This document shows, piece by piece, positions 1-47,793 of a stretch of 47,793 bases of DNA (the first letter of the stretch is position 1; the number at the start of each line of letters is the position of its first letter). Location: positions 1 through 47,793 of the forward strand of contig CAIMVM010000088.1 of assembly GCA_903844895.1 (NCBI GenBank). The letters run 5' to 3'. Below the pieces are notes generated by a model, which made no database searches, was not told where the DNA came from, and saw nothing but the letters and a program-made list of their open reading frames with translations. The DNA is from an uncultured Pseudomonadota bacterium. Lineage in GTDB: Bacteria > Bdellovibrionota_B > Oligoflexia > Oligoflexales > CAIMVM01. The position numbers and the translations under genes were made by a program.

Positions 1-115
1 CTACCCTCACATTGCCGTGACGATCAACAAAAATACCTTGATGCCTTAGGAATACAACTTCCTGCCCTAATTTAGCGCAGAGGGATGTTGTCCCGAATGG
101 ATTTCCGCTGATTTC
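1..115 (-). pseudogene. Possible coding remnant running off the left edge
   Basis: Read on the minus strand, the first 115 bases are open and translate to a protein-like frame containing SGNPFGTTSLCAKLGQEVV and ending at the window edge. An in-frame stop at 116-118 closes it upstream and there is no ATG after that stop. The protein-like reading upstream appears to lie in another frame, as expected of a frameshifted or truncated gene. The family is not recognised. The rest of the stretch up to 303 shows nothing convincing beyond the ribosome binding site of the next gene. Confidence 0.25.
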
Positions 116-303
116 CTATAGAAAGCTTGATGCGTATGGCTTTGGTAGATTTATGTGCCGCTAATATTGCGTAAGATCCGCTAAATGTATGGGTTCATGA
201 TAATGGGTTGGCTTAAGTGTGCGAAAGTATTGCAAATATTAGACAAATAGATGATTTGAAGGGTTGTGGCCGATAGGCACTATAGCTAACTTCAGGGGGT
301 TTC

Positions 304-1533
304 GTGAGACTTCTATTTTGTATAATTCAAGTTTGTATTCTGACGGGACTCATCGCTGGTTGTAGTAAAAGTTCCTTTTCTGGCAGAAACTCCACAAACA
401 GGGTGGGAGCCAATAAAAATGTGTCGGGTGATGACAACGCCTTGGCTACTTCCATAGTGCGGGTACCAGGTGAAGCAGAGTCTATTTTGCCTCCTGAAGG
501 TTCTCCTAGTGTAGTGCCAAAGACAGATTCGGTAACTGCAATTTTTAAGTCTGGAAATGGTCCCTTAAATTTAGAATTTGAGCCTGGAAATAATGTTAAG
601 GTGGAGGGTGGAAAGGTTCTTCTACCATTGAATCTCTATGTGGCTTTGGATGTTACTGGATCCATGGAAAAGAGTATTCAGACTTTGAAAGATAATATAA
701 ATGCCTTCTCAGATCGACTTAAGGAAAAGGGTTTTAAGGTACGCTTAGGTCTTATCCCCTTTCGAGATGAAATTGTATCTACCTTGGATTTGACTGACGA
801 TATTGAGGTCTTCAAAGATAAGGTTTCTAAGGAGAAGGCGGAAGGCGGTGCAGGGTCATGGGAAGCCTCCCTCATGGCTGTGGGTCATGCCGTCGACAGG
901 CTGCAAGCGCTTACCAAGACCGACGAGGCAAATGTGGTTTTAGTTATATCGGATAATCCGGGTCATTATGGCGACAATGAAAACGATTGTAGCATTGATG
1001 GTCTCGTTAAGAAGTTAAACGGATTATCAGTAGATTTTCAAAAGAGTCTTCGGCTTTATGGCTCTGTAGACAAAGGAACCAAGGCTTGTAATCAAGATTA
1101 TTCGAATGGCAAAAGTCAGTGGGATAAGGTCTTGGAAGTGTCTTTAACTGGAAGTGAGCAAGCCCTTCGCGGTGGAAGGCTTTCCTATCCATTTGAGGGA
1201 AGTGTGATACTTGACGAGTTTGTGAAATCACTTGTTACGACTTTACCTGGCAGTGACAACATTTGTCTTGCGACGAAAGCCTCACTAAAAGAATTGTCCA
1301 CAGAACTTGGGGGTTGGCCAGCAGAGGCTCTTCCAGTAGTTTATGAAAAACATATTAAATCCGAAAAAATTCTTTGGAAAAATGTAGTTTCAGAGCCGGT
1401 CTATAAGACTCTGGTGGGAAAAACATTAAACTTTGAGATTACGCGTTGTTGTGCCGATACCGTGAAAGCTGCTAAGGGCGACTTTAGTGGATGTAAGGAG
1501 CAAGTAAATACAGCTCGTATAGAAATAAAGTAG
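304..1533 (+). CDS. von Willebrand factor A domain lipoprotein
   Basis: The gene starts at GTG with an AGGGGG ribosome binding site about five bases upstream. Residues 1-19 are a signal peptide ending in a lipobox (LIAGC), so Cys20 should be lipidated. A low-complexity Ser/Asn-rich linker runs to about residue 100. A vWA domain follows, whose metal-ion-dependent adhesion motif DVTGS lies at residues 116-120; a second strand, VVLVISDNPG, lies near residue 220. Cysteines in the C-terminal half (CSID, KACN, NICL, RCCAD) could form disulfides. vWA domains usually mediate metal-dependent protein binding; the partner here is unknown. It stands alone before the flavoprotein gene with about 137 bases between them. 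Confidence 0.85.
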   Translation: MRLLFCIIQVCILTGLIAGCSKSSFSGRNSTNRVGANKNVSGDDNALATSIVRVPGEAESILPPEGSPSVVPKTDSVTAIFKSGNGPLNLEFEPGNNVKVEGGKVLLPLNLYVALDVTGSMEKSIQTLKDNINAFSDRLKEKGFKVRLGLIPFRDEIVSTLDLTDDIEVFKDKVSKEKAEGGAGSWEASLMAVGHAVDRLQALTKTDEANVVLVISDNPGHYGDNENDCSIDGLVKKLNGLSVDFQKSLRLYGSVDKGTKACNQDYSNGKSQWDKVLEVSLTGSEQALRGGRLSYPFEGSVILDEFVKSLVTTLPGSDNICLATKASLKELSTELGGWPAEALPVVYEKHIKSEKILWKNVVSEPVYKTLVGKTLNFEITRCCADTVKAAKGDFSGCKEQVNTARIEIK

Positions 1534-1670
1534 AGACCGATGGTTTGTTTGTATCCGAAATTTATGCATGATTATAGATACTTAGAATTACCGCTTGATT
1601 TGTAGACTAGCTTCCGATAGGGATGCCCTGCTTGCTGGATGAATACCGGCCGCAAACCTAGGGGCCTATT

Positions 1671-3290
1671 ATGTCTCTTCAAGTTTCGAATGTAGAAATT
1701 CCCATTGAGGAAGGATTTTCGTCAGAAATACTATCTAAGTATGTGAGCGACAAGCTGGGGGTTCCCCAGGAAGTGATAAAGTCGCTCGAAATTAAAAAGA
1801 AATCGTTGGATGCACGACGCAAAAGTCGAATTAAGTACGTCTACCAGCTACATATAGAAGTAGATGGCGAAGACTCCGTGATTGAGAAGTCACAGACTTC
1901 AGATGTTATCCGAACACCAGAGCTGAAGTCCTTTAATCCTATTGATGGGCTTGATTTAGCTTCTAAGGTTTTAAATACACCTCCGGTAATCATAGGTAGC
2001 GGTCCCGCTGGCATCTTTGCAGCATTAGCTCTAGCTGAAGCAGGGCAGCGTTGCATCATTGTGGAGCGTGGCGAGCCCGTGGAAAGTCGTATGCGGACGG
2101 TAGGACGCCTGCGAAGAAATGGACAATTTGAAGAAGAAAGCAACTTTTGTTTTGGAGAAGGTGGGGCAGGGACGTTTTCAGACGGCAAGTTAACCTGTGG
2201 GCGGAATCATCCACTTGTTCGTTATTTGTTCGAGAAATGGGTCGAGTTTGGAGCTCCCGAAGATATTCTCTACAATGCGCATCCCCATATTGGTACAGAC
2301 TATTTGATGGTCCTCGCCAAAAACATGCGGACTTATCTAGAGGCGCGTGGGTGTAAGTTTATTTTTGGTACAAGATTCGAAGATTTTAAAGCAGGTGCCT
2401 CCGCCCGCTATGAAGTGGCCCTTTCTAACGGCGATCGCATAGAAACAGATCACCTCGTCATGGCGATTGGGCACTCCGCGAGAGATACTTATCGACTGCT
2501 TTTAGATCGTGGGCTTGCCATCCAACCTAAGCCTTTTGCTATTGGTGCGAGATTTGAACACCCTCAGGAAGATATCGACCGTATTCAATATGGAAGTTGT
2601 GCCCTTTTACCCGCAGCAGAATATAAACTTGCAGCTAGGGCGGGGGATCGCGGGATTTGGACATTTTGCATGTGCCCTGGAGGCCTATTAATGCCAACCG
2701 GGGCTCAGCCTGGCCATTTAGCGATTAACGGTATGAGCTATCATGCCAGAAACTCTGGCTTTGCTAATGCTGCTGTCGTTGTAAATGTAAATCGTGAAGA
2801 CTTCTATCGCGGCCATGTACTGGATGGTGTCACCTTTCAGGAAAATATCGAAAAAGCAGCTTTTGCAGCCGGTGGTGGCAACTATTTCAGCCCTGCCCAG
2901 CGACTCACAGACTTTCTCAAAGGACGAGACTCTAAAGGTGAGTTAGAGTCTACATACAAGCCAGGTGTGACAGCGGCTCGCATCGATAGACTTCTTCCGA
3001 AATTTGTAGTCGATTCTCTCAAAGGTGCTCTTGGAGAATACAATAAAAAGATGCACGGCTATATCTCGGAAAGAGCCATAGTAGCGGGCGTCGAAAGCAA
3101 AACCTCCTCACCGATCGTGATGACCCGTGACGCAAAACTGATGTCAGTCAGTCATCCTGGACTGTATCCCTGTGGGGAAGGTGCTGGGTTTGCAGGTGGT
3201 ATTGTTTCGGCATCTCTTGATGGCGTGAAAGTCGCTCGTGCATTACTAGAGAATGCCCTAGAAGACAGGCTCTTTCAAAATCTACATTAA
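1671..3290 (+). CDS. FAD-dependent dehydrogenase, COG2509 family
   Basis: This 539-residue cytoplasmic flavoprotein has a small N-terminal domain (about 1-95) and then a Rossmann FAD-binding motif VIIGSGPAGIFAALALAEAG at about 106-125. The family-typical stretch NFCFGEGGAGTFSDGKL follows near residue 160. The C-terminal FAD motif PGLYPCGEGAGFAGGI lies near residue 500. Length and layout match the uncharacterised COG2509 dehydrogenases, whose substrate is not known. The start is an ATG with AGGGG about seven bases upstream. Only 13 bases separate its stop from the protease gene downstream, so the two are probably cotranscribed, although no functional link is obvious. Confidence 0.88.
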   Translation: MSLQVSNVEIPIEEGFSSEILSKYVSDKLGVPQEVIKSLEIKKKSLDARRKSRIKYVYQLHIEVDGEDSVIEKSQTSDVIRTPELKSFNPIDGLDLASKVLNTPPVIIGSGPAGIFAALALAEAGQRCIIVERGEPVESRMRTVGRLRRNGQFEEESNFCFGEGGAGTFSDGKLTCGRNHPLVRYLFEKWVEFGAPEDILYNAHPHIGTDYLMVLAKNMRTYLEARGCKFIFGTRFEDFKAGASARYEVALSNGDRIETDHLVMAIGHSARDTYRLLLDRGLAIQPKPFAIGARFEHPQEDIDRIQYGSCALLPAAEYKLAARAGDRGIWTFCMCPGGLLMPTGAQPGHLAINGMSYHARNSGFANAAVVVNVNREDFYRGHVLDGVTFQENIEKAAFAAGGGNYFSPAQRLTDFLKGRDSKGELESTYKPGVTAARIDRLLPKFVVDSLKGALGEYNKKMHGYISERAIVAGVESKTSSPIVMTRDAKLMSVSHPGLYPCGEGAGFAGGIVSASLDGVKVARALLENALEDRLFQNLH

Positions 3291-3303
3291 GATAGGCTCC
3301 CTC

Positions 3304-4599
3304 ATGAACTATATTTTTAAAACATGCTGGCTCGTGCTGTGCTTTGTGTTTGTTTCTTGTGGGCAGGAAATAAGTTCAACAGAAAAAGTGATCTATGGTG
3401 ATAACGGCATAGTCGATATTTCAGCAGCGTCGAGCAAAAGGTGGTTGAACGAATTTAAAAGCGTAGCGCTCATTACAGAAAAATCTCGCCTCATTAAGAG
3501 ATTTGGGGCCAACTTTCTTGAAGAAAAAGCTCCTACAAAAGCTGCAATCTGCGAAAAAGAGCCTTTCGAAAACGCCAGAAATTTGGGCCATTGTTCAGGC
3601 TCCCTCATTGAATACGATCTTCTCGTTACCGCGAAACACTGCCTGGAAGTAGTTCCAGATGGCTGTTCAGGTCTGGCGATAGTCTTTGATATGACGTCTC
3701 ACCTCCCGTTAAAAGTTTCACGGCCATTAGGCCAGTCACAACTATTTACTTGCAAGCGTGTCTATCAGCCTACAGATCCATTAAGTGATTTGATTATGAT
3801 TCGGCTTGATCGTCCTACAAACAGATCTAGCTTAAATTTTACTGAAACTGAAGATTGGCTTTCGATTGGTGAGTTAACGGTACTTGGGCATCCCTTGGGT
3901 GGCGATCAAAAAGTGGCATCGGGAGGTAGTTTTAGAAAAAGTTTTGACAATGATCAGCTTCTTGCAGAGCTTGACGTATTCGAAGGCAATTCAGGTTCGC
4001 CTGTCTTTTCGAACGATAAAGAAGTTCGAGGAATCCTCTTGGGAGGGGAAGTGGATTTTCAGACAGACCCGACGGGTTGTCTTCGTGTAAAACGCTGTCC
4101 CCAGGGGAACTGTACGGGAGAAACGATGATTTCAAGTCGCTCCATTAAAGAGCTACATAGTCAAATAGAGCGCATCGAAAGAGTTTCAAAGCTTCCTCAA
4201 AAAGTAATTTTTGATGGAATCCTATTCCAAGAGCAAGCCATCCCAGAGCCTTCAGCAAACGATTCCTCTCCATCGCTAGTAGCGAAGTTTAAGATAGACG
4301 ACAAAGTGCTGTTAAGTGAAATCCATATACATCTAGACATCATTCATTCGAATCTCTCAGACATCACCTTTGAGCTTATTTCTCCAAGTGGGAAGGTCAT
4401 TCCTCTTCTTGACCGAGTCTATAAACAATCAGAGGAACCACTTGTCTTTGATTTTAGAAGCAAAGTAGATTCTGTTTTGGACTCAATAATTGGCTATGAG
4501 GCCTCTGGCGAATGGCAATTAACCATAAGGGATCTCTCAGAGTTGCAGTCTGGCAGGATATTGACATTAACTGTTGAAATGAAAGGGGCCTTCCCTTAG
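3304..4599 (+). CDS. Trypsin-like serine protease lipoprotein with P domain
   Basis: The signal peptide ends in lipobox FVSC, making Cys19 the lipidated residue. A chymotrypsin-fold protease follows with a complete triad: His112 in LLVTAKHCLE, Asp162 in SDLIMIRLD and Ser230 in EGNSGSPVF. The GNSGSP form is typical of bacterial S1B/glutamyl-endopeptidase-like enzymes. Residues about 330-430 form a proprotein-convertase P (Homo B) domain, with the strand pattern DITFELISPSG and the terminal GEWQLTIRD. P domains normally assist folding or substrate positioning in secreted proteases. The protein is probably anchored to a membrane and faces the periplasm or outside. It follows the flavoprotein gene by 13 bases. 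Confidence 0.88.
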   Translation: MNYIFKTCWLVLCFVFVSCGQEISSTEKVIYGDNGIVDISAASSKRWLNEFKSVALITEKSRLIKRFGANFLEEKAPTKAAICEKEPFENARNLGHCSGSLIEYDLLVTAKHCLEVVPDGCSGLAIVFDMTSHLPLKVSRPLGQSQLFTCKRVYQPTDPLSDLIMIRLDRPTNRSSLNFTETEDWLSIGELTVLGHPLGGDQKVASGGSFRKSFDNDQLLAELDVFEGNSGSPVFSNDKEVRGILLGGEVDFQTDPTGCLRVKRCPQGNCTGETMISSRSIKELHSQIERIERVSKLPQKVIFDGILFQEQAIPEPSANDSSPSLVAKFKIDDKVLLSEIHIHLDIIHSNLSDITFELISPSGKVIPLLDRVYKQSEEPLVFDFRSKVDSVLDSIIGYEASGEWQLTIRDLSELQSGRILTLTVEMKGAFP

Positions 4600-4663
4600 G
4601 AGTGGCTACTACAAAATGCTAGCAACACGGGCTATTGTTTTTTTCTAGCTCTCAATTTCATAG

Positions 4664-4801
4664 ATGATTCAGCCTCAGCGTCTAAATGCAAGCAACACGT
4701 TCATGACTTGGAGTGTAGATTTCCTATCCATACACATCTGTGATGTGAAGCCAATGAAGGCTGCAGATGCTGTTAGGCAAGATGCCTTCTTGGGTGGTTG
4801 A
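4664..4801 (+). CDS. Possible small ORF or transposase remnant, 45 aa
   Basis: An ATG-started open frame of 45 residues contains TWSVDFLS. This faintly recalls the WSMDF segment that opens the integrase domain of IS3-family OrfB, but nothing after it matches that family. There is no ribosome binding site. It may be chance or a decayed fragment. Confidence 0.15.
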   Translation: MIQPQRLNASNTFMTWSVDFLSIHICDVKPMKAADAVRQDAFLGG

Positions 4802-4990
4802 AATCCGTCGGAGCTAATTTCCGTCTATTCTAAATGCCGAGGGCGGGTATTAGGAGAGTGTGTCTTAAATGGCGTAAAAATTCCTTGCCGCTAGCAGCAG
4901 CCCAGCAAGCAATACGAACTAGCAGTCCCCATGCTCACAGCTGGTCCTACAAATTTCGTGACGGTACGCGCCACATGTCATTTCTTTTGC

Positions 4991-5035
4991 GGAAATCTTT
5001 CAAATAGAAAGCTTTAAAATAGAAATCTTTAAAAA
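4991..5035. repeat. 15-bp tandem repeat, three copies
   Basis: Three adjacent 15-base units lie at 4991-5005, 5006-5020 and 5021-5035. They follow the pattern RGAAAKCTTTMAAAW and differ by one to three bases. The array sits 17 bases downstream of the stop codon of the minus-strand glycosyltransferase. The positions were read directly. Similar short arrays occur near other gene ends in this window. Confidence 0.8.
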
Positions 5036-5052
5036 GGTAATCAGCTGGGGAT

Positions 5053-5844
5053 TTATTCTTGTTTTAACTTCTTTGAGTTTAAAGTGCTTCTAGAAACAGA
5101 AATCTCATAGACTTTTGCGTACCGAATCAGCATTGAAAATGAAGAAATCAACGCAATGATAAGGCCCTCTCGGCCGTCCATAAATCCGCGCCTTAGGAAA
5201 TAACTTTCGAAAAAAGTCCAATGGCTCTTAAGCATCATTTTTAATATAGGGAATTGACCTCTATTTGAAGTCACTAACTGTTTGGATTGAATGCTGGAAA
5301 AGTTATTGGAAGTTTTTACATGGTCAAAGATGTTTTCGTAGGAGTAGTGCAGAATGTCTTGCGGAATGTCGCAAAACTGGCCTGTTAGGATAATTTTGTC
5401 ATGAGGGTTTTTGCCTCCCCAAATGGCTTTGTCTTTTTTAAAAAGTCTCAATTGTTTATCAGGATAGAACCTGCCATGCTTGATCCAACGAGTTAAATAC
5501 CAAGTAGACCTGTGAAACCTGTACCCATCATAATTAGGTTTATTTCGAAATATCTCTAAAATAGAGGACCTAAGTTCCGGCGATACTCGCTCATCGGCGT
5601 CTAGTGCTAAAACCCATTCCATGCTAGCGAAAGAAAGGGCTTTGTTCTTTTGTTCTATATGGCCAAGAAACTTTTGCTTATAAACCTTAGCACCAAGAGA
5701 TTCTGCGATTGTACATGTGTCATCGTCTGAAAACGAGTCTAAGACGATAACTTCTGAGACAAAGTCCATGGACTTAATGCATTCGGCTATGTTGCCCGCT
5801 TCATTTAAAGTGATTATGCAAGCTGAGATGGGAAGTTTATTCAT
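5053..5844 (-). CDS. Family 2 glycosyltransferase, WaaE/KdtX-like
   Basis: This GT-A fold enzyme opens with ISACIITLNEAGNIAECI and carries the nucleotide-sugar and metal-binding motif LALDADERV near residue 85. VIVLDSFSDDDTC and GHIEQKNKAL are characteristic of the beta-1,4-glucosyltransferase group (WaaE/LpsK-like) that modifies lipopolysaccharide core. The C-terminal region includes a hydrophobic stretch that may bind the membrane. The chosen ATG overlaps the end of the O-antigen ligase-like gene; a TTG two codons upstream (5850) is an alternative. It is the last gene of the minus-strand operon, which suggests transfer of a sugar to a lipid-linked glycan. Acceptor and donor are unknown. Confidence 0.82.
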   Translation of the reverse strand: MNKLPISACIITLNEAGNIAECIKSMDFVSEVIVLDSFSDDDTCTIAESLGAKVYKQKFLGHIEQKNKALSFASMEWVLALDADERVSPELRSSILEIFRNKPNYDGYRFHRSTWYLTRWIKHGRFYPDKQLRLFKKDKAIWGGKNPHDKIILTGQFCDIPQDILHYSYENIFDHVKTSNNFSSIQSKQLVTSNRGQFPILKMMLKSHWTFFESYFLRRGFMDGREGLIIALISSFSMLIRYAKVYEISVSRSTLNSKKLKQE

Positions 5845-7189
5845 TTTCAAATCGATTTCTGTCAGCAGCTGACCAAACGAGAATCCAAAGGAGACTCATG
5901 ATGACTACGGTGACTCCTGAATCAAAGAAGACATTTTGCGTAAAACCATGGGCCATATTGAGAGCTACTCCAACTGACAAGGCATGAAAAAGTGAGTTCG
6001 AGGTTCTTGTGCTGGCGCAAATCTGTTTTAATAGAAAGTAAATTCGGAAGAGAAGGGCTGCGAGGATTAGGCTGCCCAGCGCCCCAATATTAGAAAGTGT
6101 TTCGAAGAAAATATTATGTGCATTGAACTTTTCAGGGAAGTTTCTGAGTCCCATGGCATCGTAATACATAAGCCTAACGCCCTTAGTAAGGTGGCTGTAT
6201 CCTTGTCCCCAAAGGGGAGAGTCGAGAAACATTTGCCAGTGAACGCGCCAAAAAGTGAGTCGATTGGGCGCATTTCCACTTTGGTTGAAGTCGACCATTT
6301 CTAAGTAGCGTTGGCCCACACTCGAAAAAAGCACGAGAGAAAGAGTTGCTAATAGCATAACTATGGATAGCAAAATAATCACTCGCCATCGCAAGAAGTT
6401 TTTAGCGCCTAAAATGGCTACAACAAAGAGCCAAGCAAGGGCGATAAAAAGTGCCGTTCGACCGCCGGAAGCAAACAAGAAAAATAGGTTTGTCAAAAGA
6501 ATGATGAGAAGCGGCACTTGATTGCGGCTGCCACGAATAAATGCCTTTTTAAAAAGTGTGGAAGAAAAGCCGACGAGCGACAAAGAAATGCCTGCAATGG
6601 TGAGGGGATGCCCAGAAAAGCCTTGAATTCTGTAGCTTCCCCCGGGAAACCTCATATTAGGTAAATAAGACTGCGAACTTCTAAAATCAAAGCCAGTGAA
6701 ATGTTGATAAGCAAAATAGAAAAAGAAAATCACGCAAAAGATTGCGAGCATGAGTACCCAAGCATTATAGGAGAAGAATGTTCTGCGGTCTCTTCGCTTT
6801 ACTTGACTTAAAATCCAGAGAAATGCTCCGGTTATACCAACACTTGAAGGAATTTGGCTTAAATAAACAGGGCCGGACAATCTTACGAAGTGATTAATTT
6901 CTAGCGGGCCGGGCCAATTTGCAGTAGGAAACATCAAGGTATGTCTGAGAGGAAAAAACAAGCTAATAACATTGAACACAGGCCATAGAAGCCAGATACT
7001 CACAAGAGAAATACCTAATTTTCGAATGAGGTACCTTTGTCGCGGGTCTCCTAAGCTAAATGAAAGAAAAGGTACTAGAATGAAACAAATCACAAGCCCA
7101 GCATTCTGAGCAGCCATTCCTAAATACAAAAATAGGGGCCCTAAATAGAATAGAAAGAGAATATTAATAATTCGTCTCCATTTTACCAT
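5837..7189 (-). CDS. O-antigen ligase / Wzy_C-type membrane protein
   Basis: This is a polytopic inner-membrane protein with about 10-12 hydrophobic segments. The Wzy_C features are visible: FASGGRTALFIALAW in the middle, a large periplasmic loop with FWRVHWQMFLDSPLWGQGYS, and NAHNIFFETLSNIGALGS with the conserved His before the last helices. The family either ligates lipid-linked glycan to lipid A core or polymerises O-units in the periplasm. The ATG at 7189 overlaps the 3' end of the ATPase gene. A GTG at 7216 would add nine residues. The downstream glycosyltransferase overlaps it, so the two are translationally coupled. Confidence 0.82.
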   Translation of the reverse strand: MVKWRRIINILFLFYLGPLFLYLGMAAQNAGLVICFILVPFLSFSLGDPRQRYLIRKLGISLVSIWLLWPVFNVISLFFPLRHTLMFPTANWPGPLEINHFVRLSGPVYLSQIPSSVGITGAFLWILSQVKRRDRRTFFSYNAWVLMLAIFCVIFFFYFAYQHFTGFDFRSSQSYLPNMRFPGGSYRIQGFSGHPLTIAGISLSLVGFSSTLFKKAFIRGSRNQVPLLIILLTNLFFLFASGGRTALFIALAWLFVVAILGAKNFLRWRVIILLSIVMLLATLSLVLFSSVGQRYLEMVDFNQSGNAPNRLTFWRVHWQMFLDSPLWGQGYSHLTKGVRLMYYDAMGLRNFPEKFNAHNIFFETLSNIGALGSLILAALLFRIYFLLKQICASTRTSNSLFHALSVGVALNMAHGFTQNVFFDSGVTVVIMSLLWILVWSAADRNRFENE

Positions 7190-7847
7190 CTTTGATTCTA
7201 AGGGTCCGGCGGGCACGGTCCATTACTCTTGGGTCATGGGTAGCAAAGATAAAGGTAACTTGATGGTTCTTATTCAAATTTACCATAAGGTCTAAAATTT
7301 GATCGCTGGTTTTAGAGTCAAGATTTGCAGTCGGCTCATCCGCCAAAACAATACTTGGAGAGGTAATCAATGCCCTAGCGATAGCTACTCGCTGTCTTTG
7401 ACCGCCTGACAGTTCATCAGGTTTATGGTGAACAAAAGACGAAAGACCTACTTCCTCACAAATTTTAAGAACATTTTCCCTAAGATTGGGATCACGGTCT
7501 TTTCTAAGGAGGCAGGGAAATTCAATATTTTCCATCACATTTAAAACGGGAATGAGATTGAAACTTTGGAAAATAAAGCCAATCTTTCGGTTTCTGATCT
7601 CAGAAAGGCTGTTAAAATCTCGGCCGGCAATCTCTTCGCCGTCTAATATATAAGACCCAGAAGTAGCTCTATCCAAACATCCAATAATGTTAAGAAGCGT
7701 AGATTTTCCAGATCCAGATGGGCCGAGGACTACGGTGAATTCGCCTTTAACGATTTCAAGATCAATGCCGCGTAGGGCATCAATCACGGTTTTTCCGAGG
7801 ATATACTGGCGCGTGACTCCAGAGATTTTAATAATATTTTCTGTCAT
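7164..7847 (-). CDS. ABC transporter ATPase, LolD/MacB family
   Basis: This 227-residue cytoplasmic nucleotide-binding subunit has Walker A GPSGSGKST near residue 42, the Q-loop in GFIFQSFNLIPVL, the signature LSGGQRQRVAIARAL near 143 and Walker B IVLADEPTANLD near 165, then the H-loop FATHD. Its short length and these motifs fit the LolD/MacB/FtsE group, which powers FtsX-type permeases by mechanotransmission rather than classic substrate translocation. The start ATG has AAGGTG six bases upstream. It lies eight bases after the beta-barrel gene and is the obvious partner of the two permeases encoded upstream in the same operon. Confidence 0.93.
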   Translation of the reverse strand: MTENIIKISGVTRQYILGKTVIDALRGIDLEIVKGEFTVVLGPSGSGKSTLLNIIGCLDRATSGSYILDGEEIAGRDFNSLSEIRNRKIGFIFQSFNLIPVLNVMENIEFPCLLRKDRDPNLRENVLKICEEVGLSSFVHHKPDELSGGQRQRVAIARALITSPSIVLADEPTANLDSKTSDQILDLMVNLNKNHQVTFIFATHDPRVMDRARRTLRIKDGKMETNY

Positions 7848-7855
7848 AGGGCACC

Positions 7856-9103
7856 TTAAAAATAGGCTTTAATTTCAAATGAAGTTCTTAAAGGCATCGG
7901 AAACAAATCTTGCTCACTGACTTTGGAACCATCTGGCAGCTTAGCTCCAGAAAATGACTTGTTATAAAAACCAACGAGAGAAAGCGAAAGCCAATCCCGC
8001 GCCATCCAGTTCACTCCAGGACTCATAGCAGCGGCACGATGGACGGGATTGATCAAAGTATTGAATGTAAAGAAGACGTCATCATTATACTTATATCTTT
8101 GAAGTCCCAAAGCAAAATGATCTTTTAAATAAAGCTTTCCTGTTAGGTTTTCATCGCTATTTCCAGAAGGTCGCTGGCCCAGCTTTTTTCCTACATAGAG
8201 TTTTTTCGCTAGACTTGCGAATTCACTGGCGCTTTGACCGAGATCATTGTGAAGATATTCTAAGGTCAAGGTGCTTTCATTGGAAAAGGTATAACCGAAA
8301 CCTAAAATGTAATCTTTTTGACCTTTTGCGCTTTTAAGCAATGCCTCTCCATGGACCTCTAGAGCATCTACAACAAGACCTGAAACCGAAACGCCCGTGT
8401 CAATATCCCTGACGCCTGGCTTCGTATAGCCATTGTCATCAAGACGCATGATGCTCAGGTCATAGGTTCCAAGCAGAGTCCAGTAGCGAGCTGCGGTCAT
8501 TTCTCTCGTCTTCCCTTCTACTTCGTAGATTTGATCGGGAATACCATTTTCTTTTTCCCTGGTGACGCCACTCTTTAAAATAGTCCACGTCGAGGATTCT
8601 TTGCGATAGTCTACGGATCCTAAAAAAGTTCCCTTTCGCGCAGCCGTCGGGTCCAAAATGTTTTTGGACGGATTGATAAGATCGGTGGGGTTTTTAAAAT
8701 ATCCACTTCCCCAGGTTATGCGCTTTCTGCCAAAGGTAAGACTCCAACTCGGAAGCGGCTCGTATACTCCGTAAATTTCATTTAAAGAAATTTTCCCCTT
8801 TCTGCGATCCGACATAGGCTTTTCTATGTCAGCTCGAGTGCCGCTTTTTTCCCCATCGAAATTTTCAAGAATAAGCCCCAGCAACGAGCTATCAATTAAA
8901 AAGAAAGTAGACTCTTGGGGTTTAAATTTAGCGGTTGCCTGCCATTGGTACGTCTGAACAAACTGGGGAACATCATCTGAAGATATAAGCCCATCAGTAA
9001 CTGTACGGCCCACATCGGTTTTTACACTTACATCCTGTGCCAGTTCTACCCCAAGGGCTTGGAATGAGACGAATAGTCCTATGAGGAGCTTGCGGGCCAT
9101 CAT
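7856..9103 (-). CDS. Predicted outer-membrane beta-barrel protein
   Basis: An N-terminal signal peptide (MARKLLIGLFVSFQALGVELA) precedes about 390 residues of alternating strands rich in aromatic and polar residues (TFGRKRITWGSGYF, TLTLEYLHNDLG). The chain ends in TSFEIKAYF, a terminal aromatic as recognised by the BAM complex. Size and texture resemble DUF1302-like barrels found with LolA-like proteins in lipid-export loci, but the family assignment is tentative. The start overlaps the stop of the LolA-like gene (TAATG). The gene is sandwiched between the periplasmic carrier and the ATPase, which suggests it is the outer-membrane component of the same system. Confidence 0.75.
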   Translation of the reverse strand: MMARKLLIGLFVSFQALGVELAQDVSVKTDVGRTVTDGLISSDDVPQFVQTYQWQATAKFKPQESTFFLIDSSLLGLILENFDGEKSGTRADIEKPMSDRRKGKISLNEIYGVYEPLPSWSLTFGRKRITWGSGYFKNPTDLINPSKNILDPTAARKGTFLGSVDYRKESSTWTILKSGVTREKENGIPDQIYEVEGKTREMTAARYWTLLGTYDLSIMRLDDNGYTKPGVRDIDTGVSVSGLVVDALEVHGEALLKSAKGQKDYILGFGYTFSNESTLTLEYLHNDLGQSASEFASLAKKLYVGKKLGQRPSGNSDENLTGKLYLKDHFALGLQRYKYNDDVFFTFNTLINPVHRAAAMSPGVNWMARDWLSLSLVGFYNKSFSGAKLPDGSKVSEQDLFPMPLRTSFEIKAYF

Positions 9104-9837
9104 TATCCTTTCCCTAGATCCGTTTGGAGGAATTTTTGGGGAGCAGGAGTAATATCAATTTTAATTTTTTTAACGACAAGAATGCTCGATCGTGCCGGGA
9201 CAATCTCGTTCTTCATCAGAACTTTTGCTGGTCGTGTATAGGACTTGCTATATTCTTTGACGTCACTAAATTCAGCGCTTCGAAGCTTTTTACCACTTGT
9301 ACCGAAATATTCCCCTTTTAGGGGCATAAAGTTAGATTTTGCGATCCAAAGATGGATCAAGTCATAGGACGTGTCTTTGTTTTTTGATTTTAGCTCTAGT
9401 TTGTAACTTGAAGGATCCTCACTGGTAATGATTTTCCCATCAAAGTCTTTTGTGTAGTTGACTCTCAATATATCTGAATTATTGAAGTCACCACCTTGAA
9501 AGCTGTCGCGATTTGCTAGGCGAGAGGCTCTCTTCAAATTGGGGAGGTAGAGCCAAGAGTTGTCGCCAATACGCAGAATCTCTTGCCCAGAGACTGCGCT
9601 GGGGGAAGTAAACCAGATGCGAAATTTATCGTCTCCTGATTTAAGGGCCTTCATGGAATAAGTGCGGGAGGTTCCGTCCTCACGATTCGAAGTCATGTCC
9701 ATTTCGGACTCAAACTGAGCTGGTCCCATAATTTTGTCATATTTTTCAAGTAACTCTGCCGCTGTAACATCCGCATAGGCATTTTGATTGAAGGTGTAAT
9801 TCATAGCGAGCAGTAGACAAAAAGAGATTCGATTCAT
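9103..9837 (-). CDS. LolA-like outer-membrane lipoprotein-sorting protein
   Basis: This is a periplasmic protein of about 244 residues with a signal peptide (MNRISFCLLLAMNYTFNQ..YA). It then shows the LolA/LppX-like pattern of COG2834 (TP0789-type): AAELLEKYDKIMGP, FRIWFTSPSAVSGQEIL, GDNSWLYLPNLKRASRL and the strand LIHLWIAKSNFMPLKGEYF. Such proteins carry a lipid or acylated substrate in a half-barrel across the periplasm. The start at 9837 has TTAGGAG seven bases upstream; an upstream extension to 9867 lacks this. Its neighbours are the FtsX permease upstream and the barrel downstream, matching a Lol-like relay. Confidence 0.82.
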   Translation of the reverse strand: MNRISFCLLLAMNYTFNQNAYADVTAAELLEKYDKIMGPAQFESEMDMTSNREDGTSRTYSMKALKSGDDKFRIWFTSPSAVSGQEILRIGDNSWLYLPNLKRASRLANRDSFQGGDFNNSDILRVNYTKDFDGKIITSEDPSSYKLELKSKNKDTSYDLIHLWIAKSNFMPLKGEYFGTSGKKLRSAEFSDVKEYSKSYTRPAKVLMKNEIVPARSSILVVKKIKIDITPAPQKFLQTDLGKG

Positions 9838-9847
9838 AATAAAACTC

Positions 9848-11068
9848 CTAACTTCTAAGGGCATCAACGGGATTGAGGTTCGACGCTTTTAAGGCCGGCA
9901 AAAAACCGGCTAATATAGTACAAATACACGCGGCAAGAACAGAGCCTGCGGCAAAGCTCGAAGACACTTCTGGATAGAGAAGAGTTTTTTGAAACACAGC
10001 TGTAAACTCCACCCCATTTAGGGACATGATAAAATTGGCTCCTATTCCAAGCAGAGCGCCTAGGACACCACCTACTAGGCCTAAGGTAAAGGCTTCTAAA
10101 ATGAAAATGCGAAGGATCTGTCCCTGAGTGACACCAATCGCCAGCATCGTGCCAATCTCTTTGTTTCGCTCGTGGACGGTCATCAACATGGTGTTTCCTA
10201 CGAGGAACATCACCAGGACAAAAAGCACCACTGAGACGATACTTATGATCACTTTTTGTCTAAAGACGACATCCCGAATAAAGGGCTGTGCTTCCTGCCA
10301 GTCAATAACTTCATATTTGTTTCCTAGAAGCTCCCGGAGCTTTGCCTTTACGGCAGGTATGTTTTCCATATGATCAACGCTTAAGGCTAGCTCTGTGACT
10401 CTCTGCTCTAATCCCGTCAGATCCTGAGCAAGCTTTAAGGGAACGGTTACAAACCTTAACTCCGCTAATGCATTCAGAGCTGCCGCTGTACCTGAAACGG
10501 AAGCATCGACAGCATTTTGTCTGCCTTCAGGGCTTGCCCCGGAAAGGGTTACATTTGATGAAGAACCAACATCTAAATCCAGAGAGTTCGCCAGCTCATT
10601 GCCTACAATAATCTGAGATGCATCCTCGTCCTTTAATGATCTACCTTTTGTAATGATGCTAGGTGCTTGAGGACATACTTTAAGTTCAGAACTTGGTTTA
10701 ACACCCGTGCCAAAGACAATGGTTTGGTTTTTGCCGTTAGAAATCGTTCCTGAAAAATTAACTCGCGGAGCGACTCCGGTTACATGTTCGATGGCCAAAA
10801 TTTTTTGTTCAAGTTCAGGTGGATATTCAAAGTTCAGCCCTACTGGATTACCGGCAAGATTCTCCATAAATCCGACCTTGTGAACCTGAATGGCTCCAAT
10901 GCGACTTTTGACGACACTTTCCACGGTCATGTTTAAGAATCCGTCGGCAACTCCTTTTAAAATAATGACAATAGCGATTCCAAAGAAAATCGCAGCCAAG
11001 GTAAAAAGGCTTCTCCTGCGGTTTCTGGTGAGATTTTTAAATGCAATTTGTAAAAAAGTAAGATTCAT
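9848..11068 (-). CDS. ABC transporter permease, FtsX/LolC family
   Basis: A 406-residue inner-membrane protein has one N-terminal membrane helix after FKNLTRNRRRSLFTLAAIFFG and a large periplasmic MacB-like domain (about 45-260). Three C-terminal helices form the FtsX domain, with the typical HERNKEIGTMLAIGVTQGQI. The organisation matches LolC/LolE and MacB half-permeases. The start ATG overlaps the TGA of the preceding permease, so the two are translationally coupled and probably form a heterodimer that uses the ATPase encoded three genes downstream. Confidence 0.92.
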   Translation of the reverse strand: MNLTFLQIAFKNLTRNRRRSLFTLAAIFFGIAIVIILKGVADGFLNMTVESVVKSRIGAIQVHKVGFMENLAGNPVGLNFEYPPELEQKILAIEHVTGVAPRVNFSGTISNGKNQTIVFGTGVKPSSELKVCPQAPSIITKGRSLKDEDASQIIVGNELANSLDLDVGSSSNVTLSGASPEGRQNAVDASVSGTAAALNALAELRFVTVPLKLAQDLTGLEQRVTELALSVDHMENIPAVKAKLRELLGNKYEVIDWQEAQPFIRDVVFRQKVIISIVSVVLFVLVMFLVGNTMLMTVHERNKEIGTMLAIGVTQGQILRIFILEAFTLGLVGGVLGALLGIGANFIMSLNGVEFTAVFQKTLLYPEVSSSFAAGSVLAACICTILAGFLPALKASNLNPVDALRS

Positions 11069-12318
11069 GTCGCTTGCAATGCCTCCACAGGATCAAGGCG
11101 GCTGGCCCTATAGGCAGGCCAAAGACTAACCAGGCTTGTGAAGAGGATGGAGATCGATCCATTTGCCAAAACCCACGAAGGGTCAAGTGTCGGACGCATT
11201 AGGAATTTAAACGTGGATCCTGGCGCACTTATGGGTATCCCAAAATGATGCATCAAAAAAACGAAAAAGTAACCTGCTAAAACGCCAGCAAAGGCACCTA
11301 CAACCGCTAGTAGAAAGCCCTCAACTACGAAAAGAAGCACGATCTGCTGTCTTCTTACGCCTACCGACATCATGGTGCCAATCTCTCTTGTGCGCTCCAA
11401 AACACTCATAAACATGGCATTCACAATTCCCAAAATAATAACTGTATAAAAAGCAATGGATATAAAATAGAAAATTCTACCTATATCTGCAGTCATCTTC
11501 TTGAGAACTGGAATTAATTCTTCCCAGGTTTGTACCTCAAACTCTGGCCCTAAGGTTTGCTTAAGGTTCTGGGCCGTTGTCTCCACCACAGCTAAAGAAC
11601 TGACCCTGAGTAAATAACTTGTAGCAAGGCCTTCCATTCTCAATAGCTTGCGCGCCGTTTCTAGGGGGACGAGAGCAAAGCGCTTGTCTCCAGGTACCGC
11701 GTTAGCAAGAAGTCCCACTGGTTTTAAAATTTCACCATTTAGCGAGCCATCCACATCCGAAGACATTAAAACCGGCCACTGGTCTTCCGTTGCAGCTAGA
11801 TTAATTTTGGAGCCAATAATCGCAGCTAAGTCTTTATTCAAAACGATTTCTTTACGATCGGAATGACTTAGAAAAGTTCCATCAGTCGTCCAACTTTTAA
11901 GATTGGGAGCCACCACGTCTTCGCTTGCCGGATCAATTCCCAAAAGCCCCATAAAAGAAGTTTCAGAGTTTCCTTGAGAGTCGGGTGCGGTTGAGTACAG
12001 TCCGGTAAATTGCAAGCGCGGAGCCAATCCCGTAACCTGCGGAACCGCTAATATTTTGGCTCTTAGTTCTGGGGTATCCTTAATGGATTGATCCAAAGGG
12101 CTAGAAAGTACATTCTTAGAATAACCGGCTTTGTGGATTTGGATCATGCCCGTATAGCCATAAATCGCAGCATCAATTTGCGCCGATAGTACGGCATTTA
12201 TAAATCCCCTGAGACTCATCATGATGCTAATGCCGATGACTAGAGCCCCTAGGGTCAACAAGGTCCGTTTCCGATTCCGTCTCAAGTTGCGGGCGGCAAT
12301 GATTAAAAGTGGATGCAC
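11065..12318 (-). CDS. ABC transporter permease, FtsX/LolE family
   Basis: This 417-residue first gene of the operon has the same topology as its downstream partner. An N-terminal helix follows IAARNLRRNRKRTLLTLGAL, then a periplasmic core of about 220 residues, then three C-terminal helices with LERTREIGTMMSVGVRRQQI. The GTG start has GAGG six bases upstream. A sigma70-like promoter precedes it. Having two distinct permeases resembles the LolCDE arrangement, although a barrel and O-antigen enzymes in the same operon point to a cargo other than ordinary lipoproteins. The substrate is inferred only from context. Confidence 0.92.
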   Translation of the reverse strand: MHPLLIIAARNLRRNRKRTLLTLGALVIGISIMMSLRGFINAVLSAQIDAAIYGYTGMIQIHKAGYSKNVLSSPLDQSIKDTPELRAKILAVPQVTGLAPRLQFTGLYSTAPDSQGNSETSFMGLLGIDPASEDVVAPNLKSWTTDGTFLSHSDRKEIVLNKDLAAIIGSKINLAATEDQWPVLMSSDVDGSLNGEILKPVGLLANAVPGDKRFALVPLETARKLLRMEGLATSYLLRVSSLAVVETTAQNLKQTLGPEFEVQTWEELIPVLKKMTADIGRIFYFISIAFYTVIILGIVNAMFMSVLERTREIGTMMSVGVRRQQIVLLFVVEGFLLAVVGAFAGVLAGYFFVFLMHHFGIPISAPGSTFKFLMRPTLDPSWVLANGSISILFTSLVSLWPAYRASRLDPVEALQAT

Positions 12319-12342
12319 TTAAACCTCACGTTGATCTGTGCA

Positions 12343-12371
12343 ATAGTAACTTTTAAATAGCTTTGGAACAA
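12343..12371 (-). promoter_or_regulatory. Sigma70-like promoter of the export operon
   Basis: On the minus strand TTGTTC (12366-12371) and TACTAT (12343-12348) are separated by exactly 17 bases. Transcription would begin about 20 bases before the GTG start of the first permease. This is the only promoter-like match seen upstream of the seven-gene operon. Confidence 0.55.
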
Positions 12372-12565
12372 GAATATAATTCCTTTGAATCCGTCGTAAC
12401 GACTGGTAATTTTTGAATTAATCTTGCAGTGCCAGGAATTTACTGTTCGACCGGTGTATGGAATCGTAGCTGCGTGCCTCGCAGATATCGCCTACGACCG
12501 TCTTGATTTCTGGGAGATGATTTTCTAAATAGTCCTATGCCAATCGGTCGATAACCCGACGTTTT

Positions 12566-12597
12566 TATTGTTTTTTAGCAGCCCCAAACAATATTTA
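12566..12597 (+). promoter_or_regulatory. Promoter with internal inverted repeat for the lipoprotein gene
   Basis: A possible -35 TTGTTT (12568-12573) and -10 TATTTA (12592-12597) are spaced by 18 bases. The inverted repeat TATTGTTT (12566-12573) and AAACAATA (12586-12593), eight of eight bases with a 12-base loop, covers the spacer and both boxes. This is the geometry of an operator. The rest of the 12319-12648 gap shows no coding sequence. Confidence 0.4.
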
Positions 12598-12648
12598 ATA
12601 GGATCGCGTTCTAAGTCGATAAGACGCGGCTCTTAGAAAGGGGATTTT

Positions 12649-13449
12649 GTGAAAGACGCAAACCTAAATGTGTCTTTAATTATGGTTGTTGGCATGGTTC
12701 TCCTGCATGTGTCTTGCGCCGACCCAAAGTCGCATTCAGTGGATTCAAAATCTTCAAGTGTTAGTACTGAAGTCAGTCAGGATGATTACGCCGATGATCA
12801 AAATACAATCAGTTCGGCTCTTAAAAAGTTAGACTTAGCAGAAGCTGATCTTAAAAATGTGCCGGGGGCTGCTGAACTTGTTTCGACAGATGTCGAGGAT
12901 TTTTTAGCCAGCAAAGAGCCTGTTGCGAGCTTGGCGACTTCCGGCAGTCCAAGCGATCCCAAAGTCGACAAAGATGCTAAAGATGCCTTACAGGAAGCAA
13001 GAAAGTTCCAACAACTTCTTCTTGGGAGCGAAAAAATCACAGATTTTAGTAAAATCAGAGAACTTATAAAAGATTTTGCTAAAACCCTAAAAGGCCCTGA
13101 ATTAAGCGCTAAAATTGACGAGATTGTAAAGTCGACTCTTGACAGCTTGGAGAAGCAGAAGTTGGCAATAAAAGCTGCGCGCGCCCTTAATAAAGAAACC
13201 GTGGCCAAGATTCAGGATTTCAAAATGGGAGTGCTAAAAAATTGCCTTCCTGCAAAGGGAATCTTTGCAGATAAAGGTGCTTTTTTTGATCAGCTTTGTA
13301 AAGTAGTTCCAAAGCTAGAACTATGCACTAAGCTAGGCGAACTGAAAATTGCAGTAGGCGACAAGACCGCTTGTGAGAAATCGATCTCAGATCTGAGAGC
13401 CTTTGTAAAAGTATCTGTTGAGTCTTTAAAAGTTCCGGTTGCTCCCTAA
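12649..13449 (+). CDS. Helical lipoprotein of unknown function
   Basis: The GTG start follows GAAAGGGG. The signal peptide ends in lipobox HVSC, with lipidated Cys23. Residues 24-115 are Ser/Asp-rich and probably disordered. From about 115 to 190 the sequence is strongly helical and Lys/Leu-rich (DALQEARKFQQLLLGSEK, TLDSLEKQKLAIKAARALNK), possibly coiled coil. The end contains four cysteines in a compact region (KNCLPAKG, QLCKVV, ELCTKLG, KTACEKS) that could pair. No family is recognised. It has its own promoter region and converges on a doubtful small minus-strand frame. Confidence 0.8.
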   Translation: MKDANLNVSLIMVVGMVLLHVSCADPKSHSVDSKSSSVSTEVSQDDYADDQNTISSALKKLDLAEADLKNVPGAAELVSTDVEDFLASKEPVASLATSGSPSDPKVDKDAKDALQEARKFQQLLLGSEKITDFSKIRELIKDFAKTLKGPELSAKIDEIVKSTLDSLEKQKLAIKAARALNKETVAKIQDFKMGVLKNCLPAKGIFADKGAFFDQLCKVVPKLELCTKLGELKIAVGDKTACEKSISDLRAFVKVSVESLKVPVAP

Positions 13450-13763
13450 GTGATTCTCAAGGCGATAGGTTTCTTTGTCCATTTGGGTAGCGGCCGTACT
13501 TTATAATCTAGGATGGGTGAGTCAAGAGAAATACTGAGTGGTATCTTCATGCAAGCGCAAGAAGGAGCATGATGCGTTTCATCTTGGTTGAATCTTTTAT
13601 GATCGGCTGTTACCAAGAGTTGTCCCCAAATCGTTTTCTTGTATCTCTCTGTCAGTGATACTGGGTCACAGTCTTCTTTTAGATATAAACCCACCAATTT
13701 AGTTTCAAATTTGGAATTGTGCGTTTTCATGTATAGAGTGAGGATTTTGCAGTCGTGGCTCAA
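13446..13763 (-). CDS. Doubtful small protein, 105 aa
   Basis: The minus-strand frame starts at TTG after AAGGGA. An internal ATG at 13730 would give a 94-residue product but lacks a binding site. The composition is fairly protein-like (KTIWGQLLVTADHKRF, SISLDSPILDYKVRPL), with no signal peptide or membrane segment. Its stop overlaps the last bases of the preceding lipoprotein gene on the other strand. It covers most of a gap otherwise without a gene. No family is recognised, and it could be noncoding. Confidence 0.35.
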   Translation of the reverse strand: MSHDCKILTLYMKTHNSKFETKLVGLYLKEDCDPVSLTERYKKTIWGQLLVTADHKRFNQDETHHAPSCACMKIPLSISLDSPILDYKVRPLPKWTKKPIALRIT

Positions 13764-13954
13764 AAAATTCCCTTTCGATCTTTGGCCTTATAAGTTCTTG
13801 CTGGGAAATCAATGTATTGAGTGCACGAGGCTGCAATCAGTTTCCGTGTTTAGGAGAGGAAGAATAGCTTAGGATCTGAAGTACAGGTTTATTCGCCGTG
13901 TCTTAAGTGGAGGTATTTTTTACCTTAATTTAGGGTTAGTCCATATGTAACTAT

Positions 13955-13982
13955 TTGATTGGCAAGTATCGGCGGGTATAGT
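13955..13982 (+). promoter_or_regulatory. Sigma70-like promoter
   Basis: TTGATT (13955-13960) and TATAGT (13977-13982) are separated by 16 bases, about 43 bases upstream of the ATG of the small outer-membrane protein gene. This is one of the best -35/-10 pairs in the window. Confidence 0.6.
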
Positions 13983-14024
13983 ATGGAGTAGTTTCCTTTG
14001 AGCCATTTACCAGAAAGGTACTTT

Positions 14025-14585
14025 ATGAAATTTTTATCCGTTTTGTCCCTCGTCCTCTTTAGCATTACATCTATTCACGCCCAAGGCGCGACCTTTGAAA
14101 ATGCAAAGTTTGCCGCACAACTCGACGGTAAAATTACTGAGGTCAGTAAAGAAGAAGCATTTTTAGGTGGTATTTCTTGGTTTGTGCGAGTTCCCTATGT
14201 GGACTTTGGGTTGGGCGCTGGTGCTATGTTGAATTCTACGGATGGTCTCAGTGCAGATGCTGTCGAAAATTCAGGAAATATTACCTATGGACAGGTTTCC
14301 GCTGAAGGAAAGATTTTTGACACAAAATATGTTCAAATGGGATTGGGCTTATCTCGTGGCCTTTACCGCTATTCTTGGGAAGTACCAAGAACGGAAACAT
14401 CTTATGAAACCAAATCGATCTCTGAGTCTGTATGGGAATATGGCCCAAGCATTATGATACCGGCATCCATTACAAGTTTAAAATTTGGCTATTCAAGAAG
14501 AGTCTTGGCAAACAAAAGCAGCCTAGATTTGGCAAAAAGACTGCAAGGTAGTTCCTACCAATTGAGTTTTGTAAATTACTTCTAA
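14025..14585 (+). CDS. Small outer-membrane beta-barrel-like protein
   Basis: The 186-residue product starts at an ATG preceded by GAAAGG. A clean signal peptide (MKFLSVLSLVLFSITSIHAQG) would be cleaved after HAQ or close by. The mature part alternates short strands and turns (VPYVDFGLGAGAML, VQMGLGLSRGLYRYSW, TSLKFGYSRRVLAN) and ends in YQLSFVNYF, a barrel-type C-terminus with final Phe. This fits an eight-strand OmpA/OmpW-sized barrel of unknown role. It is monocistronic, with its own promoter upstream and a strong terminator directly downstream. Confidence 0.75.
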   Translation: MKFLSVLSLVLFSITSIHAQGATFENAKFAAQLDGKITEVSKEEAFLGGISWFVRVPYVDFGLGAGAMLNSTDGLSADAVENSGNITYGQVSAEGKIFDTKYVQMGLGLSRGLYRYSWEVPRTETSYETKSISESVWEYGPSIMIPASITSLKFGYSRRVLANKSSLDLAKRLQGSSYQLSFVNYF

Positions 14586-14621
14586 TTTCCAGGTTCTTAG
14601 AGCCGGTTAAGCAAGTGGCAT

Positions 14622-14653
14622 GAGAGCATTTCGATGAGAAATGCTCTCTTTTT
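14622..14653 (+). terminator. Intrinsic terminator
   Basis: An 11-bp perfect stem, GAGAGCATTTC (14622-14632) with GAAATGCTCTC (14638-14648), has a five-base loop and is followed by five T. It lies 37 bases after the outer-membrane protein gene. Confidence 0.92.
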
Positions 14654-14654
14654 G

Positions 14655-14790
14655 CATAGGTCAATGGTGCCTGGATGGATTTAATCAGGAAGTTCTCTTG
14701 ATCCTTCTGCTGCTCCAAAATCACCCAGAAGGGGAGATCGTCTCTCTTAAAGTCTTCATTTAAGATCTTGGGTTTTTCGTCTTGGGACAA
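14655..14790 (-). pseudogene. Possible coding remnant before the mannosidase operon
   Basis: The minus-strand frame from a TTG at 14790 reads DFKRDDLPFWVILEQQKDQ and similar protein-like sequence for about 45 residues. It then runs into the opposing terminator hairpin, where the reading loses quality. There is no ribosome binding site. It may be the start of a truncated gene. The remainder of the gap, 14791-14990, shows only a small GGGTG/CACCC hairpin near 14819-14837. Confidence 0.2.
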
Positions 14791-14990
14791 AAAATGAATC
14801 TATTGTCTGTTCACCGCTAGGGTGCGTCCTATCACCCAGAGGGCAAGCTACTTTTTGAGCAATTTTTAGGTTCTTTCCCCAATCTCCTCAGGCCAAAAAC
14901 CCGCCGTTCAAAGGGAATTTCTTTAATTTGGAATGTGCCGGCTATTGGTGTAGGCTCCACGAAAGTCAGGACCAGATTCTAGAGGTTTCT

Positions 14991-17603
14991 TTGAAAAACG
15001 TATTTGTTGTACCACACACTCACTGGGACCGTGCCTGGTACCTACCGTTTGAAGTGTTTAGGCATCGTCTGGTCCGATTTGTCGATAGAGTGCTGCAAGT
15101 ATTAGAAGAAAACGATTCGTTTACCAGTTTTACTTTGGATGGACAGACTGTAGTCCTCGATGATTATTTAGAAATCAGGCCAGAGAACCGCGAGAGGATC
15201 AAGCGCCTAGCAGCTAGTAACAGGATGGAGATGGGTCCCTGGTATACACTTCCAGATCTCATGCTCGCGAGTGGCGAGTCCTTGATTCGAAATATCGAGA
15301 TGGGTTTGAAGCATGCTAAAGAGTTTGGTGGAGGGATGAGGGTTGGCTATGTTCCGGATCCCTTTGGTCATCCAGCCGAACTTCCGCAGGTTTTGGCTGG
15401 CTTTGGTATAGATACCTTCATTTTTATGAGGGGAATTTCTTCCGAATTAAAGTCCCGGGCAGGAAATCACTTTATTTGGAAATCGCCAAGCGGATCTGAA
15501 GTATTAGCGATCTATCAGCCTGGAGGCTACCTAGAAGCTTCCGCTTTAGGATACCCAGAGCAGTGGGGGAGGAACGAGGGACGAGAGCCAGACCTTGAGT
15601 TAGCCAGAAAAAGACTTATGGAGGGGATAGAAGGGGCTTTAAAGCTACAGAGCGAGGCCTCACCGATATTGCTTCCTAACGGTTGTGACCATATGCCTAT
15701 CCAAGCAGAACTTCCAAAAATTATAGAAGATCTCAATCGATCAGGGATGTCACTTTCCATTTCAAACTTATCCCGATATACCAGCGCACTAAAATCAGCA
15801 GCAAAAGATTTGCCATCTTATTCTGGCGATCTTTTGGGAAATGTAGATCATCCGATTTTAAGTAGTGTCTGGTCCACCCACATCCGGCTTAAGATTTTAA
15901 ATCGTCGCGCAGAAAAAATGTTGACGCGATATGTAGAGCCACTTCAGCATTTGCTTCGAAAGTATGGGCCCTCCCAAGAAGCCTTTGTGGAAGGCATGTG
16001 GAGAAAACTATTTAAAAATCAGGCCCATGACGATATTTGCGGGTGTTCTCACGACGATGTTCATAAAGAAGATGAAGCTCGGTTTCAGCGAATCTTAGCT
16101 CTCTCCCAAGATTTGATCTTAGAGAAATTAGAAGCCTTGGCTCTCTGTGAAGGTTTAGGGCCGGTAGCTGGCAAGATGGCTACGAGGCTATTTCTCTTTA
16201 ATCCAAACCCCACGCCGTTTTTAGGTCGTTTAAGTGCAAAAATTTTGATCCCAAATCCATTGGGTGAGTTTGCCTCGGCGACTCCTGCATCGGCTTTGCA
16301 GTGTCGATTTCCGGATGGAAAAATCATTCCAGTTGCCGTGAAAAGTACGACTGCTACGGACATTCGAAATCGATTTTTAGAGACTACCTGGGGAAGATCC
16401 TATGAGATCTTTTTTCCTGCTGAATTGGAATCCCTTCAATATCAGACCGTCACCATAGAGGAGGTCCCTCAAGAGTTTTCTCTTGAACCCTCGACGAATC
16501 AGATTTCGGGCTATGGTTATGAATTCGAAGCATCCTCTCACCAAATGGTTCTTAGGGGTCAAGAGGAAAACTTTGAATTAAAGGACTTTCTATCTTTTGA
16601 GTGGCAAGAAGATTTGGGTGATACCTACTCTGCAAGTATTACGGAAGGCACTCAAGTTCTTTCTAAAATCGTATTCATCGAACCAAGACAGAGATCCATT
16701 AGGGTGGGCTATGAGCTACATGTTAGGCACTCTTCTGGGCTATCCGTTAAGCCGAAGGCCCTTAATATCTCGGTGGACTTTTGTATCGCCTCTGACGCAG
16801 GACTTGAGTTGTCTATTTACTACAATAATGAAGTTAAAGATGGTCGTCTCAGACTATTAATAAAACCTGGGTTCTCCTGCCAGGAAGCGATTTCAGATGG
16901 TCACTTTCGCTTGCTTAGGCAAGGAAGGAGTCCCCTCTTACCATCCTCCCATGCACCTCGTTCCTACCCTGGAGAGTTGCCTTACGATACCAGGCACCAG
17001 GGCGAGTTTGTTCTCTTGGAAGACTCACGCAGAAATCATAGACTGTGGATAGCGAATCGCGGGCATCCGGAGTGGGAGCTTTTAGAGGATGGGATCGCAA
17101 TTACTCTTCATAGATCTATTGGCATGCTGTCGGTGGGTGGCGGACGTATTAGAGGTTGTCAAGCAGGTCCCAGCATTCCTACTCCTTACGCGCAGGTATT
17201 AGGGGAGCATCGACATGAGTTCTGCTTGGGCTTGAGTAGTCTATCTAGAAATGATGCAACAAGGCGAGCACGTTCCTTTACAACCCCAGTCTTTGTCACG
17301 GAAGTCCCTTACCTACGGTATGCCCAGGGTGGGGGGCAGGAGCTCCAGTCTGAACCATTGCTACAAACTCTTGATCCTCGGTTAGTTCTTACAAGTTGCC
17401 GAAGGAAGGGCGCTGACCTGGAAATAAGAATTTACAATCAATCATCCTCTGCAGATGACTTTATATTGCTTCTCCCGCAGTTTAAAGAGCTCCAAAAAAC
17501 GACCTTAGACGGAGAGAGATTTTTAGAAACTATTAAGTCACAAGATGGAAGGTTTACAATTCACTTTAAACCTTCAGAAATCATTACTTTGAGGTGTTTA
17601 TGA
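14991..17603 (+). CDS. GH38 alpha-mannosidase, MngB-like
   Basis: This is a glycoside hydrolase of about 870 residues with the GH38 layout. VVPHTHWDRAWY at residues 6-17 provides zinc ligands His11 and Asp13, and GYVPDPFGH carries the catalytic nucleophile Asp123. NQAHDDICGCSHDD near 345 holds the second zinc-binding histidine region; C-terminal beta domains follow. Length and the opening resemble E. coli MngB (mannosylglycerate hydrolase). It has no signal peptide, so it acts in the cytoplasm on an imported mannoside. I chose the TTG at 14991 because AGAGG lies six bases before it; a TTG at 14928 would add 21 residues unlike the family. It is the first gene of a four-gene catabolic operon. 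Confidence 0.88.
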   Translation: MKNVFVVPHTHWDRAWYLPFEVFRHRLVRFVDRVLQVLEENDSFTSFTLDGQTVVLDDYLEIRPENRERIKRLAASNRMEMGPWYTLPDLMLASGESLIRNIEMGLKHAKEFGGGMRVGYVPDPFGHPAELPQVLAGFGIDTFIFMRGISSELKSRAGNHFIWKSPSGSEVLAIYQPGGYLEASALGYPEQWGRNEGREPDLELARKRLMEGIEGALKLQSEASPILLPNGCDHMPIQAELPKIIEDLNRSGMSLSISNLSRYTSALKSAAKDLPSYSGDLLGNVDHPILSSVWSTHIRLKILNRRAEKMLTRYVEPLQHLLRKYGPSQEAFVEGMWRKLFKNQAHDDICGCSHDDVHKEDEARFQRILALSQDLILEKLEALALCEGLGPVAGKMATRLFLFNPNPTPFLGRLSAKILIPNPLGEFASATPASALQCRFPDGKIIPVAVKSTTATDIRNRFLETTWGRSYEIFFPAELESLQYQTVTIEEVPQEFSLEPSTNQISGYGYEFEASSHQMVLRGQEENFELKDFLSFEWQEDLGDTYSASITEGTQVLSKIVFIEPRQRSIRVGYELHVRHSSGLSVKPKALNISVDFCIASDAGLELSIYYNNEVKDGRLRLLIKPGFSCQEAISDGHFRLLRQGRSPLLPSSHAPRSYPGELPYDTRHQGEFVLLEDSRRNHRLWIANRGHPEWELLEDGIAITLHRSIGMLSVGGGRIRGCQAGPSIPTPYAQVLGEHRHEFCLGLSSLSRNDATRRARSFTTPVFVTEVPYLRYAQGGGQELQSEPLLQTLDPRLVLTSCRRKGADLEIRIYNQSSSADDFILLLPQFKELQKTTLDGERFLETIKSQDGRFTIHFKPSEIITLRCL

Positions 17604-18508
17604 AGGTTACAGGAACATTTTTAGATGAAATTACTCATGATATTTCGTCGCAAAATTGGAGTGAAGAAGATTGGGCCAAAGACTTTGACGCCATGAAAGA
17701 GGACGGCATCGATACTGTGATTTTAATTCGAGCCGGCTATCGGGAGCGCGCGACGTTTGACTCTAAAGTTCTGAATAGAAACTTCAAAATGATGCCGGCC
17801 TACGAAGATTTGGTAGATCTTTACCTACGCGAAGCCGAGCGAACAGGTATGAAATTCTTTTTTGGAACATATGATTCAGGCGATCTTTGGAATGAGGGTC
17901 ACTACAAAGAGGAAGTGGAAGTCAATAAAGATTTTTGCAGCGAAGTTATGGAAAAATACGGTGATCGACGCGCTTTTTCAGGTTGGTATATTTCCCATGA
18001 AATCAATACATTCTCTGATGGTATGATGGGCGTTTATACAGATCTTTCTGAGCATTTGAAAAAGCTTAAATCCCTACCCATATTGATTTCCCCCTATATC
18101 AAAGGAGTCAAACAGTTTCCTGGCGAAGCCATCAGTCTAGAACATCATATTGAAGAATGGGATCAGGTATTTAGAAGGCTTGAAGGTTTGGTGGACATTG
18201 TGGCCTTCCAAGATGGGCACGTCCCGCTCGAATACCTGCCTGACTACTTGACAGCAAATCGAGAGCTTGCAACAAAACGCGGGATTGAATCCTGGTCCAA
18301 TGTTGAGTCGTTTGATCGCGATGTTCACATTAAGTTCCCGCCCATAGACTTTAGAAAGCTGCGATACAAGATGGAACAAGCAGAAAAAGCTCATATGTCG
18401 AAACTGATCACATTTGAGTACTCGCACTTTATGAGTCCCCACGCAGATCATCCCGCAGCCCGCGCTTTGAACAGAAAGTACCGCAGGTGGCAAAGGAGCC
18501 TAAAATGA
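17600..18508 (+). CDS. DUF4434-type TIM-barrel protein, putative glycosidase
   Basis: The 302-residue protein begins MKVTGTFLDEITHDIS and continues with WAKDFDAMKEDGIDTVILI, the usual opening of the DUF4434/DUF5109 TIM-barrel group related to glycoside hydrolases. Acidic residues at barrel strand ends (FSGWYISHEIN, DIVAFQDGHV, LITFEYSHFM) could be catalytic. There is no signal peptide. Its ATG overlaps the TGA of the mannosidase gene and its own stop overlaps the next start, so translation is coupled on both sides. Context suggests that it trims or recognises the same mannoside. The activity is not established. Confidence 0.75.
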   Translation: MKVTGTFLDEITHDISSQNWSEEDWAKDFDAMKEDGIDTVILIRAGYRERATFDSKVLNRNFKMMPAYEDLVDLYLREAERTGMKFFFGTYDSGDLWNEGHYKEEVEVNKDFCSEVMEKYGDRRAFSGWYISHEINTFSDGMMGVYTDLSEHLKKLKSLPILISPYIKGVKQFPGEAISLEHHIEEWDQVFRRLEGLVDIVAFQDGHVPLEYLPDYLTANRELATKRGIESWSNVESFDRDVHIKFPPIDFRKLRYKMEQAEKAHMSKLITFEYSHFMSPHADHPAARALNRKYRRWQRSLK

Positions 18509-19674
18509 ATTCCCGGAAGATACAGGACCTTCTTAAGGTCTACGAAAATGAACTTTTTAGCCGCGTCATTCCCTTTTGGGAGAAGCATTCTTTAGATATT
18601 CAGCATGGCGGATATTTCAACTGTCTCGACGCTGATGGTACAGTTTATGACAGAACCAAGCACATTTGGCTTCAAGGCCGACAGGTTTGGATGTTTTCAA
18701 AACTCTATAATACGGAAGTCCAAAATCCTGAGTGGTTGAAAATAGCTAAAAGCGGCGCGGAGTTTTTAAGAAGGCATGCCATCCTACCTGACGGTCGCGT
18801 GATGTTTTCTTTGTCTGAGGATGGAAAGCCTGTCCAGTACCAACGTAAAATGTATTCCGCCTGTTTCGTTGCTTTGGGTTTTTCCGAGTATGGGAAAGCA
18901 AGTGGAGATTCCTGGTATAGCAATAAAGCTCAGGAGCTTCTTAGGCAGATTTGGCGATGGGCCTTTCATCCAGAGGATCTCAGAGGACCTTCCTTTGAAG
19001 GAGAAACTCCCTCACAAACTCTTGCGGTGCCTATGATACTTCTGAATCTCTTTGAAGAAATTTGTGGTCCAGATATTTCGAAGTGGTCCAAAGAAATCGA
19101 GTTCTGCGTCGAGGAGATGCTGGAACATGTAAATACCCAACAGAAAATGGTTTTTGAAAATGTGGGCCCTAAAGGTGAGCTCCTGGATTCTCCCCAGGGC
19201 AGACTTATAAACCCTGGGCATGCCATCGAAGGAGGCTGGTTCTTGATGCATTGGGCCAAGCGTTTCAATCGTCCTGACTGGAAAAATCATGCCCTGAACA
19301 TGGCAAGATGGTCCCATGAGCTGGGTTGGGATAAAGAGAAGGGCGGATTGTTTTACTTTATCGATGCCAAAGGATTTTCGCCTCTACCTCTTGAATGGAA
19401 TATGAAACTGTGGTGGCCCCATTGTGAGGCTTTGTACGCTCATTTGCTTAATTTTAAAGAGACTGGTGACGCAAGAGACTGGGAGTTATTTTTGACCACC
19501 CACGAGTACACATTTTCCCATTTTCCAGATTCCCAACATGGGGAGTGGTTTGGTTATTTGGACCGCAGTGGTGAGGTTACTCATAGGTTTAAAGGAGGCC
19601 CCTACAAAGGATGCTTCCACGTACCTAGGGCGCTTTGGTTAGTAAAAAGATTGTTAAAGGAGTTTTCGCTATGA
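18505..19674 (+). CDS. AGE-family epimerase (N-acylglucosamine 2-epimerase-like)
   Basis: This is an (alpha/alpha)6-barrel sugar epimerase/isomerase of 389 residues. Family landmarks are HGGYFNCLDADG, KHIWLQGRQVWMFSKLYN, NPGHAIEGGWFLMHWAKRF with the catalytic His, KLWWPHCEALYA with the second His, and YKGCFHVPRALW. AGE enzymes interconvert GlcNAc/ManNAc, cellobiose epimers, or mannose with fructose or glucose. After a mannosidase, conversion of released mannose or a mannose-ended disaccharide is the most natural role. The ATG at 18505 overlaps the preceding TGA and has AAGGAG six bases upstream. Confidence 0.9.
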   Translation: MNSRKIQDLLKVYENELFSRVIPFWEKHSLDIQHGGYFNCLDADGTVYDRTKHIWLQGRQVWMFSKLYNTEVQNPEWLKIAKSGAEFLRRHAILPDGRVMFSLSEDGKPVQYQRKMYSACFVALGFSEYGKASGDSWYSNKAQELLRQIWRWAFHPEDLRGPSFEGETPSQTLAVPMILLNLFEEICGPDISKWSKEIEFCVEEMLEHVNTQQKMVFENVGPKGELLDSPQGRLINPGHAIEGGWFLMHWAKRFNRPDWKNHALNMARWSHELGWDKEKGGLFYFIDAKGFSPLPLEWNMKLWWPHCEALYAHLLNFKETGDARDWELFLTTHEYTFSHFPDSQHGEWFGYLDRSGEVTHRFKGGPYKGCFHVPRALWLVKRLLKEFSL

Positions 19675-21524
19675 GTACCCTAACCTGGATTGACTATATC
19701 ATTATATTGATGTCCATCAGCATAACTCTATGGCTGGGCTTCGCCATGCAAAAAAAGGCATCCAAAGGTATTTCCTCTTTTTTTCTTGGGGATAGAAATA
19801 TTCCATGGTGGGCCCTGGGTGCTTCAGGAATGGCTTCCAATATTGATGTGTCGGGAACCATGGTCATTGTAGCTTTGATTTACGCACTAGGAGCCAAGGC
19901 CCTCTATATTGGCATTCGAGGTGACGTGGTACTTGTCATGGCCTTTTTCATGATTTTTATGGGCAAATGGTCCAGGCGAGCGGGCGTGATGACCATGGCC
20001 GAATGGATGACATTTAGATTTGGGGTTACAAGAGAAGGGCAGACAGCGCGTGCACTAGCTGCCATCAGCCAGTTGGTAGTTCATGTCTGGCTTATTTCCT
20101 ATTTTGCAGTGGGGGGAGGGAAGTTTTTAGCGGAACTTATGGGTATAAATGGTGTTATTTTGGGGATGAGTGCTCCTCAACTGGCCTCTATTCTTCTGAT
20201 TTCTCTGGGCCTTGTTTACACGCTGGCCTCCGGATTTTATGGAGTCGTTTGGACAGATGTTATCCAGGGAGGATTTATCCTTTGTGCGGTCGTATATATT
20301 GTGATTAAGGCCATGAGCTTAGTCCATGTTTCCGACGAATTTATGGTTTCTTTGCCTGCTGGAAAAGACTTCGTTCCTTTTTTGAATCATTTTGAGTCTT
20401 GGTCCAGTATGTGGCCTTCTAAAAATCTTTCTCTTCCTGATACAAGTGACTATGCCAATTACAATCTCTTTGCACTCACTGTTAGTTTTTATGTTTTAAA
20501 AACAATTGTCGAAGGATTAGGCGGTGCTGGGGGCTATATGGGTCAAAGGTATTTTGCGGCCCGCTCCGATCGAGAGGCGGGGTTGCTATCGCTATTTTGG
20601 ATTTTTCTACTTTCATTTAGGTGGCCATTAGTAACGGCATTTGCGCTTCTAGCGCTTGACTACTCAACTCATTACGGTGCTATTTCTGATCCGGAACTTA
20701 TACTTCCGGCAATCATTAACACTTATGTTCCCATTGGTTTTAAAGGACTATTAGTCTCCAGTTTTTTGGCGGCTGCGCTTTCTACCTTTACCGCTATCAT
20801 CAATGCAGGCTCTGCTTACTGGACGAAAGATATCTATCAGGCCTTCATTTCAAAAGACGCGTCTGAAAAAAATCTCGTCAGACAAAGTCGCTGGGCTTCT
20901 CTTTGGATCGTTGTCTTAGGTGTTGCGTTTTCCTTTCCGGTTGTGAATGTGAATGATATTTTTGGTTGGTTAACTCTAGCCTTCGGCCCAAGTCTTTTTA
21001 TACCTTTGGTTCTCCGTTGGTACTGGTGGCGCTTTAACGGTTGGGGGTTTGCTTGGGGCACTCTTCTAGGTATGATCGGAGCCGTTGGGGTTCGCTTCCT
21101 TCCTTTAGGAGGCTTTTTGGACCAAGTCAAAGCGATGCATCTTATGGAAGCTTGGAATTTGTTTGTTCCATCTTTGCTGAGTCTAACGGGTTCTATTCTG
21201 GGTTCTATGCTTACTAACCCAACTGATAAAAGTGTGCTTAAAAACTTCTATTTTAAGACAAAGCCGTTTGGCTTTTGGGGTAAAATCCATGATGAACTCC
21301 CCCTTAAAGATCAATTAGAAATTTCCATCGAAGCAAAACGTGACGTTTTGGGTATTCTTATGGCGGTTCCTTGGCAAATGGCTTTATTTATGACGGGCAT
21401 ACTTTTTGTTATGAAACGTTGGGATCACTTTTCGTTGGCATTGGGAATATCATTGATTTTGACGGTAGGACTTTACTTTGGGTGGTACCGCCATCTGTCA
21501 GATACAACCACGGAACCTAAATAA
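19671..21524 (+). CDS. Sodium:solute symporter (SSS family)
   Basis: This is a polytopic transporter of 617 residues with about 13-14 membrane segments. Typical SSS features include FFLGDRNIPWWALGASGMASNID near residue 35, TMAEWMTFRFG, a SGFYGVVWTDVIQG segment, and AALSTFTAIINAGSAYWTKDIYQ near 380. A sodium gradient would drive uptake of a sugar or glycoside. The ATG overlaps the stop of the epimerase gene, with AAAGGAG upstream. It closes the operon and probably imports the substrate of the mannosidase, which explains why that enzyme has no signal peptide. Specificity is unknown. Confidence 0.92.
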   Translation: MSTLTWIDYIIILMSISITLWLGFAMQKKASKGISSFFLGDRNIPWWALGASGMASNIDVSGTMVIVALIYALGAKALYIGIRGDVVLVMAFFMIFMGKWSRRAGVMTMAEWMTFRFGVTREGQTARALAAISQLVVHVWLISYFAVGGGKFLAELMGINGVILGMSAPQLASILLISLGLVYTLASGFYGVVWTDVIQGGFILCAVVYIVIKAMSLVHVSDEFMVSLPAGKDFVPFLNHFESWSSMWPSKNLSLPDTSDYANYNLFALTVSFYVLKTIVEGLGGAGGYMGQRYFAARSDREAGLLSLFWIFLLSFRWPLVTAFALLALDYSTHYGAISDPELILPAIINTYVPIGFKGLLVSSFLAAALSTFTAIINAGSAYWTKDIYQAFISKDASEKNLVRQSRWASLWIVVLGVAFSFPVVNVNDIFGWLTLAFGPSLFIPLVLRWYWWRFNGWGFAWGTLLGMIGAVGVRFLPLGGFLDQVKAMHLMEAWNLFVPSLLSLTGSILGSMLTNPTDKSVLKNFYFKTKPFGFWGKIHDELPLKDQLEISIEAKRDVLGILMAVPWQMALFMTGILFVMKRWDHFSLALGISLILTVGLYFGWYRHLSDTTTEPK

Positions 21525-21666
21525 GAAAATCGAGGAAGTTTCCAAACTTGTTTGGAATTGCGGGAGGGACGCCCAATTCCCGGATCGAAGTGCAAGTGTA
21601 ATCTGAGTTGCGAGATCTACTTTTAAGGCCAAAAATTCGGATCTCAAAATATTTAAGGAAAAAGGT

Positions 21667-21700
21667 GGCGCGTATTCTCTATAATACTCGCCCCTTTTTT
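21667..21700. terminator. Bidirectional intrinsic terminator
   Basis: The stem GGCG-GTATT (21667-21676, one unpaired C) pairs with AATAC-CGCC (21683-21692, one unpaired T) around a six-base loop, and T6 follows at 21695-21700. On the other strand the stem is followed by a run of five T (complement of 21659-21663). It separates the convergent symporter and arsenosugar genes. A second, T-less hairpin lies at about 21553-21579. Confidence 0.88.
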
Positions 21701-21707
21701 CTGGACT

Positions 21708-22046
21708 CTACATCGCCCCTTTTGATCTGAGTACATTTTGCATTTGTACCCCGTGCACTAAAGTGATGCCTGCCTCCATCGCAGAAACTATATGCAAGGC
21801 TTCGTGCATTTGTTCAGGATTAGAGCCGTTTTCAAGGCAAGCCGTGGTGTAGGCATCAATACAATAAGGACATTGTTTAGCAAATGCCACTGCTAGGGCA
21901 ATAAGGCTCTTTTCTCGTTTAGAAAGAGCTGAATCTGTCCCCGTGACATCATTGTAATAAGCCCAGAATTTATCCATCTTTTCTTTAGCAAAAGTTCCTA
22001 CTTCGCCAAATTTTTTAAGGTCGGAAGATTCGTAATAGTTCGCCAT
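21708..22046 (-). CDS. Arsenosugar-associated AhpD/carboxymuconolactone decarboxylase-like protein
   Basis: This is an all-helical 112-residue protein of the AhpD/CMD superfamily. The redox motif CPYC lies at residues 59-62 within ALAVAFAKQCPYCIDAYT. The position that is His in classical AhpD (CxxCxxxH) is Tyr here, as I recall for the arsenosugar-associated subgroup. The start has GGGGAC upstream. It lies 31 bases downstream of the ArsS-like gene on the same strand. The partnership with ArsS supports the assignment; its chemical role in the pathway is not known. Confidence 0.85.
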   Translation of the reverse strand: MANYYESSDLKKFGEVGTFAKEKMDKFWAYYNDVTGTDSALSKREKSLIALAVAFAKQCPYCIDAYTTACLENGSNPEQMHEALHIVSAMEAGITLVHGVQMQNVLRSKGAM

Positions 22047-22077
22047 AGTGTGTCCCCAAGAAAGTAAATAGCTTATG

Positions 22078-23058
22078 TTAAATTAAACTACCGCCACAAC
22101 TGGAGCCTTCTCCCGCTGTGCAGCCATAACAGTGATTTGCAACTTGAATCTTTCGTTTAGAAAACGTCTCAAAATCAATATCAAAAAGAGTTAAGGGTTT
22201 TTCATTCTTCTTAAAATCCATGTTTAACATTTGATTGAAATCACAATCAAACACCCTTCCGTCATAGCCAACACTCAGCATGTTTCGGCACATAACGCTT
22301 TCTGCCGCGCCCAAGTTAAAGGCTCCATGAAGCTTTTCCATATACTCCTCAAAGGAGCCCAGCTTTTTAAGCTGATAGGCAAAGCGATTTATCGGCATAT
22401 TGGTAATTGCGTAGAGTTTTGAAAATTCTATGTCAAATTTTTGTTTCAATTCTCTCTTGTAGTCATTTTCAAGACTCTTCTGTGAAGCAGGTAAAAAAGG
22501 ACCTACTGGATTGTAAACAAGATCGAGAGTGAGCCCGGTGTCAAGCTTTCCATAACCAAGCTGGTTGAGGACTTGAAGGGATTTAATTGACTTTTGAAAG
22601 ACTCCATCACCTCTTTGCCGATCTGTAAAATACTCTTGGTAGTAGGGGAGAGAGGAGACGATCTCCACACGATGTTCCCTGAAGAACTCAGGGAGATACT
22701 CCATCGATTCACCGGTTAAGGGATGAGGATCCCATGTGACTGTGAGATTGTGTCTCACTATGACCCGGCGACGAAGGCGGGAGACTTCGCTCGAAAACCA
22801 CTTAAAATCTGGATGAAGCTCGGGAGCTCCGCCCGTTAAATCAATGGTGGAGACTCTCGTATCAGCTTCTAAAAGAGCTAAGGCTCGCTCTAAAAGACCA
22901 CGAGACATAGCTTCGCGTCGACGAGGTGAGGAGTCGACATGACAGTGAGTACAAGCTTGATTGCACATTTTAGTCAGATTGAGTTGCAGTGTATCTATGG
23001 TTTTAGGGGAAAAATCAATTTTTGTATTTTCTATTTTAGTTGAAAAATCGGTGATCAT
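22078..23058 (-). CDS. arsS: ArsS-type radical SAM protein (arsenosugar biosynthesis)
   Basis: This is a radical S-adenosylmethionine enzyme of 326 residues. LNLTKMCNQACTHCHVD places the 4Fe-4S cysteines at 32, 36 and 39. TIDLTGGAPELHPDF is the SAM-binding GGE-like motif. The C-terminus, HCYGCTAGEGSSCGGS, is the Cys-rich SPASM-like tail characteristic of ArsS. ArsS forms the carbon-arsenic bond between the adenosyl group and methylated arsenic. I chose the ATG at 23058, which has GGAAAG upstream; an upstream ORF extension is unlike the family. No arsM methyltransferase is adjacent. It is cotranscribed with the AhpD-like gene. Confidence 0.9.
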   Translation of the reverse strand: MITDFSTKIENTKIDFSPKTIDTLQLNLTKMCNQACTHCHVDSSPRRREAMSRGLLERALALLEADTRVSTIDLTGGAPELHPDFKWFSSEVSRLRRRVIVRHNLTVTWDPHPLTGESMEYLPEFFREHRVEIVSSLPYYQEYFTDRQRGDGVFQKSIKSLQVLNQLGYGKLDTGLTLDLVYNPVGPFLPASQKSLENDYKRELKQKFDIEFSKLYAITNMPINRFAYQLKKLGSFEEYMEKLHGAFNLGAAESVMCRNMLSVGYDGRVFDCDFNQMLNMDFKKNEKPLTLFDIDFETFSKRKIQVANHCYGCTAGEGSSCGGSLI

Positions 23059-23209
23059 CGGTCTCTTTCCGGTCAGCGTGTATAGGTTATAGGGGATTGT
23101 TGTTTGTTTTTTCTGCCAATGCAATTGTATTCGTCAAATAGGGCTTTCAGATAGACCTATTGAATACAGCTAATTGAGACGCCTATATCGGCTTATCTAT
23201 CGGTAATGA

Positions 23210-23776
23210 TTAGGAAACTTTGATGTTCTGGAAATGGGTGGTTTTATTGCCAAAAGTCTTATAAATCCTCACCCCGGAAAGTCGAATGCCGAGTCTCATG
23301 GATTCTTCATCTCTAAAAACTTCTGGAGTGGGACCAGTGTAGGCTTCCAGTTCTTCCTGATCTTGGAAAGGGTAATGTTCGGGGAAAGCGAGACTTAGAA
23401 GCCTATAGAGTGAGTTTCCTTTCAGAAGCTCCAGTAGGCGCTGCTAATTCAGCGGAGACTCGTGGCAGATGCCAGGCCGGATATCCGTAACGATTGTAGA
23501 GATGCACACTCACGGAATCTGAAGCCTATAGTTTCGAGAGACAAATTTTTACATCGTATAGGGATTTTCAAGCTTCGAGGTGTCTTTTCATGCTTTTCTT
23601 TGTCGACATAACCATTTCTCAGGGAATCTTTACCAAGGGCTAGGACAGGGCCGCCAGCAAAAATCAAACCTAACCCTATGGAAAGCGCATAGGCATCCTG
23701 AACGACGAAGCATTGTAATTTCCTGTGATTGAAGGGAAGTAAAACGTTTGGGCCATAAGCGACCGATCAGTTTCAT
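23210..23776 (-). pseudogene. Decayed gene with at least two frame breaks
   Basis: Three overlapping open stretches on the minus strand are each protein-like but lie in different frames. The N-terminal part (23449-23766) contains ALSIGLGLIFAGGPVLALG, which resembles a signal peptide. The middle part contains VHLYNRYGYPAWHLPRV and stops at 23403. The C-terminal part (23210-23443) contains YPFQDQEELEAYTGPTPEVF and MRLGIRLSGVRIYKTFG. A possible original ATG is at 23776 without a binding site. The simplest reading is a frameshifted exported protein gene. The family is not recognised. The rest of the gap (23059-23209, 23777-23986) shows nothing further. Confidence 0.45.
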
Positions 23777-23986
23777 GACGAACGTGCGTGCAGTTTGTCA
23801 AGTTTATTGACTTGTCTCTCGGAGGTTGCGGATTCGGTAACATACCCGAAACCTTCCACGGTCTATTTTTGCGATGCGCTTCATCTGGGTTTTATGACAA
23901 ACGAATTTAAAAAGCCCCTTGACTGCAGATGCCAGACAAGAACGCAGTTTTCAGTAGTAATTTAAGAGGAATACTGTTCAAACGAT

Positions 23987-25402
23987 TTAGGAAACAATGT
24001 CTGCACTATGGGAAGTGTCCTTAAAACCTTGTTTTTGTAGCAGACGTTGGCATGTCTCTCGGAGTTTTAGGCTCAAATCAACGCCTTCTTTTAGCATTTC
24101 GGCAATGTCATCCACCGTGTCGACGTCAGTTAGGGTCTCTAGGAAAGCTGGAGTGCTAGGCAGGGATTCACAGAGTTTATGAAAGGTATCAGGATCCGAC
24201 CATGGCGTTGACTTCCAAACCCTTCTCTCTAGGGGTTCTTTGCCGCCAAAGAGCCAAAACCCTCCGTCACTAGCAGGCCCTATGACATAATCTTGAGCGT
24301 CTAAATAAGTGCTCGCTTTTTCAAAGTGGGCCTTACTAATTTGTGGCGCATCAGATCCAATGAGGATCACCCGACCAAATTGGGTGATTAATTTCGAATA
24401 AACATGATGGATTTTGTCACCAAGGTCACCGTCCGATTGTATTATTCTGGAAAAACTGCGCCATTCCTTAAAATAGTAGGCATCGGCTTCTGATATCGCC
24501 CAGTAGATAGTTACATTCTTGAGCCCACCGAGAGTTTTTGAGATTTCACTTAATGCTTGTCGTTGAAAGTTTTCCGCTTCTTTAAGCCCAATGCTCCGCG
24601 ACAGGCGTGTTTTCATGTGAGAAAGTCCGGGCGTCTTTACAAAAACGGCAACTGCAGTTGTTTTTTTTGTTTTCGAAAAGATACTTTGGATCATATAGGG
24701 TAGGGCTTGCTTCCAGGTAAGGTAGAAAAAACGTGTTGTTGTGGCAAGCCAGCCTTGATGTCTATAGCGACGTGAACTCGTGGTTATTTTATATCCAATT
24801 GGCCGCAGCGACAAACCATAAGCTTTTGCGCGCCAAATCAAATCATGCCCTTCTCCGTAAGGGACAGATGTGGAAAAGCCTCCTAACTTGCGAAAGTTTT
24901 CTTTTGAGATAAAAAGTCCTTGGTCTTCAAAAGGCATTTTGAATACAGAAGATCGAAAGTTTGCGCCTATGGCGTTGAGATGGCAGAGAAGGGGGCCATC
25001 TCGGTCAAAGAAAAGGCGACCATAGCCTATCGAGTCAGGCGCCTGTTCCGCAAATGTTAAGACTTTACGAAGAGCGTCATCATCTAAATAAGAATCAGCA
25101 TGTAAAAACCAAAAAAACTTGGCTTGAGATAGTTGTGAGGCGGAGTTTAGCTGGCGGGCGCGTCCCTGAGGGGCAGAGATCCATTGAAGTTTATTGTGAT
25201 CCCACAAGGGATCAAAAGGAGTGTTGTTCAGGATCTTCTTGGCGTCGTCGTGAGAAATGGCCATGCCTTGTTGATGGGGGCTGGGTTGGCCGATGGACAG
25301 GGAGATCCTAACAGGCCAGCTGGAAATAATATCTAAGAGGCCTCGAAGCTTATCTTCGGCCGGCAAAACTGGGATGATGATTTCAATATCTATTGGGGAC
25401 AT
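23987..25402 (-). CDS. Fused TIGR04283-TIGR04282 arsenosugar glycosyltransferase
   Basis: Two enzymes are joined in one chain of about 471 residues. Residues 1-235 are a GT2-type TIGR04283 domain with APQGRARQLNSASQ, FFWFLHADSY and PFEDQGLFISKENFRKLGGF. Residues about 245-440 are a TIGR04282/DUF2064 domain with AVFVKTPGLSHMKTRLSRSI, ILIGSDAPQI and IGPASDGGFWLFG. These two families are usually separate neighbouring genes in arsenosugar clusters, where they are proposed to build the glycosyl part. The ATG at 25402 lacks a ribosome binding site; a TTG at 25456 is an alternative start. It diverges from the histidine-rich lipoprotein gene. Confidence 0.88.
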   Translation of the reverse strand: MSPIDIEIIIPVLPAEDKLRGLLDIISSWPVRISLSIGQPSPHQQGMAISHDDAKKILNNTPFDPLWDHNKLQWISAPQGRARQLNSASQLSQAKFFWFLHADSYLDDDALRKVLTFAEQAPDSIGYGRLFFDRDGPLLCHLNAIGANFRSSVFKMPFEDQGLFISKENFRKLGGFSTSVPYGEGHDLIWRAKAYGLSLRPIGYKITTSSRRYRHQGWLATTTRFFYLTWKQALPYMIQSIFSKTKKTTAVAVFVKTPGLSHMKTRLSRSIGLKEAENFQRQALSEISKTLGGLKNVTIYWAISEADAYYFKEWRSFSRIIQSDGDLGDKIHHVYSKLITQFGRVILIGSDAPQISKAHFEKASTYLDAQDYVIGPASDGGFWLFGGKEPLERRVWKSTPWSDPDTFHKLCESLPSTPAFLETLTDVDTVDDIAEMLKEGVDLSLKLRETCQRLLQKQGFKDTSHSADIVS

Positions 25403-25506
25403 AGGACAATTTAGAAACCTTATTTTTTCCAACAGGCTAGATTTCGATTGAGACAATTGTCATTCAAACGTATAATTGCGAAATTGTCCAGCTGAAGGAG
25501 TTTGAA

Positions 25507-26202
25507 TTGAAGTCTTTTACATTTTTGTTTTTCCTACAATTTCTGGCCTGTACCCATAGCAGTGAGCAAGTTTTAGAAGCTAATAATGGGCCAGCGCAAG
25601 CCCCTTCCATGGAATCGTCTTCAAATGCCAGCCCAAATGAAGTTAAAGAAGCAACTTCTCCTATGAAGGCGAAGGAATCAAAACATGAGAGGCACCACCA
25701 CTCTTCCAACCACTCTTCCCACCACCACTCATCCCACCACCACTCATCCCACCATGAGTTTTTTAAGGATGCTCAGTTTGGTGATTTAAAACTCAAGGCC
25801 CATGATTCCCTTTTCTTATCTGGCCAGCCTAGCTTGGCGGCATTAAAGGCCATGAAAGCAGCCAATGTAAAACTCTATATAGATATTAGGCCTAAATCTG
25901 AGGTGAAGCCTGATTTTATTAAAATGGTCGAGTCTCAAGGGATAACCTTTGTGTCTAAAACGGTCTTTTCAAATGACGGGACAGCGGATCTAAAAGCTGT
26001 AGACGCAGTTTTTGCGCTTCATAAAAAAAACCATGACGTAGGACATGTGGTGGGTTGTACGAGTGGTGCCAGAAGTTCCGCTTGGTTTACTCTTCATTTA
26101 ATTAGACATCACAAAATGCCAGTAGACGAGGCTATTGCAGTGGGTAACACAGCTTATCTCGACGCCTCATGGGCTGAAAATATCCGAAAAATGTATAAAT
26201 AG
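25507..26202 (+). CDS. Histidine-rich lipoprotein with Blh/DUF442 phosphatase-like domain
   Basis: The TTG start follows GAAGGAG. Lipobox FLAC makes Cys15 the lipidation site. A linker leads to a His/Ser stretch (about residues 63-83) with twelve histidines, likely to bind metal. Residues about 87-231 form a DUF442/Blh-type tyrosine-phosphatase-like domain (LFLSGQPSLAALKAMKAANV, LYIDIRPKSE) with the active-site loop GCTSGARSS, Cys184-x4-Arg189. In related proteins this domain occurs with sulfur metabolism enzymes; its substrate is unclear. It is followed after 14 bases by a TerC-family gene, which suggests a metal-related role. Confidence 0.82.
   Translation: MKSFTFLFFLQFLACTHSSEQVLEANNGPAQAPSMESSSNASPNEVKEATSPMKAKESKHERHHHSSNHSSHHHSSHHHSSHHEFFKDAQFGDLKLKAHDSLFLSGQPSLAALKAMKAANVKLYIDIRPKSEVKPDFIKMVESQGITFVSKTVFSNDGTADLKAVDAVFALHKKNHDVGHVVGCTSGARSSAWFTLHLIRHHKMPVDEAIAVGNTAYLDASWAENIRKMYK
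25693..25749 (+). repeat. In-frame 15-bp repeat encoding HHHSS
   Basis: Two exact copies of CACCACCACTCATCC lie at 25720-25734 and 25735-25749. They are preceded by a diverged 15-base copy (25693-25707) and a 12-base copy (25708-25719). All lengths are multiples of three, so copy number can change without a frameshift while altering the number of metal-binding histidines. Confidence 0.85.
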
Positions 26203-26216
26203 GGAGTTGCTTTAGC

Positions 26217-26978
26217 GTGGATCAAATCCTAAGTGCTGTGAATTTGGGCGACTTAGTCATTATCTTGCAGCTCATCATTTTAGAAGGTCTTTTAAGTTTT
26301 GATAATGCTCTGGCATTGGCGGCGCTGGTTTCAAGGCGCCTGAAAGACAAGGATGAGCAGAAAAAAGCCCTCACCTTTGGGATTTGGGGTGCCTATCTGT
26401 TTCGCACAATCACAGTTTTCCTAGGTGTGTGGCTCATGCGCCATGAGTGGATTAAAGCAGCCGCAGGTATCTATCTAGTACAGATGGGGATTTCCGAGCT
26501 TTTCTTTAAGAAGCCCCACTTTGAAGAAGAAGCAGTTTCAGCAGAAAAAGAGTCAAGAAATTGGTTTCGTTTTTTGAAGCTTTCTCCGCTTTGGTCAACG
26601 ATAATTGCCGTTGAAATGATGGATATAATGTTTTCTATTGACTCCATTGCCGCAGCGCTCTCGCTTTCTGATAAGGTTTGGGTATTAATGGCAGGTGCTG
26701 TGCTGGGAATCCTTATGATGCGAATTGCTGCTCAAGCATTTGTCGTTCTTATCAATAAGTTTCCCGTCCTTGAAAAAACAGCATTTGTTTTAGTCCTATT
26801 GGCTGGTATCAACGTATGCCTAAAGTTGAAAAATCTTGATTTAGGTTTCATGGTGCTTACGATTGATAAGCCAATTCCAGAGCATTTGTTTACGACTCTG
26901 CTCTTTTCAGTTTTTTTAGGGTCATTGATTTTAAATGCCAAGTTTCCACATTGGTTTCAAAAGCCAAAGGCTAGTTGA
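26217..26978 (+). CDS. TerC-family integral membrane protein
   Basis: This is a 253-residue membrane protein with about seven helices. Family signatures are LEGLLSFDNALALAALV in the first helix and VEMMDIMFSIDSIAAALSLS in the middle, where the paired acidic residues inside membrane segments are the conserved metal-binding positions. TerC/Alx-type proteins export manganese or contribute to tellurite and metal stress tolerance. The GTG start follows AGGGAG. It is 14 bases after the histidine-rich lipoprotein gene and is probably cotranscribed with it. Confidence 0.9.
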   Translation: MDQILSAVNLGDLVIILQLIILEGLLSFDNALALAALVSRRLKDKDEQKKALTFGIWGAYLFRTITVFLGVWLMRHEWIKAAAGIYLVQMGISELFFKKPHFEEEAVSAEKESRNWFRFLKLSPLWSTIIAVEMMDIMFSIDSIAAALSLSDKVWVLMAGAVLGILMMRIAAQAFVVLINKFPVLEKTAFVLVLLAGINVCLKLKNLDLGFMVLTIDKPIPEHLFTTLLFSVFLGSLILNAKFPHWFQKPKAS

Positions 26979-27117
26979 CAGATTTATTGAGTCGTCAATG
27001 ATGCTTTTAACCAAAGCGGTTCTGGCTAGTCGGAATCCACAGATTGTCGTTTACTAGTAAAGTCAGCTCTTTAAACGGCATCTTCTAGCGCAATCTTTAT
27101 CTGCGAGTCTTTTTCAA

Positions 27118-27189
27118 CTATTTTTGAAACATTTTTTCAAACTATTTTTTCAAACTATTTTTGAAACTATTTTTTGAAACTATTTTTTG
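27118..27189. repeat. 12-13-bp tandem repeat, six copies, spanning a stop codon
   Basis: Units of the form CTATTTTTSAAA begin at 27118, 27130, 27142, 27155, 27167 and 27180, with small length and base differences. On the minus strand most units carry TAG. The copy at 27167 supplies the stop codon of the lipoprotein gene and the copy at 27180 lies in its last codons. The array extends about 50 bases beyond the gene. Confidence 0.85.
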
Positions 27190-27949
27190 ATTTTAGAAAC
27201 CATTCATTTGCGGCGGCAAGCATTTCTGCGCTAAACATACGCTTTAATTCCAATTCGGTTTTTTTCTCTGCAGAAAAACAGCTGAGGCTTTGACTTCTGA
27301 GTGCTGCGGCGGTTAAGTTGGCGATGTCTTGAGTTTGTAACATAGACTGTACGCTTGTGGGTAATGTCCCTGGAGTGTTTTTAGAGGCAGGATTGTAGCC
27401 CCACTCCATTAAAAAACTCACAAGAGTGCATCGATCTAAGCGTGCTATGAGTCTTGGATCTGAGTTTTTGGGGTTCTTTAATACGATGCCTAGTGTTGTG
27501 TCTGGATTTAGAAAGCTCGATTTAAGAAAGTGAATCAATTCATTTACCGATGCAGGTTCTGCGTCAATCACAAGTCCCCACTTCGTAGAAACTTGGGAGG
27601 TGGTGAGTGCTATTTTGCGCAAACTAGAGGTCTTATTGACATCTTCTCTGTTAGGTAGAATCGACTGCGATAGAATCAATTCAAATTCGGGTTTTATAGT
27701 TAATAGATCCAAATAGACTTCAGCATTTGAGTCTTTTGATCTCATTTTGCAAACAATTCCTGGTGCTTCTGCTCCACACTCAAAGTCAGCAAATGCGCCA
27801 GCTATTTCAGAAGGCGCTGCAACTTGATCTTGTTCCTTGGGCTGCGAGGGAGGTGGAGTTGAGGCGGTTTTAGAAGCATCGTTTCTCTCGCTACAGGAAA
27901 CCAATGCCAACAAAGTTGCGATACCTAACATTTTTTGCATTATAGCCAT
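27167..27949 (-). CDS. Lipoprotein of unknown function, 260 aa
   Basis: The ATG start follows AGAGGTG. The signal peptide ends in lipobox LVSC, with lipidated Cys19, followed by a Pro/Gln/Ser-rich linker to about residue 45. The remaining domain has four cysteines (FECGAEA, GIVCKM, DRCTLV, LSCFSAE) and a helical C-terminus (KKTELELKRMFSAEMLAAAN). No family is recognised. The final codons KNSFKK and the stop are made of the tandem repeat unit, so the C-terminus may vary between strains. Confidence 0.78.
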   Translation of the reverse strand: MAIMQKMLGIATLLALVSCSERNDASKTASTPPPSQPKEQDQVAAPSEIAGAFADFECGAEAPGIVCKMRSKDSNAEVYLDLLTIKPEFELILSQSILPNREDVNKTSSLRKIALTTSQVSTKWGLVIDAEPASVNELIHFLKSSFLNPDTTLGIVLKNPKNSDPRLIARLDRCTLVSFLMEWGYNPASKNTPGTLPTSVQSMLQTQDIANLTAAALRSQSLSCFSAEKKTELELKRMFSAEMLAAANEWFLKSKNSFKK

Positions 27950-28110
27950 AAATCACCTCTATTGTCTGCTTTTCGGCCGCCAATATCTGGGTCTTTAAAT
28001 GTATCTATTTTCTGTGGTTTTTTGGGTAGTTAGATAGTCTAGATCTCGAAAGAGGTCTTTTTCCCATGTGAAGAAAAAAAACGATTATGTCTCCCAACAC
28101 AAAATTTAAA

Positions 28111-28139
28111 CAGCTGGTTTTATTACCTTAAAACAGCTG
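28111..28139. repeat. Strong inverted repeat in the 27950-28320 gap
   Basis: CAGCTGGTTTTA (28111-28122) can pair with TAAAACAGCTG (28129-28139), leaving one bulged G and a six-base loop. No T run follows, so it is not a typical terminator; it may be an operator or RNA hairpin. Nearby frames at about 28146-28300 are open for about 50 codons but not convincing. Nothing else is seen in this gap of about 370 bases. Confidence 0.5.
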
Positions 28140-28320
28140 TAGGAACCTTTGGGTAGGAGGATTGCCTGTAGCTACATTATCCAAGTAGCTGTCTGGAAGG
28201 TTGAAAGGTTTCTACAAAGAGTTTGTGTTCAACCGCTTCATGGAGAAATATTCTGGAGGCTATCTCTGCAGTGGCTACTGCTACAGCAGGATTTTACTAA
28301 GTAAGCATTAACGCGCTTCT

Positions 28321-29127
28321 TTACCTAGTGGATTTCGCCATGGACTCTAAATATTTGAGAAGCGGGGTGATATGTTTCGCAGCTTTAGGGTCGGTAGCCA
28401 TGAGACCGGGCATCGAGGTTTCAGGTCTTAGTGCCTTTGGTTCCATGATCCATTTTTCAAACGATTTTGGGTTGTACATCTGTATCTTGGGAACGGGACG
28501 GTTTAAATCAATTCCTGCGGGAGCACCCTCTCCATTCATTTTGTGGCAAGACATACATTTTTCGCGAAAAACTAGAAACCCTTCCCTTGCTAAAGGTGAA
28601 GCCTTTTCATGAGGGGCCATCTTTCCGAAACGGTCTTTAAATTTAATGAGATCAACCGCGACTACTTGGTAGGGCCAAATGCTGCCGGCTTTTTCTCGGA
28701 TTTCTAAATTTTTAAGGTTTTCCCAAATCAGGTAGATGGGCCCGAGGCTTATGCTTTTTTTGTCTTTTATTGTAATAGCTTTAAACTCTTCGCCCGGTTT
28801 TGACAAAGCAAGAAAACTCTTGTTTGATTTAAAAATACTAAGTGGAATGGAGGGTTGATAGCCATCGGCACAGGTGAATAGAAGCTCTTCTCCTGCTTCC
28901 CCCCAATGGGCACCGTATACAGACTCAAGGATCTCTCGAAAGGTTACGGCTTGGTATGTGGCTTCTGCTTCAGAAAGGTGTTCAAAAACCTTAGTCTGAA
29001 TTGCGTGTTGGGCAAGCTCAGAGGTGTCAATTGATTTGACTTCTTTGCCGCCGAGTTTAAATGTAATTTTATCACCCAACGCTAACGAACTAGTTACAGC
29101 TAGAAAAAGTCCAAGAATTTTGCTCAT
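28321..29127 (-). CDS. Cytochrome c protein with sulfite-oxidase-like N-terminal fold
   Basis: This exported protein of 268 residues has a signal peptide (MSKILGLFLAVTSSLALG). Residues about 50-175 resemble the fold of molybdopterin oxidoreductases (VTFREILESVYG, LLFTCADGYQPSIPLSIF, SISLGPIYLIWEN), without a convincing cofactor cysteine. The C-terminal third is a class I cytochrome c with a single haem site, CMSCH in FREKCMSCHKMNG, and a distal methionine probably in PETSMPGLM. It should act as a periplasmic electron carrier. The ATG at 29127 has GAGG seven bases upstream; a longer frame to 29223 has no support. Confidence 0.8.
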   Translation of the reverse strand: MSKILGLFLAVTSSLALGDKITFKLGGKEVKSIDTSELAQHAIQTKVFEHLSEAEATYQAVTFREILESVYGAHWGEAGEELLFTCADGYQPSIPLSIFKSNKSFLALSKPGEEFKAITIKDKKSISLGPIYLIWENLKNLEIREKAGSIWPYQVVAVDLIKFKDRFGKMAPHEKASPLAREGFLVFREKCMSCHKMNGEGAPAGIDLNRPVPKIQMYNPKSFEKWIMEPKALRPETSMPGLMATDPKAAKHITPLLKYLESMAKSTR

Positions 29128-29145
29128 TTTAGGCCTCGATGTTTT

Positions 29146-29412
29146 TTGCATTCTAACATTACCTGGCTTTATATTCACCTTCTTGATGACACTTCTGAAT
29201 GGAATATTGGCAATTATTGGCAATACGACACCTTTACACTTGATTGCGATTGGATCGGATTTTTTGCTCCTCTTACCAAATGGAGTTATATCAATGAGAT
29301 GCCTGCTGGCGCTGATCCCGCAGATGCGGCGAAGCAGGAAGATGCATTTGATAACATTGTGCTTACAGGAAGCCTAGAATGGTTGCGATTTTATCTAGGT
29401 GTTTCCTTTTAG
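29146..29412 (+). pseudogene. C-terminal fragment of an outer-membrane barrel gene
   Basis: The frame reads SEWNIGNYWQYDTFTLDCDW and ends in GSLEWLRFYLGVSF, a textbook beta-barrel C-terminus with terminal Phe. It has no signal peptide, and its 5' end abuts the divergent cytochrome gene. A weak hairpin AGAGT/ACTCT with four T follows the stop. It looks like the 3' remnant of a truncated outer-membrane protein gene. Nothing further is seen from about 29445 to 29688. Confidence 0.45.
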
Positions 29413-29688
29413 AGTGAACTTTATGGACTCTTTTTGTAAAAGTCTATTTTCCAGTCATCTCTTGGTTCTCTAGTGAATAGGCCTATTGCGGTTGGCTCAC
29501 TTCATTTCAGGATCATGTTGGTGCTTTGAAGTTTAGAGTCGTAAAAATAGACTTCGTCTCGCCGTCGCTTTATGTGGTTTTTATTTGTTAGGGTCATATC
29601 GAAAAAGCGTGAGGGTGTGCGTTTAAAATCTCACATAAGTTGTTCTTGCAGCTTGGAACAGACCTTCAAAGTTTATACAATGAATTTA

Positions 29689-30165
29689 CTAGGGATTAGG
29701 CCGCAAATGCCGTATTTTTTTCTCTAGTTCTGGTCTTTGAGATAGATTGACTCTCAGTGCTTGCATGGAGTTTAAGATGTCGCTCAAAAAGAAGATCATG
29801 GCAATGGTTAAAAGTACTAAGCTCAAAATAAAAGAAGCTTTGGCAGCAAATTCAAACCATTGTCGGTCCGTGGAAAGCTCATAGAAAAGAAAGAAAATAG
29901 TAAATGCGATTAGGACTAGAGAGGATGTAACACAGGCAATCTGAACTCGGATCATGTGAAGTCTAAGATAGAGAAGCTTCACTTCTTCCGTTAAATTTTC
30001 CTTAACATCTCCGTGGCTGTGGTCGTATTCCCGAAGGCAGCTACGAAATCGGTCTGAGGTTCGCCCATATCTCTGCGTCATCGCTGATAGAAGTAAGGCA
30101 GCGCCCGAAATTACGGTCACGGGAGCCAGAGCAGCTTGCAAAGTAGGTACGAGTTCAGAGGTCAA
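29689..30165 (-). CDS. DUF2721 membrane protein
   Basis: The 158-residue protein matches the DUF2721 pattern. A first hydrophobic segment with VISGAALLLSAMTQRYGRTSDRF is followed by a charged cytoplasmic segment and two closely spaced membrane helices (IACVTSSLVLIAFTIFFLFY and ASFILSLVLLTIAMIFFLSD). The function of the family is unknown. The TTG start follows TAAGGA. It is divergent from the NTF2-like gene. Confidence 0.8.
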   Translation of the reverse strand: MTSELVPTLQAALAPVTVISGAALLLSAMTQRYGRTSDRFRSCLREYDHSHGDVKENLTEEVKLLYLRLHMIRVQIACVTSSLVLIAFTIFFLFYELSTDRQWFEFAAKASFILSLVLLTIAMIFFLSDILNSMQALRVNLSQRPELEKKIRHLRPNP

Positions 30166-30278
30166 GCAAGGGCATCCTTATATACAGCTGTTTGAATTTT
30201 AGACAGAGAGAATGCTCTCTAGACTCAGCTTAGATATAGAAGTATTACTTCAAGTCACCAAGAAAGAAAAGAATTTTT

Positions 30279-30701
30279 ATGCAAAGCCCTTCCAAGTTAC
30301 AGCACTCAAGCGAACAGCTTATTCGTAAGTTCTTTGCACATCTTAATGCGCAAGAGTGGGCAGAGGCAAGTCTTCTTGTTTCAGACCAAATTCTTCACGA
30401 CCTCAATCAAGGGCCAAGAGTCATTGGTCGGGAGCCTTTTCTGAAATATCTTGTGGAGACAGCGCGATACTATAGAGAATCCATTTCCCAACTGTACATT
30501 CTTGCTTCTGAAGACGGTAGTCGAGGAAGTGCTGAATTTTATGTCCATGGTGAGTATCTTAAAACCCATGGTATGCTTCCAAAGGCTTATGGGCAAAGGT
30601 ACGAAGGGTTTCACGGTGCTTTTTTTGAAATTGAAGATCAGCAAGTTTCTAGGTTTAGCCATTATTTTAATTACCAAAGTTTTTTAGAGCAGTTAGAATA
30701 G
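30279..30701 (+). CDS. SnoaL/NTF2-like ketosteroid isomerase-related protein
   Basis: This is a 140-residue single-domain protein with the TIGR02096 pattern: LIRKFFAHLNAQEWAEASLL, ILHDLNQGPRVIGREPFLKYL, ARYYRESI, GSAEFYVHGEYLKTHGMLPK and GAFFEIEDQQVSRFSHYFN. The NTF2 cone fold supports enzymes or ligand-binding proteins; the ligand is not known here. It has no signal peptide. The upstream purine stretch AAGAAAGAAAAGAA may serve as a weak ribosome binding site. The glycosyltransferase gene follows after 39 bases. Confidence 0.83.
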   Translation: MQSPSKLQHSSEQLIRKFFAHLNAQEWAEASLLVSDQILHDLNQGPRVIGREPFLKYLVETARYYRESISQLYILASEDGSRGSAEFYVHGEYLKTHGMLPKAYGQRYEGFHGAFFEIEDQQVSRFSHYFNYQSFLEQLE

Positions 30702-30740
30702 TTAAGGCTTTATGAAGGGGATAAATCTATTACCTCCAAT

Positions 30741-32276
30741 TTGAATCAATTTAGGCGCTCTGAGAAGTTTTTACTTTTTGGTGCCATTCTCATCCTTATC
30801 TTAAAGATATTTTTGCTCTTTGGGTTCCCCTTTACGGGTGACGAAGCCTATTTTGTGCAGTGGGGCCATGATTTGTCTGCGGGGTATTACGATCATACTC
30901 CCATGGTGGGCTGGATAAATCACTTGATGTCGCAGGGCATCGATGATTTTCGATTTTTTCGCTTGTTTTCATTAGCTACCACCTTGGCTGTCGCATTTTT
31001 TATTTATAAAGCGGCATCGGATCCGGGGCGAGGAAAAATCGCAGCTTTTATTTGGTGGGTATCTCCTAGCTCTCTATTTCTAGTCCCCATGTTGAATGAT
31101 ACGTGTTTGGTCTTTTTTGGCGTCATTTCCTACTATTTTTTCGATCGTTGGAAAAAAGATGAAAGACATTTATGGGGCGTTTTGTGCGGATTTTTCCTAG
31201 GTCTTAGCTTTTTGTCTAAATATTTGGCTGTAGTGATCGGGGTAGGGTATGTCGTTAGCCTCTTGATGGCCCATCGCCGGCGACTTCCTGGTTTCTTATT
31301 GCTATTGACCGCCGGTGTATTGCCTTCCGTAGTTTTGAATCTTCTTTGGAATCACCAAAACTGCTGGAACAATATAATGTTCAATTTGTTAAACAGACAA
31401 ATTACCCAAGGTGAGGGGAGACCTGATCTCTATATAGTATCGCTAATGCTTCTATTGTCGCCGTGGATGGTTGTGGCAATCATTAAGGTCTGGAGCCTTC
31501 GCGCTAAAATGAGTATGAGTTGGCTTTGGTTGGCATTTGCTCCTTTGGGTTTGTTTGCGGTTATGAGTTTGAAACGAGTGGTAGGCATACATTGGCTGCT
31601 GGTCTTTGTGATTCCTAGCTATGTTGCTATAAGTTATCTGCCATACAGCTACTTGAAGAGGCTGTCAAAGCTCAGCATGATCTATGGGCTCATTTTGGGT
31701 GGCGCTGCCTTTTTTGTAACAAAATATGCAGATGAGCTTATAGAACGCTATAATTTGGCGACTACCCAGTTACAAAGAAATGCTTATCTCTATAGTGTCC
31801 ACCCGCAAGAGCTTTGTCAGGCTCTGGATAGCATGGTGCCAGGAGGCTTTGAACTGGTAGTGACTGGATATCCGCCATCAGCCATATTTGAGCATGTTTG
31901 TCATAAGAAATTGACGACTCTTTTTGCGACGGGCGTTTATGGACGGCAATGCGATACCCGGAATGATATTGCTCCTTTGGCAGGCAAAGATTTAGCACTT
32001 TACATTGATTCCGGTGTGGCGGATCGGTACGGTGCTTTTTTTGATTCATTCGAGGTGGTCAATAAGTCATATCAAGGTACACAATTGACGCTCGTTTTAG
32101 GGAAAGGCTTTCATTTTGAAAAATATAGAGATGAAGTTTTGAGGGTTATTGCTGAGTCTTATTATTCCCCACCTTCATGGCTTCCCAAAGGGCGATGTGG
32201 GTTTATTGATAGATACTTTCCAGATGGCATCGACAAAGTGTCTCATCCTGAATTAGATCAGCCGCTAGAGCTGTAA
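30741..32276 (+). CDS. GT39/ArnT-type membrane glycosyltransferase
   Basis: This integral membrane enzyme of about 511 residues has roughly ten helices in its first 340 residues, then a soluble periplasmic domain. PFTGDEAYFVQWGHDLSAGYYDHTPMVGW near residue 30 carries the acidic GDEAY loop of polyprenyl-phosphate-sugar-dependent transferases (PMT/ArnT superfamily). WWVSPSSLFLVPMLNDTCLV and FFLGLSFLSKYLAVV are family-typical. It would transfer a sugar from undecaprenyl phosphate to a periplasmic acceptor. The TTG start lacks a well-placed binding site (GAAGGGG is about 20 bases away). Its last 12 bases overlap the convergent lipoprotein gene. Confidence 0.85.
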   Translation: MNQFRRSEKFLLFGAILILILKIFLLFGFPFTGDEAYFVQWGHDLSAGYYDHTPMVGWINHLMSQGIDDFRFFRLFSLATTLAVAFFIYKAASDPGRGKIAAFIWWVSPSSLFLVPMLNDTCLVFFGVISYYFFDRWKKDERHLWGVLCGFFLGLSFLSKYLAVVIGVGYVVSLLMAHRRRLPGFLLLLTAGVLPSVVLNLLWNHQNCWNNIMFNLLNRQITQGEGRPDLYIVSLMLLLSPWMVVAIIKVWSLRAKMSMSWLWLAFAPLGLFAVMSLKRVVGIHWLLVFVIPSYVAISYLPYSYLKRLSKLSMIYGLILGGAAFFVTKYADELIERYNLATTQLQRNAYLYSVHPQELCQALDSMVPGGFELVVTGYPPSAIFEHVCHKKLTTLFATGVYGRQCDTRNDIAPLAGKDLALYIDSGVADRYGAFFDSFEVVNKSYQGTQLTLVLGKGFHFEKYRDEVLRVIAESYYSPPSWLPKGRCGFIDRYFPDGIDKVSHPELDQPLEL

Positions 32277-33059
32277 AAAATCTACAAGGCCCTGATTGAC
32301 TCCACTTGTGCTAACGGAAACAAGATAGGTCGGGTAGTTGAGCCCTAAAAGGATGGCGCCTACGACGACTGAGAGGCCTGCTGTAACCGAATCAGGGTCC
32401 GTTGCGTAACTGGTCGCTAAAGCTTGAGAAGCTGCAAGAGTGTCAGACACCGTCTGTCCTCTACCAGAATCAATCAATAAGATCAGGTCAGGGTCCAAAA
32501 TATTTGACGATGCGAAAAGACGGTGGCTATTTAGGGTGTAGGCAGATCCAATCCCAGAATACAGAATAGCGAGCCAACGAATGGTTTTGTAGGAACTGGG
32601 ATCTGGCATCAGAGAAAGAGCGGTGATCAAATCCGAGGAAGCTTTTTCCAAATCTTGGCCAACTTGAAACAAGGTGGCACTTTCCTCTAAGGTAGTTGGT
32701 GCTAAGGATGCTAATTCTGCTTTTAGGCTGTCAAGGAACGTGGGTTTGCTGATGTTTGCGAGGAGAGTGATGGGAGCGTATCGAGCGGTTCTTCCTGCAT
32801 AGGCGAAGCCTCGTCGAGCAAAGTTGCGATAGTTAGTTCCATCTTGAACAATCAAGCAGTCTAAAAGTTCGATCGCAGTTGAGTAGTCTTCTTTATCTAA
32901 GGCATTTACCGCTTCTTCCGTAAATCGTTTCACTTGTTTTGCACTAAGAGTAGGACAAGACTCAAGGACAGGTTTGACAGAACGGCATTCCGTTGTGTAG
33001 AGGCAGTTGTCGAGCCCACATCCCGCTAGAAAAATTAAAATGTATGAAATGTTTTTCAT
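32265..33059 (-). CDS. TPR-like lipoprotein
   Basis: The ATG start follows AGGA. The signal peptide ends in FLAGC, with lipidated Cys14. Residues about 35-100 resemble tetratricopeptide repeats (FTEEAVNALDKEDYSTAIELLDCLIVQD, then YRNFARRGFAYAG). The remainder is helical, with STLNS-type and Ser-rich segments and a hydrophobic GLSVVVGAILLGLNYP near the end. TPR lipoproteins usually scaffold envelope complexes. It is seven bases downstream of the outer-membrane protein gene on the same strand, which suggests a shared complex. Confidence 0.78.
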   Translation of the reverse strand: MKNISYILIFLAGCGLDNCLYTTECRSVKPVLESCPTLSAKQVKRFTEEAVNALDKEDYSTAIELLDCLIVQDGTNYRNFARRGFAYAGRTARYAPITLLANISKPTFLDSLKAELASLAPTTLEESATLFQVGQDLEKASSDLITALSLMPDPSSYKTIRWLAILYSGIGSAYTLNSHRLFASSNILDPDLILLIDSGRGQTVSDTLAASQALATSYATDPDSVTAGLSVVVGAILLGLNYPTYLVSVSTSGVNQGLVDFLQL

Positions 33060-33066
33060 TTTTATC

Positions 33067-34293
33067 CTACAAACTAAAACCGGAAGAGATGGAAAACATG
33101 AAGTACTTTCTAATGTCGCCTTTGGGGTCTACTCCATAGACTTTTTGCCAGGTGGAAAGAGAAAGTTTAAAAATAAAGGCATCAAGCTCTACTCCGTAGC
33201 TGGGGTATCCATGGTGCATTCCAAATGCCAGCCCTAAGGAGTTTCGAAGTGTAATCTTGGTACCTGCGTAAATTCGTTTAAACATGGGCTCATTATAGGC
33301 ATTATTAATGTCGCGGTAATCTAAGGCAAAATGGATCATGTCCGTACTATTGTGAAAAGTTAATCCCACGCCAGAGTTCATGGTTTGATAGCGAATCGGT
33401 TGTTTGGAGTGGCAGTCAGGGTCTGTGGGGTCACAGGGAGTGCCAATCGATTTGAGGACCGCATTGCCAATATCTTGAACGGTGATCCCGAGGCGAAAGT
33501 CGATCCATTTACCTTGTGTAAACCACAGACTTCCCGCATCGACGCCTGTCCCTTTAGCGATTCCTGATCTTATTTGGTCAGTTTGTGATTTGAGTGCGGA
33601 TTTGTCGCTAGCAAGCTCTGTGCCCAAGGCGATTTTCGTATCGAGAAGTGCCATGTACTTAGCAGTAAGCCCAAATGAAAGAGGTGAGTAGGGAATTCTT
33701 GTCGCAGTAGAAAGGGCAAGTGCGTTGGCGGATTCAGCCCGCAACACGAGTTGTGGCAGACCCATCCCTGTTTCAGGGTCACCGGCTCTTCTTACCTTGA
33801 TGTCAACGCCTTGACCCAAAACAAGTGAGCCCGCAAAATTATTCAATATTCCCGACAGAGTTGTGGAAACGCCAAATCCAGTGTTCTTTCCCATCAAAGC
33901 ATTTAAGTCTTGAGTAGATTCTTGGCAGGCTGAATTTCCCCCTAGAAGTCCATTCATTGCGCCTGTGGTGGCCGAGCAGCCTTCGCTTTTTGCTTTATAG
34001 GCGTAAAGAAGCGAATTTCTAGGACCCATCAAATTAAATTTGGTCCCAACCCATCTAACTATTTTCCCCCCAAAAGGAATTAAGGCGGGATTTGAAAACA
34101 TGAGCCCTTCCCGTGAAGCCATAGTAATGGAGGCACCCCCAGCAGCATTATCAAAAGGGTCTTGATAGAGGGGCTCATTAGACAAAAACTGTCCCCTAGC
34201 TATATGAGCTGTAAAAAAGCTAAAAATAAAGACCAAGATTAAATACACAGTTCCCATCCTTTTGTAGTCAGTTCTTCGGCAAAAATGCAGCAT
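33067..34293 (-). CDS. Outer-membrane protein, PorV/TraF-like barrel
   Basis: The signal sequence (FIFSFFTAHIARGQ) follows a positively charged segment CRRTDYKR. The mature part starts DPFDNAAGGASITMASREGLMFSNPALIPFGG, the pattern of FadL/PorV/UPF0164-like barrels with an N-terminal NPA motif. About 330 residues of beta-strand texture end in MFSISSGFSL. A disulfide pair is likely in CSATTGAMNGLLGGNSACQ. The start is unsure: 34293 retains the charged segment, whereas a GTG at 34248 has the best ribosome binding site (AAGGA). It is cotranscribed with the TPR-like lipoprotein gene. Confidence 0.75.
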   Translation of the reverse strand: MLHFCRRTDYKRMGTVYLILVFIFSFFTAHIARGQFLSNEPLYQDPFDNAAGGASITMASREGLMFSNPALIPFGGKIVRWVGTKFNLMGPRNSLLYAYKAKSEGCSATTGAMNGLLGGNSACQESTQDLNALMGKNTGFGVSTTLSGILNNFAGSLVLGQGVDIKVRRAGDPETGMGLPQLVLRAESANALALSTATRIPYSPLSFGLTAKYMALLDTKIALGTELASDKSALKSQTDQIRSGIAKGTGVDAGSLWFTQGKWIDFRLGITVQDIGNAVLKSIGTPCDPTDPDCHSKQPIRYQTMNSGVGLTFHNSTDMIHFALDYRDINNAYNEPMFKRIYAGTKITLRNSLGLAFGMHHGYPSYGVELDAFIFKLSLSTWQKVYGVDPKGDIRKYFMFSISSGFSL

Positions 34294-34318
34294 TTCATGA
34301 GTTGGTGCCAAGATCCTG

Positions 34319-34450
34319 ATGGGCGATAGGGCCAAATTAATACTAGGTTTCATTCAGAAGGGTTGGCTGAGCGCGGTAAGAGATTTTATGCAACATTCGA
34401 TTAATTTAGCGAATAAAGCCGCACTTTTTGGAAAGACAAAAACAAAATGA
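34319..34450 (+). CDS. Possible small protein, 43 aa
   Basis: An ATG frame encodes an amphipathic, basic peptide with AKLILGFIQKGWLSAVRDF and a Lys-rich end. It is divergent from the outer-membrane protein gene and does not overlap it if that gene starts at 34293 or later. There is no good ribosome binding site, so it is a weak candidate. Confidence 0.2.
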   Translation: MGDRAKLILGFIQKGWLSAVRDFMQHSINLANKAALFGKTKTK

Positions 34451-34528
34451 AGGATGCCATTTGAGTCTTCTAAAATGCAGTCTGGAAGAATCTAAGGGCC
34501 AAAACTTTATCTTAAATCTATTCTAAAA

Positions 34529-34534
34529 TATAAT
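34529..34534 (+). promoter_or_regulatory. Consensus -10 box (TATAAT)
   Basis: A perfect TATAAT lies 71 bases upstream of the response regulator start. The matching -35 (TTTATC at 34506-34511, 17 bases away) is poor, so an activator may be needed. Confidence 0.4.
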
Positions 34535-34605
34535 GGAGGAATCTAGTGAACAGCACTCCCGCGAGTATTTGCAGTCTATAAACATACTGTTTTTAAGGTG
34601 ATCGA

Positions 34606-35151
34606 GTGACAGGCTTCTCAAATGCGAGTTCTAAAAAGTTAGGTTTAGCCCTAGCTGCTCATATTACACATCAACCCGATGCCGTGGAGCTTTTGCAGGC
34701 GGCAACAGCCGAAGGTAATTGGCTCGCCAAAAAACTGAGTAAAAATATATCGTTGCCGAAGCTTCAGTATGCCCCAACCGTCTTGATCGTCGACGATGAA
34801 GTAGAGTTGACAGAAATATACTCTGAATTTCTTATGAGGCATAACTTTAAGACTTTGGTTGCGCACAATTTTAAAGAAGCTTTGGTGAAAATCAATAGTT
34901 GTAGTGAAATCTCGCTCATGATTTTGGATTTGAAACTTCCTGGATATAACGGGCTACAGATTCTAAAAAAACTTGACGAGATGAAACTTATGGTGGGGGT
35001 CCCAAAGTTTTTATGCACGGGGTTTGCAAGTGCTGATCTTGTGACTAAAGGACGCGAACTAGGTGCCGTATATTATTTAGTCAAGCCAGTCAATTATGAT
35101 GATCTTTTGTCTCAAATTCAAAAGTATACCTCACGGAAGGATGCTATATGA
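34606..35151 (+). CDS. Single-domain response regulator
   Basis: The 181-residue protein has about 55 N-terminal residues of helical sequence of unknown role, followed by a receiver domain. Acidic pocket residues are Asp63 and Asp64 (IVDDEVELTEIY), the phosphoacceptor is Asp108 (MILDLKLPG), and Thr138 (LCTGF) and Lys160 (LVKPV) complete the site. There is no output domain. The GTG start has AAGGTGAT before it. Its stop overlaps the ATG of the next gene, a protein with two degenerate receivers and TPRs, so signalling probably passes between them by protein contact. No histidine kinase is nearby. Confidence 0.88.
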   Translation: MTGFSNASSKKLGLALAAHITHQPDAVELLQAATAEGNWLAKKLSKNISLPKLQYAPTVLIVDDEVELTEIYSEFLMRHNFKTLVAHNFKEALVKINSCSEISLMILDLKLPGYNGLQILKKLDEMKLMVGVPKFLCTGFASADLVTKGRELGAVYYLVKPVNYDDLLSQIQKYTSRKDAI

Positions 35152-37229
35152 ATTCCATTATGAATAGGACAGCCTCCATTGCGATTGTCCATCCCACACA
35201 AGTAATAAGGCTGCTAATAAAATCCTCCCTTAAGTCCTTGGGTTTTGAAAAATGTGTTCTTTTTGCAGACTATTCTGCTTGCCTAAGTCAAATGGAAGCA
35301 GAGAAAGTCGATCTTATTCTAGGGACGTTGTCGATTTCTGAAGAAGTTAATGGCCTTCAAGTTCTTGAAGTGATTCTTGACAATTATCAGCTCAGAAATA
35401 CTTATATGGTCTTATTTTTAGATGAGAATGAATCTGAATATGCATTGCCTGCGTTTGGGAGGGGGCTTCTTGACCTAATCGCATCTTGGGGTTCCACAAA
35501 AGAAGAGATGGAAAAAGCTCTAAATGGCATGTTCGAACGTTGGGAAAAGCTAGAATACAATGAACTCTCCATTTCAAGTGTAGGTATTGTGCCTAAACTT
35601 GCGGACTTTCCCGATCGGTTGGAGCAATATTATCGCAAAATTTTGGATTATCGCCATGCTGATGCGAGAATTTTGATGGATCTCGCACTTTTATTACAGA
35701 AAAAAGAAGAGGATTCTGAAGCTGCCGTATTTGCAAAGAAAGCAATACTACTTGATCCCTCACTTCAAGAGGACTGGGGGGGGGCAGACAACCTTGCCTC
35801 GCTAGAACAAGTAAATGTGTTGGGAATTAGTCAAGTCGGTATTTTAGATCCTGACGCGGCTGTGGTCGACATGTTAAAAAAAGGCTTCGAAGAACTTGGC
35901 GCCTCTAATATTCTTGCTTTTACGTCTGCTGCGGAAGCTCTCGAGTGCTTTTCGAGCCAGAGCTTTGACATTATTTTGATGGAATGGAATCTTACAGAAA
36001 TGTCCGGAGGTGCCTTCCTTCAAAGGTTAACCAACGGGCAGACGAATTTATCTCCCATTTTAGTCATGAGTACGGATCTCGATGAAGAAGATCTCGTAGT
36101 ATTGGATGAGTATTTTGTCTATGGACTTCTTAAAAAGCCTTTGACCAAAGAAGCTTGGGTTGCAAAGGTTTCTTGGTCACTTCAGGAAGCAAAAATAACC
36201 AAAGATCCTAAGCTATTGGTTAAGAATCTACGTAATTTAATTTTTACGGGTCGAATTTCAGATGCATCAAAAGAGTTGTCTCACTTAAGAGGCTTAGGAG
36301 CGATTGAACAGGGTTGTATTCTTGAGTTGTCCGCTCAAATTTCCTATGCCGAGAAGAATTTTGAGCAGTGTAAAGAGTTTTGTTTACAGGCATTGTCGGA
36401 GGGTGAGGCAACCATATTTATTTTGTCTCTACTTGCTAAAGCCCTTATGAAGCTTCGCGAGTTCGATGCGGCAATTCGTTGTTTGGATGTCGCAAATACA
36501 ATGGCTCCTGGAAACATTCAGCGACTTTGTATGCTGGCAGAAGGACATTTGGAAACAGGGGAGATGAAAAAAGCCACTGGGGCGATCGAAAGTGCTGCCG
36601 CAATCGATCCAAACAGTGATGAGGTGAAGTCGGCTCGCCTGAAGCAAGAAATGTTGTCAGGCAAGCCTGAAAAAGCAAAAGAACTGATGTCAGGGTTCCA
36701 TGCGCCTCGAAATATTATTTCTTTCATGAATAGCAGGGCCGTTTCATTATCGGTTAGCGGTAAACATGCTGAAAGTATAGCCATTTATGATCAGACCAGT
36801 GCGGCGATTCCGCCCGACCGACTCGATTTGCAAGCGATTGTTTTCTATAATAAAGCATTGGCGCTCGCAAGAGCATCTGACCTAAGCGGATGCGTTACTG
36901 CCTTGACGGAGGCGGAAAAGGGCGCTGACTCCAATTTGCGGCCCCGTGTGAAGTCACTCAAAGTGAGGGCTGTCATGGCCCAAGAACAAAATATTCCCCT
37001 GAAGCTAAACGAAGTTTCTAAGGTAGTAAATCTTTCCCATTCTGAAATCGATAGTCGCATGCATCAATATGCTTCCAACCTTAAGATTCAGGCTGGAGAG
37101 TTAAGCTCTTTTGGGATTTTAGAAGCGCAGTCTGACACTTCAGCAATTTCTGATAAACTTTCGAAAGTTGCCTTTAAGTCGCGAGGCACTATTAACCGTG
37201 ATGAGATAGTAAAGCAAAACGTCTCCTGA
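35148..37229 (+). CDS. Double pseudo-receiver/TPR protein
   Basis: A 693-residue cytoplasmic protein starts with a degenerate receiver (about 8-130) whose phosphoacceptor position is Thr60 instead of Asp. A helical segment follows. A second receiver (about 225-345) has Glu279 at the phosphoacceptor position in DIILMEWNL and retains the Lys-Pro motif LLKKPL. About seven tetratricopeptide-like repeats span roughly 355-620 (KNFEQCKEFCLQALSEGEA, KLREFDAAIRCLDVANTMAP, HAESIAIYDQTSAAIPPD). Such proteins are scaffolds. Glu in place of Asp may lock the domain in an active-like state. The ATG overlaps the preceding TGA. A GTCTCC/GGAGAC hairpin spans its stop codon. Confidence 0.85.
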   Translation: MNSIMNRTASIAIVHPTQVIRLLIKSSLKSLGFEKCVLFADYSACLSQMEAEKVDLILGTLSISEEVNGLQVLEVILDNYQLRNTYMVLFLDENESEYALPAFGRGLLDLIASWGSTKEEMEKALNGMFERWEKLEYNELSISSVGIVPKLADFPDRLEQYYRKILDYRHADARILMDLALLLQKKEEDSEAAVFAKKAILLDPSLQEDWGGADNLASLEQVNVLGISQVGILDPDAAVVDMLKKGFEELGASNILAFTSAAEALECFSSQSFDIILMEWNLTEMSGGAFLQRLTNGQTNLSPILVMSTDLDEEDLVVLDEYFVYGLLKKPLTKEAWVAKVSWSLQEAKITKDPKLLVKNLRNLIFTGRISDASKELSHLRGLGAIEQGCILELSAQISYAEKNFEQCKEFCLQALSEGEATIFILSLLAKALMKLREFDAAIRCLDVANTMAPGNIQRLCMLAEGHLETGEMKKATGAIESAAAIDPNSDEVKSARLKQEMLSGKPEKAKELMSGFHAPRNIISFMNSRAVSLSVSGKHAESIAIYDQTSAAIPPDRLDLQAIVFYNKALALARASDLSGCVTALTEAEKGADSNLRPRVKSLKVRAVMAQEQNIPLKLNEVSKVVNLSHSEIDSRMHQYASNLKIQAGELSSFGILEAQSDTSAISDKLSKVAFKSRGTINRDEIVKQNVS

Positions 37230-37252
37230 TTTTGCGGGAGACTTATTAAACT

Positions 37253-37285
37253 CCTTTTAGAGACCTTTTAGAGACCTTTTAGAGA
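37253..37285. repeat. 11-bp tandem repeat, three exact copies
   Basis: CCTTTTAGAGA is repeated exactly at 37253-37263, 37264-37274 and 37275-37285. The array starts 23 bases after the stop of the TPR/receiver protein gene. It is one of several short arrays at gene 3' ends here. Confidence 0.9.
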
Positions 37286-37360
37286 CATTAGCAGCCAACC
37301 TCAAGAAAATTCTTGCCTAATCCTTCTTAGGACTAGAAGTTGATTATTGTTTTTCTTTGA

Positions 37361-37510
37361 AGTTCAAAACCGACAGATGGCGAGGACGCCTTAAAAAAGA
37401 CAGGGCTAAAGCAGGGCGTGGAAATTAGGGTTCCTTCCCATGCCAAGCAGCATGAGTCTACATGGACTTTAAGTGTGCTGACGCAGGAAAATACTCCAGA
37501 TAGTACCTGA
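37361..37510 (+). pseudogene. C-terminal gene fragment, 49 codons
   Basis: A frame bounded by an upstream stop at 37358 reads KPTDGEDALKKTGLKQGVEI and then TWTLSVLTQENTPDS before a TGA. The composition and beta-strand pattern are those of the end of an extracytoplasmic beta-sandwich protein. There is no start codon. This suggests the remnant of a deleted or frameshifted gene. Apart from the tandem repeat and this fragment, the 37230-37713 gap shows nothing. Confidence 0.35.
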
Positions 37511-37713
37511 TTCGCATGCATTCCAAGAGCTTTTCTTGCTTAAAAAACGTCTCTTTAGGATGGGACTCATCTGCGGATTGACATCTTCAATTGTCAAAGG
37601 CGAGCCGTCTTGTTATGTTGGCTAGAGGCCAGGGGATACTATTGAGCTAAGATATCAATTTGCTATAAAAATGGCTTTAACTGTAATTGACTGTAATGAG
37701 AGAGGCGGCACCG

Positions 37714-38199
37714 GTGATTCGAATTATAGTGACAGGGGGAACTTTTGATAAAGAGTATAATGAATTAGCTGGTGAGCTCTTTTTTAGGGACACTCATATT
37801 CCTGAAATGCTAGCGATAGGGCGTAGTGATTTGCCTGTGAGGGTGGAAAAACTTATGATGCTTGATAGTCTTCATATGACCGATGATCATCGTAGTACAA
37901 TTTTGAAAGCCTGCAGTGATTGCGCAGAATCTAAAGTTATTATTACCCACGGTACCGATACAATGGAAGACACTGCCAAGACCTTGGGTGCGGCTCAGTT
38001 AAATAAGACCATTGTTTTGACCGGAGCCATGATTCCTTATAGATTCGCCAATTCAGATGGGCCTTTTAATTTAGGGGCGTCCATTGGTTTTGTTCAATCT
38101 CTACCCACAGGTGTTTACATTACCATGAATGGCCGATGCTTTCCTTGGAACCGTGTTCGAAAAAATAGACAAACGGGGCGGTTTGAATCCATACCCTGA
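37714..38199 (+). CDS. Single-domain asparaginase-like protein
   Basis: The protein of about 161 residues corresponds only to the N-terminal half of type I/II L-asparaginase. It has IRIIVTGGTFDKEY with the first catalytic Thr, and KVIITHGTDTMEDTAKTL with the second Thr-Asp pair. KTIVLTGAMIPYRFANSDG follows, with the expected Lys position (usually TGAM after a short strand). It ends soon after, without the C-terminal domain. Short proteins of this kind recur in bacteria as asparaginase domain-containing proteins, so this is probably not a truncation. The GTG start has AGAGAGG eight bases upstream; TTG 37687 and ATG 37696 are alternatives. There is no signal peptide. Confidence 0.82.
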   Translation: MIRIIVTGGTFDKEYNELAGELFFRDTHIPEMLAIGRSDLPVRVEKLMMLDSLHMTDDHRSTILKACSDCAESKVIITHGTDTMEDTAKTLGAAQLNKTIVLTGAMIPYRFANSDGPFNLGASIGFVQSLPTGVYITMNGRCFPWNRVRKNRQTGRFESIP

Positions 38200-38561
38200 G
38201 CAAGGTTTTTTGAATTTATTCCTCGTGCTTTTTGGGCTCTGGCCTAAGATAAAGCCTGAACGCGTCCAGAACTAAAAACTATACCCTGTCTAGGTTTGCG
38301 CTTAGGTGGCTTTTTAGAGTTGCAGGCAGTGAGGATCTGTTTATAGGGTCTTTCTGTTTCGTGTGAGTAAGGAAAATTCCGTGACGGAAATTTGCTTAAA
38401 TGTTGTGCTGAATGAGTATTTTTGTGCAGACAGGATCCTTTGGGGACAGGTGGCTCGAATTCACTTGGCAGGGCTTTAGCGATCCTATTTTGGTAATTGT
38501 GTGTTAAGATAAAGGATATTAACTTTTATATATTAACTTTTATGGAATGGCGGACTTTTTT
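38200..38561. other. Intergenic region upstream of fadD
   Basis: No gene is recognised. A frame without a usable start (38333-38479) gives 48 protein-like residues including CLNVVLNEYFCADRILWG. A TTCCG/CGGAA hairpin lies at about 38377-38389. A 14-bp direct repeat, TATTAACTTTTATA then TATTAACTTTTATG, occupies 38517-38544 just before the fadD start. Confidence 0.5.
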
Positions 38562-40220
38562 ATGACAACCAAGCCTTGGCTTAAGCATTATCAACCCGGT
38601 GTGCCACATGAAATCAATCTTTCTACTTATGCCTCCGTTGCGGAGATTTTTGATGTGTCATGTAGGCGCTATCAGTCAGCCCCGTCATTTTATTGTATGG
38701 GCACAAGTATCTCCTATGAGGACTTGCATTCTTATGCCACCCAGTTTGGTTCGTATTTGACAAATGATCTTAAGTTAGTAAAAGGCAGCAGAGTGGCAAT
38801 TATGATGCCGAATCTGTTGCAATATCCCATAGCCTTGTTTGGTGCCTTGAAAGCTGGAATGATTGTGGTTAATGTGAATCCACTATATACCCCAAGAGAG
38901 CTCGAGCATCAACTCGTCGATTCTGGTGCTGAAACTATCGTTATATTAGAAAACTTTGCTCATACCCTTCAGTCCGTCATTAAGAAAACTAAAGTAAAGC
39001 ATGTAGTTCTGACGTCAATCGGTGAAATGCACTCTTTATTTAAGAGAAATATTCTCGACTTTGTTATTAGAAACGTAAAAAAGATGGTACCACCATTTGA
39101 ACTTGATCAAAGTATTAGGCTGAGAGATGCCCTGTCAATGGGAGCAAGAAAAGATTTTATCCCAGCTAAATTGAATCATGAGGATATCGCATTCTTGCAG
39201 TATACGGGTGGAACAACAGGGGTTTCTAAAGGTGCTATGTTGACCCACGGAAACATTGTTGCCAATGTGCTGCAAGCAGGTGCTTGGGTTCATCCGATAA
39301 TGGGAGATGGGCGAGAAATTGTCATAACTGCTCTTCCGCTGTACCATATATTTTCCCTTACTGCTAATTGTCTCCTTTTCATGGCTATTGGTGGAAAAAA
39401 TATTTTAATTACAAATCCTCGAGATATTCCCGGATTTATCAAAGAACTTCGCAAACACCGTTTTTCGGCCTTTACGGGGATCAATACATTGTTCAATGCC
39501 CTCATGAATAACAGTGAATTTGCTACGCTAGACTTTTCTAGTTTTAAACTCGCGCTTGGTGGCGGTATGGCAGTCCAAAAAGCTGTGGCTGATAAATGGC
39601 ATAAGACTACTGGGGTAGTTTTAATTCAAGCTTATGGACTTACAGAAACGTCACCTGCTGTAGCCATTAATCCCATGAATTCCTCGTCATTTACTGGAGC
39701 CATCGGTCTACCCATTAGCTCCACCGATGTTCGTATTCTTGACGATCAAGAAAAAGAAGTCCCCCAGGGTCAAGCTGGTGAGTTGTGCATTCGAGGCCCG
39801 CAGGTAATGGCGGGCTATTGGAATCGGCCAGATGAGACAGCGAAAGTTATGACAGCCGACGGATGGTTAAAAACGGGAGACATCGCTAGTTGTGATGAAG
39901 AGGGCCTTTTACGAATCGTAGATCGAAAGAAAGACATGATTTTGGTTTCAGGTTTTAATGTCTATCCCAATGAAATTGAAGATGTAGTGGCTCTACACTC
40001 CAAGGTTTTAGAAGTGGCAGCGGTTGGTGTTGCCAATGAAAAGTCTGGTGAAGTTGTAAAAGTCTTTGTCGTGAAGAGACAAGAAAATTTGACTGAAGAA
40101 GAGGTAATCGCTCATTGCCGGGAACATTTAACGGGCTATAAGGTTCCTAAATTTGTCGAATTCCGTCACGATCTTCCTAAGACGAACGTAGGAAAAATAT
40201 TGCGTCGCGAGCTCCGATAG
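38562..40220 (+). CDS. fadD: Long-chain acyl-CoA synthetase (FadD)
   Basis: This is an adenylate-forming enzyme of about 552 residues, similar to E. coli FadD throughout. MMPNLLQYPIALFGALKAGM and VNVNPLYTPRELEHQLVDSG are nearly identical stretches. The P-loop is YTGGTTGVSKGAM, the A5 region is GYGLTE-like (QAYGLTETSPAV), and WLKTGDIASCDEEG and RKKDMILVSGFNVYPNEIE belong to the hinge and C-domain, with the catalytic Lys in GKILRREL. It activates long-chain fatty acids at the inner membrane for beta-oxidation or phospholipid synthesis. The ATG at 38562 matches the family start better than 38547. Neither has a strong binding site. Confidence 0.93.
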   Translation: MTTKPWLKHYQPGVPHEINLSTYASVAEIFDVSCRRYQSAPSFYCMGTSISYEDLHSYATQFGSYLTNDLKLVKGSRVAIMMPNLLQYPIALFGALKAGMIVVNVNPLYTPRELEHQLVDSGAETIVILENFAHTLQSVIKKTKVKHVVLTSIGEMHSLFKRNILDFVIRNVKKMVPPFELDQSIRLRDALSMGARKDFIPAKLNHEDIAFLQYTGGTTGVSKGAMLTHGNIVANVLQAGAWVHPIMGDGREIVITALPLYHIFSLTANCLLFMAIGGKNILITNPRDIPGFIKELRKHRFSAFTGINTLFNALMNNSEFATLDFSSFKLALGGGMAVQKAVADKWHKTTGVVLIQAYGLTETSPAVAINPMNSSSFTGAIGLPISSTDVRILDDQEKEVPQGQAGELCIRGPQVMAGYWNRPDETAKVMTADGWLKTGDIASCDEEGLLRIVDRKKDMILVSGFNVYPNEIEDVVALHSKVLEVAAVGVANEKSGEVVKVFVVKRQENLTEEEVIAHCREHLTGYKVPKFVEFRHDLPKTNVGKILRRELR

Positions 40221-40246
40221 TTGGAACCTGTACTTCTATGCTGCCT

Positions 40247-41785
40247 TTAAGCTCTCATTCTGTCTTCAAAGGCGGTGAGAGCTACTTTGGCTCCATCTCC
40301 CATGGCGATGATGATTTGCTTGAATGGTGAGGTAGAAACATCACCTGCTGCATAAATGCCTTTTTTGTTTGTGCGTCCTTTGGGGTCTACAACGATCTCG
40401 CCAGCAGGGTTAAGTTCTACCAGGTTCTTAACAAAGGAGCTGTTGGGGGAAAGCCCTATTTGGACAAATATTCCATCTAGAACTTCTTTTTCCTTTGCGC
40501 CAGAGATGCGTTCTTCATAGATCAATGCAGTTACATGGTGTCCGTTACCTTCCACCGAATCGATTTTAACCTGGGTCCGAATCATGACATTAGGAATAGA
40601 TTTTAGTTTATCGACTAAAACTTTGTCGGCCTTGAGAGCGTCCATATACTCGAATAAAACAACCTCTCGGCAAATACCACTCAAGTCAATGGCAGCTTCA
40701 ACTCCTGAATTTCCTCCGCCAATCACAGCAACTTTTTTATCTTTAAAGTAGGGGCCATCACAGTGCGGACAAAAGGCGACCCCGCGGCCGATATATTCCT
40801 TTTCTCCTGGCACTCCTAGCTGTCTCCACTGAGCTCCAGTAGCAATAATAATAGACGAAGCTTTAAGGACCTCTGAAGACGTCAGAGTGATGGAATGATC
40901 TGCTTCAGATATGGATTCGACGCGACGATTTTCAAGTACTTGAATCGGGTAGTTTTTCATATGATCAGAAAGTTTAGCGGTGAGTTCAGCTCCCTCGGTA
41001 TAGGATACTGAGATAAGATTTTCGATTCCCTTGGTGTCTGCTACTTGTCCGCCAATTTTTTCGGCGATTAGGATGGTTTTTAGTCCTTTTCTCGCGGAAT
41101 AAATGGCGGCGCTCACTCCTGCGGGGCCTGCACCGACTACGGCGACGTCAAATTGGCCATGATCTGCTATTTGAGCTTGCTCTTTTTTTCCCAAGTGAAG
41201 CTCGAGCTTTTCTACTAATTCTAAAAAGCTGGCTCGACCCGAATGAATGAGTTTGCCTTCTATAAAAACGGCAGGCACCCCGGCGACTTTCAGACGTTTT
41301 ACTTCGTCCTCGACCAATCCTCCGTCTACCATTTCATGGATAATATCTTCACCAAACAAAGCGATTTGATTTATAGATTGAACGATTTCAGGACAGACTT
41401 CGCATGTAAGAGAAATATAGGTCGAAATCTTCACAGGTCCTTTGATGTTTTTAATGCGGCGTTGAAGGAGTTCATCTGGGAGTTTGCCTGTACCATCAGT
41501 ATTTAAAATAGCAAGAATGAAAGAAGTAAACTCGTGTCCGTTAGGGATTCCTCGAAACTCAATACCTGTGCGTATCTCATTCTTTAGGATTCGGAACGTA
41601 GGTACAGGGGCTATGCTAGATTCACGTTCTACGGTGATTTGAGGCGACGCGTTAGCTACGTCTGAAAGTAGCTCTAAAAGTTCCGCCTGCAAGGGATGTT
41701 CCGACTCATTTACTTGGAGTGTTATTTTGGCTTTAAGTCCAGCCAAGACTTCTTTAAGTTGCTGAGATGTGGATGAATCTAACAT
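40247..41785 (-). CDS. ahpF: Alkyl hydroperoxide reductase subunit F
   Basis: This 512-residue flavoprotein disulfide reductase regenerates AhpC. Two N-terminal thioredoxin folds carry the redox pair Cys128-Cys131 (TCEVCPEIV). The thioredoxin-reductase part has the FAD motif VAVVGAGPAGVSAAIYSARKG near 214, the active pair Cys339-Cys342 (FCPHCDGP), the NADH-binding motif VAVIGGGNSGVEAAIDL and the C-terminal FAD contact GIYAAGDVSTSPFKQ. Its length matches E. coli AhpF. The ATG follows AGGAGG. It lies 79 bases downstream of ahpC on the same strand and forms a functional pair with it. Confidence 0.95.
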   Translation of the reverse strand: MLDSSTSQQLKEVLAGLKAKITLQVNESEHPLQAELLELLSDVANASPQITVERESSIAPVPTFRILKNEIRTGIEFRGIPNGHEFTSFILAILNTDGTGKLPDELLQRRIKNIKGPVKISTYISLTCEVCPEIVQSINQIALFGEDIIHEMVDGGLVEDEVKRLKVAGVPAVFIEGKLIHSGRASFLELVEKLELHLGKKEQAQIADHGQFDVAVVGAGPAGVSAAIYSARKGLKTILIAEKIGGQVADTKGIENLISVSYTEGAELTAKLSDHMKNYPIQVLENRRVESISEADHSITLTSSEVLKASSIIIATGAQWRQLGVPGEKEYIGRGVAFCPHCDGPYFKDKKVAVIGGGNSGVEAAIDLSGICREVVLFEYMDALKADKVLVDKLKSIPNVMIRTQVKIDSVEGNGHHVTALIYEERISGAKEKEVLDGIFVQIGLSPNSSFVKNLVELNPAGEIVVDPKGRTNKKGIYAAGDVSTSPFKQIIIAMGDGAKVALTAFEDRMRA

Positions 41786-41864
41786 AGTATCCTCCTGTTT
41801 TTGTAGTGCGGTGCAACTGACCCTAAAATGCTTTCTGAGGGCTTTGAAAATCTAATGATATCTC

Positions 41865-42431
41865 TTAGATTTTTCCTACAAGATTCAGGCCTGGCTTAAG
41901 AGTTTCTTTTCCTGGTTGCCATTTAGCAGGGCAAACATCATTGGGGTGATTGGCGACAAAAATAGCTGCCGTAGTCTTTCTTAAGGTTTCCTCGGCATTT
42001 CTGCCAATGCCATTATCATTGATTTCTGCGAGCTTGATGTGACCTTCAGGATTCACTAGAAAAGTGCCTCGATAAGCAAGACCTTCCTCTTCAATATGAA
42101 CTCCAAATGCCCTAGTGAGAGTTCCCGTCGGGTCAGCAAGCATAGGGTACTTGATTTTCTTTATGGTTTCGGAAGTGTCGTGCCAAGCTTTGTGAACGAA
42201 GTGGGTGTCCGTAGAAATCGAATAGATTTCCACACCAAGCTTTTTAAATTCTTCATATTTATCTGCCATATCACCTAGTTCAGTAGGACAAACAAATGTA
42301 AAATCAGCAGGGTAGAAAAATAGGATCGACCATTTGCCTGCTAGGTCTTTATTGGTGACGGTTTTGAACTGTTCATTGTGGTAAGCCTGAACTTTGAATT
42401 CTGGAAGCTTGGAATTGATGATACTTGACAT
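41865..42431 (-). CDS. ahpC: Peroxiredoxin AhpC
   Basis: This typical two-Cys peroxiredoxin of 188 residues reduces hydrogen peroxide and organic hydroperoxides. The peroxidatic cysteine is Cys48 in FYPADFTFVCPTELGDMAD and the resolving cysteine is Cys167 in NDVCPAKW. YRGTFLVNPEG and the catalytic Arg region are intact. The ATG follows AGGAG. ahpF downstream supplies electrons. The upstream region holds a consensus -10 inside a PerR-like palindrome, which suggests peroxide-responsive control. Confidence 0.96.
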   Translation of the reverse strand: MSSIINSKLPEFKVQAYHNEQFKTVTNKDLAGKWSILFFYPADFTFVCPTELGDMADKYEEFKKLGVEIYSISTDTHFVHKAWHDTSETIKKIKYPMLADPTGTLTRAFGVHIEEEGLAYRGTFLVNPEGHIKLAEINDNGIGRNAEETLRKTTAAIFVANHPNDVCPAKWQPGKETLKPGLNLVGKI

Positions 42432-42512
42432 AGCATTCTCCTAAATGTTTGTTTTTGGGGAGGGCTAATCCTCCAACCTATGAAGAGAGTATCGCCTTTT
42501 AGCGACATAAAG

Positions 42513-42552
42513 TAAAATTGATTATAAAAACCAATCGATAGGAAAAAGCTAT
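42513..42552 (-). promoter_or_regulatory. ahpC promoter with PerR-like box and OxyR-like half site
   Basis: On the minus strand CTTTTT (42543-42548) and a perfect TATAAT (42521-42526) are 16 bases apart. The 15 bases 42513-42527 match the PerR consensus TTATAATNATTATAA at 11 of 14 defined positions, with one half perfect, and overlap the -10. ATAG-N7-CTAT at 42538-42552, the spacing of one OxyR half site, overlaps the -35. Which regulator is used cannot be decided from sequence alone. Confidence 0.45.
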
Positions 42553-42594
42553 TAAGTAACCGCCTGATACTCCTGGGATTTCTTAAGGCTTCAA

Positions 42595-42620
42595 GGGCGG
42601 AGCAGGAGACTTGAACTCAG
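42595..42620 (-). other. tRNA 3'-end-like fragment
   Basis: The minus strand reads GAGTTCAAGTCTCCTGCTCC and then GCCC, resembling a T-loop followed by an acceptor strand. Only three of five T-stem pairs form and no matching 5' acceptor strand exists about 70 bases upstream, so it is not a functional tRNA. It could be a leftover attachment-site fragment or chance. Confidence 0.2.
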
Positions 42621-42725
42621 GTAACTAAGAGTAAAAGGGTACCTCCTCAAATTGCTCTTAAGGTTAAAAACTGGGCACCGATACGAAGTGAGTCCCTCTA
42701 GGGGAGTCTTTCGGAAAGTGAGGCT

Positions 42726-43769
42726 ATGGAGTCAACCGGCTTAAAAATTCTAATTGTTGATGATTCACCTGATTTGCATGAAATCTTCCAAATGATATTG
42801 GAGGAGAATCCGCCAGCGCCAGGTGCAAAGATGAGTTTTTTTTATGCCAATTCCGGTGAAGAAGGATTGAATTGTCTTGAATCGATCCATCCGGACCTGA
42901 TTCTACTCGATGTGAATATGCCCCAGATGAATGGGCATGAGGTTTGCCGGCGTATTCGTCGTCTAGCAAAAGATGGCAACTATGTTGCGATTATTTTTCT
43001 ATCAGGGGACGATGCCCCTCAGGAAGTGAGTCTCTGTTTAGACGCTGGCGGAGATGACTTTTGCTCCAAAAAAAACGCTCAATTGGAACTTCCGTCGCGG
43101 GTTAGGTGCGCGCTCAGAATTAAAAATATGCATCAAACCATTTTGCGCTCGAATCGCGAATTGCTCGAAATGAATCAAAAGTTAAGGGTTCTTTCGGAAG
43201 TCGACGATTTGACAGGCTTGCTCAATATGAGGAGTTTTAAGAGTCGTCTTGCCCAAGAGTTCTCTAGAAGCAAACGCCATGATTTACAGTTAAGCTTGAT
43301 CATGTTTGATTTGGATTTCTTTAAAAATGTAAATGACCATTCGAACCACCTGATGGGCAGTCATGTATTAGCAGAAATTGGAAAAATTGTCTTTGAAGTC
43401 CTACGTACCCAAGATTTTGGAGCGCGATTTGGGGGTGACGAATACATTATCCTTCTTCCGCACACAAACGACGAGGGAGCCTGGCGAGTGGCCCAGAAAC
43501 TTGAAAAAGCTATTTCCCAGAAACTATTTGCCATGGATCACTTTGAAGCCACGGTCACGGCGTCAATTGGAGTTTCTACGTTTGGACCTTCCAAATTAGA
43601 AGTCAAAGAAGCCCTCGAACTTATTAAGGAAGCTGACCAAAATCTATATCGCGCCAAAAGCCTCGGCAGAGCCTGTATATGCTCATCCTACCGCCATTCT
43701 AAATCACTAGTGGATTACTCAAAACTGGAAAATCAGCGTCGTTGTTGGAGCGTCAAAAACGCATCCTAA
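42726..43769 (+). CDS. Response regulator with GGDEF diguanylate cyclase domain
   Basis: A 347-residue PleD-like protein has a receiver (about 5-125) with Asp12, Asp13, phosphoacceptor Asp62 (LLDVNMPQMNG) and a conserved Lys near 115. A short helical linker (about 130-160) leads to a GGDEF domain with the intact active site FGGDEY at 235-240. The inhibitory I-site RTQD lies exactly five residues before it. It should make cyclic di-GMP when phosphorylated and be subject to product inhibition. The ATG follows GTGAGG. It is divergent from ahpC. No cognate kinase gene is adjacent. Confidence 0.92.
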   Translation: MESTGLKILIVDDSPDLHEIFQMILEENPPAPGAKMSFFYANSGEEGLNCLESIHPDLILLDVNMPQMNGHEVCRRIRRLAKDGNYVAIIFLSGDDAPQEVSLCLDAGGDDFCSKKNAQLELPSRVRCALRIKNMHQTILRSNRELLEMNQKLRVLSEVDDLTGLLNMRSFKSRLAQEFSRSKRHDLQLSLIMFDLDFFKNVNDHSNHLMGSHVLAEIGKIVFEVLRTQDFGARFGGDEYIILLPHTNDEGAWRVAQKLEKAISQKLFAMDHFEATVTASIGVSTFGPSKLEVKEALELIKEADQNLYRAKSLGRACICSSYRHSKSLVDYSKLENQRRCWSVKNAS

Positions 43770-43916
43770 ACAGGGATCAGCATTAGTGATTTGCTTGGAA
43801 ATGGTATCTATCATTTCCGTATTAAGGCCCATTGGCGGGAGTTTTTTCATCTCAGACTGAAGAAAATTTTCAAATAATCGACGACTAAAGAAATCTTCAA
43901 TTTCAACTCGAGGCAT
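43719..43916 (-). CDS. Possible small protein, 65 aa, antisense to the cyclase 3' end
   Basis: The frame has protein-like composition (EIEDFFSRRLFENFLQSEMK, TEMIDTISKQITNADPC) and fills the gap between the cyclase and kinase genes. It overlaps the last 51 bases of the cyclase gene on the other strand. It has no recognisable ribosome binding site and no known family. It may be a small helical protein, a remnant or chance. Confidence 0.35.
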   Translation of the reverse strand: MPRVEIEDFFSRRLFENFLQSEMKKLPPMGLNTEMIDTISKQITNADPCLGCVFDAPTTTLIFQF

Positions 43917-43946
43917 TTCGATTTACACTAATTCTGGGAGCACTTT

Positions 43947-44954
43947 ATGACTCAGTCTACTTTATCTACACATTCCTTTCTTGAAATTACACCCGATAGG
44001 GTATTAGCGATGGTCGAACGCACAGGCGTTAAGGCCACGGGGCGCGTCTTGCAACTAAACAGCATGGAGAATCGCGTATTTGAAGTGGAAGTTGAATGTG
44101 AAAATCCCACCACTAAGTATGATCACTTTAGAGTGATCAAATTTCTAAGACCGGGGAGGTGGAGCCTAGAGAGTGTTGAGGAAGAGCATGGATTTCTTCA
44201 AGCTTTGATAGCCAATGAAGTCCCCGTTGCGTCGCCTCTTCTATTTGAAAGTGGGAGAACCATTGAGAGGGATCCTGAATCGGGAATTTTAGCCGTAGTC
44301 TTTCCCCGAATTGGAGGAAGGAGTCCCGATGAATTGAGCCAGGATGACTATCGTAAGGTGGGGCGCTTGATTGCAAGAATGCATGTCGTAGGAAAATCTC
44401 TTGCCCCCAAGCATCGACTGGAACTTACTCCAAAGACCTATGGCACAGACAATATCGATTGGCTCTATCATCAGTCGGTAATTCCCATAGAATTAGAGAA
44501 TCGCTATCTTGATATCGCCGCCGAGGCTATCGAACTTTCAAAAGAATTGTATGCCGGTATCGAGCTTCAGGCTATCCATGGTGATTGCCATCTTGGCAAT
44601 ATTCTATTAGGTACGGGCGGGCTTTTTTTTGTTGATTTTGACGATATGGTAGTTGCGCCTCAGATTCAAGACTTGTGGCTTTTAGTCTCGGGAACAGATG
44701 AGTATGGAAGTCAGCAAATGAAGTGGCTTCTTCAGGGCTATGAAGATATGGCTCGCATCGATCGTGGGCAGTTAAAGATTGTTGAAGTTTTAAGGTTTCT
44801 TAGATATGTGTACTATAGCACTTGGATCGCCAAACGTTGGTCTGACCCAGCGTTCCCGAGGTCTTTCCCTCACTTTGGAACTCATGATTATTGGCTCGGC
44901 CAAATCAGGGATCTCGAGGTCCAACTTTATGCCATTAAGGAGATTGTCGGTTGA
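43947..44954 (+). CDS. srkA: Stress response kinase A (SrkA/YihE/RdoA)
   Basis: This is a 335-residue aminoglycoside-phosphotransferase-like Ser/Thr kinase. MENRVFEVEVE begins the N-lobe, VIKFLRPGRWSLESVEEEHG carries the nucleotide-binding Lys, IHGDCHLGNIL has catalytic Asp213 and metal-binding Asn218, and FVDFDDM is the DFG-equivalent. Family members start with a similar FLEITPDRVL and end with a WIAKRW motif like the one here. E. coli SrkA counters stress-induced death. The ATG follows GGGAG. Its TGA overlaps the TTG of the following hydrolase gene. Confidence 0.9.
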   Translation: MTQSTLSTHSFLEITPDRVLAMVERTGVKATGRVLQLNSMENRVFEVEVECENPTTKYDHFRVIKFLRPGRWSLESVEEEHGFLQALIANEVPVASPLLFESGRTIERDPESGILAVVFPRIGGRSPDELSQDDYRKVGRLIARMHVVGKSLAPKHRLELTPKTYGTDNIDWLYHQSVIPIELENRYLDIAAEAIELSKELYAGIELQAIHGDCHLGNILLGTGGLFFVDFDDMVVAPQIQDLWLLVSGTDEYGSQQMKWLLQGYEDMARIDRGQLKIVEVLRFLRYVYYSTWIAKRWSDPAFPRSFPHFGTHDYWLGQIRDLEVQLYAIKEIVG

Positions 44955-45961
44955 AGGTAAAATCTAAAATCACTTTGAGTCTTATTTCCCTTTTCATATT
45001 TGTCCTAGGCTCGGTTTATTTTATGGAACAGGTACTGCGCTACCGTCATATACCTGGCGATGACGGCAAGGTTCATCAATCGGTTCATAAGCCTATATGT
45101 CGTACTTGGCATACTCAATTTGAGTTTCAGTATGGTGAAGGAGACACCTTATATCCAAGCTGCGAAGAGGCATTAACCCATCCGGGAGAAGACTTTTTTG
45201 TCTCTTCCGCTAATGGTTTGGAGATTCACTTTAAGCACCTCCAGGATCAAAGAAGCGCGCCTCTATCTGAGGAAGCGCCCATTTGGTTGCATGTACATGG
45301 GATTACCGGAGATTGGCTTTCTGCGGCAAGATATATTAATTCTGCTAATTTCTTAAAATTAAGACTTGTCGGTATGGATCTTTCAAACCACGGCGAATCC
45401 TCAAATGATGGGAATGGCGCCTTCTGGGGATGTAGAGAATCCCATGATGTAGTTGCCGTTGTTAAGCGCCTTCGCGACATGTATCCCAAAGCTCCAATTT
45501 TTGTCACAGCCGTCTCCATGGGAACCATGGCTGTGGCGCGTGCAGAAAAAGAAATTCGCGCTTTGGGTGTTAAAGCCATTGTTTTAGAGGCCCCCATCGG
45601 CAATGTAATATCAACGGTTCCTAGCTTCGCAAGGCCGATAACTTTTTTAGCGCTGACAATGCGATCTTGGAAGGATGGACTTGATTTAAATGTATGCGAC
45701 GCAAATGAGGCGCTTCCCCAATTTGCAACGCCAACTTTAATTGTCAATGTGGCAGATGATCCTTTTATTTCTAAGGAAGATGCATTAGCCTATTTCGATC
45801 GATTGCCGAAAGACTTGGACAAGAGGATTGTCTTTTTTGAAAAGGGCATCCACACTTTAGCCTACAATTATAATAGGATCGAGTTTATCCAGAAATTTAA
45901 AGATCTTTATACGTCTGCCATGAATGCTGACCGTGATCGCCTAGGCCAGGAACTCAAGTGA
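44951..45961 (+). CDS. Membrane-anchored alpha/beta hydrolase
   Basis: The 336-residue protein has an N-terminal membrane anchor or uncleaved signal (ITLSLISLFIFVLGSVYF). It then has an alpha/beta hydrolase domain with oxyanion segment HVHGITGDWLSA. The nucleophile is Ser189 in VTAVSMGTMAV (AxSxG instead of GxSxG), the acid is Asp269 or Asp270 in VADDPFIS, and the base is His301 in GIHTLAY. Four cysteines before and inside the domain may form disulfides. The catalytic domain probably faces the periplasm. The TTG start overlaps the kinase stop, so translation is coupled. The substrate is unknown. Confidence 0.8.
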   Translation: MKVKSKITLSLISLFIFVLGSVYFMEQVLRYRHIPGDDGKVHQSVHKPICRTWHTQFEFQYGEGDTLYPSCEEALTHPGEDFFVSSANGLEIHFKHLQDQRSAPLSEEAPIWLHVHGITGDWLSAARYINSANFLKLRLVGMDLSNHGESSNDGNGAFWGCRESHDVVAVVKRLRDMYPKAPIFVTAVSMGTMAVARAEKEIRALGVKAIVLEAPIGNVISTVPSFARPITFLALTMRSWKDGLDLNVCDANEALPQFATPTLIVNVADDPFISKEDALAYFDRLPKDLDKRIVFFEKGIHTLAYNYNRIEFIQKFKDLYTSAMNADRDRLGQELK

Positions 45962-46112
45962 GTTAAAACACGTTTTATCTGCCTGAGCCCCCGAAACAGA
46001 TTCCCATTCTTTTGCACCGGCGTGGTATCATTTTGTCTTAAAACGTTCTTTCTTGTACCCTTAGGCGCCAAATCGACGCATTTTTCCGTAAATTGAGCCT
46101 TTTTGCGAGATG

Positions 46113-46125
46113 GCACACTATGTGC
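46113..46125. promoter_or_regulatory. Short palindrome upstream of the DUF4360 gene
   Basis: GCACA-CTA-TGTGC is a perfect inverted repeat 26 bases before the start codon and beside a weak promoter-like TTGAGC/ACTATG pair. It may be an operator. Confidence 0.25.
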
Positions 46126-46151
46126 ATATTTCTCGTGAGGAGGGTCACATC

Positions 46152-46754
46152 ATGAACTATTTAATCTTGTTACTTCTGTTTCTCGAACCCCAAATTGCAT
46201 TAGCCCAAGAGTTTGCCATTGGAGGTTTTCTCGTAAGAGGAGACGGCTGCGATCCCAACTCTGTCGCCATCAACGTGGCTCCTGATAGAAAAGCATTTAC
46301 AATGAGTTTTTCAAACTATATGGCAGAAGTGCGCGCCACGACAGGGCCAGAAAACGTGAAGAAAGTTTGTAACACGGTATTGCAGGTTACATCAGAACCT
46401 GGTTGGAGTTTTTCTATCGCGCGTTTTGATATTCGTGGTTTTGCCATGGTTGAACCAGGAGCAGTCGTTCGACAAAGAGCCGCGTTTGCCTTTGATGGCG
46501 TTCTTGCTGATGTCGATGCCCTGCGCATAGCAGGTCCATTCCATGACAATTTCATTCTTTCGACGGACTTGACTTTAAGCAATCGAAACCCCTGGTCCCC
46601 GTGTGAGAAAAAGAATCATCGACTCTCAATTCGCACCGGACTTGTGGTAAAAGCACGACCAGGAAGTGGAGGTTTTATTGCTGCTGATTCCATTGATGGT
46701 GAGCTTTCACAAACCTATGGCTTGCGGTGGCGCCGCTGTGTGCCCAGGGGCTGA
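46152..46754 (+). CDS. DUF4360 secreted protein
   Basis: This exported protein of about 200 residues has a signal peptide (MNYLILLLLFLEPQIALAQ) cleaved before EFAIGG. The mature part follows the DUF4360 pattern: GDGCDPNSVAINVAPDRKAFTMSFSNY, then a Cys-preceded VLQVTSEPGWSFSIARFDIRGFAMVEPGA. Four conserved-type cysteines (GDGC, KKVC, SPC, RRC) probably form two disulfides. The domain is common in secreted proteins of fungi, actinobacteria and some proteobacteria; its role is unknown. The ATG at 46152 has GAGGAGGG about eight bases upstream. A longer frame from 46110 is less likely. Confidence 0.82.
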   Translation: MNYLILLLLFLEPQIALAQEFAIGGFLVRGDGCDPNSVAINVAPDRKAFTMSFSNYMAEVRATTGPENVKKVCNTVLQVTSEPGWSFSIARFDIRGFAMVEPGAVVRQRAAFAFDGVLADVDALRIAGPFHDNFILSTDLTLSNRNPWSPCEKKNHRLSIRTGLVVKARPGSGGFIAADSIDGELSQTYGLRWRRCVPRG

Positions 46755-47450
46755 AACACTAAGTCAAAATCTTGCTCAAACTTGATCATCCGTCTTGTAT
46801 CTGCCTGTAATCACGAGGGCACCAACTGGGGTAAAACTGGATAGAAACCTATCAGATAAACAGATTCACCCATTTTGATATTCTAGAAACCATCCATGTT
46901 TTTTCTGCAAGCCTTTACGGGAAGAAAGATCTCAAAGGAACATAAAAAACACTTGACGGAATAACTATACATATGCACGGCTATTGCCGGTTGCAGTTTT
47001 CAAACGAATTTTTTATGTCAAGCTACCACTCGAGCCAGTATAAAAGTATTGCAACATCAGATCTAAACGCTTTTGAAATGCTTAAAAACCACAAGTTTTC
47101 ATGGACGAAAGCAGATCTGGATTTGAAATGTGCTCTTCTTACTTACCCATAATTTGGAGGATTTTAATTGATAGAAACGTAAATGCATCATAGGACTTAA
47201 GAAATTTGGTAAAAATAGGGCCAGCTAGTCCCGAATACACACCCAGGGAGATGACGGCTCTGAATTTTTGGAGACTTGCCAATAGTTCAACCAGCATCGA
47301 AGAATTGGGAAATGAACAGTCAACTTGTTATGCGCAAGTTTGCGTAAGTTTCATGTAGCGGAATTCGCTAGGTGTCTTCTGAGGACATATTCATACTTCA
47401 GGCTATTGAATTATGGGGAGCGTCGGGAAATTAGTGTCTGAGTTAAATTT
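46755..47450. other. Gene-poor stretch with coding remnants next to an IS
   Basis: There is no intact gene of normal size. The frame 46835-46945, closed by stops, reads IETYQINRFTHFDILETIHV and is protein-like. A different frame just upstream (about 46770-46842) reads IIRLVSACNHEGTNWGKT. After 47153 only stop-rich frames are visible. Sequence around 47425-47445 (minus strand CTCAGACACTAATTTCC) may be the end of the adjacent IS256-family element, but the other end lies outside the window. Confidence 0.4.
46973..47152 (+). CDS. Possible small ORF or remnant, 59 aa
   Basis: An ATG frame of 59 residues contains SIATSDLNAFEMLKNHKFSW and then TKADLDLKCALLTYP. There is no clear ribosome binding site and no recognised family. 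Position beside another protein-like fragment and an insertion sequence favours a remnant. Confidence 0.25.
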   Translation: MHGYCRLQFSNEFFMSSYHSSQYKSIATSDLNAFEMLKNHKFSWTKADLDLKCALLTYP

Positions 47451-47793
47451 CTAGTTCAAGAGCCCAACTTCTTCAATGGTTTTCTCTATAACGTTTCTTT
47501 CCTTTCTGTTTAGATGTCTAGTGTAGATCCTTGCGTCTATTTTATGATTCATCCAGCCGAACTCGATTTTGAGCGCTACGAAGGCAAGAACGCTTTCAAG
47601 TGTTGACTCGCCCATGGTGTCCATCCCTCTAGTTCTGCGCTTAAACTGGCGATTAATAGTCTCTATTGGGTTCGTTGTTCGAAGAGCAACCCAGTGGGAA
47701 TGCTCGAACTTAAAGAATGTGAGCAGGGAATCAAGGTCCTTTTCCAAACATCTGACACTCCGCGTAGCATCGCTACCCAATACCTCCTTGAGC
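47451..47793 (-). mobile_element. IS256-family transposase, C-terminal part (continues past the edge)
   Basis: The minus-strand frame is open to the right edge, so only the last 114 or so codons are visible. HWVALRTTNPIETINRQFKR, followed by RTRGMDTMGESTLESVLAF, is the characteristic C-terminal block of IS256-family (mutator-type DDE) transposases, including the conserved TTNPIE and RRTR segment. The ending FGWMNHKIDARIYTRHLNR and the stop at 47451 are plausible for an intact end. Whether the element is complete cannot be seen. Confidence 0.85.

Follow-up and report, generated by a model that had tools for sequence, protein, structure and literature searches.

Five adjacent genes on the minus strand of the window (the whole 47,793-nt stretch of DNA analysed here), from position 12,318 to 7,164, encode two FtsX/LolE-type permeases, a LolA-like carrier, a predicted outer-membrane β-barrel and a LolD/MacB-type ATPase, and form a conserved unit. 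Together they probably constitute a dedicated second Lol-like system that exports a hydrophobe to the outer membrane, with a lipid or lipophilic metabolite as the most likely cargo. Two sugar-enzyme genes (Wzy_C and GT2) are joined behind this cassette, without necessarily acting on the cargo. How the cell brings hydrophobes to its outer membrane, LPS and lipoproteins excepted, is to our knowledge still largely unsolved. A small five-gene cassette with pump, carrier and barrel, present in multiple copies in one class and in a one-permease form on proteobacterial plasmids, offers a tractable test case.

Gene organisation

The seven open reading frames lie on the minus strand and run from 12,318 to 5,053, as the preliminary description had placed them. 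Neighbouring genes overlap by 1–53 bp and the single gap, of 8 bp, is between the barrel and ATPase genes. The set is flanked by divergent and convergent genes, a layout which makes it likely that the seven genes share one transcript. A promoter scan gave no more promoter-like matches than expected by chance. The GC content is alike across the seven genes (0.39–0.46) and there is no sign of a recent import of the sugar genes. No cargo gene or biosynthetic gene adjoins the cassette within the 47,793-nt window. Other genes in the window include a likely glycan catabolism cluster (14,928–21,524), which encodes a GH38 alpha-mannosidase, a DUF4434 protein, a GlcNAc 2-epimerase family protein and a sodium:solute symporter, and a gene (3,304–4,599) for a trypsin-like protease that is predicted to be secreted and has a proprotein convertase P-domain.

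Permeases, ATPase and carrier

Permease A (11,065–12,318, minus strand; 417 amino acids) matches PF02687 (FtsX; 66 bits) and PF12704 (MacB_PCD; 34 bits), and permease B (9,848–11,068, minus strand; 406 amino acids), the gene of which overlaps that of permease A by 4 bp, matches the same two families with 68 and 53 bits, respectively. In the lolCE model TIGR02212 they score 91 (A) and 122 bits (B), both under the equivalog cut-off of 362. The nearest PDB relative of permease A is LolF, and the protein is 45–47% identical to the product of the same gene at three other loci (L098–L100). The ATPase (7,164–7,847, minus strand; 227 amino acids) matches ABC_tran with 112 bits and the LolD model TIGR02211 with 234 bits, under the cut-off of 308; its Walker A, LSGGQ signature, Walker B and H-loop motifs are all intact.

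The carrier (9,103–9,867, minus strand; 254 amino acids) has a signal peptide-like N-terminus and matches PF17131 with 134 bits (cut-off 30), its only Pfam match, and not PF03548 (LolA). Its PDB relatives (3buu, 3bk5, 9tp6 and 4z48) place it in the LolA superfamily. LolA-like carriers of other phyla carry lipoproteins. These Pfam and NCBIfam matches bear out the earlier assignment of two FtsX permeases, a LolA-like carrier and a LolD/MacB ATPase. A scan of genome contigs with the carrier as query gave no match, and a scan with the permease alignment as query recovered four cassette relatives.

The window genome (4.23 Mb in 372 contigs) has a single PF17131 gene, that of the cassette. It also encodes a PF03548 LolA on another contig, and other LolC/E-like permeases that are better LolC/E candidates than the cassette pair. 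The cassette is therefore not the housekeeping Lol set and represents a second, dedicated system.

The predicted outer-membrane barrel

The gene at 7,856–9,103 (minus strand) encodes a 415 amino acid protein with a signal peptide-like start, a C-terminal Phe, as is common in outer-membrane proteins, and the motif GRKRITWGSGYFKNPTD. The motif appears in relatives as GK/R..W....NPTD, and 19 of 36 barrel calls have it in the form GK/R..W..NPTD. The protein has no Pfam match above cut-off, PF06980 (DUF1302) included, and a phmmer search against PDB gave no match. The AlphaFold model, based on a 12-sequence alignment (pLDDT 73.5, pTM 0.68), consists mostly of antiparallel strands forming a β-barrel, and its Foldseek matches are the outer-membrane barrels OmpU, AlgE, OmpM1 and Wzi (E 1e-7 to 1e-5; TM approximately 0.4–0.5).

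Profile comparisons with hhalign relate the window protein to the barrels associated with MMPL pumps (E = 2e-5) and to the hypothetical proteins of the named proteobacterial cassettes described below (E = 1e-7). Some barrels that adjoin PF17131 genes pass the PF06980 cut-off, at both an MMPL-type locus (L044) and an FtsX-type locus (L085). Identity of the window barrel to its closest relatives is only 23–27%. Based on these comparisons, the window barrel appears distantly related to DUF1302, the link being indirect for this protein itself. The model, the C-terminal Phe and the distant DUF1302 relationship agree with the outer-membrane barrel that had been predicted from the DNA, and the check for an unrelated periplasmic protein was negative.

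Conservation of the cassette

Four further genomes of the class (loci L038–L041) have the five genes in identical order, and their carriers are 54–57% identical to the window carrier. About 20 permuted copies occur elsewhere in the class. The nearest genomes carrying the cassette are MAGs, of which two bear the label Silvanigrella, a member of the Oligoflexia (Bdellovibrionota), where the window genome may also be placed. In these four loci the cassette is followed by aminotransferase-like or unrelated genes and not by Wzy_C and GT2; the aminotransferase-like gene, recognised by sequence inspection, comes directly after the cassette in L038 and L040 and one gene further on in L039.

Partners were sought within four genes of 60 PF17131 loci from the class. 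FtsX genes were found at 46, ATPase genes at 37, proteins matching the barrel profile at 36 and the full set at 23, all of which are lower bounds as many contigs are short; some barrel calls in this wider set come from an iterated profile, in which drift is possible. Genomes of one family in the same order as the window genome (G006, G014, G019, G026 and G034) each contain 5–6 PF17131 genes, often with FtsX and ATPase genes, so that the module has multiplied in that family.

The Wzy_C and GT2 genes

The gene that follows the ATPase encodes a Wzy_C membrane protein of the ligase/polymerase superfamily (5,837–7,189, minus strand; PF04932, 68.6 bits, cut-off 31.7). Its open reading frame extends from 7,216 and the likelier start is at 7,189 (MVKWRR); either start falls inside the ATPase gene. 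A profile of the Wzy_C orthologues gave no match in PDB and a fold search with the model gave weak SEDS-type matches only. As PF04932 covers both ligases and polymerases and the predicted fold does not discriminate between them, the protein may be either, and of the Wzy_C-type ligase first proposed it is the family assignment that stands. The last gene (5,053–5,850, minus strand) encodes a GT2 glycosyltransferase (PF00535, Glycos_transf_2; 54 bits), probably an LPS-core enzyme. The Pfam and NCBIfam models place it at the level of GT2, with no WaaE-specific match; its earlier description as WaaE-like is, however, in keeping with the GT9 heptosyltransferase genes that adjoin orthologues of the sugar genes, including GT2, in several genomes.

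Wzy_C has orthologues in 50 of 58 genomes of the class and GT2 in 52 of 56, in each case at other loci. They are not neighbours in the listed relatives, being mostly on different contigs and, in the single-contig genomes G049 and G047, more than 1 Mb apart. None of the 60 cassette loci has a Wzy_C homologue. One (L083, genome G048) has a GT2 homologue, which is approximately 7 kb away from a paralogous copy of the cassette and separated from it by a gene on the opposite strand, and in the sister genome G050 the GT2 homologue is approximately 9 kb from the corresponding cassette copy.

The two sugar-enzyme genes thus seem to be cell-surface (LPS) genes of the ordinary kind, located elsewhere in every relative examined, and it is simplest to suppose that genes of the LPS type came to be attached to the end of the cassette in the window lineage. 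A seven-gene glycolipid operon was rejected as a conserved unit on these counts. A functional tie of the cassette to the sugar genes may exist in the window lineage alone, through a transcript that is probably shared.

Related loci with other motors

The PF17131 carrier family is also found at six sampled loci with an MMPL/RND pump gene adjoining it or close by (L044, L045, L046, L053 and L059, together with a fusion at L048). In L048, one open frame of 1126 amino acids (7,033–10,413, plus strand) fuses the MMPL pump to the carrier, the carrier part of which matches both PF17131 and DUF1329. On plasmids of E. coli G8, Paraburkholderia and Aliiroseovarius, genes for an ATPase, an FtsX protein, a PF17131 protein and a hypothetical protein occur in a row, with one permease. 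The genes surrounding these plasmid cassettes encode a ketosynthase, a FeeM-like N-acyl amino acid synthase, a P450 or a phosphopantetheinyl transferase, a gene content that suggests lipophilic products as the cargo there. In the E. coli G8 plasmid (NZ_CP060058; L167, 3,018–8,872) the fourth gene of the row encodes the hypothetical barrel, and the cluster has genes for the FeeM-like N-acyl amino acid synthase, a ketosynthase and a crotonase.

The motors have apparently been exchanged around a constant carrier–barrel pair. If so, the pair would be the conserved core of the system. We put forward tentatively the wider proposal that the PF17131/DUF1329 carriers and DUF1302-related barrels are one trans-envelope export module, with an interchangeable FtsX-type ABC or MMPL/RND motor, which might deliver lipids or lipophilic metabolites directly from carrier to barrel without LolB and occur in several specialised copies in the class.

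Proposed function

By homology to LolCDE and MacB, the LolD-like ATPase would hydrolyse ATP so that the FtsX pair could draw the cargo out of the inner membrane, from its outer leaflet. The PF17131 protein, having a LolA fold, would take the cargo and shield it through the periplasm, and the DUF1302-related barrel would take it over and, in the role of LolB, insert or export it. Wzy_C and GT2 would be LPS-core/O-antigen-type genes attached behind the cassette, and their products need have no part in handling the cargo.

The preliminary description had proposed a complete inner-to-outer membrane route for a glycosylated lipid, the seven genes acting together and GT2 and Wzy_C glycosylating the cargo exported by the relay. 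The relay of ABC transporter, carrier and predicted barrel is retained here as a conserved unit. The glycan part is not: the orthologues of both sugar genes are near-universal in the class, apart from each other and unlinked to the ABC genes, several of them lie beside GT9 heptosyltransferase genes, and Wzy_C is absent from all 60 cassette loci. The seven genes do overlap or abut on one strand, and the relatives compared are genomes of the class from outside the window's own family, within which the arrangement could be old or recent. On balance a glycosylated-lipid route appears most improbable.

Sorting of a subset of lipoproteins by a specialised LolCDE–LolA set, with the barrel as a LolB replacement or surface translocon, would fit permeases that are nearest to LolE/LolF and an ATPase nearest to LolD, and lipoproteins are among the candidate cargoes named for Borrelia BBJ23-29 (PMC13078400). 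We consider it unlikely, as a LolA and LolC/E set is encoded elsewhere in the genome, carriers and barrels of the same families accompany MMPL/RND pumps (PMC6394551) and the proteobacterial copies lie within ketosynthase, N-acyl synthase or P450 clusters. MacB-like efflux of small toxic hydrophobic compounds, in which the carrier would serve as adaptor and the barrel would form the exit duct, is suggested by the MacB_PCD domains of the permeases and by the description of AmeABCD as an efflux system (PMC6394551). The carrier, however, belongs to the LolA superfamily and the seven genes include neither a MacA-type adaptor nor a TolC-type duct, which makes such efflux very unlikely. A dedicated exporter of a lipid or lipophilic metabolite is the reading we prefer, although the lipoprotein cargo of LolA-like carriers in other phyla, the lack of an adjoining cargo or biosynthetic gene and the low identity of the barrel to its relatives count against it.

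Comparison with known systems

The Wzy_C ligase/polymerase and GT2/GT9 LPS-core genes of the class are of the same families as the two sugar genes, which in the window are directly behind the ABC cassette. Unlike MacAB-TolC, the seven genes encode no MacA adaptor or TolC duct domains. The cassette resembles LolABCDE of E. coli and LolF/LolD of Francisella in having FtsX-type permeases with periplasmic domains, a LolD-like ATPase and a carrier with the LolA fold. It differs in that its permeases and ATPase score less than the curated LolCE and LolD cut-offs, its carrier belongs to PF17131 and not PF03548, a barrel gene is present where LolB would be needed and the genome encodes another Lol set besides it.

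AmeABCD, which was described in Castellaniella defragrans as an efflux system of monoterpene metabolism, consists of a DUF1302 protein, a DUF1329 protein of the LolA superfamily, AmeC and an HAE3 RND pump (PMC6394551). Both systems combine a LolA-superfamily carrier with an inner-membrane motor and an outer-membrane protein, predicted as such in the cassette; that of AmeABCD is of the DUF1302 type, to which the window barrel, itself without a PF06980 match, is tied by profile comparison. The MMPL versions in relatives within the class parallel AmeABCD. The motor of the cassette is, by contrast, an FtsX-type ABC transporter and not an HAE3/MMPL RND pump, and there is no AmeC-like protein. Borrelia BBJ23-29, proposed in 2026 to deliver a non-polar ligand (PMC13078400), likewise clusters a MacB/LolE-like ABC transporter with a LolA-like carrier and an outer-membrane barrel. 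The Borrelia barrel is of the Omp85 type and is accompanied by a single permease, which is homodimeric, and by two TPR proteins, whereas the cassette has a DUF1302-related barrel and two permeases.

Follow-up and report, generated by a model that had tools for sequence, protein, structure and literature searches.

During oxo-arsenosugar biosynthesis, arsenic is adenosylated by a radical SAM enzyme, as stated in PMC12159101, which cites Cheng and others 2021 on ArsS. For the arsenic methyltransferase ArsM, the conserved cysteines of CmArsM are residues 44, 72, 174 and 224, as given in PMC5552862. In the literature covered here, the later steps of the bacterial pathway, those beyond ArsS, carry no assignment other than family names. 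The titles and abstract openings searched yielded no report of a fusion between the two late transferases or of the reaction of either one.

A gene cluster of the arsenosugar type

The stretch of DNA analysed here (the window) is 47,793 nucleotides long and is the whole of one contig (C88) in an assembly of 372 contigs with 95.61% completeness and 1.8% contamination. It contains the following features.

21708..22046, minus strand: AhpD-like arsenosugar-associated protein, TIGR04169, 112 aa, with a CPYC motif (NCBIfam 149.4 bits, cut-off 120)
22078..23124, minus strand: arsS, arsenosugar radical SAM protein, TIGR04167 (NCBIfam 416.2 bits, cut-off 300)
23125..23986, minus strand: 862-bp gap with weak minus-strand coding traces, a possible gene remnant
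23987..25456, minus strand: fusion frame encoding a GT2-type TIGR04283 domain followed by a CofC-like TIGR04282 (DUF2064) domain; likely start at ATG 25402
24661..24668, minus strand: run of eight A residues (A8) at the junction of the TIGR04283 and TIGR04282 domains
24848..24850, minus strand: GGG codon (Gly) at the TIGR04283 position that aligns with the aspartate of the ED motif

The original prediction had named ArsS, an AhpD-like partner and a protein joining TIGR04283 to TIGR04282, and the NCBIfam matches show that these names are correct. Pfam agrees, assigning CMD to the AhpD-like protein and Radical_SAM with DUF3641 to ArsS. The ArsS translation carries the CxxxCxxC signature of a radical SAM protein as CNQACTHC, together with a C-terminal CYGCTAGEGSSCGG motif; an alternative ATG start is possible at 23058. 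Only 31 bases separate arsS from the AhpD-like gene, whose product is 70-74% identical to that of the arsS-adjoining gene in four relatives (G019, G020, G026 and G032). These family matches support a predicted cluster of the arsenosugar type.

A separate location for arsM

The window had been described as lacking arsM. This description is accurate for the window, since a genome-wide family search placed no arsM match on its contig, but it does not hold for the genome. The same search, which had been proposed as a check, returned one strong match in the same assembly, a 353-aa protein encoded at G000:C245:3433-4518(-). The apparent lack of arsM therefore came from viewing a single contig.

This protein matches NF008823 with an E-value of about 5e-49 to 6.5e-49, and its 167 bits lie below the cut-off of 263, as do the 170 bits of ArsM from a relative (L015). 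It matches the arsenite methyltransferase 5evj in the PDB at E 3.7e-91 and reaches about 1e-82 with 4kw7, 4fr0 and 5eg5, which we take to be the Chlamydomonas and Cyanidioschyzon enzymes. Alignment pairs its four cysteines (in NAC, GCG, SNC and GEC) with cysteines of 5evj, so that the genome encodes an ArsM with the conserved cysteines. The adjacent gene, presumably lepA from its sequence, is single-copy in this genome and has matches in 50 of 54 genomes at E <= 1e-60. Identity is 100% for its own match, 64 to 77% within the order and 57 to 65% within the class, a pattern that agrees with contig C245 coming from this order and gives no obvious sign of contamination. Absence of arsM from the organism is ruled out by the family matches, the cysteines shared with 5evj and the lepA-like neighbor taken together.

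Unlinked arsM genes are usual in this group. Among 58 genomes of the phylum, 12, including this one, encode an ArsS that exceeds its cut-off, and arsM adjoins arsS in only three of them (G015, G018 and G045). Gene layouts were read from 20 fetched regions. G015 and G018 have the same four families as this genome, but their arsM, arsS, TIGR04283 and TIGR04282 genes are contiguous and unfused, and the two transferase genes share 4 bases; here arsM lies elsewhere and the two transferases form one protein. The fetched stretches of G015 and G018 contain no match to the AhpD-like gene that stands beside arsS in the window. Five other genomes (G019, G020, G026, G031 and G032) pair arsS with an AhpD-like gene, which in G031 is cut by the contig end, and carry the two transferase genes elsewhere. 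In G026 and G032 the transferase genes follow a weaker ArsM-like gene that is about 30% identical. Because several contigs end near the genes of interest, missing neighbors are no proof of absence.

Architecture and proposed role of the fused protein

The TIGR04283 domain occupies residues 25-252 of the fusion. It scores 137.9 bits with NCBIfam, below the cut-off of 182, as does the corresponding protein of an unfused relative (L015). This cut-off is exceeded in only one of the 58 phylum genomes, and nearly all members fall below it. The TIGR04282 domain (residues 269-451) exceeds its cut-off at 143.1 bits versus 134. Pfam recognizes Glycos_transf_2, DUF2064 and CofC. The genome has just this one TIGR04282 domain, and the other TIGR04283 matches shown for it are weak, at less than 49 bits.

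An AlphaFold2 model of the fusion has a mean pLDDT of 85.8 and a pTM of 0.60, a value that leaves the relative placement of the two domains unsure. Model confidence is low over the 18 N-terminal residues of the longer frame, which favors the ATG at 25402, where the original prediction had placed the end, as the start of a 471-aa protein. Foldseek ranks 3cgx first, followed by the two-domain chondroitin polymerase entries 2z86 and 2z87. It also recovers the CofC-like 2i5e, Rv2983 (6bwg and 6bwh; presumably FbiD) and the 3-phospho-D-glycerate guanylyltransferase 7p97. The N-terminal half matches GT2-type enzymes by fold. For residues 268-468, a sequence match to 3cgx (E 6e-15) accompanies the structural one. 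The C-terminal half is thus predicted to have the CofC nucleotidyltransferase fold, which it shares with 3cgx and with the CofC/FbiD-type nucleotidyltransferases 6bwg, 7p97 and 2i5e, even though NCBIfam names its family a glycosyltransferase. It remains far under the cut-off for the CofC family itself (TIGR03552, 29.3 bits versus 105) and is not assigned as a 2-phospho-L-lactate guanylyltransferase.

We favor, with a probability of roughly 0.6, an ordinary bacterial route to arsenosugars that is encoded at two sites in the genome and whose late transferases are fused, a nucleotidyltransferase feeding a GT2 enzyme. ArsM from contig C245 would methylate arsenite, and ArsS would use SAM to add a 5'-deoxyadenosyl group. 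Supplying or handling reduced thiols would probably fall to the AhpD-like protein. The fused protein would act at a later stage. Its CofC-like domain would most likely activate a phosphorylated intermediate of sugar (or glycerate) type by coupling it to a nucleotide. The GT2-like domain would transfer the activated intermediate, which would be handed from one half of the chain to the other. We infer these reactions of the fused protein, along with what the AhpD-like protein does and any continuing activity of the GT2 half.

Recurrence and origin of the fusion

The two domains were expected to be encoded normally by separate genes. This is so in most relatives, but it is not an exclusive rule. 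Thirteen genomes of the phylum encode TIGR04283 at 100 bits or more, and the domain is fused in the window only (a 490-aa frame, compared to 233 to 301 aa in the others). Named genomes gave 492 confirmed loci. Of the best 80 of these, 55 encode the two domains in separate frames, 24 have one or no recognized domain, and one, from Ignavibacteriales (L136), has a fusion. A 48-bit domain cut was used for these 80 loci; the TIGR04283 half of L136 falls below it, and NCBIfam shows the protein to be fused.

Additional fusions are found in the phylum of L136 and in Gammaproteobacteria, the class of another locus (L104). A draw of 395 genomes from the former phylum has TIGR04282 at E <= 1e-12 in 236. 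Ten listed frames were checked, nine with lengths between 411 and 476 aa and a shorter one of 367 aa, and eight are fusions with both domains over their curated cut-offs. Four have the domain order of the window and four the reverse; the count is a lower bound, made among the matches listed. In 274 Gammaproteobacteria, TIGR04282 occurs at E <= 1e-25 in 146 genomes and 148 places. Twelve of these places lie in frames of at least 410 aa. Two of the twelve are true fusions, and in the other ten no match to TIGR04283 reaches E 1e-5. At least 11 fusions besides that of the window, four of them reversed, are therefore confirmed in Bacteroidota-type and gammaproteobacterial genomes, and a fusion unique to this genome is ruled out. 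The proposed survey of relatives thus gives one fusion in 13 genomes within the phylum and 11 more in other lineages.

A tree of 105 TIGR04282 domains, built by a quick method with SH-aLRT support only, places the domain of the window among unfused relatives that include most Oligoflexales. A branch with a support of 96 separates it from all 11 fused rows. This tree requires at least five switches between the fused and the unfused state. Many inner forks are open, so the exact neighbors of the domain are unsure. Two alignments that included TIGR04283 were dropped: most TIGR04283 rows had 11-16% identity in one, and the consensus of the other mixed both domains. Since the domain groups apart from the 11 other fusions, the fusion of the window arose independently of its counterparts in other lineages, in what is a variation on a known pathway.

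Separate origin and the occurrence of both domain orders make functional coupling of the two domains, in our view, likelier than a chance joining of neighbors. The original prediction took the fusion as support for direct cooperation of the two activities, and this view is strengthened by the same pair being fused in other lineages, even in reverse. Recurrence in both orders points to two transferases that act together, and the single proteins could be expressed to find the reaction.

The L136 cluster encodes arsM, the fused TIGR04283-TIGR04282 protein, a DUF547-type protein, an AhpD-like protein and ArsS. Its fusion has the same domain order and the same partners as that of the window. The two fusions differ in being only about 22% identical, and the L136 genes lie in one cluster and retain an intact ED motif. 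In L136, L177, L179, L180 and L184, the fusion is followed by a protein that we take to be DUF547-type. An AhpD-like gene and arsS come next in four of these five loci and were not found on the short stretch available for L180. The DUF547-type protein is possibly another member of the pathway. The reversed fusions of L178, L181, L182 and L183 are near or overlap an arsS frame. A 367-aa frame at L186:3890-4990 (+) in genome G117 matches TIGR04282 and the AhpD-like family TIGR04169, both over cut-off, and is on these scores a further putative fusion between arsenosugar proteins.

An altered ED motif in the GT2-type half

The aspartate of the ED motif is usually considered the catalytic base of GT2 enzymes. 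In an alignment of 85 TIGR04283 domains, an Asp follows the conserved Glu in 84, and the window alone has Gly. Its GGG codon would have to change twice to become either codon for Asp, so the substitution is not accounted for by one wrong base. The window also has Glu in the DQG motif, where 80 of the 85 domains have Gly. Altogether it deviates at two of 11 near-invariant columns; two changes are seen in four of the 85 rows, the window included, and three changes in one. The TIGR04282 half is unremarkable, with one deviation in 18 such columns. Judged from these residues, the GT2 half may be impaired, and the lost Asp, which the original prediction had not noted, cuts against a fully active fused enzyme. 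With its changed motif, the fusion of the window is a weaker choice than the intact ones for expression aimed at finding the reaction.

The missing Asp could mean that the GT2-like half is a non-catalytic scaffold or binding module. The fusion would then be in practice a nucleotidyltransferase, with the last transfer lost or carried out by another enzyme. The possible gene remnant next to the fusion adds to this case. However, the GT2 half is open and folds with fair confidence, and it retains GRARQLN, HADS, TSSRRY and, if the Glu for Gly is allowed, DQG. Its C-terminal partner has no excess of changes, and the role of the Asp as base is general GT2 knowledge. We consider a scaffold role possible but on the unlikely side. 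A combined version, in which TIGR04282 and TIGR04283 form a two-step unit fused several times in both orders and the GT2 half has become here a substrate-binding pseudo-glycosyltransferase on losing its catalytic Asp, seems to us doubtful.

The gap between arsS and the fusion

A decayed gene had been proposed between arsS and the fusion. The coding traces behind this proposal are present but weak, and no relative of the supposed gene was found. The gap has no stop-free stretch of more than 105 aa. The summed best coding score of its three minus-strand frames is reached by none of 500 dinucleotide shuffles, whereas 37 of the 500 equal its best single coding segment and 101 its longest open frame. 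Pfam gave no match at E 1 to any of five translated pieces. For a frame of 77 aa, nothing in the other 53 of the 54 genomes matched better than E 0.06, and a search of 198 loci with pieces from all six frames gave no match at E 0.5. A remnant of a decayed gene is nevertheless plausible.

Two other candidates for the content of the gap were rejected. For a conserved RNA, Rfam gave no match up to E 1. A remnant of arsM or another pathway gene is likewise discarded: when the gap was compared with a panel of proteins of the pathway, taken from the window and from relatives, the best match apart from the start of ArsS itself was a 37-residue ArsS piece at E 0.042.

If the remnant is real, it might belong to a decaying arsS locus that no longer makes arsenosugars, leaving ArsM merely to methylate arsenic. 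The lost ED Asp and the unlinked arsM would fit such decay. We think it improbable, because neither arsS nor the AhpD-like gene is shortened, both exceed their family cut-offs, and unlinked arsM genes are common in relatives.

Integrity of the fusion frame

The claim that both domains belong to one protein is borne out by a single open frame that survives insertion and deletion tests at the A8 run. When the length of this run was varied by script from -2 to +2, only the observed length kept a single frame. At all four altered lengths, the stretch from the last stop to the conserved beginning of the second domain lacks ATG, GTG and TTG, so a frame error at A8 would leave this domain unable to start with any of these codons. 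An artefact of assembly or sequencing that joined two adjacent genes, which a homopolymer at the junction and an assembly in 372 contigs might suggest, is very improbable given this result and the same architecture in 11 other genomes.

The A8 run itself is unremarkable, since the window has six A or T runs of 8. Its position exactly at the domain junction makes it a possible slippage site, though nothing speaks for programmed slippage there. With one base lost from the run by script, the first domain stops shortly past the junction, at approximately the length of its unfused relatives.

Flanking genes

Sugar genes at 14928-21524 on the plus strand of the window encode mannosylglycerate-hydrolase-like, N-acylglucosamine 2-epimerase-like and sodium/solute symporter proteins, all below curated cut-offs. 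On the other side of the cluster, a YkoY-family (TerC-like) membrane protein is encoded at 26217-26978, also on the plus strand, and matches TIGR03716 above its cut-off.
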